Assembly: GCA_950106755.1 (NCBI GenBank)
Contig: OX467082.1
Location: forward strand, 18,476,001-18,540,000
Source: Climacium dendroides
Lineage: Eukaryota > Streptophyta > Bryopsida > Hypnales > Climaciaceae
Reading direction: 5' to 3'
Length of the DNA stretch: 64,000 bases
Under the pieces are notes generated by a model. It was not told the origin of the DNA. It did not search any database and saw only the letters and a list, made by a program, of their open reading frames with translations. Positions within the stretch are counted from its first letter, which is position 1. Each line of letters starts with the position of its first letter. This document shows positions 1 through 64,000 of the stretch, piece by piece. A program made the position numbers and the translations under genes.

Positions 1-198
1 CTGATTTCTTCTTTAGTCCAGCATGGTTAATCTTTACCCCATAATATGTTATCTTCACTTTGACAGTGCTTTTTTCAATGGTTGTCATATAGAATACTTG
101 AATAATTGCATTGTGAAAAAAATATATATAAACTTCAAGAGAGTGTTATGAATTTATAATTTACATAATTTTCTTTTGGTGGTTTGTATGATTTGCAG

Positions 199-3100
199 TA
201 ATTGTAGTCCAATGTTTATGTTTTGGCCACCATGGCTAACTCCAAAGTAAGCAATTTTTTTGACAACATCTTTATCAATTTGTTTTTAAAATTTTATAAA
301 TGTGATGATTTATAAATTATAAAATAATTGAAATAGACTAATTAGAAACATCAAATTTAAACTTATAAATAGGTTGATGATATATGTACTTATCAATTAA
401 TCAGGAATGCTACACAAGGATTGCCATCATCGCCATCGTAAGACATACTCTATATTACATCATACCTTCTTTTTTCTTTCTTAAAAACACTAGAGTATAT
501 GCAATGGTAATTTTTTGCACCTTGAACTTCAAATTTTTTTAATATTTAAATATAATTCAATGGTTATGAAATACTATTCTACTACATTTCTATTTACGTA
601 ATAAAATAATATTGAGTTAATTGTTGGTTTTGTAGGAACTTTACATTTCCATCTTTCCCACCTCTTCAAAAGAGTCCAATATTTCATTTCTTCAATAGAA
701 CTATAACTTTCCCTGAAAATTTCACTTTCCCTCCTCTACCTGAATTTTCACCACCAAATTTTACATTTCCTATACTTCCACCACTTCCTCAATACACACC
801 TCCAAATTTTACCTTTCCACCCCTACCAGAACTTACACCTCCAAACTTCACTTTCCCACCACTACCTCAACTTACTCCTCCAAATTTCACCATTTCACCA
901 TTTCCTCAATTTACCCCCCCTAACTTCACATTCCCACCACTACCTCAATTTACACCCCCTAACTTTACATTCCCACCTCTACCTCAATTTACACCCCCTA
1001 ATTTTACACTTCCACCATTTCCTCAATTTACACCTTCAAATTTTACTTTTCCTCCATTTCCACAGTATGCACCTCCAAACTTTACATTTCCACCTCTCCC
1101 TCAATATACACCACCAAATTTCACACTTCCAACACTCCCTCCTCTACCTCAATTTACACTTCCTAACTTCACCTTTCCACCTCTTTCCCAATTCATTCCA
1201 CCTAATTTTACCTTTCCTCCACTTCCTCAATATACACCTCCAAACTTTACCTTTCCTCCACTTCCTCAATATACACCTCCAAACTTTACCTTTCCTCCAC
1301 TTCCCCAATTTACTCCACCAAATTTCACATTCCCAACACTTCCTCCTCTACCTGAATTTATACCCCCTAACTTCACATTTCCTCCACTTCCTCAATATAT
1401 ACCTCCAAACTTTACCCTTCCTCCACTTCCTCAATTTACACCACCAAATTTCACATTTCCAACACTTCCCCCTCTACCTGAATTTACACCTCCAAACTTC
1501 ACATTTCCACCACTTTCACAATTTACACCTCCTAACATTACCCTCCCTCCGTTCCCTCAATTTACACCACCAAATTTCACGTTTCCTCCACTTCCTCAAT
1601 ATATACCTCCAAACTTTACTCTTCCTCAATATTTACCTCCAAACTTTACACTTCCTCCACTCCCTCAATTTACACCACCAAATTTCACATTTCCAACACT
1701 TCCTCCTCTACCTGAATTTACGCACCCTAACTTCACGTTTCCCCCACTTCCTCAACATATACCTCCCAACTTTACCCTCCCCCCATTCCCTCAATTTACA
1801 CCACCAAATTTTACGCTTCCAACACTTCCCCCTTTACCTGAATTTACACTTTCTAACTTTACATTTCCACCACTTTCACAATTTACACCTCCTAATTTTA
1901 CATTTCCTCCACTTCCTCAATATACACCTCCAAACTTTACCTTCCCTCCCCTTCCTCAATTTACACCACCCAACTATACCTTTCCGCCACTTCCACAATT
2001 TACACCACCCAACTTCACCTTTCCGCCACTTCCACAATTTACACCGCCCAACTTCACCTTTCCACCACTTCCACAATTTATGCCACCCAACTTCACCTTT
2101 CCACCACTTCCACAATTGTCATTGCCTAACTTTACATTTCCTCCACTACCTCAATATACACCTCCAAACTTCACAACCCCTAATTTATCACCTCTACCTC
2201 AATTCACACCTCCAAATTTCACTCTTCCAACTTTTCCACCATTACCTCAATTTACACATCCTAATTTCACCATTCCAACACTTCCACATTTACCTCAATT
2301 TGAACCCCCTAATTTCACACTTCCAACACTTCCACCTTTACCTCAATTTACTCCTCCAAATTTTAGTATTCCAAGTCTTCCTCCAATGCCAATTATTACA
2401 CCACCAAATTTCACACTTCCAACGCTTCCACCTTTACCACAATTTACTCTTCCAAATTTCACTATTCCAAGTCTTCCTCCAATGCCGATTATTGCACCAC
2501 CAAATTTCACAATTCCAAGTCAACCACTGTAAGCTTCAAACTTTTCTTTTGTGATTTTAATTAATTTGATTTTGAATTCTATAATAAATAATAATAAAAT
2601 ATTTAATTATATAGATATTTATTCTTATTAAATGTGATTTATTCTATTATATATAGAAATCATTTTCAAATCAACATTGTATGCAGATTCAATTTCACAA
2701 ATCCTTTCCCGGAAAACAAACCTCCAACGTAAGCAATAAGTATTTATATAGAAATGAAAGTTTATTTAAATTTAATTAAAATTGAATATAAATATAGACA
2801 TGTCAATATTGAGTGAAAACCAAAATGATTTAGTAAATTTTTTATGAATTAGATAATAGAATATGAGGCACTTTAGTTATTTAAATAAAAAAATATTTGA
2901 GACAAGTCATTTTCATTAAAATGAAAAATCTTGGTTGTATCTAAATATGAAAAAAATAAATTTGAACAGTATCATAAATGTTTAGTTTATATGTAAATAA
3001 AAGAATAGAAGAATTATTTGTTAAATAATAAAAAGTACAATTTTTTAAATTGATTATATTTCTATATTTCTATATGTGATATATAATTACAATTTTTTTT

Positions 3101-4821
3101 CAATATTACAACTTTGTATAGGCCTGGAACTCCGCCATGTGATGATAGTAAACAAGAAAAAAAACAAAAAATCACTAATGAGAATAATAATATGCGGCGT
3201 TTATCAGATTCAACTCATTTAAACTTGTAAGAAGATGAAATCTTGGATTAATACTAAAATATATTTCATATGCATGAATTTTTATGTAAAATTTAATTAT
3301 TTAATTGAAATTATGATATTATAATTTAAAAACATTAATATAATTTATGAATTGATAAAATATTAAATGTATTCAATACTAAATTTTTATGTATTTTTTG
3401 CTAAATTTCAGAGCTCAAGTAAATGAAGACATCATCAATGGCCTACCCAATCTTAAGTTCTTGTACAACTCATTTTGATGATATTGAATTTATTTGAAAA
3501 TATTGTAGAAAGTCATAACAATAAATAATGTTGTCATATTAAAATATATATTTTCTTAAAAGATAAAAGCTTATGATTGTTGACATAAACATCATGGAAA
3601 ATTTATATATAAATTGACTTTATTATTCTATAAAAATTTTACTTGTAAAACATTGATTTATTAATTAAATGTGGATGTAGAGACTTGTCAAATAATGCAT
3701 TTACTGGAGACATTTCAGATGATTTGCATCACTTACTTCCAAATTTGAAACAAATGTAAGTACTTTAATATAAAAATATATATTTACATAAAATATATTT
3801 TATACTAAACAAAAATAAAGATGTATAGTAATAGTCTACTATTCAATGTTATTCATTAATAGTTTATTAGAAGCTTCAATAAAACTTGGTCATGGTGGGT
3901 GAAATGTAGAAATTTGAGTAACAACATGCTTGAAGGAAATGTACCACGTACTTTCTTCAAATCTAAAGTCAATTCTATGTAAGTCATTTCAAATTACATT
4001 CAAATGTTTTTTTAATTTATTAAAATTTTAAATTTCAAAGATTTTTTTATTGGTGATCACAAGATTGAAATTATTAAAAATGTTTTGCGGTATTACAAAT
4101 ATTAAATAAAAATCACATTGAAAATTATTTTAAATATTTTTGTAATATTTTAATACAATTCAAATCCAAATGTTAATTGATTCACTGTTAAATTTTGTAC
4201 AGAAATTTGGCAAATAACCAGTTTAGTGGAAGGCTTCCTCATATGCGTATAAATAGATTTGATCATTTGTAGGTGTTTTTTAAACAAAATTAATTACTAT
4301 TATTTTTAAATATATTTTATAATAATAATTTTATTTAAATTATTAATTATTCAAATTTTAACATTGTATTAATCCATAATTGCAGAGATGTAAGCAATAA
4401 TTGTTTGAGAGGCATTATACCAAAGAGAGTTGGCAAATCTTCTTCTGAGTAAGATATTTTATAAAAATATTGTCAATTTATATAACTTTTATTTGTGTTC
4501 ATATTTTCAAATGGATCCATTTTTTTCAACTTTGGACAAATGTTAAAATGTTCAAACTAAAGAAAATTTCACAAATCTAATTATTGTATTTTTCATCATA
4601 TGAACAGGTATTTTTATTCCCAAAAGTGTTTACCTAATTCAAAGTATTGCAAATGTGGTAAGTTGAATTTAAATTAATTCAATATTCTTTTATTTATTTG
4701 CAAGAATAATTATATCATATAAAAAATTATTAAACAATAAAAATAAAAATATACTATCCTTTACAATTGAAAGATTTTTTATTTGTTGTATGGTTGTGCA
4801 GCACCTCATCGAACACTGTAA
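199..4821 (+). CDS. Proline-rich repeat plus leucine-rich repeat secreted-type protein, 5' end missing
   Basis: Exons by splice signals and frame: 199-246, 405-437, 636-2528, 2687-2728, 3122-3226, 3412-3462, 3681-3755, 3910-3978, 4203-4268, 4386-4448, 4608-4657, 4802-4821 (TAA). All junctions are phase 2 except the last (phase 1), and the join gives 837 uninterrupted residues. The large exon encodes nearly 50 units like PPNFTFPPLPQ(F/Y)T, nearly all with an NFT N-glycosylation sequon. Later exons encode about four plant-type LRRs (LDLSNNAFTG, INLSNNMLEGNVP, INLANNQFSGRLP, LDVSNNCLRGIIP), one per exon, then a tail with CLPNSKYCKC and stop. No kinase or membrane segment follows. The start codon and any signal peptide lie upstream of the window. 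A cell-wall or apoplastic glycoprotein, analogous to LRR-extensins but with domain order reversed, is my inference. A longer ATG-initiated frame at 1067-2554 is only a shadow of the repeats. Confidence 0.85.
636..2528 (+). repeat. Coding tandem repeat, 36- or 45-bp units (PPNFTFPPLPQ family)
   Basis: A single 1893-bp exon built of 36-bp units, with some 45-bp versions that carry an extra TLP or PTL step (for example NFTLPTLPPLPEF). The 5' and central units are most alike, and the 3' units from about 2160 diverge (NFSIPSLPPMPII). The pattern fits unequal-exchange homogenisation, with diverged units at the edge. Confidence 0.9.
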
Positions 4822-7800
4822 AAAAGTGGATCATATTCAATTTTGTAGGTAGATAAATAGTAGCGTTGAATAAAGTGGTAGTCTTTATAGGCTAGTAGAA
4901 ATGGTGACTAAATGAACTTTATAGGATTTTATTTACATTATTTTTAATGTGAGGAAGTCTTAAGGTTTGGATTAAATATAAGACTCTTCATATGCTTTAG
5001 GCTATTATTGGAATTTGAGAGCATTTTTCTATGATAAAGACATAAATTGAATTCATAATCAAATAATGTTCATTTTCTATTTAATCAAATAATAATTTGT
5101 GTGTGAATTTAAAAATGGTCACAATATCTTTGGTTTTAATTGATTTATAAGTATTCAAATAAGTCTACTTTTAAATAACTTTGTTGCAATTTTAGATATT
5201 AGATACAACTTAGAATAATAATTTAATGATGATCCTCAAAAAATAATTGTAACGTATGATCCATAGATCATATGTTTATAGCTAAATTAACTAGTATACA
5301 AACTAATATTTTTCAATGAAATTTGAAGCCAAAAATTAAAATTCCTTTTAAAATTAAGTTCTAATCATAGAGGTTTGTAAAGATTTTTATATTACTTTAT
5401 CATTCATGTGATTTTTGAAGGGTTATTATTTTCTAATTTTTTAAACTAAAAAATTAATTTTTGAACTTAAAAAGTTATTTTTTCAAGCTAGACCTACCAA
5501 CACCCTTTGAATTATAAACTATTTGCAAAATTTGAATATATGGTTCTTAAAGAGTTAATTCCATTGATGATACTTATATCAAAGAGGGTTTAATTAGATT
5601 AAAATATTCAACATTGTTGGCATCATCATTGAGATTTTCTTGGATGTGTTTGCTTGTTTGTAATGTCTCTTTCCTAATCTATGATAAGAATTTAAAAATA
5701 AAAATAAAAATCTCTTTCTTCCAATACAATCATCAACAATTGTACACACCAACATGAAGCCCTAGTGTCTAAAATGAGATTACAATGTTATAATAGATAG
5801 TCTAAATATTTTTATTTTTGTTTTGAAATTGCTTTACATTAACAATAGATAATAATATTATATATAGACGTATATCTACATACATACATACAATAAAGTG
5901 ATTGTTTTACTTTGATGTTGAAGCTATATGGATGAAAGAAATTTTAGATATGCAAATTTTTTTTATTGATAAATATGAGTGATATTAAAACAAGATGAGA
6001 TGATTGTTACATAATAGTTTGGAATCACTTTTCTTAAAATCTTTTATTCTCCTTTTAGTAACTTTTGAAGTAATTCTAATCTTTTTTTCCAACTACTATA
6101 ATTTTATTTGGATGAGTTAGCTTAATGTTAATTTGGTATAGTAGAAATTAAATTTGGATAGTCTCTTGGAGTGAATGAATAGAATTTAATGAGTGAACGA
6201 CAACTAGAAATGGGTTTTTTCAAGACAATAGAAATTTAAATTAAAATTTATAAAAATATAATACATCTTTGTGATTAATTGATTTAGTAATAACATACAT
6301 TATAGTGGTGGGTATTTAAGATAATATAAATGAGAATAAAAAAGTTTTTGAGAAAATATGTAATTATGGTTGTTTGAAAGTAATAAAATTATCTACTATT
6401 GAAAATGGATAAAATTTTACATAATTCATAAGAATTTTGAAATGGGTGTAAAATTGTTAAAATGAATGAATTGATTTTAATATATGAAGTACTAAAATTA
6501 AGGTTGGCTTAAAAAAATGTTTTTATTAACTATAAGGTGGAACTTTTCTTAAGGTAGTACAATATATTTTGCCAATCATTTTATGTATTAAAATAGTTTG
6601 GTATTCAAGGGATCTCATGTACATAAGAAAATTGCATGTTGACTTGATTTAGTTGCAACCTCCTATACACACCTATTGCAAAATTTCACAACAAAAATGT
6701 CGAGTGACAATTTGGAGGCCTTAATAGATTAGATGTCAATTAGTTATTGATAATTAAAATGTTCAGTATATATAGAGAGAGAGAGAGAGATACATGTTTT
6801 CAAATTCTAGGTTTTATCCAATCTTCACTTTCATCTCAAATCTAGTATATTCTAGCTTCCTTTAATTTCACTCAAGACTTACAGTTTTTTATATTGCCTT
6901 CTATCTAGTCAATTGTAACAATCCAACTATGACTAAAATCTACAAGGAAAATTGAATTTTTATGCTTTATTAGGTGTTTAAGGCTTAAAGAGGTTCTTCA
7001 AATTCAATGACCAAAATAATTAAGTTAAAATATATATTGATGACCACAATGCTAAATATATGTCTATTGGTCTTTTTGAATTCAAGGCTACATGAAACAA
7101 TTGACAATTTTTTATTCTTTGAAAAGACAATTGTCTTTTCATGATGTTACATTTGATGTTCTTGAACATTAATATAAAAATAACTAGATCATTGTAGATA
7201 CCACCTAAAATGAGTCACTAAAAATACAAGTTTCTTCTAGTGGTTGATTTTGGCACCTAAAGCACCATGAGTGTTTTGCCCAATTGAAAGTAGGGACCCT
7301 TGAAACACCTTCATGGAATAGACTCTTCCACAACATTATAATTTATTATTTTAAAATGTTGCCCAATTTTCTAAAATGAAGAGAGAAAAAATGTAGCTAA
7401 GGTGTGGAGAAGGAATCAAGGTTGAATCTAAGGTCTTGCTACTACCCCCATTTTGTTGCTCTAATTGAAGGAAGGAAGGGCTATACATCTTTGAACCATG
7501 ACCAAGAATGGATCAAATTTGCAGATCAAAGGTGGTGAAGGGCCTCAATGTAGTATGCAACAAATGGGGACAGATTAAATGTAGAAAACTTGAGAAAACC
7601 AAGTCAAAAGAAAGAGAAAGAGATTAGATTTAAACCTACTCTAGAATGGGGTAGACTTGAATCTCAAAGAGGATGCAACTAAATAGGTCTGCCACAACTA
7701 TAGAAAAATTTGCTCCCAATCAAAATATTAGTTAGCAAATAGGTACAAAATCACTCCTAAACCAAAAAACAAAGCATACTAAAGAAGAGCTAGGCATGAG

Positions 7801-7847
7801 GACTCACCTTCAATGGGGGCACATGGTTGATTTGAAAACACCACAAG
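4822..7847. other. AT-rich intergenic DNA, no gene seen
   Basis: No coding signal or clean element ends were found. It contains a short (GA)n tract at about 6776-6790 and short TACA/TATA-type repeats near 5870-5890. The polyadenylation region of the LRR gene should lie in the first few hundred bases. Confidence 0.6.
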
Positions 7848-8170
7848 CAGGGTTGCACAAAATGAACGTCCCAAGCAAAATCACATCCAAAGTCTAGACG
7901 TCCGAACGTCCAAGTTTGGCAGACGCTTCGTCCTCTCAACGTCTGCTCTTGGAAAACAATTTTTTTTCTTCAAAGTGGGCAGTTGCAAACGCTACACGAT
8001 GGACACTAGTATTAGACGGACAACACACGCAGAGGCGAACGAGCCGACCGCCTTAGCGGACGCACGAATGGGCAGACGGCAGCTACACGGACGCGCGGAC
8101 AAGTGGACGACAGATAGGCGGATGGCAGCTACATGGACGCACAGACGGGTGGACAACAGCTAGACAGACG
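7848..8170. mobile_element. Orphan hAT-like left end with GACG/CGTC-rich subterminal array
   Basis: It starts CAGGGTTGCACAAAATGAAC, sharing the first 8 bases with the ends of the giant hAT at 44488-59822. Within 300 bp there is a dense array of GACG/CGTC/CGGACG motifs in an otherwise AT-rich region. No matching right end or 8-bp duplication was found, so this is probably a decayed or truncated relative. Confidence 0.5.
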
Positions 8171-8239
8171 CGTTGTTGTGTTGAGAGTGGTTTGCCTTAG
8201 GAAATCATAGGGATTCTGGCTACAACTAGTTAGCCAATG

Positions 8240-8589
8240 CATAAAACTCATTCTATTTCTATCTAAATGTATAAAAAAAGGGATAAATTGTACCTACTAG
8301 TTAGCCTTTTTGATAAATTAGACATCTATTTTGATAGATCGATTGTCCAAATGATGGATACAAAGAATGAATCCAATAAAATTCATTGACAAATTTTACT
8401 CAAGGATAAATCTTAGATTAAAGACAAATTGAAGATTAAAATTTCTTTTGGCCACTTGGATCCAAGTAAAATTTTAATGCATGCAGACGCATCATGACAA
8501 ATTGGTGCAAATAGCCAACATCATAAGAGTTATAATTTCATGAGAGTCTTTTTTTTATACATTTAGATAGAAATGGAATGAGTTTTATG
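8240..8589. repeat. Inverted-repeat element with 40-bp arms
   Basis: Arms at 8240-8279 and 8550-8589 are reverse complements apart from one base (starting CATAAAACTCATT). The 270-bp interior is AT-rich and non-coding. It is probably a small MITE, and no target duplication was identified. Confidence 0.6.
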
Positions 8590-9002
8590 TATTTCCTTTG
8601 ACCCCATCTAAGTAGGTGTAATTAATAATCAATGAAATATATATTACCATTCTAAACTAATTGCATTCTTTTATACTTATTTTTTAAGTCAATCCAAAGA
8701 GTGGAAAAATTAAATAAAAGATATGGAGGTTTAGAATTGATCGTGACATCATGCAACTTTTAGAATTTAGAACATTGGGCATAATTCTTTGTAAAAAAAT
8801 TTGAAACGTTTATTTTATCCAATGGTACTTTGGTCCATGTAACAATCTACTTAATTTTCCTATGGGTAACTTAAATTACTTACTAAGCATAACCTCTCAA
8901 AATACATTACATAGGCATAGAATTGCATAAGTAGGTAGACTTGCATGAGCAAGTGAAATTTAATTCAAATATTGTTATGGTATTGGAACTAAATGATGTT
9001 AT
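8590..9002. other. AT-rich spacer, nothing recognised
   Basis: No coding potential, repeats or element ends were recognised here. Confidence 0.5.
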
Positions 9003-9075
9003 TTAACCCCTAAAGGCTAGAGGCACATTTCCGATAGAAATTGTAAAAACTGACAGTTTTTAGGGTAGTGAGAAA
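9003..9075 (+). mobile_element. Left end of a TTAACCCCTAAAG-type element
   Basis: It begins TTAACCCCTAAAG and its first 70 bases resemble the left ends at 10013 and 61535 (shared TTTCC.ATAGAAA, then an AACTG motif). No matching right end was seen before the next element, so it is a partial copy or outer fragment. The stretch 9076-10012 holds only AT-rich DNA. Confidence 0.45.
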
Positions 9076-10012
9076 AAAATGAATTTTTTTTCCAGAATTT
9101 AATTGTATACTATGGAAATGAATGGAAAAAAATTCAGAAACTTTGACCACATGGATTGAAAGATTATAATGTTTGAAGTTATAAAAAAAATTGTTTTACC
9201 TTGTCCGACAAAGTCAACAACCTTTAATTCCTCCTAAAGTGAGATTTTTACACTACACATGGTTTTGTTTTTTACATTTGCTTCTAATATCATGTAAGTT
9301 ACATACTTGACAAATTTCAAAAGTAAAAGAGGAGTTTTGCAAAAGCTGCCTAAAGTTGCTTAAGCTTGCCAAAAAAGTTCAAGACAACATAACTTTTGAT
9401 TCAAGCACCCAATTAGAAAAAAAATTAAATTCCTACTAATGGGATACATGTTTACACCTTGTGTCAAAATCTCATAAACATCCAATCAAAATTGACTATA
9501 TAAGAACCTACTTGGATTTTCAATTTGTTTGTTCAATAGACAATTGTCCTTTATGGGTTAAGCAATGCATAAATTATGATATGAAGTTGATTGTTTAGAT
9601 TGATAACTGCATTTACTACATAGGAGTTTCAACTCCTACAATTTTTTGCAAAAAAATTGTGATTTATGAGATTTTAGTCAACTACTTTGGATTGACTTTA
9701 GACTTATTTGCATGCAAAATTTATAACTTGGGATACATATTTTCAATAAGAATCCAAGAATATAATTTGCACTCATATCACTGTAGTGAATTTAAAATCT
9801 ATTTTTAAAGAAGCTTTGTATATTGAGAATTTTATGGAATTAGCGAAGGCAATATTGGAATACAAATCAAAGATTATTTTTCTATTATGGGAGGGTATGA
9901 AGTACATGTCAAAGCAAAGGGTCTAAGGGTAGGAATGGTTCAAAGTAGTGGTTTATACTAAATCTAGATTCATGCTTTGACATGTTGAGGCACCAATCTG
10001 TTCAAGGAAGTT

Positions 10013-10819
10013 TTAACCCCTAAAGTCCCAATGCCGCTTTTCCATAGAAACCACTTAAAACTGTCATTTCTAAAATAATGAGCAAAAACTAAAAAAACAA
10101 ATTTTGGCACCTTGCTCAACTACATTATTTGGCTTTAAACCTTCATAACTTATAATTTTTGCTCTATTGATTTTGAATTTATAATTTTATATGATAAAAA
10201 TTTGAATCAAGATTCTATGGAAGAATTTTTTTTTAAATGACAATTATTTTTCATTTAGTAATAAATTGTTAAGTAGAAGTAGGTTCAAGGTTGAAGGAAA
10301 ATCTAAATTGTGAATGTGTTCTAAGATGGAATTGAAATACACTAATCTCATGGGTGAGATTATTTTAGAAAGTGATCTTAACCTTGTAAATTTTTTTTTA
10401 AATTGTAAAAATATAGGTCAAAAATTAATTCTATAGGTTATTTTTTCAAGAAAATGCTCTAATCGCCCAAAAAACAAAATTGTCTATAACTTTCTCATAA
10501 CAAATACAAATAGAATGAATCAAAAAATTTCATGTACATAAACTATAATATATATAGAACAAATTTTCAAATTTTTTTATTTCAAATTTTTTGAAGGTTT
10601 TTTTCTATCTTTTGAACAAAAAAGGAGCTTTTTGTTCCATAACTTTTGCTTTTGAACTCTACTTGAATAAAAAATTATATTGTCGGAAAGCTAATGTATT
10701 TTCCTATCTTCACTAAAAGATTAAAAGAATCATGACAAATATTGAGACCATCGGAGCTTGCCTGAAATCCATTTTGATGATTTTGTCCCTTGAGAGAACA
10801 ATGGGACTTTAGGGATTAA
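10013..10819. mobile_element. TTAA-bounded (piggyBac-like) non-autonomous element
   Basis: The left end TTAACCCCTAAAGTCCCA matches the reverse complement of the right end (TTAATCCCTAAAGTCCCA), with TTAA at both borders. The length is 807 bp with no reading frame. A TTAA target and termini starting CCC or TCC are typical of the piggyBac superfamily, so that assignment is an inference from ends only. Confidence 0.6.
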
Positions 10820-11818
10820 ACCACCTTTTACCTCTTGTCCCCTCCTTTGATGCAAAAGAGTGTATTGATGTTACAGTGTTAGGACATTCTAAATACATTG
10901 TTTTAGATGTGTATGTTGATCCTGATTCTATGATCAATTTTAGTATTTAATATCTAATTTGATCTATTAATGAGAATGTATCTTAATTTATTGTTGTTTA
11001 TAGCCTATTGTAATTTTGGATTTACAACTTTCTGTATATCTTATCATATTAGCCATCATTGAAACTTGATTTATGAAAAGTCCAAAATAAACTTGAGCTA
11101 TGAAAATGATAGAGTAGGTAGTTGGGTTTATAGTTAGAACTATGAGATCATTGGTAACCATGGCTTTTAATCATCTAGAAGAAGAGTTCCTCCAAAAAAA
11201 TTCTAAGAATAGTAGAGTAGAAAATCATAGGAAAATATTGAATACTACTACAATATGAAAGCATGGCTTAAGAAAGCAACTCTCAGTCCCAAAACTTCCA
11301 ATATATAGATTTGGACTCAAAATGGATTACCAAAGTAGCCGTACTTGAAGACATGTTGCCATTGCTTTGGACTTAGCTAACCCTTCCAAGTTGAAGGGTC
11401 AAAGAAGTCAAAGAAACTTAAAGCCTATGACAAAAATGTAGATTAGCTACAGGTGAAATACACCAATAGTAGTTGGATATTAATTACACAAAATGTGAGG
11501 TAATTACACCTAATTTTGACTGCTTTCTAAAATGGTACACTTTGGATTTTTGTCTAAAATGTACTTTCACTATTCATGAGAGTCTATAGTTAGTTACCCT
11601 ACACCCTATTTTCAAGCACTTTGAAAAGTCATAGTTTATTCATATGGTGTTTAAAATTACAACCACTTCACATCAATTTGAAGGTCACCGGGAAGGTCAC
11701 TTTAGTTGTGAGTGAATGAAGATGTACAAACAATTTGTATATGCAAATTAGGTGGTAGGAGGTAAAAAATCCACGTTGAATATGTAAATTAGGATTAGTA
11801 GAACCCATACCTGGTTAA
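10820..11818. other. AT-rich intergenic DNA, nothing recognised
   Basis: No genes, clean repeats or element ends were recognised. Confidence 0.5.
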
Positions 11819-12380
11819 GTCAAAAGCATGAATTGTCACTACTAGAAAATTTAGTTTTTCTGTTGTTTTGGTCGCGTTGATCTGGTCAAAATCTAACAGA
11901 AATCTGTTAAAATCAACAAATTTATGTTAGATTTTGACCGGATCAACGCGACCAAAACAACAGAAAAACTAAATTTTCTAGTAGTGTGTGTTCAATGTAG
12001 AACTTCAAACCTCATTTTGGCCTCGATTTTGGCATAGTAGAATGACTTTTTTCAAGATACTTTGAACTCAAAAAAGTTTATAAATCAAGCAAAATTTCAT
12101 TATCAGAAATTTGTTTGAGATTTTGACCTCTAATCAAAAATTAGATACAAACAAATAGAGAGAGGTTGAAAGGAACGGGTTTTTTAGATTTTCAAACATC
12201 CTCTTTGAATTTTGTCCATAACATGTTTTTGGAGGCTACAAATCACAAACAAATTTTTGAAGATGAAATTCACCTTGATTTATCAACTTTTCTTAGTTTA
12301 GAGTTTCTTGAAAAAAATTATTCTACTATGCCAAATGAGGTCTAAAGTTCTACATTGAGCACAATTCTTGTGTTTTGACA
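11819..12380. repeat. Long foldback repeat, copy 1, interrupted by a MITE
   Basis: The two halves are imperfect reverse complements around a centre near 12180. The outer ends are AGTCAAAAGCATGAATTGT and, on the right, ACAATTCTTGTGTTTTGACA. The left arm is split by the 150-bp CACTA MITE at 11837-11986. The same family occurs at 13195-13515 and 39143-39547. Confidence 0.75.
11837..11986. mobile_element. CACTA-type MITE, copy 1
   Basis: A 150-bp near-perfect palindrome starting CACTACTAGAAAATTTAG and ending with its reverse complement. TGT is duplicated at 11834-11836 and 11987-11989. CACTA termini and a 3-bp TSD define the En/Spm (CMC) superfamily. The sister copy is at 16543-16688. Confidence 0.9.
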
Positions 12381-13028
12381 ATGAGTGATCAAGCTCTCAT
12401 CTTCAAATTGTCCCATACCCTTTCAAGATTCATGATGGACAATGGATTTAATTTTAAATACAACCTCTCCACCCATTAATTAGTGGACATGTGTTGGTAT
12501 CAAATTGTACACATATCTTTTCTAGTATTTGGACTTATTTTACAATTAATTTTCTTTAGATTTAGCAAGGTGACTTGCTAAATTTTAAGATCATTTAGAA
12601 TTTGATATTTTGATTATTTTTCATCAAGGGTGACATTTAGTTGTACAAGACATGTGGTCCCTTATGATGGGTGAAGAAAATATGAGCCATGTAAGAATTG
12701 TATCTAGTTAAAAAGCACTTATAGTAATTATGAACCTAAACTTCTTTAAAAACTTATTACAATTTTCTTCTTGTGTAGAAGTTTTATCTACACTAGTAAA
12801 AAAATTTGTGACCAAAACAACTAAAAATTGTTGTTTACATTTGTTGTTTTGGTTGCGTTGTACCAATCAAAATCATACTCAAATCTGTTGATTTGTTTTA
12901 TCATTTTGATCAAATCCGGAAAAAATATAATTTATAATTTTTTTTTCAAATTTTTTTCCCAAAAAATTAAAATTTTTTTGGTTTCTCAAATTTTTAGACA
13001 ATCTAATTTTTTTTCTTCTTTTGTCCGC

Positions 13029-13112
13029 CATGTAGGTGGGTGCCACCTATGAGGTACAAGTCTTGAACCTCATGGTTGAAGTCCAAGGATCTTACCATTA
13101 CACCATATCATC
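13029..13112 (-). repeat. tRNA-related (SINE-like) remnant
   Basis: On the minus strand an A-box-like TGGTGTAATGGTAAG (13091-13105) is followed about 20-30 bases later by GGTTCAAGACT (13059-13069), a good B-box match. The spacing suits an RNA polymerase III promoter of a tRNA-derived SINE. No intact cloverleaf was assembled. Confidence 0.35.
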
Positions 13113-13194
13113 ATCACATGTACACATATAGAGTAGAATTTTATTTAACTAATTTCTCTAATTTCCTTTGTTTTCTTTGTAAATTCAAAGGACT

Positions 13195-13515
13195 TTGGAG
13201 GTCATTTTAATATAGTAAAACAACTTTTTTTGAAAAAATTTGAGGAAAGAAAAGTTGTGAAACCAAGCTAACTTTCATTTACAAAAGTTTGTTTTGAGAT
13301 TTTAGGACTTCAATCAAAAGTTGTGGACAGACTTTAAAGATGATGTTTGAAAATGTCCTCAAAAATGTTTTATTCAACCCCTCTTTGAACTTTGTCCATA
13401 ACTTTTGATTTGAGGCTTCAAATCTCAAACAAATTTTTGGAGATGAAAGTTAACTTGACTATACAACTTTTTTTAATTCAAAGTTTTCTGAAAAAAAATA
13501 TTTTACTATATCAAA
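13195..13515. repeat. Foldback repeat, copy 2
   Basis: Imperfect inverted repeat sharing motifs with copies 1 and 3, such as ATAACTTTTGATT and GGAGATGAAAGTTAACTTGA. It lies inside the degenerate CACTA-like element. Confidence 0.6.
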
Positions 13516-14449
13516 ATTGCTACCAAAGTCTTTTGAATTTTAAAAACATCACATTATAAATAATTAAGTTAAAAGAAACATTTTTATAATACAAATATCC
13601 TCTACAAAGTCTTGCAACTCTACTATGAAGTCTAATAAAAAAAAATTGTACTTTGTCCTTCATAATTTGTACCATTTTCTCCTTCATACTTTGTCTATTT
13701 TTTATAAAAGTTGTTGGAATTTTTTTGTGTTTAAGTCTAGTTTTTTAGGTAAATTTTTCAAGTTTTTTTAGAATGTTTAGATTTATTGCATTCTAACCAG
13801 ATTATATTTTGAAGAAAATTCAATTGAAAATGAATTCAAATTTTCATTCTAGTCAAATTAGAATTTAATCAAATTTATTTATTTGAATCAAATTAGAATT
13901 CAACTTCTATATTCAAATTTTGAAAGAAATTCCAAAAGATTTCAAAAAATTCCAAAAAATTCTCAAAGATTCTTTAAGATTTTTTAAAGATTTTTTGAGA
14001 AACCAAAAAATTCTTAAAGATTTTCTAAGATTTTAAAAAGATTCTTAAAGATTCTTAAAGATTCTTTCAAATTCCAAAAAAACAAAAGGATTCCAAAAAA
14101 AATCCAAAAAAATGGTTTAAGAAAATTCCATGCCATACAATACGCAGTTCAACAAAACAAAAATCTCATTTGAACAAAAACTTGTTGATTGTTACAATTC
14201 ATGTCCAATGGTGCCCAAAACAACAACTGATTGTTGATTTTCTGTCAGATTAGTCACTACTTTCTAGTAGTGTAATACATGGAGTTTGCAAATGCTAGGT
14301 TGGAATGGACCCTTAGTTAGTTAGTATACGCTACAACAATTGTGCAAGTTTGCCACATAGGATGGCTGTGGAAACAATTACACTTTTAGATGGGCCAACT
14401 GTGCTTGAATTTCTCCTTTTGAATTTGCATGAGAAATTGAACTAACCTT

Positions 14450-16413
14450 CACTAGTAGAAAACAGGGTCAAATGTAACCGGTCAAATGTAACCAGTCAAA
14501 AAATGACTGGTTACTAAAAGGCTACTGAAAAATGACTGACAGTCATGGAAATGGTGCCAAAGTTGACCTGTCACAATCAGTAGTCATTTAGTAGTGATTT
14601 CCCAGAGCAGTGGATGGCGACCAGATGAAACAAACGACCAGAACTAGTGTCATCCACAGTTCAGTCTGTATTCTGTAGCCTTATTGTTGATGCAGTTTTC
14701 GTTGAGTCATATTTGAGTTGTGCTGTCATAAAATGAGCACAATATATGACTACAATAAAACTGAAAAATGACTGACAATAGGACACCATGGAAATTGAAC
14801 TTATTAAATTTATTATTTGCTTCTCTATAAAATGCTAATTGCATTGTAGTCATTTTTAAGTCACAAACTACTTTTCAAATGGACAATTTAGATGAATGGA
14901 TCAGATGGACGGCTTAGATGGAATGATGGATGGATCAAATGGATGGCTTAGATGGAATGATGGATGGATCAAATGGATGGATCAAATGGACGGTTGAAAT
15001 GGTGGAATCAGATGGACAATTTGAAAATGAATAGTTTAGACTTTAAATGGATGGATAAGATTGTATCTTGATAGTAAATGGAGGGCTTAGATTTTAGGTC
15101 AGCCGCTACATTTTAGGTCATCCGCCTTTCTATTTCTATGTAGGTTGACATGTGGCATATTGTAATTACAGCTGTCAAACACACATTGCAGCTGCTGCTG
15201 CCTTCTTCTTCAAGATTCATCTCTTCTTATATTTTCCTCCTATTTTTGCCTTCTTCTTCAAGCTTCATCTTCTTTCATATTTTCTTCTTGCTTTTGCCTC
15301 CTCTTTGCTTCTTTCTTCTTCTTGTTTTTGTTTCCTTCTTGTTTCTTGTTCATCAACTTCCTCTTATTTGTTCCTCTAGCTTGTAAATGAAGGTTCAGGT
15401 CTACTCCCAACCTTATCTCTTGAATGTAGCAATTTACTTTTTCTTTAGTGTTTTCTACTATTTACTTCTTGTTTGTTGTTATTTGTTGTTGTTCAATTCA
15501 GGCAATTCAGGTAGTTCAGGCAATTTAGGCAATTCAGGTAGTTTAGGCAATTTAGGCAATTCAGGTAGTTTAGGCAATTTAGGTAGTTCAGGCAATTCAG
15601 GTAGTTCAGGCAATTCAGGCAGTTCAGGCAATTTAGGTAGTTCAGGCAATTCTGATAGTTCAGGTAATGCAGGTGGTTTAGAAAATTTAAGCAATTTAAG
15701 CAACTCAAGCAATTCCTGATTTCTAGCAACTTAGGCGATTTAAGGAGTTTAGGTAGTTCATGCAATTTAGGCAACTTAAGCAATTCAGATTTTGACATAG
15801 TGCAATTATAGTATAGTCATAGTATAGTCATAGTACAAACATAGTGTAGTAATAGTATAAATGTAGTCATTTATGCTTACAATATTGTGACCGAACTAAT
15901 CATTTTTTGGAATGAATATCACTTGAAAATGACTACCATAGCTTACATAGTAACTACAAAATGATTGCAACAGCTTGCAAACTAATTGCAGCAACCTGCA
16001 AAATGACTCCAACAGCTTACAAAATGACTGTAGCAACTTGTAAACTGATTGCAACAACCTACAAAATAACTCCAGTAGCCTATAATATGACTCCAACAAC
16101 CTATTTGACATCAAATAGAATCACTCCAATACCAACGAATAAAAAACTGCCAACTCAACATGTTAGATCTGTAGCCACGTGGCAAACTGCCATTGGAGGT
16201 GCTCCATATAATCACACCCTAATGAAGTTCCACATCAGCATAGGATGAAAAAGAATGGTCTTGTCCCAAATGACTGCCTTGTCCGTAATTACTTGTCCTA
16301 AATGACTTTGAGCCCAAAATCCAGTTTTAGTCATTCTATTGACATTAGTGTCCTAAATGACTGGTTATGCAGTTATAAACATCAGTCATTGATAGCCTGT
16401 TTTCTACTAGTGC
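14450..16413. mobile_element. 2-kb non-autonomous CACTA transposon
   Basis: The left end CACTAGTAGAAAACAGG and right end CCTGTTTTCTACTAGTG are perfect 17-bp inverted repeats. CTT is duplicated at 14447-14449 and 16414-16416. Both subterminal regions carry many AAATGACT copies in both orientations, as CACTA elements do for transposase binding. The interior has tandem repeats (GATGGA-type near 14890-15010, 9/18-bp type at 15496-15715, 54-bp type at 15960-16110). No transposase frame is present. Confidence 0.9.
15496..15715. repeat. 9/18-bp minisatellite inside the CACTA element
   Basis: About 24 copies of a 9-mer alternating GGCAATTCA and GGTAGTTCA/TTA. The plus strand could be read as (GNSGSSGNL)n following a hydrophobic stretch from 15387, and the minus strand as LPELPKLPEL. 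This open frame follows from the 9-bp period and is not evidence for a gene. Confidence 0.85.
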
Positions 16414-16542
16414 TTCTTCCATTGTTGGATGTCACCATAGGCCACCCCTTCACCGTCGGATCAGAAATCAGCAAGACACGGAGCATGTTGCTACGTCTAT
16501 AATGGACCACCTTAGTATTTAGGAAAGTTTTGGAGCTCCACT

Positions 16543-16688
16543 CACTACTAGAAAATTTCGTTTTTCTATTGTTTTGGTCGCGTTGATCCGGTCAAAATCT
16601 GACAGATTTTGGTTTCAACAGATTTCTGTCAGATTTTGAACGGATCAACACGACTAAAACAACAGAAAAACGAAATTTTCTAGTAGTG
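16543..16688. mobile_element. CACTA-type MITE, copy 2
   Basis: A 146-bp palindrome starting CACTACTAGAAAATTTCG, with ACT duplicated at 16540-16542 and 16689-16691. It is clearly the same family as 11837-11986 (shared TTGTTTTGGTCGCGTTGAT), with a few differences in arms and loop. Confidence 0.9.
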
Positions 16689-17880
16689 ACTAGCTAATTT
16701 CCCCCTTCCATAAAAATGGACTGTTTTTTTCTAGTAGCTATTGTTGCATCGTTTCAATTGATTTATTTCTTGCGATATCAATTTCTCACTAGCCAATTAC
16801 TTCCAAATTAAAATTGGCAAAGGTTGAATTACTAAATTCATGTAATGCAATATAAACCAGTTATACATTGAAAGTAATAATTAATATTGCATCTTTGGCA
16901 AGAATTGAACTTCTCATAGTCCTTCACCATTTGAAGGCCAAGAAGCCTCCCAACTTTGATTGAAGATGGAATTGAGAATAGTAATCAAAACTTGCATGAA
17001 ATCAAAAGAATTTAGAAATCAAAATTTTCATCTTTCTCAAAATGGTTCTTCTATTGCCCTTACAATGTATTGCTTAAGATTGGTACATAAATAAAATGCT
17101 TATAGGATAAATGCTTATGGACATTGGAAAACAATGAACAATCAACCTTGTCTATATCCTAAAGAAAAAATGATTCATTAGTTGAAAATGACCACTTTAA
17201 CTCATCATAATTTTCAAATTATAATTTAGTTGAAGCTAATTATGCTATATTTATATCATCAGAATCAATGAAGAATATTGTACATGTAGGTCCAACCAAC
17301 AATTTCAAAAAAACAAAGTCACCATATTACCTATTCAAATATCCACTAATAGAAATGTGACCCAATTTGGATCCTTTGGTTTGGTTTCAAAATATTAGAG
17401 GTTGAAGTTGAGTAAGAATTTTGCAAGAATTCAGAAAATTGTGACAAGATGAATTTAATGCATTACAAAAGTTACAAATTAAAGACAAGGAATTGCTCAC
17501 GCATTTCTAGTATGTATTTTATCCCATTACCCAAATTCCTTAAAATTGACTAAATTGTTGCCCCCCCTAATTTGAGCCTTGAAATCCAAGTTCCTATATT
17601 ATAGGCACCTTCTATAGTTATAGGATATTTACATTATAAGTGTTTATATTATAAACATTTTCTATAGTTATAGGATATTTGTATTATAGGCACTTAGATT
17701 ATAAGCACCTTCCATGATTATAGGTACATATATTATAGGCACCTTTAATACTTATAGAGTATCTATTTACACCTAAGTTCAAGGCTCGCATTTCTAAGCT
17801 TACATGCTAGCATTGTTGCCCTATCCCACAAGGCCTATACTCAGGTATGACCCTCGCCTTGCTTGGATACTAGTCATTGA
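16689..17880. other. AT-rich intergenic DNA with a degenerate TATAGG repeat
   Basis: No gene was seen. Around 17590-17765 there is a loose tandem of TATAGGCAC / TATAGTTATAGGATATT / ATTATAAGC units. Base composition rises sharply toward GC at about 17885, where the TIO upstream region starts. Confidence 0.5.
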
Positions 17881-17884
17881 ATAT

Positions 17885-19751
17885 TATCCCATGGTGACCA
17901 AGCTCCAATAAGTGTTCAAAAGAGGCGGGTAAAACATCCTCCAATTTGGGGGCACCGTTTCAGTTGATTTTCGGCTTCCTGTTTTGCATCTTTTGTTTTC
18001 AAAATGCAACCGGTTTTCAAACTTTGAACTTAGCCGCCGGTTTTTCCCGATCACCCCCTTCTCCTGCACCCTGCTGTCTCCGGGGGTTCTTTGCTCGCCA
18101 GGTCCAGCTCTCATCCTCGACGCCGTCATCCCTCATCCCGTAAGTTCTCCTTGCTCAATGCGACATTGCCACCATTTTTCATTTCAGATTCGTTAATGGG
18201 TTCTTTTTCTTCCACGATCTAGCCTCGTTGTAGCTGGTTTGGAGTCGGAGTTTCGTTCTCGAGACGAGTGGGCTTGCTTGCGGGTGAGGAGGTTTCCCTC
18301 TGTCGTGATCCTTGTTTGGGTTTTTCTACATTGTCCGTTTTCTTGTTGTGTGGCGGGTTGCTTGCGGGGAGAGGGGTTATCGGGTTCTCTGCCTCTCAGG
18401 GTTTGTACCGAAATGGGCGCTTGGTGCTTGGGTTTTGGGGGTTTACTCGAGGTGGTAGAGTTTAAGCGTAAATGTTGTGCAGCCTATCTCGAGAGTGAGG
18501 GGCCGCTGCATTGGGCATCATGTTGAGGGTTGGGACTCATCCGGTCGTCAGACGCATTTCAAGGGTTTAGTAGACTGGGACTCGTTGTGGAAATCTTGCA
18601 CCAGAGGATGCCGTCGTCGTTCAAATAAGTGGCATTTTACTCAAATTTGCCCACATTCACCGTCTGTGACGGGTTTTGCCTATGCATGGCATTCGTCTGT
18701 TCGATCCATTGCCAGTGAGGTCAAGAACGGCAGTGCCTTTACAGAGTTTTCGGTTCACTTCCCTATTGGGGGCTGAAATTGACGGAGTTTGGATCGTTTT
18801 GTAAGATAATAAAAGTTCTCAACGCAGCACACGAGCTGAACCCGTGAGACGACTCGAATGTCATTTTCTGGTTTAGTTCATGTTGTTGCTTGAGTTTGTC
18901 ATGCGAACGAACACAAAGCTCCAGGAGTCCGCGAAGTGCGATCTATGAATATTTACTGCAGTTCTCGTAGGAACGTCAGTTACTGTATTTGTTCCAGATG
19001 AATGTTTTGTGAATAGAGGTGCTCCTTGGTGTCGTGAAATCCTCTGAATGACTGCTCATCCATGTGATTTGTGACCATTACTATATGTGCAGCAAACTTC
19101 TTGAGCAGGAGTGAAGAAGACCCTTGTTGCCGCCACCATGGGTTCCGTGGGCGCAGTGGAGTACAGCGTGGGCGAGTGTGGCAACCAGCCTCTGGCGTTG
19201 GCCGACGAGGATATCTTCAACCTGATCGAGCACGACCTCCTTTTTCTCTCTGGTCTCTGCTTAGGGCTCTGAAGGTACGAAAATCCGACGGCGAGCGGAT
19301 ATATGCGACGGCGACGAGGAGGTCGAGGAGTTTATTATTTGTCGCTGCGAGCTGATTCCTCTGCATTTTCAGGTAGTTGTCTACCGACAGTGCCCGTGCA
19401 GCTGAAAATTAAGTATGAGACAATGCAGGGTTATTTTGGTATACCTCACTTAATAATCTCGCAGTTGTGTTGATTCTGCGAGCTTGCAAAGCAGCTGTGT
19501 TTAGTCAGACTCCTGTAGTGGATGCGGTTCGGCGTTACTGTTTAAGGAAGTGATTCGTGTTGTAAACGGAATGAGCCTGGATAGTGATTTCTGAGCAGTG
19601 TGAATGCAATTCATGATGGTTTGGACCATCCGATCTGCTGCCTGACGGCTTACGTGCTTAGTTCTGGTATTTAATATCAGGAGTGTAATACAAAATTTTA
19701 GGTCTTTGTTCTCGCATCATACGGACAGCTGCTGATGCTCACTTGTCAACT
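17885..19751 (+). promoter_or_regulatory. Presumed promoter and 5' leader of the TIO gene
   Basis: This GC-richer block directly upstream of the kinase start holds no long frame continuing into the gene. A strong donor-like CCCGTAAGT at 18135-18143 and acceptor-like tracts (TATATGTGCAG ending at 19092; CATACGGACAG ending at 19728) suggest one or more leader introns. Exact transcription start not determinable by eye. Confidence 0.45.
19138..19272 (+). CDS. Possible 44-residue upstream ORF with ideal start context
   Basis: GCCGCCACCATGG at 19129-19141 is a perfect Kozak context. The frame runs 44 codons (beginning MGSVGAVEYSVGECGNQPLA) to TGA, about 480 bp before the TIO start. If it is in the mature leader it would be an upstream ORF able to lower TIO translation. 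Otherwise it could be a small separate exon or chance. No family recognised. Confidence 0.25.
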   Translation: MGSVGAVEYSVGECGNQPLALADEDIFNLIEHDLLFLSGLCLGL

Positions 19752-22700
19752 ATGTCGTACAGGATGGGCGTGGAAAATTATCATGTAATAGAATTAGTGG
19801 GAGAGGGGTCGTTTGGGAAAGTCTACAAAGGCCGACGGAAGTACACGGGTCAGGTGTGCTCCTGCAGCCACTTATCAATTCAACAGATCAGCTATTGCAT
19901 TTTTACCTTTTTCGCATGTTTTGCTCCAAAAATCTAGACGGTCAAATGTATTGCGAACGCTTGGTTTTCTTGCAGACTGTCGCAATGAAATTCATACTCA
20001 AGCATGGCAAGAGTGACAAGGATATCGAGAATCTCAGACAAGAGATTGAGGTAAGTTTTCATGTGTTCTCTCAAGTATGCGTTTTCCCTTCTGTCCTGGT
20101 CAACGTCTACTTGATCTGCTATGAGTAATCGATATGTCACGAAGGTGTAGCTTGAAAACACAAGAGGCAGTTGGGATGATTGACTCTGTTTTCTGATCTT
20201 TCTGTCCAGATATTGCGACAATTGAAGCATGAGAACATCATAGAAATGCTGGATGCTTTCGAAAGCCCTCAGGAGTTCTGTGTTGTGACTGAGTTTGCTC
20301 AGGTATGCTCTTCTTTGCCGCATCTTGTCACCAGGACGCATTTCTGAGGAATGGTCGTGCTAGTCCTTTTGATAACCGAGACAGGACGTAGGGCTCATCA
20401 GGTAGGAAGTATCGGAATGGATTTTCTGATGGCATGGTGTATGTAAGGAAGAGAAACTCGTAGTTCTTCTGAACTAGTCCGATTAGTGTACTGTATATAT
20501 GAAGACTGTATTGAGTTTGAATGTTTGCTATTGTCGATAAATATTGGATCTATTGTGATGGGTGGTGTATAGGGTGAGCTGTTTGAAATCCTGGAAGATG
20601 ACAAGAATCTTCCCGAGGCTCAAGTACAGGCTATAGCAAAACAACTGGTGAGCATGAACGTCCTCTCTAATTCTCACTGCACGTGTGGATATCTTTGGAT
20701 TGGGTTTTGGTTGGGTTTCTACGAATAATATCTGCAATGTAGAAGTTCTCACACAATCCAGAATCTGAGAGTTCTTGGTCTTATGAGCTGCAGGTTAAAG
20801 CGCTACATTACCTTCACTCTCACCGAATCATTCACAGAGATATGAAACCACAAAATATATTGATTGGTGCTGGAGGAATAGTGAAGGTAATTATCTTTAT
20901 ACAAAATGCCTTCGAGACAACTCTTTAAACTTGTGAAGATGTTTTTGACAAAAAGTGACATCATCTAGTCTTCCAAGTTACAGTATACTCTGAAAGCTGT
21001 AATTAATTCTTGTTCTCTTGCCTTTTCAGCTCTGTGACTTCGGTTTTGCAAGGGCGATGTCTTGCAACACTATGGTTTTGCGGTCCATCAAAGGTATATC
21101 CCAGTACTAAAAAGTTCTGATTGCTTGTGCTTGCATGTGAGTGTGAGTTATGCTGAGGTTTACTTTTTTCATACAAGCCTCTTTAGCTTTATCTCGTTGT
21201 TCTCCGCTTATAACACTGATTGTGTGAATGATTTGCACACTTAGGAACACCGTTGTACATGGCTCCGGAGCTAGTTCGAGAGCAGCCTTACAACCACACA
21301 GCTGATCTCTGGTCTCTCGGTGTTATTCTGTAAGTTCCTTTGTATGTTACCAAGGGTGGCCTATTCAGCATGCCCTCAGTTTTGTTCCGACGCACATCTG
21401 AAGCCTCAATAATTGGTCATATCGGTATCGTGGATATGTGGCACGAACATATACATATGCAAACAAAATGAAAAGAACCTTGATACTATACCGAATGAAA
21501 TTCGGATTCACGTAGATAATAGGACTTAGGTCTACTTCCAAGTTCTTGGCTTTGGATCGAAGCATTGACAAAAGCTGCATCTGCGGTGAATGTGAGGAAG
21601 TTTGAATAGGCCCTTACTCGAAAAGCAAGCAAGATCTATAGTGTGCTACATGGGACAGAGCCTCTCGTAGCGTATCTCTTCTTGTTTTAACCATGTGGCT
21701 TAACATCAGGGTGTACTATCTAATTATTCGTGTATATTTTAGTAATCTTTACCATAAACCTCTGCAAGTTTGCAAGTTGAGTAACTCTCGGTGCTCTGTT
21801 GTGTGGCTGTTTGGTTATCTGGATCAGATATGAGCTATATGTTGGTCAGCCACCTTTCTACACAAATTCAGTGTATACACTTATAAGACATATTGTTAAG
21901 GTAGATCCCTAACCAAGACCAAAGTCTTTTTTCAATCTGTCGAGGCAATCGAGATTTCTCCGTGACGTTATTCAAGTGCCAGAGAACGGGGTAGTTTATT
22001 ATAGAACTCACTTTTCCGTACCATTTTGGTTCCTCTTCAGTTTCATTTAAAATATTTGACAATGTTCACACATTTATTTTTGAGGTTCACAGTAGATTCC
22101 ACCGAAACCCCCTGCATCATTTTTTGGATTTTGGCGTGTTAATCGTTCTCATCTGCCTTTCTAGTGTATGGATGCCTTGAAACTAAATGCTGTGTATATA
22201 TGCAGGATCCTGTAAAGTACCCGGATAGCATTAGCCCAAATTTCAAGAGCTTCTTGAAAGGGCTTCTTAATAAGGTACTGTTCCGACTTGCATGCCTGCT
22301 AATTTGGGCCGCAGTTTTTTGTTTATGGGTGTGTCTCACTTTTCTCATGTCCGTTTAGATTCAGAATGTCATTTTTACAATTTTTCCCAAAACCGAATGT
22401 CAACGCCAGTGAATCAGTTCTTAGGTGTTCAATATATCTCCGGTTATCACATGACTGAACTACTCCTGGATTGACCTCTGAATAGCTCTCTGCTGACAGT
22501 GCTACGCAGCGATATAACCATTATGTACGCACCTCACCATTCGCTAGTCCCTATCTCGCAGGTTTCCCAAAATCGCCTTACGTGGCCAGGTCTGTTGGAG
22601 CACCCATTTGTACGAGAGACAAATGAGGAGGTGGTTGCATCGGTAAGCTTGTGGGCAGAGCAGACAGATGTTGGAGGAGTTTCAGAAGTTTTCATTTTTC

Positions 22701-25700
22701 TGTAGTGTTGGTCCATTTGTAGCAGAAACGTATTGCTGCATTTGTTCATGTTGGAATGTCTTATCTAATGGGAATGCCTTGTGGTTCAATGGTTCGCAGG
22801 AGGTTCGTGCAGCTACTGCAGCGGCCAGGGGTTGCGATGCCGCTTGGAGAGGAGAAGTAAACATCACTTTGGCTTCCCCAATGCCATCAAGTCGCAGCGC
22901 TGCTGCTAGTCCTGCTGCTGGTTTGCCTCCGACTCTTGTGCCTTTCATTTGTCTCGCTCTCGTGCGTTTTTTTTAATCTCAGTTTTGGTGAACTGTCTGG
23001 TTCGTGAAGCAATTGTTTTGTCTCTCATCTTTCAGGAAGAACACGGACACAACCGGAAAGCCCTGCTCCTGCTGACCGCACAGCAGTGGCTTCCCGAGGC
23101 ACTGATGGGAATCATTCTACTACTCAGGCTGCTGGTGTTCCGGCTAGTCCATCCACTCCTACGCCAACTATATCTGGTACAGAATGTATTCTTTTTCAAC
23201 TCGACGTGTTTACAACAATGATATATGTTTCAACTCTACATGTCTTACCCTTGATTTTGAGCTGAACTCACTTGTAACCCTTTCTTATATCATGAGAGAT
23301 TGTGCGTGCTTCCAACGATGAAGTTGGAATTCAACAAGCATTTAGTATTATCAAGATATTTTGTTCCTTCATGGAGTTCGCATGATTTTATTATGGACTC
23401 TCCATTTCCGTATATCCACAAGATTATCACAAGACTTTATGTATGTTTATTTCCACTCTTTACACCGTTCATAACTGACTCTGCACGTGCAGGCGTGGAT
23501 GTGGTATCAACTTTAGATAAGATAGAAAGTACATCAAGAACAGTTAAAGGGGCTCAGGCTGTCGGGCAGGACAGAGGATCTCTTGCTCATATCCTACATC
23601 CTTTTCGCAATCTTCATGCGAAGGGCACTGCAGCTTTTGCAAGGCAAGGGTTCAGTTTTTCGTTAGTTTCCTGGGCGACTTCTCTTCGAATTCTTACCTC
23701 CACTGTAAATTCTGTCTCTTGATTGTAGGGTGACGGTATCATAATAATTCCAGGATTGGAAACTGAACTTTCATTTTTCTGTTCCCATCACTGATATCTA
23801 TGTTCCCGTGACTAATACCTTGTAGACTTAGACAATGGAGCCTTGTCAATTTAAGAATCTGAAAGTTTGGTTGACAGTGAGCAGGCAAGTTCAGCAGCCA
23901 GTCAAGCTTTGCGCGTTTTATCAAACCTGCTTGCTGGGAATGCTCTCAGTCAGACAGTGGCTGTTGAGGATGTCATTCCAACCGTAGTTGTTTTGTTAAA
24001 AGCAACGTTGACTGCTCCCAATGGCCAGCATGTTCACCTTCTCATCAAGGTACGTAGAGTGATTTACCTACAAAAAGGTACTGTAAATTTGTGCAATGCC
24101 CACTTGTTTCTTAGATGTGGAGTTTATTGGTTTTATTGTTTGTTCTAGGGACTTGGTGTTTTGCGCAAACTTATCGAAGTTGGAGCGGGAAAGATAAACG
24201 GCTCCTTTCTTCATCCAAGCGTTGCACTTCTACGCCTATATCCTCAGGTTGACTTCTTGAATGCTTCTTACTTCGTAGTTATGGAAATTGTGACAGAAGA
24301 CGCAACCGGAGATGGTATTTTACACAATCATCACATCCTACTGACTGGAGTATGCTGTTTATGTTATTCTCATGCCTTCGAGATGCTGATGCCCATGTTT
24401 AACAGGCTGTGGCATATGCCCATGATTCATCTGGTCGCGTTTTATACGAGTCAACGTCTTGTGTAGCAGTCCTACTCACAAGAGTCGCAACAGGACTTGC
24501 TGCGTTGTTGGCACCAGGCGCCGATGGAACTGAGAATGTTGGAGGTGCGGCCACAGCTGAAGGGCAAACTATGACTCAGATTATTACACAAGCCAGGGTT
24601 CTCAATACCGCGGATCATCTCTGCTCTTGCTTGGGGGCAACAGGTCATTTTACTCTGCCTCAGAATTTACTACTTTTTAGTTCCCTTTTTTTTTTTTCAG
24701 TCCGTACTTCGTTTTTGTACTTAGTTCGGTCGATCGACCAAGGCATTCTCCGTCGAGTGGTCTAGCGAATTCTGCTTGGGAATTTAAAATGTGGAGCTAA
24801 TTAACTTTCTCTCGGCTGATCAAAGTGCGCCATTGAAAATTACATTCCTAAAAATAAATTCTATGATGTAATTCAGGATCAAATCTCATATCTGGCGCTA
24901 GTACATCTGCACCTGTGGCTGGTGAAGCATACAAAGCCCTATGGGCTCTTATGAGTAGTATGAGACTTGCGTCAGGGAAGGGAGAACAAAGGCAGGGCTT
25001 TCCTTTGGCAGCTTTGCGTGGTTTCGCTGAAAATTGGGCTGATGACAAGAAAGGAGAGGAAGAAGGCTGTAGAGGTGACGAAGGAGCATCTGGAGTGATT
25101 GAGACGGTGACTGACTGTATGGCCAAGTCAAGGGGTGTCCAGGCCGCAGGATCTTATGCCCTTCTCCATGGATCTGATGCAGCACTCTCTGCGACTATAC
25201 AGGTCTGCAGACAATAGTCGCATATTAGGTTGGTAGTTGGCACACGTCTGAGATAAATACGGGTTTGAAATATAGAAAACCGCCTATTGATTTTGATCCT
25301 GAATCTATACCTCTTCAAACCTGGACAAAGAACTTTTTGTCAATTCTTTCACTTTATTCTGGTCTGCTGATAATGGCTGGTATATACAGGTACTACTTGG
25401 ATGTTGCAACCTTTCTCAGCTAGTATGTGATGTTTTAGCGGGAATACCAACCCATGAACCACCATCGTACAACACTATCAATGGAGGTGGGGATGGCACA
25501 GCAGTTGCCGCAGTGTACAAAGTCCTGTCTTTACATGGAGCTCCAGGTGTGGCAACTCCAAATGGGGCAAACGAAGGCGACGGAGGAGCTGTAGCAAACC
25601 CAACGGGAGATCTTATCACCCATGCTTGTTTAGCTCTTGCTGCTGTTGCGCAAGGACTGGCGTCTAGAGGGAGACGTGGAGCTTCCTGCATCCTCACTAC

Positions 25701-28700
25701 GTCTCAACCTAAGCAGCGTGCGAGATTGGCAGCTCTTGCTCATCAGGCTTCAATTGAGACTGTTCCAACAGGTGAATTCACTATCATTTCCCATATTATA
25801 CTTTTAGAAATGTTCCATTTTTAACGTAGGTATCTTATTGATAAAACCAGTCAAAGAATTCCTACAAGTGATTTGATATCTTCAATTAAGGGCACTCCAG
25901 AGAACATGACTGTCCCAATCCTTTCTTGCCTTACTCTTCATTCCTTTGAGGCGACTGTGACGTTATGGGAATGCTGCGTTGAACTCCTTGTCTTGGATCT
26001 ACCTTCATTAGTCTAATTTTAGACTTTTATTTGTTTCTTAATTTATTTTTACTGCAGGTGGTTCCTTGCCACCACGTTGTGCAGCAGCCATGCTGGCCTT
26101 GTCCTCAATTCTTGCACTTGAACAAGGTCTTGAACTAAAAAGTGGCGTTCCAGCTTGGACTGCTGAGACTGCACTGTCATTGCCAACCTTTCCCTCCCTA
26201 TCTGCCCTTCGTAACCTCATCAAAATAACTCCCCAGGCTGCTCTTCCGGCACAAGATGCACACGGCCGTAATTCTGGTATGCTCACAAGCTGGCATGGGG
26301 TCCGCGATGGGTGTGTTGGACTCCTTGAGGCACGCCTTCGTTGGGGAGGTGTAAATGTTGCAGAACAATGCTGTTCAATGGGTTTTCCAGTCATCTTGGT
26401 GAGCTTACTAGCTGGTGGCTTAAAGCAAGGGGATGACAATGATGAACCTAGTGGTTTAGGAGATGATCTAATAGGATTGTCGCCTATAGGAGTTACGTGG
26501 GCGGTTTCTGCCTTAGCACATACCCTTAAGGGTGGCGGCTATCGTGATGTCTTATTTCGCCGTGCTCCTGTGCTGACTTTATTGGACCTCATGGATCGGG
26601 TTCATCTGTCACATCTGCAACTTTGGGAAGGAAATTGTGGTGGTCGAGATGGATTGCGGGCCTTGGTGCATGAGATTGTTGGGGTTCTGGAATTCCCTTT
26701 CGCGCAAGCACAAAATATGCCAGGCTCAGCGTCAAGCAATAATGCCGCTCTTAATTCCCCCTCACCTGGTGGGAGAACGGCGCCCGACTCGGGCATAGAT
26801 TTAGCAAGAGCCATGACAGCAAATATGCCTCAGTACTGGCAACTTCTTCAAGAGGTAATGTTTGATGCAATTTATCGGCTCTGCTGCTTGGAATTTTATT
26901 GACCTCCGCAATGCTGTGAACCTTGGGATACATTTGTACCAGAAGTTACAGTAAAACCTTTCTCGTCAGGGTAGCCCACAGTGCAACCAAAAATCAAACT
27001 TGGAAGAGAGGCAGCTTCTACACGCTTATTTCTCCTTCCACATGAAGCAAATCATGAGTGTGGAAGCAGGTGTTTTTTGGTTCTTGAAATGTCCAGAATA
27101 GATCAGCACTTCCTCTTTAGGCACACTCACGTTAAACCCACACCTTCAAGGTATGAAGTTTTCTGACGATTCTTGTGCCTGAATATTTAGGTACATGCTG
27201 CATCGCCTCTTGTAAGATGCCTGGAGTTACTAGATATGAATGATCTTGGGAGGCCGGTTGGGCTCATTGCCCGGATGGTGCAGAGTTCAAGAGTTTTGGC
27301 AGGAGAAGTGGTTTCAGAAGGCTTTCTCGGGGCTGCCCTGATGACTAAACTCTTGGACCCCGCCTCTCCCAAGGAGGTTGTGCGGGATGTCTTAATGACA
27401 TTATCCAACCTTTCTCGCATGAACAAGGTACTGTCCGTTTCATTGTCAGTTAATACTCTACCATTTTTGTCTTTGTCCTGGGTTGTTTTAACCCTTCAAG
27501 AACAAATCATGTCCTCACGGGTTCACACTTCATAAGTTTCTCTATTAAATTGTTCATTTCAAAAACATTGTTCCCATGTTATAATCTACATCTTGGATTT
27601 ATCTTCATTTTTTCATAACTAAATAATCAAAATGAAATTTATATGATTTTCTTGAGTGATTGCTTTGGTGGTCATAGTAGTTACAAAGTTCTTAAATACT
27701 ATACAATTTTTAGCAAAACTAATGATAATAGTGATTAACTTCATGGTGTAATTCGTTTCCTTCTTGATCTCGTATCAAGAGAATTTGAATTGAACAAGTT
27801 TTAATGCAGTGTATATTATGCTTTCAAGATGCTGCTTGCAAATGGCCACAAGAATTGCATTATTATCAACTTTTGAAAAAATCAAAATAAAGAAAAACGT
27901 AGATCAATGGAGCTAAATTTTCTTAGTTGAGCTCAACTACGTTTAAAATCAAGAACTACATTAAAACTCAGTGTTTGACTTCGAAAATGCCCTTCGCGCT
28001 TGCAATGTATTAGACATATCGGTTTCTAATCAGGGATGTGACTTGCGACACACAGGATTTTTATGAGCCCATCGGACAGGCCAATCTATGGGATGCTTTG
28101 AAGGCTTGTCTTAACCACACGGATCCTGGGATTCGATCTAAGGCTTGTAGTGCCCTAGGGAATATGTGTCGGCATACGCCCTACTTTTACGACCCTCTGG
28201 TATTCTTTTTTTGCCTCATCCAACTGCATATTGTCTCAAGAGATTCTCGTCTTCTTTTCGTTTAGTTAGTGGCTAGTGCTCTATATTCCACTACTGTTGC
28301 CCAAAGAATTCTGATTGAATGCGCTTTTTTTCTGTCGACAGATTGAGCATGATATCATCAACATTCTCATCGACCGATGTGTGGATCCGGATAGGCATAC
28401 GCGAAAGTTTGCCTGCTTTGCGGTCTGCTATCCTCATTTCTTTGCTTCCTTCAAATGTTTTTGGTTGTCCTTTTACCTTTTATAATCTCTCTCTGGCGTT
28501 CTCGTGCCAAGCCCGAGTGTATACAAAGAAGATTCCGAAAGGTCCATTGGAACCGTCGTAGATCCTAGAAGTAATTTTGATACCTACCACCTGTGGGCGC
28601 TGTGTGTACAGGTTGGGAATGCCGCTTATCATGATGATCGGCTCTATGATCAACTGCAGCGTTGCATTCCCCATCTTACTCGATTATTGCTAGAAGATGA

Positions 28701-29426
28701 GGAAGATAAAACTAAAGCAAACGCAGCTGGTGCTCTCAGTAACCTTGTGAGGAACTCCAGCAGGCTCTGTGATGATATTATCTCCAAGGGGGCAATGCAG
28801 GTTTGGAGTCTCCTCTCTCTTTGTTGTTGAATATTTGAGGTCCGATGCGGTTTATTTCTGTTTGCAGCTGAATTGTATATGCCTTAGTTCTTCTCCATCG
28901 TTTGAGGATCAGTTTCGTAGCCCAATTTTCATCAATAAAGAAGCTCGTGAGGATTCCATTGCGACTCCCGGCATACTTAGCTCTGTCTGCTGGAGATACT
29001 AACGTCAGTTCCAGTTAATCCTCGTCTTTTGCCTCATTCTGTTTTGTAAGTTCGTGTTCTTCTCGAGATTAATCTTAAGAAATTGGTTCAGTATGGGGCC
29101 CTGAAACGTCCTAATAAGAACCTGAATTCCTTCTTTTTATGTGCCTAATGTGGTCTACATGGTTTCGCATGCAGGCTTTGTGTCAAGTAATTGCGGACTG
29201 TGCAGCCGTTCCAATTAACGAGAGACGAGAAGTAAGCAGCGAATCTCCTCTCAAAATTGCTCTATTTTCACTGGGCAACATGTGTATTCACGCACCCTGC
29301 CGGCACCATCTACGATCACCTGAACTTTTCAAGGTGTTGATGAAGCTGAAGAAGTCAACAGATCCTACAATTGTGAAATACATCACTCGCATCACCAACA
29401 AGTTTCCTGATGCTAGCACTCGATAA
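19752..29426 (+). CDS. TIO: FUSED-family Ser/Thr kinase, TWO-IN-ONE (TIO) orthologue
   Basis: Exons: 19752-19853, 19976-20050, 20210-20302, 20573-20647, 20794-20886, 21030-21093, 21245-21329, 21828-21900, 22206-22274, 22562-22642, 22800-22920, 23036-23176, 23493-23643, 23878-24049, 24149-24247, 24406-24643, 24877-25202, 25390-25771, 26058-26854, 27191-27427, 28056-28199, 28342-28422, 28612-28800, 29175-29426. The join gives 1379 residues with all phases consistent. Kinase domain about 10-265: GEGSFG at 17-22, Lys39, HRDMKPQN at 129-136, DFG at 149-151, APE at 174-176. A low-complexity Ala/Ser/Pro/Thr linker follows, then a long ARM/HEAT-like helical region ending near YITRITNKF. Plant TIO acts at the phragmoplast midline in cytokinesis with kinesin-12 partners (family knowledge). 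A second in-frame ATG lies 4 codons in ([13 protein letters not shown]), the more conserved-looking start. The intron after 23643 is GC-AG, and the 22920 donor (GTTTGC) is weak but phase-required. Confidence 0.95.
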
Positions 29427-29805
29427 CAAGGTTGTCAAATTTTGTAGCTACTGGACGCTGCCTGTACCAGCACCCTAGGTACACTTGCTCTTTCCCCCGG
29501 GGTCTTGTCTTATTTCCGTACATTACGATCTTCGCTGAATGCAGCTCCACGAATGGAGCTCTTGCGGAGTTATGTAAATCATGATGTTCCAAATTTACAC
29601 CACCCCTCGACTCATCCGTCAGTTACCCAATTGTCCTACCTTAGGTAGATTTGTTCATCACTCCCTGGAGTTTATTTACTGGACACCTTATTTCATTGTA
29701 TAAATGTTGTCCCTGAAATATTTTGGAGTAGGATTGAAAACTGTAAGCTTCATTTGATTCCTAATGTGCCAGTACTTGAAACTATTGAGTAGATGTTGGT
29801 ATTGC
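29427..29805 (+). other. TIO 3' untranslated and downstream region
   Basis: Mixed-composition sequence after the stop codon, changing to AT-rich repeat DNA near 29800. No further coding signal. The polyadenylation site was not fixed. Confidence 0.45.
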
Positions 29806-30377
29806 TTAACCCCTAAAGAACCAACCTTGTGTTTTTTGGCAACATAACTTTTTGGGCACTTCTTTGCACTTCTATGATTTTGTGCTTTTGTGAACTTTGA
29901 GCTTTCATAATTTCAATTTTCTATTGCTACTATGATGGTACAATGATGGTACAATTGTTTGGTCATGATCTAATTACAATAAAGAAATATCTATTTTTCA
30001 AAATGTATTTTTATCACTCCAACTTTTGAAACCTTTGTGAGGAAATTTTAAAACATTTTGGAGATGCTTCTTCAAGGAAAGATTTGTGTATGGATGTTTC
30101 TTACGTATTACTGCAATCGAATTAAATAAAGTCATCATCAATTTTTTAAAATGAATTATAATGTAAAATCATTAAAATTTAATGAAACAAGTCACCCAAA
30201 ATGAAATTTTGGTTTTTAGAAACCCAAATTTGGTATGCTTAAATGGAATTGCATAAGAATTCAATGTTCATTATGGAAGACAAGAAATGTTAAGTATATA
30301 ATGCATTCTGTAATTTTCTTTACAATAGGGTGGATGATTGAGAGTTGTTGGGTATTGTATAAGTCATTAGGGATTAA
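29806..30377. mobile_element. Possible TTAA-bounded element, weak ends
   Basis: The left end TTAACCCCTAAAGAACC is clear. The proposed right end ATTAGGGATTAA at 30366-30377 matches only part of it. Internal AT-rich sequence shares phrases with the other TTAA elements. The pairing is tentative. Confidence 0.35.
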
Positions 30378-32780
30378 ATTCCTAACATGGGAGAACAATG
30401 TTCCTACAATTCCAATTTTAAAATTGTTTTTTTGAAATTATTTTGGAAGATAGAAAAATACATTAGTTTGTAGGAATATAATTTTTTACTTCAATTGGTA
30501 CCCAAGAGTAAAAGTTTATCCATCATAAGAATAAAATTGAACTCAATAGAGAAATAAAATAAAATAAAACTTGAAATTATATATTTAAAAAATTATTTCT
30601 CATAATCATATTTTGTCTACATGGATAGCTTCGCTTCATTTCATTTGGATTAGTGATGTGAAAGTTATAGAGCTTCTTGTTTTATAGGCAATCATGGAAA
30701 TTTCTTGAGAAAATAACCAAATGGATTTGTTTTTCAACTCAATTTTAATTAAGAAAAGAATAAGATTTCCACAAGGTTTAGTTTATTCATTAGAACAATC
30801 TCATTATTGGGTTTAGTGTGTGTCAATTCCTTTTTAGAGTTATAAATTAATGATTTAGTATTTCCATCAATCTTGTACCTATTTCTACTTAATAATTTTT
30901 TAAAGAATGAAAGGCAAGTTGTTGTTTTTGGAAAAAAAAAAAAAACACCAATAGAATCTCAATTCATTTCTAATAAATAAAAAAAAATTAATTCAAATTT
31001 TGTTAGTACAAAATTTAAGGCTAAGAATATTCAAAGTCTTATAATCCAATCACACAAGGTGTAAAAAGACATGATGTCCCACAAGTCTAGTGCAAGATAC
31101 TATAATTAAATACATAAAAAATATAATTTTTAAAGTTTTTTGCTCTTTGCAATAAAAATGATGGTTTTGAGTTGTTTTTAATGAAGAAGAGCTTTCAAGA
31201 CTTTAGAAATAAAATGTACATACAAATATTTTATTTTGTCCATACATATATACATATACATATACATATATATTCTATTATTTTGTAACCCTTTTTCATT
31301 GTTCTCTCCATCATTTTAGCAAATCTATGTACACCTATGCATGATTTCTTCCCAAAAGATGGTCTTTGAGTTGTTGCAAGAATGTTATGTTGGAACTCAA
31401 TTGAACCACCACTAAATTCATCAAGACCATAAGAATTGTTATTAGTTTTTACCTTTATAAAGCATTCTCAAATGATATCAAACTACATTGAAAATTATTT
31501 TTGTTTTGAGCTTACAAATTTGAGCATATGAAACTATATGGAATCAAAGTTCATCATTGCAGAGTTTTTATTAAAGTCACAAGAAATTTCAAAAAATTGA
31601 AAATTGCCAAAATTTACATTGACCATCATAAAATTGGCGGGTTTTTTTGACAATATTGACTATGATAATTTATTTATTTTTAAATTTGTTGGATCAATTA
31701 CGTGCATCATGAACTCTAGTCTTTTGACAAAAAGATTGAAATTAAAAGTACATTATATGGTTGTAGAATATAACTTGAATGCATTGCCTAATTCAACATA
31801 TGCTTCAAATGCAAGGATATTAAGATGTAACAATGGTCTACATTGCAACCTATATTCTCTACAATGGTTAATGCTATCCCATGCTCTCAATTCCAAAAAA
31901 AATTCAAGTATTGTGAGAAGCAACATCATTTGCATGCTTGTCAAACAATGTTATTTTAAATTCTATAACTATCGATTTCCTTCAATTTTTGTATATAACA
32001 ATTTGAAATGATATATACCAACATGCCAAGGCACAAAAACTTTTTTTGGAGTTTTGAGAAAAAATTGGCAAAAGATAAAGTAATTGCAAATCATGTTGAC
32101 ATGTGGTTATGTTGCACACTACAACTTTCATATATCTACTTTTGGACTTTGTCCATTGATGCTGATGATATGGTTGTTAGAATGAAAATGTTTCAAAATT
32201 GTACTCAATTTTGTCAATCACTGTAAATATTCTATATAAAATTAAATTAAGTTTTGAATTTTGAATTTTTCTAGGTTTTTTGGTTTGCCTGAGCTGGAAT
32301 AGAATGTATTTATGAGTACATAACTTTTGCTCCTCCACACCAATTAAAATAAAAATTATATCTCTAGAAAGCTAATATGGATGTAAAATAATATGGACTA
32401 GTGTGCCTTGTGCCATTGCCACAATCAAAACAAAAGTAAAAGTAATTTTCTAATTTTTAGATCCAAAAAATACTTCAAAATTCAATAACTTTCACACTAT
32501 ACTACAAAACCAAGCTGGTGCACCCCTCCTTGCCGAAAGCTTTCCGATGGTACTAAACATATGACTTGAAGGGACACACGGTCTAGGAGATTTCAACTTA
32601 ACAAACAAAACAAACATCCAAATTTAAGGTATGGACAAGCTCTAAATGCACCCATCTCTTCAAACATACACTATTTCATAGCCTTCAAGAGTGTACAAAC
32701 AATGCATAGTTAAGACAATGCATAGTTAAGTCTAGCTCATTTACAAACTGCCTATTTCTACTATGTACATTTCCTTGCAT
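30378..32780. other. AT-rich repeat-like DNA, no gene
   Basis: It contains an (ACATAT)n patch at about 31246-31270 and phrases shared with the TTAA elements (30620-30660 resembles 62520-62580). An open stretch at 31604-32011 lacks an ATG and any family resemblance. Confidence 0.5.
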
Positions 32781-32782
32781 AG

Positions 32783-32857
32783 TGTGGAATAATTGAGTAA
32801 ATAATGCAAGATGAAAATTCCAAATTCATCTTGCATTATTTACTCAATTATCACACA
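32783..32857. repeat. Short hairpin repeat
   Basis: Arms of about 33 bases around a 9-base loop, with a 27-base core that pairs perfectly (AATTGAGTAAATAATGCAAG). Likely a tiny MITE or foldback. No target duplication seen. Confidence 0.65.
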
Positions 32858-33039
32858 ATTCCGCTCAAGCCTACCAAATTCCAACTTAAAAGACAAAATT
32901 CCATTTTTGGTGAATTTTTAAAGTCCATTTTCATGGTTTTACGTAATATTTTATTGAAAATAATTGGTGATGAATTTTTTAATTTGATTGCATAAATATG
33001 TAGGGAACATCCATATGCACATCTTTCATATTAAAAGAC

Positions 33040-33896
33040 ACCCCATCATACTACTAAAATCATAAGTCCCTCTATAATATCACAAATGCTACCATGAATA
33101 CTAGGGGCTCGTGCTTGCTATGCTACGCATTCATTGTATGACATATTAATATAAATTTGATATATTTGAATAGAATGCATGATAATGATTTTGATAAGTC
33201 TTTAAAATAATTATTTTAATTATTTTATAAAAATATTTCCAATCATGCATACATAGAAATCATATTTTCACACAATGTGATATTACTAAAATAGAGTAGT
33301 AGTTCACAATCACCTCTCTAATATCACTTTTTACAAAGGGTGATATTATAAAAATAATATAGTCGTTGCAATTGAGGTGATATTAAAGAGGTTCAATATG
33401 GTGATATTATAAAGGTAGCAATTCCATTGCTTTTTTGGCTTTATACTTCTTTTGCATTTTTATGATTTTGTCCTTTTATGAGCTTTGAGCTTATGATTTC
33501 AATTTTTTATTATTACTACCAAATGATTTGAGAAATTTATTAGATTGAACCGATTTTGAATTTCACAACAATTAGATTGTTCACAAAGCTTTTGAGATTT
33601 ACAAGTTTTTCCTTTAAATTCTTCTATTTGGGTTGCCATTGTTTGTAAAAATTGAGTCAAGTTTCTAATGCATTCTAATGTATGTGTATCTTTTACCATA
33701 TATCATTCATCATTCATTAAATTTCTATTGTACATTTCAGTATATGCTTATTTATTAAAAATATATATATGAAGATTTTAGTAATTTTTATTTGAAGATT
33801 TATTGAAATTCTTGCTCTGCATTCTATCTAATACATAAATATTCTAATGAAATTCTAATGGTGAATGTATAGCATAGCAAGCGCCAACCACTAGTT
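33040..33896. mobile_element. TIR element family X, copy 1
   Basis: The left end CTAGGGGCTCGTGCTTGC (from 33104) and right end GCAAGCGCCAACCACTAG form imperfect inverted repeats with the shared core GCTTGCTATGCTAC. Upstream from 33040, ATACTACTAAAATCATA is shared with copy 2. Interior phrases such as CACAACAATTAGATTGTTCA recur in inverted orientation at 54.5-54.6 kb. No protein is encoded. Confidence 0.6.
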
Positions 33897-35100
33897 AAGT
33901 AACAAAAATATAAGCTCCCAATAAGAGCTCAATCAAGGCGTCATATGACCAAACTTTGTGAAATAGATATCTCTATATTTTGAATTAGATCCTGGCAAAG
34001 TAATTGTACCATCATGCTCAAATGTACCAAATTAATTACCACATGAGTGGCAAATAGAGAAATTTAATTATAACAAAGAAATATCTATTCTTATAACATT
34101 TGGACATTGTCATCCTAACACTTAAAACTCTATAGAAGGAATTGTAAAACTTTTTTGGAGAAACTTGCCTAGAATAAGATGTGTGTATGGATGCTCCCTA
34201 CGTATATCCACAATCAAACTTTAAAAATTCACCACCAATTGCTTGCAATAAAATATCTTGTAAAACCATGAAAATTACTTTTAAAAATTCACCCAAAATG
34301 GAGATTTGGTTTTTTGAAGTTGAAATTGCGTAGGCTTGAATGCAATTGCGTAGGTATGCAATGATAATTATCTCTTCCAAAATCTATCAATTCTACTTTG
34401 CATCGTAAAAGAAAATTTGAATGCCTCAAAGAGGCAATTTGTAAATGAACTCGACCCGACTGTACATTTCAGTAGGTGGACGCTTGTAGCCAGAGCCCTA
34501 TGCCATTCCAACTTTCAAAAATTCATAAGTAATTCCACAAAGCTCCAAAAAAAAATGAAACGACTTGGGTTAGATGTCAATTCCACTTGTCTTTCAATGA
34601 AAATTTACTCCAAAATTTACTCCAAACAACCCTTCAAGGATCTTCACCTCTCCAAAATTCAGTTCCAGCTCTTGCATGGGCGATTTGCGGACCTCCTGTA
34701 CCTTAGTTTGACAGTGCGAGGGAAAAGTACCAACAGCAAGAGTCGTATGAGCATCCAGTTGGCAACAATGGCCCAATCCCTCGTGCAGGTGTCAGTTTTT
34801 ACATGCGAGAAAAGGGACGGACGGAGAAAAATATGAGCCACGGCAGGCATGCGGAACTCCAGATGGGCCGAAAGAAGAGCTTCTCTCTTTGGGGGCCGAG
34901 GCGCGTCGTGGAAAAGACCCACTGAGTTTGTTTGTTGGTTCGGACCCCACTCCCAACGGAAAGTCCACTCCACTCGGGACGGAATGTATGGGTTGAATTA
35001 CTGTATACAATATGTGTATATATATATATATATGTGTGTGTGTGTGGGGGGAACTGGACAACATTCTGAATAACATTTGAGAAAATAAGATTAGATATGA
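33897..35100. other. Intergenic DNA, no supported gene
   Basis: Base composition rises from about 34430. Open stretches at 34417-34836 and on the other strand show no family resemblance. A (TA)n(TG)n microsatellite with a G run lies at about 35016-35050. Confidence 0.45.
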
Positions 35101-35550
35101 ATTGGGCATTGATAGGTGGAATTGAGGAAGCTTTGCAGCATTCTGAATTTGAGAAGATGGCCATATGAATTGGGCAAGAGCCTATGCGGGATTGTCCTCT
35201 CCCACAGCAAGCAGTTGCTCAGGAGTCAGGACCGACCTCAGGACGGACTGAACCAGTACTCTGCCACGTGGGAAGCAGCATGAGTCTATCCAATCAGCGC
35301 CACCACTCCCATTCTTTGTTTGGGCCCTGCTTCCCTGCTTCCCATGCTCTCCATCTTTCGCAATTCCATTCCTGGCTATGGCGATCCATCACTCCACCAC
35401 CAGTCCCTCTCCCAGAAATCTCCTCTGACGTACACTTCTTCCCACCTATTTCCATTCGACGCGCCATTTCGCCATTGACTTTTGCAATTCCGCAGTGGTA
35501 AGGCACATTTGTTTCGGAGATTGGTTGATGGGTAGGGTTTGAACAAGAAA
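35101..35550 (+). promoter_or_regulatory. Presumed promoter and leader of the 35551 gene
   Basis: GC-rich pyrimidine tracts, a CACGTG G-box in GCCACGTGGGAAG near 35263-35275, and GGGCCC near 35322. No TATA box was identified with confidence. The leader ends just before AAAATGGGG. Confidence 0.45.
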
Positions 35551-37889
35551 ATGGGGATGGGAGGTGATGAGGAGGCGGTGCTGGTGACGATGGGGAAGGA
35601 AGGGGATGGAAATCATGACATGATGAAGAAGACGGGGCGGAGTGCGCAGGAGCTTGCGATGGTGGTGGGAGACTTCGTCACGGATGTCGTCACTGCGGTG
35701 CGAAGTGGAAAGGTGGAGTCCGTCGTGGAGCGGACGCGCGGGGTGATGGAAGCGCATGCGCCGCGCTTGAAAGTGGTGACGCATCGCGTGGGAGCGGATG
35801 TCGGACAGTGGATGCACCAGGGCGGGCTGTGGCGAAGCCTTCTGGTGATGTCGGTGAGCGTTCGTGAACCCTAAAGATCAGCTCACTGTCTCTTTAAAAC
35901 AAATCTGAAATCGTCGTGTGGAGACTTTCGTTTTCATAATCTGGTGCCCGGCATGCAATGTTCTTTGCTGATTCTGGAATCATAAAATATGTCCCTATCT
36001 GATTTATTGATTTTTCACAATTGGATCAATTGGCTTAGTCATGTAAGATTCATGAAGTTTTGGTCCTTTCTGTATTTTTTATCAATATATGCAATGTTCT
36101 TTGCTGCTTTTGGTGATCAGTCCAGTATGTTCGCATTTGAGTTATTGATTTTTCAGAGTCTGATCAATTGAATTAGTTTAAACGATGAATTCTAGGTTTT
36201 TGAGGGGTTAACTTCTCTTCTTGCCGTAGTTTGGAATGGTCTTTTGATTGATGCTACTCGCTGTCTGTCTCGTTATTCATCGAGTTTACGCATCGGAGGA
36301 AATGTGGAGTATCTTTGGGTTTGAAGGATCACCACTTCAAGTGATAGAGCAATGCTGGAAGACTTGATATTCAAGTGTTACTGAATTGATTGCGATCGAA
36401 CAAGGATTGAAGGATGAGAGGTTTTTGGAAGGGTTTGAGCAGATTAACTCCTACAAGACCAAGAAACCCAAATGTTACTTCATGGTTTTCGTGCACTTCT
36501 GAGTTGGTCATATGGAGAGTTTGTTATGGTTTAAATTTTTTGGACCAATAAAAGCAATGTTCTTCACTAGTGATATAAAATTTGGCCACGTCTGACGTGT
36601 AGGATTTTTCTCAATATGATCAATCAAATTGTGCATTTTTAGACCATAAAATCTGGGTCCTTTATATTTTAAGTTTTTGGCATTCTCCTGATTTGGGCCT
36701 TTTTAAGAATAATTTAGTGAAGTATAAAAGGATGTGATAGTGTCGTGGTAATCGTGCACACCACACTAAATTATTTCTTCACGGGTTTTTATTTATCAAT
36801 AACCCTGGTAAGGCAGAGCCCTATTTCAGCAGAGAATGCGACATAGTCAAAGAAACACAGGATTGGTATTATTTAATGAGTCGAGAGCCTCTCACAGCTC
36901 AAGAGTCGATTACCCGTAGTCTTGGGCCCATTTCAATTCTATTTCACTCTTATAAGCATGATGCTTTGGATTTCATTCCAGCAGTAGTGAGGGTATCTCC
37001 CCATATTGGTATTTCTGTGCAAAATCTGCCCCATTTGCAGCAATCTCTGGTTCTAAGATCGAGTTTTCAACATGTGTGTTTTGACAGGTGGGACTGATAT
37101 CTGTTACGACTTTGACTGGTCTATCGGCGTTTCTGATGGCTGTTCTCGTGGCCACGGTAAACGCAGTGATCATCGGGTTTCTGATGTGTCTGTCAGCGGT
37201 CGGTGCTTTCCTGGCAATGTTCTGCACCTCGCTCACATTCATCTACATTGGAGCGTTAGCTACAACAGCTTTCATCATAGGAAGCGCTGTGTTGATGGCC
37301 TCATCTGCAGTGCTATTTTTCACAGGTTTGCAACTCTATCAGCGACACTGTTAAATGAACTTTCATTCTAGAGTTATGGGCTGCGTTGGTACTAGTCGAA
37401 ATATAGGTCAATTTATTGATATCATCTTCTGTAGGAGCTGCAATTCAGTTAGTGCGAGGGATTCGAACTGAAGCAGACGAGTGCATCTGGATCGCATCAC
37501 TTTTGTTATCCTTTTAATTGTAGAAACGGTTTTGACCCGTGATGGACCACGATTTCATGGTTTAAAATGACCATTTTTACTGATGTACTGTAATTTAGTA
37601 AGGGTCAAATTTTATATCACCGCAATCAGTAAGGAACATAGCGTATAGTGGTCAAAAAATAACTAAGACTGAACAATATTGTGCCAAGAAATTTATGAGC
37701 CCCTGATCATGACCTCTTGACCCTGTGTAGGGGTTAACTTTTGGACTGTAAGTTAACATACGTTTGATGATCCGTTTGACAGGATGGATACTATTTGCGT
37801 GGGTGACTTGGGAAGTGATGAGAAAAAGCTTGAATTTCGTGAGGGATACTCTAGGTGTCTCCAAAAAGGAGGGAATGTTTGTGGCGTGA
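35551..37889 (+). CDS. Small hydrophobic membrane protein, probable LDIP/promethin-like
   Basis: Exons 35551-35853, 37088-37325 and 37783-37889 (TGA), phases 0 and 1, give 215 residues. Residues 1-101 are hydrophilic and charged (MGMGGDEEAV, then FVTDVVTAVRSGKVESVVER, amphipathic). Residues 102-190 form a near-continuous hydrophobic block with Gly/Ala/Ser (FIYIGALATTAFIIGSAVLM), then WILFAWVTWEVMRKSLNFV and a short polar tail. A central hydrophobic hairpin followed by W.....KKSL-like residues resembles plant LDAP-interacting protein and animal LDAF1/promethin, which work with seipin in lipid-droplet formation at the ER. The gene model is firm from splice phases. The family name is recognition by pattern only, and another small ER or plastid membrane protein is possible. 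The first start was preferred over a second ATG two codons downstream. Confidence 0.7.
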
Positions 37890-38571
37890 CCAAAGGTGTT
37901 CATCTACCTCCGTCCTTATTAGCTGCTTGACAAATGACGCTACGTCAGATCTACAGATGGTTCCCTCCCAGAGCCTATGTTCTTTTTTCACAAGGGACCC
38001 ATTCCAGGGTGGTCAAGGATGTAATGTTAGTCTTCAACAAAGGAAGCATATCGTGTATAGAGATCAGAAGAAGTAGCCTTCTCACTGTAAATAGTCGTGC
38101 TTTTTGTATCGACACTTAGGTTCTGGTTGACAATGTATTCACCTCTTACAACAAACTAGCGGTTTTGTATCCTTAGAATGTAATAGTAAATGGTTTACAT
38201 GATCAAAGTGCTTCATTACGTTCATTTTGCCAGAACTGCGAAGTAGTCTCTTTTGATTTGCTGACTGTTACTAGCTGTTGATGCTTCTTAGCCTCGACTT
38301 AGGGATTAGCCATCTCTCTACAGGACGATGATTTATCCTTAAAACGACATTGCAGGCCCCATGGGCATTTTGAAATGTGTGTTTTAATGTAGAAATCTAA
38401 TGAAGTTTGACCAAAGGTCTGTCCACACTTGGTCTTAGCAGGGTTCTTAGGCAGCAGTATTACGTGAACAGCGCATTGACACCTGCGTTGCTTGCAATTC
38501 ACCGAACCAACGTGGCGCGTGATGTCATAGAGGTAAGAGCAGTACGAAGACTATTAAATCATCTGTGAACT
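37890..38571. other. 3' region of the membrane-protein gene and spacer
   Basis: No further exon was recognised. Composition stays near that of gene space until about 38550. The polyadenylation site is not fixed. Confidence 0.4.
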
Positions 38572-38649
38572 CTGGTCCACCACTGCGAGAACCACTTGTA
38601 ACCAAATTTTCTGGTCCACCACTGCGAAAACCACTTGTAATTAAAGCTT
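38572..38649. repeat. Two-copy 39-bp direct repeat
   Basis: CTGGTCCACCACTGCGA followed by (A/G)AACCACTTGTAA occurs at 38572 and again at 38611, nearly identical. Confidence 0.8.
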
Positions 38650-38696
38650 CTGAATCTCCTGAAAATGTGGATTTCAGGAAGTGCACACTGGTCTTA

Positions 38697-38943
38697 GAGC
38701 ATCCCCACCAGCTCTTCCGTTTCTCTATCTGTTTACTGAGCTTGGGACATCAAATAGGGATGAGACCTCGTGAGTTCTCCATATGAGCCTCTGGATACAG
38801 AACTGGAGAAGAGTTTTACAGTATATTTTAGAGATACAAGTTTTGGATAAAGGTTGGTGCAGTGAAAATTCTGTATCTCTATCTGCATATGAGGTCCTCT
38901 CCCTAAAGCTTTAAGGATACGGAACTCACTGGTGGGGATGCTC
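38697..38943. mobile_element. Tourist-like (PIF/Harbinger) MITE
   Basis: Ends GAGCATCCCCACCAG and its reverse complement CTGGTGGGGATGCTC, bordered by TTA at 38694-38696 and 38944-38946. A TWA/TTA 3-bp duplication and GAGCATC-type ends are common in plant Tourist elements. Length 247 bp, non-coding. Confidence 0.85.
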
Positions 38944-39142
38944 TTAGTTAACGGAACCTCAGATGGACGATTAGGAAAGATTGGTGGCTTTCATCCAAAG
39001 AGCACCATGGCTTGAATAGAAGAGACACTCAATTTCTGAATTTAAGAATGAATAGAAGCTTTTTATGTACATATGGGGTGATAGTAAGTAAAACAAACCA
39101 TGTGGGATATTTGAAGGAGGACCTCAACCACTCATAGTTAAA

Positions 39143-39547
39143 GTCGAAAGCAAATGCAAGAATTATGTTTGAAGTAGAATTTCAAACCTCATTTAGGTAT
39201 AGTAGAATAATTTTTTTCATAAAACCTTGAACTAATAGAAGTTGATAAATCAAGTTAACTTCCATCTCCAAAAATTATTTTGTAACTTTGATCCTCTAAT
39301 CAAAAGTTAGGCACAAAAATCAGAGAGGATGTTAGAAAATGTCCAAGAAAATGTCCCGTTCAACCTTGCTCAGAAATTTGATCATAACTTTTGATTGGAG
39401 ACTCAAAATTACAAACGGATTTTCGGAGATGAAAGTTAACTTGATTTGTCAACTTCTAGTAATTCAAGGTTTTTTGAAAAAATTAATAATTCTATGCCTA
39501 AATGAGGTCTGAAATTCTACTTCAAACATAATTCCTATGTTTTGACA
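39143..39547. repeat. Foldback repeat, copy 3, uninterrupted
   Basis: About 405 bp of imperfect inverted repeat, centred near 39345. Its left arm reads AAGAATTATGTTTGAAGTAG where copy 1 has AATTGT, the MITE, then GTTCAATGTAG. The downstream flank (AAGCTCTCAT.TTCAAATT) also matches copy 1, so the family unit extends beyond the palindrome. Confidence 0.75.
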
Positions 39548-40023
39548 ATGAACGATGAAGCTCTCATTTTCAAATTATCCCATAACCTTTGAAGTTTCAT
39601 GATAGTCAATTGATTTCAATATAAAAATGACATTCCCTTCTCACAATCCCACCAATTTGTCATCAATTTTTTTTGTGGAAGATGGTCAAAGGACATTGAT
39701 ATTGAAGTATTCTTCATTTCGCAAAGCTGGATGGATGAGGACTCTGGAGAGGAGAAGGTAACTTCTGTGAAGGGTGTTGAATGTTATGGTTTCATATCTG
39801 AATGCTGGATAAATTCTTTAGAATCAATTTCACCGAACCAACGTAATAAATGTGTCTCCATAAAATACTACCTGCAGAGTATTATCTTTTAAGAACCAAT
39901 GCTACCAAACGCCAAGTGGGGACGGAACACAAGTCTAGACATGAACGTCAAGCTAGTCAGTATGAAGGTTATTTTTTTAGTACCTTGTGAATCATTTGCT
40001 TAAAAAGAATCCAAGAACACCTT

Positions 40024-40140
40024 CAGTTAAGCTCAGTTGGTATGGGCAAGAAGTGGCCCGACTGAGGCTGGTGCAAACCTCATGCATATGTTCACTCTAA
40101 TAAGGTCTTGACTTCGAATAAGTTAGACATTGTGTTTTTT
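40024..40140 (+). repeat. tRNA-derived SINE-like sequence
   Basis: TTAAGCTCAGTTGGTATGGG is an excellent polymerase III A-box, and GGTGCAAACCTCATG about 35 bases on is a plausible B-box. The segment ends near a T-rich tract (TGTGTTTTTTGTC). It resembles plant Au-type SINE heads, but length and TSD not resolved. Confidence 0.45.
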
Positions 40141-40389
40141 GTCTGCAACTTGTTTCCGAGTGGTGATGACATTCGGTTGTGGTCATGAAAGTGTCAGAAA
40201 CACGCGTGAAGGATGATGAATGTGGGGTCTGCAACTGGAGGTCACTCGTTTTTAAAGCACCGCAACAGATAAGTACAACGTTTCAGTTACGCCGGCAAGA
40301 GTCCGGGATGGATACCTTCAGTTTGCAATTGGAGGTCACGCATGTTTTAAGTGGGAGCAACACTTGGAAAAGTGGTTTGGTTTGGTTTG

Positions 40390-40510
40390 GAGTTGGTGGT
40401 GTTTTAAGTGGAGCACAACTCGAAAAAGTTGGGTTTGGAATTGGTGGTGTTTTAAGTGGAGCACAACTCGAAAAAGTTGGGTTTGGAATTGGTGGTATTT
40501 TAACTTTTAA
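40390..40510. repeat. 48-bp tandem repeat
   Basis: Two full 48-bp copies and a partial third of a unit containing TTTTAAGTGGAGCACAACTC and AAAAAGTTGGGTTTGGAATT. Confidence 0.85.
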
Positions 40511-41998
40511 GTGGAGCCAACCGCACTTATAAAAGTTAGGTTTGAAATTGTGGGGTTTCCGATCATGAGGTACAAGGATTTAACCTTTTATGGATGTTAC
40601 ACCCATCAACGGGGCTAATATGTGAGTATGAAAATGCAAGCCTATGAGCTTGGAGCATATATAAATATAAGTTGATATACTACAACCACTAAAGGTGCTT
40701 ATCATGTAAGCACCTGTAATATATGTACTTACATTATAATTGCATAGAAAGATTTTATGATATACACCTATAACATACTTAGGTGTATAGCTATCTAGGT
40801 TTTGTGCTCATGCTCTTAGGCTCACATAATAGCAACCCTCCTACCCTTATGATGAAAGTAGTCACCAAAATGCTCCAATTAACCCATTAAGGCCCATGGT
40901 TGATTTTGGAAGCGGGTTGGACGTTTTCTCGTTTTAGGCTAAATATGGAAAAAAAATAACAAGCCATGATGCATTTTAGAGATGTGAACGTACCAATGGA
41001 GTTGGTGTGAATGCATAGGGCTTTGCAATAAATGCATGCCATACATTACATTGATTTCCATATCAATTTTTATGTTTTCAATCAATATTTCATGTTTTTT
41101 TTCACCTCCAAAATCTCATGCTAGCACAGATTGTCTTAATTCTTGCCCTAATGCATTCAATTCCCAATTTCCCACATCCATCCCCTTTCATGCATATCCA
41201 AATTCATTCTAAAATTTTGGCTTCCAATGAAAAAGTGTTAATTTTGATTAGAAAGTGAACAAAGAGTTTTTCCAAAGAACCTAGATAGCAAATCTATGTG
41301 ATAATGGGCAATTTTACCTTGTGCAAAAAAAATTTGAAATTCCCCTTTGATTGTGAAGAAGACCTAATACTTCAATAATAGAATTGAACTATTTTCAAAT
41401 GCTTATACAATCAAAGTTTTGGTGTAATATCTCAAGGCCATGGAAAATGTATGCATAACAAATTACAAGAATGTCTATTGCACACTCTAGGTTTTCGTCA
41501 TGAACGTTAGATGGAATAATTCAAGGATGAAAAAGTGATGGATTTTGTGACAAGAGTCATAACATTGCATACTTAATACAATATATTCAATAGTGAATAA
41601 AATGTTTTTAGGAATTGGAGTCCATGGATTTCACTGACCATCTTTGGAAGTTGAAAACCTACAATCAACATGGCGTGGTAATCATGAAGATCTTCTACAG
41701 GGAGTACAGGGAGTACAAGTAGTGATCACACCTAGAATGGTATACAAAACTTATTCACAAATTTCAAGAAATCACACTTGCATTCAACTTTTCACACCAA
41801 GCAATGATAGTACTACCATAATAGTGCAAAAATAATTCTTACATATTATTGTGCATACTGCGAAGATATGTACATTGAATCGAACAATGTAGATTAAAAG
41901 TAAAGTTGGTATAAAAAAGTGATCTCTATATCATTCAGATTAATCATGTAAAAAAGACCTAAACCTAAAATTCAATTGAAAGCATTCAATAATATGAT
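40511..41998. other. AT-rich intergenic DNA, no gene
   Basis: Nothing coding was recognised. TTAACCCATTAAGGCCCATGG at about 40879 resembles, imperfectly, the left ends of the TTAA elements. A short frame near 41644 has no support. Confidence 0.45.
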
Positions 41999-42006
41999 AC
42001 CTTCTT

Positions 42007-42158
42007 CATGGTTGTCATACTGGACAAGTTACTATTCATTTTTTATCCTGTAGGACGAGTTACTATTCATCAAATGTACTTGAGAGATACATTTGATGAA
42101 TAGTAACTTGTCCTACAGGACGAAAAATGAATAGTAACTTGTCCAGTATGACACCATG
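42007..42158. mobile_element. hAT-type MITE, 152-bp hairpin
   Basis: Almost the whole element is palindromic: CATGGTTGTCATACTGGACA at the left and its near reverse complement at the right, around a 9-base loop. ACCTTCTT is duplicated at 41999-42006 and 42159-42166. An 8-bp duplication supports the hAT superfamily. Confidence 0.9.
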
Positions 42159-42435
42159 ACCTTCTTAGTAAATGAGTGTCATTGACAATTTTTATAGAAG
42201 ATACAATAGTAGTATTGACTACACTTTTTTGTTAAGTTCTAGTTGTAAGTAGTCATTAGTGGGGGAAAGAAAAGAAAGTTTGAAAGAAATTTAATGTAGG
42301 ACAAAAATTGTAGTAGAGTTTTATTTAAATCTAAATTATCAAATCATTTATTCATATCAATTTAGAATTATAAGTAATGCAAGTCCCTTCTCTAATAATC
42401 CAAAGTAGGAAATTATATAATGATAGTATGTTTTA

Positions 42436-42465
<30 letters not shown>
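42436..42465. repeat. (AAT)n microsatellite
   Basis: Ten uninterrupted AAT units. Confidence 0.95.
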
Positions 42466-42467
<2 letters not shown>

Positions 42468-44479
42468 CCCCTAAAAAATACTTGGTATTCGCACCTATCT
42501 CCTTATTTTTTTTACACACTAACCCCCTTGAGACTAAATAATCCATCCAATGGTGAGATTGTTCTAGTAAAAATTCAACTATGTGGAATTTTTTTGGAAT
42601 TTTTTTGAAAATTGAGTTAAAAAATGAATCCTAAACATTATTTTAGATGAGTACCTAAAAAACAAGACTCTCCATAACTTTCTCATTACTAATCCAAATG
42701 AAATGAATCAAAGTTTTTTTATTTAGGAAAAAACATTTTCTATGAGGAAAATGATTAAATTTATTTGAATTTTTGTGATTTTTTTGGTAATGCCCAATGA
42801 ATTGTTTTTTGAGCTTAGGGTAGTATAATTTTTTTGGCCTAGGACCAATTGAAATAAAAAATGGTATGCTTTGAAAGCTAAATAAATGTGAATATTTATC
42901 TTCAAAAGAAGTTTCACAAAATCAAGTAAAAAATCAAGAGCATAGAAGCTTGCATAATTCTTTGAATGTCCTCCAATGGGATACTTGGGGTTGTAGGGAT
43001 TAAATGAGGTATGAAGTACTAGTAAGCTTGCAATAACTATGATTTTTGGTAAGAGTGGTTATACTTACACCATACTCCAAATTATCCCATATTCTTTGTA
43101 TGCTTACAATGTATGGTATTGGAGATATTGTTTCCCATTGTGATTAGCATAATCATGTTGTGTGCAAGACTGATTGGCATGTGTTTAGAATAACAAAGAA
43201 GTATAATATCATTGCCAAGATTCTCTCTATCATTTCCATTATGAATAATAAATGTGTTACTTTTAATGCATTTAACACACAAATAACTCAATTCCCTACA
43301 ATTTTGGATTGCATTAGTACTAGTAAAATTTATAGTGCATTTCCATTAGGTCCCAAAATACATACTAAAAGAATCTAAAATCATTTTTGAATGCCAACAA
43401 GACTTAAACATCATCAATGATAGTGTAATAATAAAACCATGCTCAAAATCTTTAAGTGTAGTTGTCATTCTAAGCTTAGGGTGGTTGCAAGAAAGACCAA
43501 ACGATTTAGGGAATATTTTGCCAAAACTACAATTTCTTTGATCACTACTATAAGTACTATAAAAGATAACAATGTTAGTTGTTGGTTTAAAAAATTGACA
43601 GCTAATAGTACTTTTGACTATTTGCAAGTATGAAAAAGTATTATTTGAAAAAAATGACAATTCATCACAAAAAATAGATACAACCAGGTATGAATTAACA
43701 ATAATTAGAAAATCATGAACAAAAAATCCAAAAAAATTGGTCATTTGTAAAGGCTTGATAGTGATCACATTTCACCAAAGAATAGAAGTCAAAACCATCT
43801 TCAATGTTTAGAAGTGTGCATGCATGGAAGCCTTATTTGTACGAATATGGGGGCCATAACTTAATATATTTTTATATTTCTTTGAGTAGGCCCATGTCCC
43901 CCTATTGTGAGAATAGACCACAAAAATTTCAACTCTATATCATTAATTTTGGATACTCCCTAGTACTAAAATTCTCTAAACCTCAATGTGTGACAAATTA
44001 GCAAAATTGATTTTTAAATGTAAAATAATTTTTTTAAATTTAAAAAATAAGAGATAAAATTACAATCAAGTTAAAACATCTCAAATCTCAAATAAAAATT
44101 TCAAGTTCGTCAAGTTCTATCATCAAAAGTTCTAGCAAAAAAACAATTCCATCACTCTGAATACAATGCAAAAATATTGGTCTTTTTTGCAATCACCTTA
44201 CGTAAGGCAAACTTGTAAGTATGTACACATAAGAACAAACTTTGACTCTTTTCTTCTCTAACTCTAAAATTTTTCTAAGTAAGAAGTTAGAAAGAGGATC
44301 CAAAATTGACAGGAATTTCAAAAGGATTGAAGTACATTTATGGTAGAAATTGATCAAAAATTCCTTTTTTTTCCTTAGTGTTTTGAATTATGATGAAGTA
44401 AAAATAAATAAATAAGTTTTTTGAAATTTAATAGTACAAAATTGTACCCAACTATAGTGCTAATGTATAGGAAAAAAGG
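42466..44479. other. AT-rich intergenic DNA, no gene
   Basis: 42600-43005 resembles the interior and right end of the TTAA elements (CTCCATAACTTTCTCATTAC; ends GTAGGGATTAA near 42997). Open frames near 43350-43770 show no recognisable protein family. Confidence 0.45.
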
Positions 44480-44487
44480 TCACAAAC
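44480..44487. repeat. Left 8-bp target-site duplication of the giant hAT
   Basis: TCACAAAC, directly before CAGGGTTGTC. The identical octamer follows the right end at 59823-59830. Confidence 0.85.
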
Positions 44488-44489
44488 CA

Positions 44490-44846
44490 GGGTTGTCTAT
44501 CCAGACGTGACGTGGGCTTTTCACGTCCGGATGTCATGACGCGTCCGTCTTGACGTGTCGTGACGTCGTCAGGATCCGTCACCAATACTGACGTGACCGT
44601 TTGAGCATGGATGAAGTCTGTCCAGCTGTGCACGGCCTCCTGGACAGTAAGACGTCCCTCGGACGGGAAGACGTCCCTAGGATGTGAGGCCGTCCCCAAT
44701 ATGTGAGGCCGTCCCCAGAATGTGAGGCCGTCCCCCGGATGGCAGGCCGTTTCCGTTGGGCTTAGGGTCCATCCGTTGACACATTAGCCGTCAGTCCGTC
44801 TAGCTGGGTTTTAGGGTTTTAGGAACGCCCTGAAGGTGTATATTAA
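44490..44846 (+). promoter_or_regulatory. Left subterminal CGTCC array and transposase promoter
   Basis: Dense GACGT/CGTCC motifs (44505-44800), including three near-copies of GTGAGGCCGTCCCC. A TATA-like TATATTAA follows at 44839-44846, about 215 bp before the transposase ATG. Subterminal repeats of hAT elements are typically transposase binding sites (established for Ac and related elements). The binding role here is inferred. Confidence 0.65.
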
Positions 44847-45061
44847 GGACTTACGCCTATTCAAGATTACTTTTCCTTGCTGATTTTGGCTTTCATGACT
44901 TGGTTGGAGTACAACCATTGCAGTAAAGCAAAATCCAAGAAGAATGTGTTGTGGTGGCACTTGTTGTGAGAGCAACAAGTATTGCTTCTATATCGCATTT
45001 CATACAGAATACTAATCTTCTTTCTTGTGCAGGGGCAAGTAGGAAAGAATAGATAAGAGCA

Positions 45062-47176
45062 ATGGGTGGAGGAAGATCACATTGGGAACCTTGGTACACA
45101 CTACGAGTGGATGGAAAAGTTGCTTGCAAGTTTTGCGAAGCTTTGCTAAGCTATCGAAAAGATCGGTTGCTTTTCCATTTGGGGTACCGACGAATGGACA
45201 AGCTCCTTGGAGTGAGAGCTTGCACTAAAGTTAGTGCAGCCGTGAAGCTAATGTTTTTTAATTGCGGAGGGGATATACCTGCAAGCACTTCGGACAAGAG
45301 TGGACAGGATGTGGAAGTGACATCTCCATCAATGGTACTTCCGAGTGTTGTACGTGGTGAGCAAGAACCTGATGCCTCAATCTCAGGAAACGATGGAGGA
45401 GAAAACACTAGGGGACAAAGCTCTCAAGTACGATCATCAGACGCACCCAACCCGAGTTTGGCCCACAGTCGATCAATGAGGCAATTGTCTGTGCAAGAAG
45501 GAATGAATACATCAAACAAGCAAGTACTAGACAAAAAGTGGGCTAAGTTCTTCTATGAAGCCAATATACCTTTCAATGTAGCGAGGCATCCGGCTTTTTT
45601 GGATGCCGTGAAATCAACATCAGAATCGAGAGTTGGCTACAAACTTCCAACGTACCATGCACTTCGTACAAACCTCATGAAATCTACAAAAGACGAAGTG
45701 GCGGCAATGGTAGCGGAGAAGACAAAGGCACCAATCCACAAGTACGGCGTTACAATATGCTTTGATGGATGGAACAATGTCAACCATCGACCATTGATGA
45801 ATGTCATGTTGGCATGTACAAGTAGAGAGGTATTTCTTGGATCCATAGACACAACAGGCGAACGCAAAGATGCTACTTATGTGGCTAATTGCATGGGTGA
45901 TTATATTGACAGGGTAGGGGCGCAAAATGTGGTACAAGTTTGTACAGACAATGCAGCGAACATGTTGGCTGCTAGTGCTTTGTTACTTCGTCGATTTTCA
46001 CACTTATATTTTCAAGGGTGTTCAGCACATGCACTTGACCTTCTACTTGAAGATTGGGGCAAACAAGATTGGATAAAAAGTATGGTCAAGAAAGCCAAGT
46101 CAATTGTGAAATACATTCGCACACATCACATGCCACTTGCAATTTTTCGACGACATTCTCCTAATCTCATTTTGAAGAATCCCGTTGAAACACGCTTTGC
46201 AACCATGTTCCTTATGATTGAGCGTTTGGTACATGTGAGGGTAGCGATAGAATCAACAGTCCACGATCCGCAATGGAATGAGTATACAGAGAGATTGACA
46301 TCAGAGGAAAAGAAAAGAAAAGCCAACGATGTGCGACAGTATGTACGAACGGATGAATTTTGGAGGAGATGTTTAAACTTTGTGCACATAGTGGAGCCCG
46401 TATTGGTTGCTTTTAGAGAGTTTGATGGCAAGCACCCATGCTTAGACAAGGCATGGCTTGTGATGAAAAAGGTGGAAAAGCATGTTTTGAAACTATGGGA
46501 TCCACCATTTTCTTTGGAACCACGGTATGCAATTCCTGCCATCAATGATTTCTACAAGCGTTGGGACATGTTAAGGATAGATTTGCATTATGCTGGGGCT
46601 CTATTGAATCCTTTTTTACTTGACGAAGTCTTGCTAATGGATGATGACGAGGCAAGAGAAGGCATATTGAGAGTATTGCGCAAATTGGCTGTTCTAGATC
46701 AAGCATTTGCTTCAACTTTGTCTGAGTACCAAGCATTTCGAGATCGTCGGGGCATTTTTGGTGGACTTCCCGATGTAAACACTTTAAATTTGCAGCCTCA
46801 CGAATGGTGGGACCTTCTCGGAGCCGGTGCTCGTACACTTGCACCAATTGCAAAAAAGATCCTCGCCCAAGTGTGCTCTGCATCGTCGTGTGAACGCAAT
46901 TGGAGCATGTATTTGTTTGTCCACAACAAATCACGCAATAGACTGACATCAGAGCGTACTCAGGAATTGGTTTACATTTACACCAATTCCAAAACTCTTA
47001 GAGAAAGGGCTGCAGCAAATCCGACAAGGTGGTACACCGAGAACATGATGTCAGAAGATTCCATGACCGATGAATCGGATGGTCTAGACCGTGATTCGGT
47101 TCGCTCTAACCCCAATGATGACGATTCAGATGATAGTTCCAATGATGGCGATGACCCACCATTCCATGGATTTTAG
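45062..47176 (+). CDS. hAT-family transposase, full length
   Basis: A single-exon 704-residue frame. Residues 11-42 resemble a degenerate BED-type finger (WYTLRVDGKVACKFC then H39). Residues about 190-340 match the DUF659/RNase H-like core: CFDGWNNVNHRP (Asp about 235) and VCTDNAANML (Asp about 295), followed by GCSAHALDLLLEDW. The C-terminal dimerisation region has EWWDLLGAGARTLAPIAKKI (about 580-600) and SSCERNWSMY with Glu about 610. The three acidic residues expected from the Hermes DDE triad are all present, so activity is plausible. It lies 574 bp inside the left end and reads away from it. The tail is acidic (DDDSDDSSNDGDD). The frame continues past the TAG stop. Confidence 0.92.
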   Translation: MGGGRSHWEPWYTLRVDGKVACKFCEALLSYRKDRLLFHLGYRRMDKLLGVRACTKVSAAVKLMFFNCGGDIPASTSDKSGQDVEVTSPSMVLPSVVRGEQEPDASISGNDGGENTRGQSSQVRSSDAPNPSLAHSRSMRQLSVQEGMNTSNKQVLDKKWAKFFYEANIPFNVARHPAFLDAVKSTSESRVGYKLPTYHALRTNLMKSTKDEVAAMVAEKTKAPIHKYGVTICFDGWNNVNHRPLMNVMLACTSREVFLGSIDTTGERKDATYVANCMGDYIDRVGAQNVVQVCTDNAANMLAASALLLRRFSHLYFQGCSAHALDLLLEDWGKQDWIKSMVKKAKSIVKYIRTHHMPLAIFRRHSPNLILKNPVETRFATMFLMIERLVHVRVAIESTVHDPQWNEYTERLTSEEKKRKANDVRQYVRTDEFWRRCLNFVHIVEPVLVAFREFDGKHPCLDKAWLVMKKVEKHVLKLWDPPFSLEPRYAIPAINDFYKRWDMLRIDLHYAGALLNPFLLDEVLLMDDDEAREGILRVLRKLAVLDQAFASTLSEYQAFRDRRGIFGGLPDVNTLNLQPHEWWDLLGAGARTLAPIAKKILAQVCSASSCERNWSMYLFVHNKSRNRLTSERTQELVYIYTNSKTLRERAAANPTRWYTENMMSEDSMTDESDGLDRDSVRSNPNDDDSDDSSNDGDDPPFHGF

Positions 47177-48153
47177 GGGGCGAGAGGAGTGCGTCCTCTA
47201 ATTGATGCATCTGTATTTGACTTTGAAGAGGGGGATAATAACGACAATGACCACGAGGGATATGATGGAAGTCCACCACAAATGCCACAAGGATGGAATG
47301 CTGGGCCAAGCGGGGGAAATACGAATGAAGACATTGTGGCACCGAGACCACTAAATCCAAATCCTATCGATGTACAGGTTGATGCCCCAATGGAAAGAGA
47401 TAGTGTTGACATGGAAAGAGGACGTGAACAAGACGTAGTAGTACCACAATCATTGCCTACGAGGACCACCCATAGAGAAGGGCCCCCTCATGGTGGAGAA
47501 TTAGATATGCCCCCTCCAAGTCAAAGGGATGTTGCACTACAACGTCAAACACCAATACTAGAGAATCAACAAATCCAAAGTTCAGCTAGGCCATCTAATT
47601 CCGGAGTTCGTCTACATGGACCCACTTCAACGATAGGTACACGATTGGCTAGTATGGTGTCCTAGTGTACGACTACAAACCCGACTTCATTGCACCCACC
47701 TACACGTGCCAATAATCAAGGGAAGCATTCACGACATGAAGGTACTACTAGTCAACGTGTGAGTCCTAAAACACGTAGAAGACTAACGAGAGAAGAAGCG
47801 GCATCCCAACCATTTTCAAGAGAAGTTCACATAGGAGGGCCTAGTATAGATGGCATTATGGACGCAACGGGCCAATGGGCCAACGGCCTCTTCGAACGTT
47901 GTCTTCTATAATTCGACCACAACGAAATCGAAATTCGAATGCCTCTAGCGAAAGTGGTAGTGCAACATCCAGTGATGATGGCGAGTCCATCGGTGCTAGT
48001 ATAGGCGAAGATGGTGAGGTTCCAGGAGATAGTGATTATCTAGAGACAATGCCTCGACAAGGTCCACGAGTAGAAAGTGGTGGTAATGAACCAATTGTAG
48101 CAGAAGCAAATGCCAATACTTCTAGGCGCGTTCTTAGGCATGGAAGACGTTGA
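47177..48153 (+). pseudogene. Acidic, disordered frame downstream of the transposase
   Basis: It continues the transposase frame after TAG 47174-47176: LIDASVFDFEEGDNNDND, then a Pro/Gln/Arg-rich stretch to TAG 47663-47665, then a basic stretch (SPKTRRRLTREEAASQP) to TAA 47909. A +1 shift near 47880 opens another frame to 48153 with Ser/Asp/Glu-rich sequence (SESGSATSSDDGES) ending RRVLRHGRR. It may be an old C-terminal extension of the transposase or a second element protein, broken by two TAGs and one shift. No domain recognised. Confidence 0.5.
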
Positions 48154-48717
48154 ATGTTTTTCAAAAGACAATATGATCTTCATGTTTTCAAATGCAATGG
48201 ATTTTGAGGCTCAATACCTTACATATTGAAATCGGCATTAATATGAAGTAGTACTTTTGTTCCTTTCATTCTATCCTTCATTTATGGTAAGAGTTTCAAT
48301 TTATTTTGATACATATTATAACTAATATGATTTGATTTCCATGTTTAGCTTTTCTAAAATCAAAATAAATAGATTTTTTCATTAAATTAAAAAAGGCATA
48401 AGTAGAAAATGAATTCTTATACTAGCAAAAAATATTAAAATATTCTACTGATTTTGAATAAAAAGATAAATTTGGGTTGATAGTCAAATTTGACTTCAAG
48501 GTGTTTGTTGTAGTTGTTTACTTGTTTGAGGTGTGATAAAAAAAGATACACTCAATGTTTAGATAAAATACATTTATATATATAAAAAAATGAGTACAAA
48601 ATGGATTGAGGGCACAAAGTGTGCTACATTGCTATGGATGTCCTCAAGCCGATACTATAATAACCACATTTGATAAGAAAACATTAATTTTGCAACTATA
48701 TGGTAATACACTATCAT

Positions 48718-50379
48718 CTAATCCTCATTGCACGCCTGTTCATCTTGAAGGTCTTGTTCTTTCCGGGCCTCGCGGTAGCAATCCACGGGTGGTGTCCAAA
48801 ACGTTGGAGCACCACTTAGACGTTGCACGGCAAATGTCACTGAGCGTCGTTGTAGTGGCTCCACCTTGCACAATTCACCCAGTGTCGCTTGAAATGTATC
48901 AAATGCCATATGGTCAGAAATCATCTCTGTATTTTCGTGATCCTTTTTCCATACCTTCATAGCCAATCTCCCTATGGAGTATCCATCCGTGTGTATACTA
49001 ACAGATGGTGGCTTACCCATGCGACTAGGAGATGTTGAAGTTCCTGTCTCTCCAACCATGTACATCAACTCCGGAGCCACCCACCAACGTTGCTTGCGAG
49101 TTGCCTGCAACTTATTTGCACAACTGAATTGGTAAAGAGAAGGGGTTTCTTCATTGATGCGGCTATTCATTCCCCAATCACATAGACCAATCCACACGGT
49201 TCTTCCATCGTCATTCGGAAAGTGAAGCATGATGTTCTCCGGTGTGATGTCGTTGTGCAGTACTGAACATTGTTGCACTGCATCCACAATGCAGAGCAAC
49301 GCCCACGCAAGTTCGGTGCACTTGCGTTTGTATGCCATAAGTCGTTTCATGGCTTGCATTGTTTGTGGAGTTGCATGGTAAGCCACCTCCCCAATTTCGT
49401 CTGGATCTCGGGTCTTCTCATCAAGGGTAAACATGGCGCCCAGAGTACCTCCATTCCACCATTGAGAATAACACTCCATGGTCATGTCATTTATGGCAAA
49501 GAATTTGATGACCTCTGGATGATCGCATGGACAAACCAATGCCTCAATAGACAACTTCTCCCTTGACTTCTTCAAGTCATCAACGCGCACGGCCGACTTC
49601 CCAGCTAATTCCATATTCTCAAGAATATGGTTCGAATTCTGAAGACAAACCTTGCGTACCCTCCCGTGCCCCCCTTGTTTGTTATGGCCAGACAACGGAA
49701 CCACTACAACTCCTCTCTCAAGAAAAACCACTCCACCCACAGCTTGTTGACCAAAGGCCAAGTTTTGACTTCGTTGAAACCACGGAGCAGAACGGATGTT
49801 GTTTGAAGATAGTCCCCGCATTGCTTCATGCCACCAATACACCTTCTTGTGCAACAAATTCAATGCTTGTTGTTTGGGCACTATACTCTTTTGAAAGCCT
49901 TTGATTTTTTCCGCAACTTAGGCAAGGTTGAAGATGCACGTTTGCACTTGTGACTCCAACCAATGATTGAAGGATTCCTTTGTGCGGTCTTCCAACCACT
50001 CATCCTCGCTCATTGTTGTCTAAAACATGTGGTGGAACTTTTGTTTGATGGCATCCACCCCCTGTAATTCGCGCGACACATATATTGTGTTCAACTGCAG
50101 AATCGAATACTGCTCAAAAAAACCCAACACCACTTCATGCAATTTGCGAGTTGCAACCTTGCTTGGCCACTTCTCTGGATTTGTGGCCTTGTACCTTTTC
50201 CATTGTTTTTTCTTCGACTTCGAAGACTCTCCCGCACCCACAATTGCTATGGCTCCTTTTGCAGCTACAGCCTCTGAAATCTGGCTTTCTGATTCCGCAG
50301 GCGGGTCCAAACTCGTTCCATCTCCAACTCCTGAAAACCACGCATCAACCTTCCTCTTCGAGAAATCGCGACCAGCCAT
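48718..50379 (-). pseudogene. Protein-kinase-like cargo gene with two in-frame stops
   Basis: It reads from ATG at 50379-50377 to TAG 48720-48718, 554 codons in one unbroken frame except TAG (50022-50020) and TAA (49920-49918). The N-terminal part (MAGRDFSKRKVDAWFSG..., then KKKQWKRYKATNPEKWPSKV) is basic and unrecognised. The C-terminal half is kinase-like: CSVLHNDITPENIML (HND for HRD, with catalytic Asp and Asn kept), LCDWGMNS (DWG for DFG) and WVAPELMY (APE), then a helical lobe. The usual VAIK Lys is unclear (SAVRVDD). It converges tail-to-tail with the transposase unit. Translation could restart after the second stop, giving most of the kinase domain. Recently inactivated kinase, pseudokinase or recoded gene are all possible. 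Confidence 0.7.
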
Positions 50380-50565
50380 TGCGATAGTAGTGATAATCCA
50401 GAGGAATTAGGAATTCGGGTTCCACAAAGTGAAAAACCGCCCCCTTATTCCTCAAACCAGCCTCTCACAAGCACCCGTGCTCCCAAGCAAGGACTGCAAC
50501 CAATCCAAGACAAGCGAGCACCGTCAGAGCAAGAGAGACTGTGGCAGAAATGAATCCAAACCCCT

Positions 50566-50745
50566 TTTAGATACCCATTTCCTCTCGACGGCATGACCGT
50601 CGAGATGGACGGTCATGCCATCCACGTCGACGGGCATGCCGTCGACAGGACAGACATGCCGTCGAGTGGACGGTCGCGTCGTCCAGATCGACAATCATGC
50701 TGTCAAGAGGACGGACTCCGTCCCCCATCCAAGGGCATCTAGGGG
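50566..50745 (-). promoter_or_regulatory. Internal CGTC array and promoter of the kinase-like gene
   Basis: At 50585-50740 there are many GACGG/CCGTC motifs (ATGCCGTCGAC, GTGGACGGTCGCGTCG). On the minus strand a TATA-like TATCTAAA (50573-50566) follows, about 190 bp before the ATG. The order array, TATA, leader matches the other two element genes. Confidence 0.6.
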
Positions 50746-51831
50746 ACGAAAAGACCGTTGAAACAAGCTATCGCCCAAAGTGTTGAAAGCATGGAATTAA
50801 TTGCGAATCCTTGTTCGGGGAATTTTTCAATTATCTTGTTTTCCACCCTGGGACTTGTCAGGACAGGTGTCCATGTTTGAAATACTACATTGTCTATGGT
50901 GGCGGGAAGTTTTGGAGTGCCAATTAAATGTTCACGTTTGTTCCTATGGATGTAGAAATAAATACCAATAATGACATTCAAATGCAGATGAAGGGTTTAG
51001 GGTTTAGGCTCGAATAAAATGGAATTTTATTTAGTTGCACATAAATAAAGGAAAAAACAACCCCAAAAATTACAAAAGGGCATATTCAAAACATCTTAAT
51101 TTAAGTCCTAGAATATTTTTGATATTCACATAAAAAATTGCATCATTTCATTTGCACCCATAATAAGAAAGTCGTGGCCAATGTTTGTATTACAACAATC
51201 AAGCCATCAAGGCATCCCCTCGCAACTTAAATAATTTATACGGATCAAATTTAAATGCAATGAATTTTAGAATTCCATATAGAGTAATTTCACCTTTGGG
51301 ATTATTGTATTTTGATTCCAAGCTTCCCTACATGTAAGTGCACCTAACAATTTCACAATTTAGTATTTCTTGAATATTCAATCTGCATGTACTCAATTCA
51401 AACATACAAACATTCACTAATTTACTAAGTCCATATCAAATATACAAAATCAAAGACAAAATGGCCCTCTAAAAGCTAAACTCTAATATTGTAAACTTAA
51501 TTTTAAAATCGTTCATTAAAAAAGATATCTAAAAAACTCCGAAAAAAAAATGTATAATATAGAATCATTGATTCATTACAAACATTCTTACTTCTTGCAT
51601 TTGATCCAATACACCAAAAAAAGGGGACTTCCCCTATCTATGCTGAAAGATAAACTTATACTCTGATTTTTGGTCTTCAATATGCATTATGAGAATATGA
51701 ATTTAATTCAACAATCCATTTTTGCTTCAATTCAAACTCTACAATTCAATTGAGCTTTGAACATATAATCCCAATTAAAAAAACCAAGATCATCTATATG
51801 GTAATTTCAACTATGACTTATGTTTCCAAGT

Positions 51832-51893
51832 AAACCCTAAACCCTAAACTCTAATAATCTATACCCTATACCCTAAACCCTAAACCCTAAACC
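51832..51893. repeat. Interstitial telomere-like repeat 1
   Basis: TAAACCCTAAACCCTAAA, then variants (CTATACCCTATACCCTAAA) and three more TAAACCC units. Matches the plant telomere unit CCCTAAA with CCCTATA variants. Confidence 0.85.
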
Positions 51894-53468
51894 CTATATT
51901 ATGCCATAGTTTATACCTATAGAGCCTAGTTCTATCAAAAGAATTAGTAATTATACTCCTTTGATTAAGGGATGGTTATGAGGGGTTGGCCCTTATAAAA
52001 ATTCCACTACAAGTTAAATGGTTTTCAATTTTGCACCATTTTTGTTGTTTATAATCCTTGGTGAAAATTTCAGATTTTTACCATATGATTTATGGGTTCA
52101 TTGAAGCCCCTCCCACCCTCCCGTATGTCTACTTTCCATGAATTTTTGAAATTTATAGCTATAGGATTTTTTCCTAACACCAATAAGATTGATTTACAAT
52201 AAAGGGATTTTTTTGCCAGAGGGTAAATATTGTCATACTTCACCTAGATAATAATTTTTTCTTGGTTAAGTTTTAACCTTACATAGGGATTAAAATCAGA
52301 ATCTTCTATGTAGGTTGACATGTAGCAAAGTTGAGATCATTAGTCTCCTTTCTAGTCTTGGTGTTTACACCTTGTGATGGGCTGACACATGATGGGAAGT
52401 TCCATGCCAGTTCAACAAGTGGTGGCTATTAGTTTCTAGAAGAGGTCTGGGTCACCGTTTGTGATTCACAAACGGTTGATTTCCACTAATTTTGGGAGCC
52501 TTCTAGAAGATATTTGACCTGTATACCTAGGTCCCTAGCTATAATTTCTTGGAAGCTAGGCCGTCGTTTCTAGAAACTCAAGGTAAATTTCCTTGGGGGT
52601 TTTGTGGAGGACCTAGGCATGGACTACTCTAGCCATGGCTTACCTATACCTCTACTTGGGTATAAAGGTCTGGACCAATTCAACAAGCCCTCACAACTTG
52701 CTGTTGTTGGCTGGCTTTGGAAAGGACTGCGAGTAGTTGGTGTGAGGACTAGAGATGGCGTCTACACAGGTCTTCTATGCTGCATAGGATGCTAGACTAG
52801 AATTTGTTAATTAAGTTTCTTGTGATTTGAGTTTTCATGTTTGATTTTTGCTTTTGTGACTGCTATAACACGCTGCTGTGAACTGAAGACACCTTGTCTA
52901 CGATTTACTAACATTCCGATGTTTGGTTTGTCATGGGGACAGGTGAGGTTCACAGCCTCTTTGGTAAAAATCTACATGGCAACTTTTTTTCAAGACCTTG
53001 ACAACAAATTTCTATTCTCTTTGGGTTCTAATTCATGATGTGTTTTTGGATTTAGAGCACTACATGATTTGTCTATAATTTATTGACATGTTGTATTGGT
53101 ATTTTTATTTAGAAAGGATCTAAAGATGTTCTTGATTTGATCCTTTTTTAATATTTCTTTACAAAAGATTTTATTGACTTGATGTACATAAAAATTTCTT
53201 TGTAAAGGATTTTATTACGTTGACTTGATTGATCCTATGTACAATATATCTTTACTAAAGATTTTATTGACTTGATGGAATCAATCCTATGTACAATACA
53301 TCTTTGCTAAAGATTTTATTGACTTGATGGATTTGATACTTTTATAGTTGGATGTGAGTGACCTCCATTCTACTTTGTACTATCCATGATCTTTGAAATA
53401 CTTTTTAGATTATGATTTGTTTGTTATTTATAGGAAAGGCCCTTCTAGGGATGTCCCTCCCACCCACC

Positions 53469-53550
53469 CGGGTTACCTAAACCCTATACGCTATACTTTG
53501 TACCCTATACCCTAAACCCTACACCCTATATCCTAAACCTATACCTTAAA
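53469..53550. repeat. Interstitial telomere-like repeat 2
   Basis: Degenerate CCCTAAA/CCCTATA/CCCTACA units in the same orientation as the patch 1.6 kb upstream. Confidence 0.8.
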
Positions 53551-54194
53551 TGCTCTTTCTTATTTTCCTTTTAAGACTATTTGATGTTGCTCAAGTTTAT
53601 GTGATTTTAGCAAATAATTTCAAATTGAAGTAAGACCAAATCCAAAAATAGATGAATGGATTCCAATATTTCATATAGTTTTCTAACAAATGTTTCGCCT
53701 AAAACCGTAATATATTACATTTGTCCTTTGGATTGAAATTTTGATCTAGTTTCTTGTCCTATATACTAAAAGTCTTCTAACTAATGGTTTTAGTTTAATT
53801 TAGGATACTAACACTTTTGAATCTAAAACTCATATCTATATTTTACTTATTTCCTATTACATTAAAAGTGAACCAATATGGTGGTTCACAGAATAGAATG
53901 TAGATAATTAAAGAATATATAATCTTTAAATGGAAATATTGACATCCTCATATAACCGCTAGTTAATTCTCAAAATCATAGAATCATGCAAGTTGAATGA
54001 AGTGTGAAGCCAAGAGTACCTTAACATCCATAATATTCCCTGTACCTTTATAATATCACATTTTAACACTGTGTGATGTTACAGAAGTGGAGTGGCTATT
54101 GCAATTTTGTATTATAATACGGTGTTAAAATGTGATATTATAAAGGTATTGGGCCTCTGTAATATCACACTCTGTAAAATTATGGTATTACAAA

Positions 54195-54950
54195 GGACCT
54201 TGTGATTTTAGTAGTATGGTAGTGGTTGGCGCTTGCTATGCTACACATTCATCATTTGAATTTTATTGAATTTTTATGTATTAGATAAAATAAAGAACAC
54301 AAATTTCAATAAACCTTCAAATAAAAGTTTCAATAAACCTTCCATTTACTACTAAAATCTTTATATAATTTTGTTTATAAATAAGCATATACTGAAATGT
54401 ACAATAGAAATTTATTGAATGATGAATAAAATATATGCAATGGGCAATATGTAAAAGATCTACATGTATTATAATGCATTCCAAGATTGACTTTGTTGTT
54501 ACAAACAATGCCACCCCCCAAACTGGGTGAATTGAAAAGAAGAACTTGTAAATTTCAAAACTTCGTGAACAATTTAATTGTTGTGAAATCCAAAATCGCT
54601 TCAATTGAATAAATTTCTCAAATCATTTGGAAGTAGCAATAGAATTTTAAAATCATAAAAGTTCAAGGCTTACAAAAACACAAAATCATAGAAGTGCAAA
54701 GAAGTGTAAAGCCAAGAGAAGCAATGATATTTATATATGCATGATTAGAAGTAATTTTACAATATATTGGAAATTATTATTTTAAAGACTTATTGAAATC
54801 GTTATCATACATTGTATTCAAATACATCAAAATTTCATCAATATGTGATACAATGAATGCGTAGCATAGCAAGCACAAGCCCCTAGTATTAATGGTAGCA
54901 TTTGTAATATCCCAGAGGCCATTATGATTTTAGTAGTATGATGATGATAG
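54195..54950. mobile_element. TIR element family X, copy 2 (inverted relative to copy 1)
   Basis: The left end TGGTTGGCGCTTGCTATGCT (about 54226) and right end AGCATAGCAAGCACAAGCCC (about 54870-54889) are imperfect inverted repeats. Outer TTTTAGTAGTATG motifs lie on both sides. Interior phrases match copy 1 at 33.5-33.8 kb in reverse. It sits inside the giant hAT, so it inserted later or was carried along. Confidence 0.6.
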
Positions 54951-55045
54951 TAGTTGGCGCTTGCTATGCTACACACTCATCATTAGATCCAAAATTGCTT
55001 CAATTGAATGAATTTTTCACATCATTTGGTCGTAGCAATAGAAAA
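54941..55045. mobile_element. TIR element family X, truncated copy 3
   Basis: TTTTAGTAGTATG then GTTGGCGCTTGCTATGCTAC, followed by sequence (CGTAGCAATAGAAAATTT) matching the interior of copy 2 near 54630. It stops where the CGTC array begins at about 55060. Confidence 0.55.
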
Positions 55046-55063
55046 TTTCAATCATGAACCCAC

Positions 55064-55359
55064 AAAGGGCAAGCCGTCGAGGGGACGGGCCAGCCGTCCA
55101 GATCGACGGACAAGCCGTCGAGGGGACGGGCAAGCCGTCGAGGGAACTCGCGGACGGCGCAGTAATGATTTTCCAATCCTCTTTTCAGCGCCCCGAGCCT
55201 TTGGACGGCTTTCCAAACTTGTCCCGAACCTTCGTGGACGGATTGACCGTCCATTCCAGGGCTGTCCCATGTCCCTGGACGGTCTGGATTTGAGCTGGAC
55301 GTCATGATTATGTACTAATCACCGGGCATAATTGGATCGGTAATTCGGAGGTATAAGTA
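55064..55359 (+). promoter_or_regulatory. Internal CGTC array and promoter of the RING gene
   Basis: Repeats of AAGCCGTCGAGGGGACGGGC and CCGTCCAGATCGACGG from 55070 to about 55305. A TATA-like TATAAGTA is at 55352-55359, about 215 bp before the ATG at 55572. This has the same layout and nearly the same leader length as the transposase gene. Confidence 0.6.
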
Positions 55360-55571
55360 TGTTTTGTTGGCTCATTTGAAATCGCTTCCTCTTTTGAGTT
55401 GCTTTGTCCTGGCTTGAGAAAGCTTTGCATTGTAATTCGAGAGGAAGTGTTATACATTTGGCATTTGTTTTGCCACTTTTCAGTTGCCTTCACGCAACAG
55501 AAGGCAAAGCAAATTGTCAGTGTATCCGCAAACAGACTACAGGTACAGGGAATTTGGGACAGGTATCCAGA

Positions 55572-57776
55572 ATGGACGGAGAGGATGCAGCACGAGGTTC
55601 AGAACATGGAGGTGAGTCCCCAAGTAAAAAGAAGAGGGGGAACAGGGCAACCTTGAATTGGGGCACACTCAATGCCTCGGAGATTATGGCAAATGAGGGG
55701 TGGATGAATGAAGATTCACTGTGGACAAGAGTGACGTGTCGGAAGTTCGTAGATTGGGCCCACATCAACCGCCATTGGGCACCTGACCGGTACGAGGTAA
55801 ATGTGAAATGCGGGGTTGTAAATTTCGACCAGTGCCGACATCCGCACTTCAAGAAGAGATTGATTGAAGTGGCATTGGCGATTTGGGGTTCGAGATCCAA
55901 AAGAGATGGGACCCTTTCGTTGTGCCAAATGGCATATGCGGAAGTTTTTCTTGGGAAGGATGTGGATTGGAGAACCTTCCTCGGCAAGATGCGTCATGGT
56001 CAATCACCAAATAGACCTCGCAGCATTCCACCTAACCCTGCCGTGCCATTGGACAATGTACCCAATGTGCAAGAAAACCCGGAAGAGCAAGTGGAGCAAT
56101 CCGGGATGGAGGTGATGGAGGTAGAGGGTGGCATGGGCACCGAAGAAGACCTACCCAATGAAGATGCGATTGGTGGAGTGAAAGGCGAAGGTGATGAAGT
56201 ACTTCGCTTGCGACAATTAGTCCAAACGTTGCAAGCAGAAAAGGAAGCCGCATTACGACAACATGTTGCAGAGTTGAAAGGGCAAAGGGCTAGGGTGAAG
56301 GACCTTATGGATGAGAATGCAAGACTCATCGCACGCGAGGCCGACCTCGTAGCACGTGAAAGGCGGTTGAGTACGGATGAAATTCCACCACTTGATGTGG
56401 TGGTCGAACGTGCTACATACGGTGCAGACGAAGACAGATTAGGCCCCAGCAATGCAAACGAGTTTAGGGTGCGGTCACGGTCCTTGTTTCTAAGTGTTGG
56501 AGGTGCCACGTTGGATATTATGCGTGCACGTGCGGAGCAAGCTGAAGCAGAGGTTGGAAGTACTAAAGCCCACGTTGAAGAATTGACAAACGCTATGCGG
56601 GCTTTGGAACTTCGCGCTAACAAAGTCGAGGCAGATGTGGTGGTGCTTACTACAGTTCAAGTTGGCTTGGAGCAGACCATGACCGCATTAAGTGCTCAAA
56701 ATATGCGGTTGGTCCAAAACCCGCAGAAGGAACGCATGCTGCTTCAAATGTGCAACATGAAGTTGACATGCAGCTTAGCACTAAGCGAGGTTGAGCAGAT
56801 GCAGCGTGAAGTGAAGAGAGTGGCTGCGGAGTTCAATGATGGCGGCGAACGTTATTTTGGCTTGACCTCGTGGCCTCGAGTGGAAGAAATGTTCACTGAT
56901 GATTTGCCAATGAAGCTCGAGAATGCAAGCATCGATTGGAATAGTTCTCCAGACTTGGAATTCCAATACGACACGGAGTGCTATCGATACGAGCCAGCGA
57001 ACCGCGATGGGATTAAGCCACTACTGTGGCCTTTGGTTCCCGATTTTGTACAAGACGGTACCTCATGTATTATGTGCCAAGAACCATTTGGCCCCGAGGG
57101 TGGATGGCATCTTGGTACATGTGACCATTTATACCACCCCATGTGCCTCATTCCACACATGGTCACCCGAAAAAGATGTGCACAATGCAAGGCTCCATTT
57201 CATCCGAGGCTGTACAAAATGTTTGGCCTCCAAACCCACATGCTTGAACATTACGAGCACAATGAAGAAAATTTACCGGAGCCCGCGAATAGAGCGCATT
57301 GGGGGATGGACATGACTTGGCTTTGGAAGTGGGGCCACGACAATCGACACCTCCCGGCAAGAACGGTTGCGGAGATACACTAGGAGAATGATGACGCGGT
57401 GACAGAGGTGATTAAGAGGGTAATTGGAGATGGTGATCCAAGGCAGCGATTATATTTTGGTCAAATTGCTGGTGGACATTGGGACCCGGACTTCTCCATT
57501 TTTGTGCGTGCACCACATCCACAATGCATAATGTTTAACTCTCAAGGCATGCCTGTCGAATTCGAAGGTGAATTGAGTTTTGAGGAAGAAATGAACTACA
57601 TTGAAGACAATACCTTCCGTGAGCCTGCACTTGTGAGTGCCATTTTCTCCCATTTACACAACAGATACGATTGTGACGCACATCAGCTTTTGACGACTTT
57701 GCAATCAAGACAAGAGTTGCAAAGATTTTTGAGAAGCAGCATAGCACGAGGTATTGTAATTGAAGAAGTAGAATAG
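55572..57776 (+). pseudogene. Coiled-coil RING-H2 cargo protein, one in-frame stop
   Basis: From ATG 55572 the frame runs 603 residues to TAG 57381-57383, then continues without shift for 130 codons to TAG 57774-57776. The N-terminus is basic and nuclear-signal-like (SPSKKKRGNRAT). An unrecognised globular part follows (SLWTRVTCRKFVDWAHINRHW). Residues about 215-425 include heptad-rich coiled coil (VLRLRQLVQTLQAEKEAALR). A RING-H2 finger lies near 500-545: CIMC, GTCDHLYHPMC and CAQC, i.e. C3H2C3. Such fingers usually mark E3 ubiquitin ligases, though target and activity are unknown. The part after the TAG has no known domain but keeps protein-like composition (RLYFGQIAGGHWDPDFS). An upstream in-frame stretch from 55404 lacks an ATG. 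Confidence 0.75.
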
Positions 57777-59310
57777 ATAGTTTTGGATGACGCTATGTAC
57801 AAATAGATAGATGCATAGAATTAAATTTCTAAAGTTGTACAAAGTAGAGCAATGTAAAGCCTAAATCAATGTACCACGTTTTGATGCATTTATAAAACAT
57901 TGTACATTTATCATTTTCTTTTCACCTCGTGTATTGTTGCTTTGCCTTTGTCTTTTGGATTAATCCATTGGCCGTTTTCCTATTAGTGTAGAAGAATCTT
58001 ATATACTTAGATGGTAGAACCTTCACGGATTATTTTTTTTTAATTTCTTGCCAAACAATGTAAAATCAATTTAGCAACTTTTGTAATTAGAAATTCAATA
58101 ACGAACTCTAATCCCTTATCCTTAGCATCCTAGATGCCCAAGGTTTGCTTTGAGCTTTGTAGAATTTGCTCTAAATTGAACAACATGTCAACATTTTCAT
58201 TAGGTGTATCAATTTTCAAAAAATTATAATTGTATAAATTCGAACTAGGCATGTTAGAAACCTCATAGAAAAGGAATCCTAAACAATATCACTTATGGAG
58301 TAAAAGATTATAATGTTTGCCCAGGAGGGTGTTAAAACTAAAAAAATGATGTGAAGTCTTACAATCCTCTTTTCACAAGTCCAATTTAAAAAGTTGGTGA
58401 CCAAACAAATATGAGGTTAAAGGACCTAATATGTATAACCCCAATTAATTTATGGCTTTTAAAAATCTATACTATATTTTCTTTAATTTTAAATGAATTT
58501 TGAATGTGATTTTTCCTCCAAGATCCAATGTTTTTGAGGCACATTTCCAAGACCTCTCAATACTACAACAAGTCAAGATTGCAATAGGTACCCTTGCACA
58601 AAGTTTAGAATAGAAAAATCACTATCACATATTTTTAAGAACAGACTATTGATGCTATAACTAGAATTCAAGAACAACTTTTTAACTTCAAAGTTTGAAC
58701 AACACCAAATTTGGGTGCCTTGGGCATGTAAGGGTTAACCATTTTTTGGACGATGAACAAATTCAGCTTCCTATTTCAGTTTGGTTTTTGCTTGGATCAA
58801 AGTCATCCTAATTTTTGGTGATATTTTATCTAGTTGACTAGTTCATATCTTATCTAAAGGTTAGATTTGTTGTTCTTAGAATACACATTTTTCTAAAATT
58901 ACAAATGTGGAAGTGTGTCAAGTGGTCAACTTGCATTGACCCTAGTTCAAAATTGAATTTGCAAAAATGAGGTCATAGATGTAAAGAATATAAAAATTTC
59001 AAAAAATCACCATGTCAACACAACCTCATTTTAAGTCCATTCCAACAAATTTCAATCAAGGAATGATAATATTTTGCTTGTAATTGAATTTTGAAGGAAT
59101 TTTGAATTTTTCCTTTCAAAATTTATAGAAAAAGATTGGTGATAGTATTGGTGGATCTAACCTTATGGATGGAATCTACAACTCAAAATCTACAACTTCT
59201 GTTTGTATACCAATTCCAAGATATTCTTCTAAATCATACTTTATAATGGTATTTTTCAAATTGTCATTTTGGGAGAAGAGTCCAGATGTTTAGGGGTTAA
59301 GTGCAACAAA
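57777..59310. other. AT-rich segment before the right end, no gene
   Basis: TAAGGGTTAA near 58729 and TTTAGGGGTTAA near 59289 are right-end-like motifs of the TTAA element family, so an inserted copy may lie here, but no left end was found. Confidence 0.45.
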
Positions 59311-59314
59311 TTCA

Positions 59315-59822
59315 AAGCCCGTCCATCCCGACCGTCCATCTCGACTGTCCAGCCAAACCGTCCATCTCGACCGTTTAGATCGACGGTCCAGATCGACCGT
59401 TCAGCCAGACCGTCCAAATCGACCGTCCAGCCAAACCGTCTAGATCGACGGTCCAGATCGACCATCCATCCAGACCGTCTAGATCGACGGTCCATCTCGG
59501 CCATCCAGCCAAACCGTCTAGATCAACGGTCCAGCCAGACTGTCTAGATTGACGGTCCAGATCGACCGTCCAGGTCGACGGTCCATCTCGGCCATCCAGC
59601 CGGACCGTCCAGCCCAACCGTCCACATCGACCGTTCATCCGACCGTCCATCGCAGCCGTCTAGAGCGTCCATCGACGAAGCTCGTCCATCCATTTCTGTA
59701 GTCTGAATCATCCTCTGTCGCCGGTTGTCATTTGGATTTCATCCTGACGGACGCCAGGGATGGATCCTGACGTCCGTCCGGACATCCTGACGGACGGACG
59801 CGACGTGACAGGGACAACCCTG
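59315..59822. repeat. Right subterminal CGTCC/GACGG array of the giant hAT
   Basis: About 35 short units such as GACCGTCCATCTC, GATCGACGGTCCA and CCAGCCAAACCGTC in both orientations (59320-59690). After a short gap come the stronger GACGGACG motifs of 59745-59805 and the terminus GGGACAACCCTG. Confidence 0.85.
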
Positions 59823-59830
59823 TCACAAAC
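59823..59830. repeat. Right 8-bp target-site duplication of the giant hAT
   Basis: TCACAAAC, identical to 44480-44487. Confidence 0.85.
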
Positions 59831-60233
59831 ATTGACCTTTGACCTTATAGATTGCAAGATTATAGCATTAGAATAAATAAAAAGTTCAAACTTGTAAATT
59901 AGATTTGACAAACTTCTGAGTGACTTCTCTTGGCATGTGATTTTTACACTTGTCCTATATTTTAATTTTGACAATTATGACATACTATCCGTGTATTTCA
60001 ATCATTTCCATGGAACCATGTTGATCACGTGCTTACCAATTTTCAGAAATAAAAGAGAGAAACCAACACATGGTACCTACAATACAGTGCCCCTTTTTTT
60101 GGAGTCATCTTACCTTTTGATCTGCCTGACACGTGATAAGAAAAAATCATGCCATGTTCCCGCAAAGAGCGTACCCATGTGCCAAAATATGAAAAGAATG
60201 CAAGTTATTCAAACTTGATTCGGTAGAAACGTA
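59831..60233. other. Spacer, nothing recognised
   Basis: AT-rich to mixed sequence without coding support. Confidence 0.45.
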
Positions 60234-60813
60234 GCCATTCTGGATAGCAATTCCAGAGAGCTGTTCCACAACGGTACAACGACGACTTAGAGCTACCTTA
60301 AAGCAAGAAAAGTCTTTGCCCATCCTGCTGACTTTCTGCTTCAGTTATCATTAGGCTTACTGTCCGACGAAGCAATCCCCAAGCTCGGCGCACTTCAATT
60401 CGTCACGTGGGTTGCTCATCTAGACTACCGCTCAAGTCGACAATTCTGGAACCTACCTGGATAGCAATTCGAGAGAGCTGTTCCGAAACGGTACGACGAG
60501 CTGAAGCAAGAAAAATCTTTGCACATCCGGCTGACTCACAGGGAGAACGGGAGGGCGATACCGGGGTGGGTGGGTTTTTTTGGGGTATGTAACTATACCC
60601 CCACCCCACCCCCCAAAAAAATTTCTTATTTAAGAAAATGGGGGGGTGGGTGGGTATAGTCACATACCCCCCCCCCCCCCCCCGGTATCGCCCTCCCGGT
60701 CTTCCTGTGACTGTCTGCTTCAGTTGTCGATACAGTACTGTCCAATCGAAGAAGCAAATCCCAAGCTCGATCGCCGCGCTTCAATTCGTCACATGGGTTG
60801 CTCATCTAGACGT
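60234..60813. repeat. Tandem duplication of a ~190-bp GC-richer segment
   Basis: Copy 1 (60234-60425) and copy 2 (60459-60536 plus 60713-60812) share GGATAGCAATTC, GAGAGCTGTTCC, CTGACT then TCTGCTTCAGTT, and TTCAATTCGTCAC then GGGTTGCTCATCTAGAC. Copy 2 is split by a hairpin MITE. Confidence 0.8.
60537..60709. mobile_element. Hairpin MITE with 30-bp ends and 3-bp TSD
   Basis: Left end CACAGGGAGAACGGGAGGGC, right end reverse-complementary (GCCCTCCCGGTCTTCCTGTG), flanked by ACT at 60534-60536 and 60710-60712. The interior is G/C-run rich, with a 20-base C run near 60667-60683. The uninserted site survives in the neighbouring duplicate at about 60325. Confidence 0.9.
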
Positions 60814-61534
60814 ACTACTGCTCACGTCGACTCCGATCGCTCCCACAAATTAAATCCAGTTCACTGGTTCCTGGATACGCAATTTTGCATTCTGAATTCG
60901 ATCTCAATTATGCCCAGCATCTAAAATATGTATATATGTATATTCCAGCAGGACGTATCATATCGGACGTCTGCCTTTTCTGCACCCTTAAGTTAACGAC
61001 AGTCTATTCACTAAGTTAGCTTCTAAGACTGAAATCACGTAACACCAGTGGTGGACGACGTTTCAGAAGCCCAAGGAACAATCCGACGTGAAATCTGAAG
61101 AGGATTCGGTGCAGTTATGAGGGGCGCTCATCAGCGGAACTAAGTTTAGCAGTTGCAGACTTGCAGTTGCGGTTGCAGTTCGCGAGTAGCATCAGCGACG
61201 CACTCGGCTTTCCGGATCCGGAGTCCCCGCGGCAAATTTTGACACTCATCAATGTTGATAAGCACACAAAGCTTGGTTTTCCAAGCTTCATTTAACCTTC
61301 AATGCCTCAATCCTTTTCTAAATTTTGACACATTTTTGTTAATATCTTTGTACAAAAATATCATTTATTTGAACTTCATGAAATTGGTCATTTTCATGAA
61401 GAGGGTTGTCTTTTCAACATTCAAGTATTACATTGGATGAATGAAAAATTAATTGGACTAAACAATGCCTTCAAGCCCTCCATTCATCATTCACTTTCTG
61501 GATGTCGACGCAGTTAGGGATTAAGCTTACCATA
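60814..61534. other. Mixed-composition spacer, no supported gene
   Basis: 60990-61240 is GC-richer (TTGCAGTTGCGGTTGCAGTT) and could be part of a gene-proximal region, but no splice-consistent frame was found. TTAGGGATTAAG near 61514 looks like another TTAA-element right end. Confidence 0.4.
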
Positions 61535-61985
61535 TTAACCCCTAAAGTTCCTCGACTAGTATGTTTTCACCAGAAACGCTCCAAAATTGCCATTTTTAGT
61601 ACAAGTACCAAACTTTAGAAGAAAAAATAAATTAATAAACTAATTAATTAATTTTTAAAAATGGACACATGTATCTATAGGATCTTGTAATAAGTTGGTT
61701 TGGGAGGATGTGAAAAAATTTCAGAAATTTCCATCATGTAGATTGCAAGATATTAGTGTTTGAATTGACATGAATCCTTTTTTTGGCCTTGCAAAAACCA
61801 AGAGAGTTGCACTTCACAAAGTCACATTTGTATTAAAAATTGTTCATGTTGGTGGTGCTTAATTTTTGGATTCATTCTTCAAGGCAAGTCTACATACTTG
61901 AAAAATTAGCATATTATTAGTCCTTTAAGGGTTAAGGTAGAAAATTTTCAAGCATGTAGTATGTTATTAGTCCTTTAGGGGTTAA
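61535..61985. mobile_element. TTAA-bounded (piggyBac-like) element with duplicated right end
   Basis: Left end TTAACCCCTAAAGTTCC. Right-end motifs CTTTAAGGGTTAA (to 61935) and CTTTAGGGGTTAA (to 61985) come from a direct duplication of about 50 bp. The left 70 bases resemble those at 9003 and 10013. Confidence 0.55.
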
Positions 61986-62239
61986 GGTAGAAAGATCTAA
62001 ATCAACATTCACTTATGTTGTTATGCATAGATAAAGTCAAAATTATGATGTAGGGTAATTTTTTTAAAAATCTTCTAGACTAATGAAAATAATCAATTTT
62101 CAAAAACCTATACCTATTTCTTGAATTTTTTTGTATTTTTCATGATTTTTTTATGTGTCCAATGAATGACTATGAGCTTACTTGGAGAACAATGGAATCT
62201 AAGTTTTCATAGAAAATATTAGGGGAGATTCGGGGCTTG

Positions 62240-63164
62240 TTAACCCCTAAAAGATCATTTGTCCCCACGGGAGACAATTTGGGTCCGAGTAGGTTTCTAT
62301 TGTCCCAATTTGTAGTGAATGTTTTTGAGATTTTTGAGGTTGTAGAGTTTGCTGAGAATTTTGTGAATATATAGTTTTTGTTTCAATCAGTGCCCAGGAG
62401 AAAAAGTTATAGCACAATAAGCCAAAGACAAAAGTCAACAAGTAGCACAAAAAATCAGAGAAAGTAAAAAAAAGTTATTTTATTTTTCCTAAAATCTTAT
62501 ATTTTTGTCTACATTTGAAGCTTTGATTCATTCCATTTGGACTAGTTATGGGAAAGTTATGAACAATCTTAGTTTTGGGGGCAATCTAAGCATCTTCTTG
62601 AAAAAATAACTTATAGGATTCATTTGTAAATGCAATTTTTACAATTTTTCAAAATAAATTTGTAGACAAGATTGGGCTTTCTTTTCAGAACAATCTCACT
62701 GTTGGGATTATCATATGTCAATTCCATCTTAAAGCTATTAATGATTTAGTTTTTCCTTCAATCTTTAACCTACTTCTACTTAACAATTTTTTAATAATGA
62801 GTGAAAATTAAGTGTTTTTTTGTTGAATTTTTTTCCTTAGATTATCAACTCAACTATTCAACATAAAAACTTAGAAAATCAAAATTAACAGTGCAAAAAA
62901 TTTTAGGTAAAAAGATTCAAAGCCAAAAATTCTAGTCAAGCAAGTTGCAAAAAAACTTGTTTTCTTTACTTTGGATGCAAATATCTTGCAATCTATGTGG
63001 TCAAATTTGATGAAATTTTTATTACATGTTCAAACAAGATCCTACGGTTGGATTTTGAATAAACATATATCTAATTTTTTTAAACATTATATCTAATATA
63101 GAGTGCATAGAATTACATGTAAAACATTATAACAAACTTAGGACTTTAGGAGTTTAGGGGTTAA
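62240..63164. mobile_element. TTAA-bounded (piggyBac-like) element
   Basis: Starts TTAACCCCTAAAAGATC and ends TAGGAGTTTAGGGGTTAA, so 12 terminal bases (TTAACCCCTAAA) are inverted repeats with TTAA at both borders. 925 bp, non-coding, interior similar to 30.6 kb and 42.7 kb. Confidence 0.6.
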
Positions 63165-64000
63165 AGACTACGAGTCCGAGGACTCTTGGGAACCTGGGAA
63201 CTGCACCATAGCAACAGTCTGGCATGACCAAAAGACTGCCATGTCATATAAATTTATTTTTTATTTTTTAAATTTCATTAAAAAAATTTAATAGTAATTT
63301 ATGTATTTATGTATTTTTAATTCTGACAGCAAGCCTTTTTTTAAAGGCTAGGGGAACAACGAAGGGAATGGACCTAAAACAACCCTTTCAACCCCCCCAA
63401 AAACCTCTAATGAATGCCCAATTAATTATGAATCTATTTTTTCGGTTTAATTCTCCAATCAATTTAATACCCAAGTGATCATTAGAAATTGTGATAGCAA
63501 GGATTTGAATTTATAGATCAATCACTCATAATACATATGTGTATAGAAGCACCAGCTTTGGTTGTCATGACAATTAATCCGATGAACAATATATAAAAAC
63601 ATGGTCATATTAGAGAAAATCATTCCATAAAAAAAATAGTGAAATTAGGTTGTCTTAACAATTAGGTTGCCTTACTCAAAGAAGTTATCTCATGACTTTA
63701 GTGCTTGTCAACATGGAGGCACATGCAACTCTCTAAACCAAGGGCAAAAACTAGTACACTAATCAATATTTTTTTTAACTTTTGAGAAGGAGCCAATTGG
63801 TTCTTTAATACTCATGTAATACTTGGGTGATACTTGGTGATACCTATATGAAATTAGGTGATACTTAGGTAAAATTTGGCTATTAGTCTTTAAATGCAGT
63901 AGTAATTTGTCTATTTTCCCCCCAAAATTTCTATTACAAAAAATAGCCAAGATCATTTGGTTGTAGCCAAGTGGCAAAAATTTGTGTATAAAAAAACTCT
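63165..64000. other. AT-rich end of window, nothing recognised
   Basis: No coding signal. Short repeats of GGTGATACTT occur near 63825-63870. Confidence 0.5.

Follow-up and report, generated by a model that had tools for sequence, protein, structure and literature searches.

A three-gene hAT transposon with probable kinase and RING helper genes in Climacium dendroides

Results

Genes and features of the locus

The window (the whole stretch of Climacium dendroides DNA that was analysed, 64 kb) contains exactly two occurrences of CAGGGTTGTC, at 44488-44497 on the plus strand and at 59813-59822 on the minus strand, which face inward as terminal inverted repeats (TIRs) and bound a hAT element of 15,335 bp (44488-59822). 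The octamer TCACAAAC abuts the outer edge of each TIR, at 44480-44487 and 59823-59830; the inverted ends and flanking octamers claimed in a preliminary description of this DNA were thus confirmed by exact matches at both edges. The octamer by itself proves nothing, since it is found six times in the window and 3.7 occurrences are expected, and the pairing of the two ends is shown by other copies in the genome. Judging from its sequence, the interval is almost certainly a single, decayed copy of a hAT DNA transposon with three genes and a length of 14-15 kb. It has the following features.

44480..44487, no strand: target-site duplication, left copy, 8 bp, TCACAAAC (sequence match; 30 of 37 sister copies have duplications with at most one mismatch)
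44488..44497, plus: left TIR CAGGGTTGTC (exact match; left end present in 36 of 37 sister copies)
44500..44780, no strand: CCGTC array, left subterminal region and transposase promoter, with a 19-bp repeat at 44653-44750 (motif clusters)
45062..47176, plus: putative hAT transposase ORF, 704 aa, DUF659 and Dimer_Tnp_hAT (Pfam; the frame is about 1030 aa in sister copies and interrupted here)
47177..48153, plus: C-terminal remains of the transposase, stop-interrupted (ORFs and stops; 1030-aa frames in sister copies; relative P0049)
48718..49821, minus: putative kinase ORF, 367 aa, with glycine-loop, AGK, HND..N, DWG and APE motifs (ORF, Pfam, alignment)
50020..50379, minus: N-terminal portion of this kinase gene, separated from the preceding ORF by stops in the window copy (ORFs, sister frames, alignment)
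50580..50720, no strand: CCGTC/GACGG array upstream of the kinase gene (motif clusters; 8-59 motifs in the 950 bp upstream in 30 of 30 loci)
51000..55040, no strand: spacer separating the kinase from the RING gene, largely AT-rich, 28-42% GC (GC profile)
55060..55310, no strand: CCGTC/GACGG array upstream of the RING gene (motif clusters)
55572..57383, plus: putative RING-H2/coiled-coil protein ORF, 603 aa (ORF, Pfam below cut-off, relatives, alignment)
57531..57776, plus: C-terminal part of the RING protein, past a stop in the window copy (792-aa frames elsewhere)
59319..59649, no strand: 13-bp tandem array with CCGTC, right subterminal region (motif clusters)
59813..59822, minus: right TIR CAGGGTTGTC (exact match; right-end matches in the genome)
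59823..59830, no strand: target-site duplication, right copy, TCACAAAC (sequence match)

Genes and arrays of the element have a GC content of about 40-52%, and the two spacers one of mostly 28-35%, except for a 42% stretch near 52.5-53.0 kb. The transposase, kinase and RING frames are all interrupted by stops in the window copy, and the transposase, which had been called full-length, is here a 704-aa ORF. Stop-free frames are present in some sister copies (1030 aa for the transposase, 562 aa for the kinase, 792 aa for the RING protein), and the protein relatives are of similar lengths.

The encoded proteins

The transposase ORF matched Pfam DUF659 (7e-40) and Dimer_Tnp_hAT (6e-9). Its relative P0049 (86% identity) could be aligned to Hermes through DGW, TDN, CSAH and CERNWS, all of which are also carried by the window ORF; we take these D..D..CxxH..E motifs to be the hAT catalytic motifs. 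Pfam and the Hermes alignment together gave the D..D..E, CxxH and C-terminal dimerisation features of a hAT RNase-H transposase. Pfam detected no zf-BED domain, and an N-terminal BED finger is suggested by Cys and His residues seen by eye only. The consensus of hAT TIRs is CAGNG, and the ends in this genome fit this short type, with CAGGGTTGTC at both ends in the family of the window element (family 1) and CAGGGTTGTCATAA / CATGGTTGTCATAA in a second family (family 2) described below. The nearest named relative of the transposase is from the moss Ceratodon purpureus (P0098, 42%), and relatives from seed plants are at 28-33%. Relatives of all three proteins are present in a large public protein collection, at up to 86% for the transposase, 73% for the RING protein and 85% over the full length for the kinase (97% over 39% of its length). 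The longest contig for the kinase relative P0008 (74%) and that for the transposase relative P0052 (73%) both measure 6480 bases and are possibly the same one.

The kinase ORF (48718-49821, minus strand) matched Pfam Pkinase above the cut-off (1.2e-9). An alignment of ten kinases shows no variation in GGxG, in the Lys of AGK, in the His and Asn of HND..P.N, in the Asp of CDWG or in APE; the Asp of the catalytic loop (HND) is present in nine and absent in one. These motifs presumably correspond to the glycine loop, the catalytic Lys, the HRD-type loop, the DFG-type Asp and APE. The kinase is likely to be active. A search of solved structures with the kinase P0004 returned none at E<=0.001, and the kinase profile reached FUS3, PRP4 and MNK2, mainly over the catalytic loop; the relationship between this family and the solved kinases is a distant one. 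When viral contigs were scanned with the kinase profile, 57 pattern matches were obtained, none of which was confirmed.

The RING ORF (55572-57383) had a weak Pfam RING match (0.0015), the zf-RING_2 scores of the window protein (19.2 bits) and of its relative P0001 (25.9 bits) being below the cut-off of 27.3 bits. The eight zinc ligands in C3H2C3 order are, however weak these scores, invariant in all four aligned RING proteins, and the best solved relative is RNF24 (E 0.003). The structure model of the protein had a pLDDT of 39.8 and was too poor for use.

The three genes and the ends recur as one unit

The genome of the window (412.6 Mb in 123 contigs) was searched with the proteins and the ends. 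The kinase search gave 111 scored matches, of which 74, including the window's own, were at 92-100% identity; 74 matches were obtained for the RING protein and 65 for the transposase. Removal of 3 second pieces and of 32 matches at 29-36% identity left 76 kinase matches at >=60% identity, among them two near C3:2.55-2.57 Mb that probably represent the two halves of a single gene. Sixty of the 76 have both the transposase and the RING partner in the order and orientation of the window; one has the transposase only, 11 the RING gene only and four neither, and as these searches score the best candidates only, absent partners may be missed matches. The transposase partner lies 1.5-2.2 kb from the kinase in 59 of 61 cases and the RING partner 3.7-6.2 kb from it in 65 of 71 (median 4.27 kb, as compared with 5.75 kb in the window copy). 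The possibility that the kinase and RING genes reside at fixed host loci alone, which the preliminary description had proposed to check, was rejected as the main account on the strength of these 60 complete sets.

Searches with 28-mers of the ends, allowing up to three mismatches, found 96 right ends and 127 left ends genome-wide, and the reversed-pattern controls gave none for either. A right end was present within 12 kb of 60 of the 74 RING matches, in 59 cases at 2.4-3.2 kb. Chains of transposase, kinase, RING gene and right end numbered 52 including the window, 47 of them at about 13.4-17.7 kb and five at 31-39 kb. Beyond the window copy, these are the further copies with the same gene set for which the preliminary description had asked; their duplications, given below, differ. 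Among 100 listed left ends of the 127, 46 formed left-right pairs at 13.4-17.7 kb (median 14.0 kb), two at 9.5-9.7 kb, eight at 28-45 kb and 27 at 339-862 bp, and 17 were unpaired.

These distances bear on the reading that two or more elements lie side by side in the window, one reaching to about 50.75 kb and another beginning at about 55.05 kb. The motif arrays at 50.58-50.72 and 55.06-55.31 kb do resemble the terminal arrays and share their motif. Against such an arrangement, 28 of 29 other kinase loci that were compared remain similar beyond 50.75 kb (locus L011 being the exception), the RING partner is at 3.7-6.2 kb from the kinase in 65 of 71 cases, and among the 100 listed left ends there is no pair between 0.86 and 9.5 kb, hence no class of about 6.3 or 4.8 kb, the sizes that two elements would have. 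Copies ending or starting at the two inner positions, for which the preliminary description had asked, do not form a class. Since the duplications also match between the outer ends, the two-element reading was rejected on gene linkage, end-pair sizes and duplications, and its probability is negligible.

The ends were read for 37 of the 52 chains, the others being five that span more than 30 kb, the window itself and nine with incomplete transposase matches. The left end was found in 36 of the 37. The 8-bp duplications were exact in 24 copies and had one mismatch in six more (30 of 37 at most one mismatch); one further copy is exact with a one-base shift (31 of 37), and in five of 36 both ends were found and the duplication was unmatched. 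Mispaired-end controls, without shifts, gave 0 of 1260 at up to one mismatch and 8 of 1260 at up to two, and the right octamers were distinct in 36 of 36 copies. Matching duplications together with distinct octamers show that everything between the CAGGGTTGTC ends was inserted as one unit, independently and many times, with 8-bp duplications. The duplications and the gene linkage bear out the giant, gene-bearing hAT element proposed in the preliminary description.

A second hAT family with the same three genes

The 32 kinase matches at 29-36% identity led to family 2 in the same genome. One 20-kb stretch of this family holds all three genes; its transposase shares 41% identity with that of the window, and its kinase 32%. 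Its RING protein is 32% identical to P0001, itself a 73% relative of the window RING protein, and 42% identical to the latter over a 196-residue piece that contains the RING.

The family-2 kinase gave 98 matches, which after removal of five second pieces correspond to 93 loci. From 150 matches of the family-2 transposase 51 that belong to family 1 were subtracted, leaving 99, and 120 of 151 matches of the family-2 RING protein were taken in, the rest being family-1 matches or outside the matches listed. A transposase was found within 40 kb of the kinase in one arrangement at 58 of the 93 loci and in another at five, and none was seen at 30; a RING gene was found within 15 kb in one arrangement at 70 and in another at two, with none at 21, among the matches listed. 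Kinase, RING gene and transposase are all present in order at 54 of 93 loci, again among the matches listed. This order is kinase (minus), RING gene (plus), transposase (plus), as against transposase (plus), kinase (minus), RING gene (plus) in family 1.

Comparison of flanks between copies gave the family-2 ends CATGGTTGTCATAA and CAGGGTTGTCATAA. Duplications of 8 bp were seen in four of five copies (three exact, one 7/8) and in one there was none; copy L134, of which the kinase side only was read, is excluded from this count. The element of the copy examined in detail is about 14.0 kb. The loci with the full trio, the ends and the duplications indicate that the same trio travels in two far-diverged hAT families. 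Its presence in so distant a family suggests that the two additional genes are of use to the element and are not picked-up baggage.

Selection and decay

An older, decayed sister lineage is 74-76% identical to the window in the transposase, 68-70% in the RING protein and 60-70% in the kinase. Between this lineage and that of the window the transposase gave dN/dS values of 0.30 and 0.37, the kinase 0.42 and 0.28, and the RING protein a range of 0.27-0.32, all computed from decayed copies with C-to-T biased changes. The range of 0.27-0.42 means that the extra genes behave like the transposase and not like dead passengers, and we regard it as a sign of purifying selection on the kinase and RING genes, similar to that on the transposase. 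Within the old lineage, a comparison of two decayed transposases gave 0.66; pairs of recent copies gave 0.38-1.04, and in recent kinase copies the median dN divided by the median dS was 0.57; higher values among recent or decayed copies are expected if copies decay after insertion. The comparison within the family-2 kinases was saturated.

Many sister copies have stops in one gene or another. Among the singleton substitutions of 29 kinase copies (L034, which has a different frame, was left out), 147 of 176 were C-to-T or G-to-A, in CG, CHG and CHH contexts. This excess, measured on element DNA alone, would fit methylation-driven decay.

The passenger explanation, in which an ancestral hAT acquired the host genes in a single capture and has since carried them with no part in its transposition, has to be weighed against these data. 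Plant DNA transposons do capture coding DNA, as the accessible part of a Pack-TYPE study describes (PMC8903248), and end pairs of 0.34-0.86 kb, too short for the genes, exist in this genome. Against it stand the between-lineage dN/dS of both genes, which is like that of the transposase, and the recurrence of the trio in family 2 at 32-42% identity and in permuted order. The 56 long end pairs listed (46 at 13.4-17.7, eight at 28-45 and two at 9.5-9.7 kb) likewise speak against it, as by their sizes no transposase-only class is seen. We consider the passenger explanation unlikely. The preliminary description had called the two genes cargo, a term that undersells genes which recur in two distant families under apparent purifying selection.

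Motif arrays at the ends and before the genes

There are 85 CCGTC/GACGG sites in the window, 55 of them inside the element, and 51 of the 55 fall in four clusters. Two of these are at the ends, the left one including the transposase promoter, and the other two lie upstream of the kinase and the RING gene, respectively. The 950 bp upstream of the kinase contain 8-59 sites (median 21) in 30 of 30 loci, as compared with a median of one in the gene and zero downstream at the same loci. In one family-2 copy all 34 GGGCGYGGAC sites of a 25-kb stretch are inside the element, again in four clusters, at both ends, upstream of the transposase and in the shared upstream region of the RING gene and kinase; the 64-kb window has no site of this motif. 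CCGTC is not exclusive to family 1, the 25-kb family-2 stretch having 30 CCGTC/GACGG sites, some at the ends. On these counts each family has its own main motif, arrayed at the ends and before the genes, in a similar layout (for family 2 from one copy). A protein of the element may read the arrays.

Discussion

It is highly probable that the interval represents a decayed copy of the three-gene transposon of an ancient hAT lineage with conserved helper genes, and the kinase and RING genes are very likely the conserved helpers. In the usual view, a cut-and-paste transposon requires no more than a transposase and two ends.

DNA transposons of the hAT superfamily, among them Ac/Ds, Tam3 and Hermes, are usually a few kb long. 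The window element shares with them the DUF659 and dimerisation domains, the Hermes-like motifs, a short TIR that starts with CAGGG and the 8-bp duplications, and the short end pairs found here look like non-autonomous derivatives. It differs from them in its length of about 14-15 kb with two further conserved genes, and in having arrays upstream of internal genes besides those at the ends.

VANDALs are Mutator-like elements with VANA/B/C. The portion available of a study in Arabidopsis (PMC5735166) describes VANC as an anti-silencing protein that binds family-specific tandem motifs in non-coding regions. Likeness to the present families lies, as far as that portion goes, in a multi-gene plant DNA transposon with family-specific short motifs in fast-changing non-coding tandem repeats (PMC5735166); family-specific motif arrays in non-coding regions were found here as well (in family 2 from one copy). 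The present families differ in encoding a hAT transposase, accompanied by a kinase and a RING protein. ToxTA of fungi (formerly ToxhAT) is presented in the accessible text of PMC12506042 as a non-autonomous, gene-carrying transposon of 14 kb with TA duplications, and the Starship of fungi as using a tyrosine recombinase. ToxTA resembles our element in its size of 14 kb, in its former classification as hAT and in bearing additional genes (same portion of PMC12506042), but here a hAT transposase is encoded and the duplications are of 8 bp. Pack-TYPE elements, in the part of PMC8903248 at hand, are non-autonomous and capture coding DNA; they too are DNA transposons containing gene sequences, but here 61 of 76 kinase matches have the transposase in the same unit, and both families carry the extra genes. 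Among the records listed in a literature search that covered few subscription papers and preprints, none described a hAT element in which kinase and RING genes accompany the transposase. A review of gene capture in plants (PMC13317346) does not contain hAT, kinase, RING, moss, bryophyte or kilobase as whole words, and the accessible part of PMC5872316 reports kinase genes near fungal transposable elements and no more.

The extra genes might instead serve the host or be addictive, as a modification or toxin-like pair, and persist by benefit to the plant or by a penalty on loss. A kinase and a RING protein could plausibly form an effector pair, and the key residues have been kept over long divergence; the stops in many sister copies and the methylation-like changes are, on the other hand, as expected for selfish copies. 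We regard this explanation as very unlikely.

As for the mechanism of a three-gene transposon with helper genes, the transposase would cut and paste the element from its ends, as in other hAT enzymes. The transposase or the RING protein may bind the motif arrays, which would mark and co-regulate ends and promoters. The kinase and the RING protein may be helpers acting on a host or element protein, which might for example be phosphorylated and then ubiquitylated; candidates for it are silencing, repair and cell-cycle factors and the transposase. In its full form, which we put forward tentatively, the autonomous form of an ancient clade would be a three-gene hAT of 13-15 kb with a family-specific motif code, set out at the ends and ahead of the genes and serving movement and expression via one element protein, and the kinase and RING protein would jointly disarm a host silencing or repair factor through phosphorylation and ubiquitylation. 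This model of motif code and kinase-RING action is the most likely of the mechanisms named here, and is itself doubtful.

The results show that the genome of a plant can accumulate scores of copies of hAT elements of about 14 kb, and that two far-diverged hAT families in one genome keep the same two extra genes and a similar array layout despite different gene order and motifs. If the model of motif code and kinase-RING action is true, it would be a hAT counterpart of VANC-type self-protection. It becomes testable whether DNA transposons retain genes for signalling and ubiquitylation as a means of evading control by the host, and two families are at hand for comparison.

Apparent shortened derivatives of family 1

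Among the matches listed (100 of 127 left ends), 27 short pairs of left and right ends of family 1, the hAT transposon with transposase, kinase and RING genes, were found in the genome of the window (G000), spanning 339-862 bp. Their sizes, again among the matches listed, clustered near 350, 530 and 600-720 bp, and six of the seven pairs listed in the 350-bp group had a right-end variant of their own in common. These short pairs, bearing family-1 ends, resemble non-autonomous derivatives. A 9.5-kb end pair was also located, from match coordinates only, at G000:C40:9775783-9785319; by these coordinates a truncated kinase match lies about 10 bases from its left end, and no transposase match was found. 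This pair is apparently an internal deletion with loss of the transposase.

Repeats in the window

The following features were recorded.

616-2532, + strand: 638-codon open frame with near-regular 13- and 16-residue repeats (PPNFTFPPLPQFT)
12016-12458, 13284-13527 and 39160-39625: members of a MITE-like family with inverted repeats
15452-15757: minisatellite, 9-bp unit, 23 registered copies
54038-54153: 52-nt inverted repeat, inside the kinase-RING spacer

The open frame either encodes a proline-rich repeat protein resembling those of the cell wall or is an expanded repeat. Within the third MITE-like copy, positions 39160-39534 form a hairpin with arms of 166 nt and 84% complementarity. The window copy of family 1 is about 1.3 kb above the 14.0-kb family median, and its kinase-RING spacer contains repeated blocks of 33-72 nt each within 53950-55058. 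These blocks and the inverted repeat at 54038-54153 are perhaps a smaller insertion that was the source of the excess length.

Repeated copies and a further subfamily

Two family-1 kinase copies, L027 (G000:C2:12951269) and L028 (G000:C2:12977819), are oppositely oriented, with about 26 kb between them, and are identical over 1101 bases, reflecting either a recent inverted duplication or an assembly effect. At G000:C39:4400000-4584000 (coordinates only), five kinase matches of family 2, the far-diverged second hAT family, and four transposase-2 matches recur with the same period of about 44.6 kb, each unit having two oppositely oriented RING-2 matches. This region is a large tandem segmental duplication with elements inside.

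The genome kinase-2 matches also included another old subfamily (55-59% identity, 13 loci), and at 6 of the 13 a RING-2 relative was present, arranged as in family 2, which hints at a third family carrying the kinase-RING pair.
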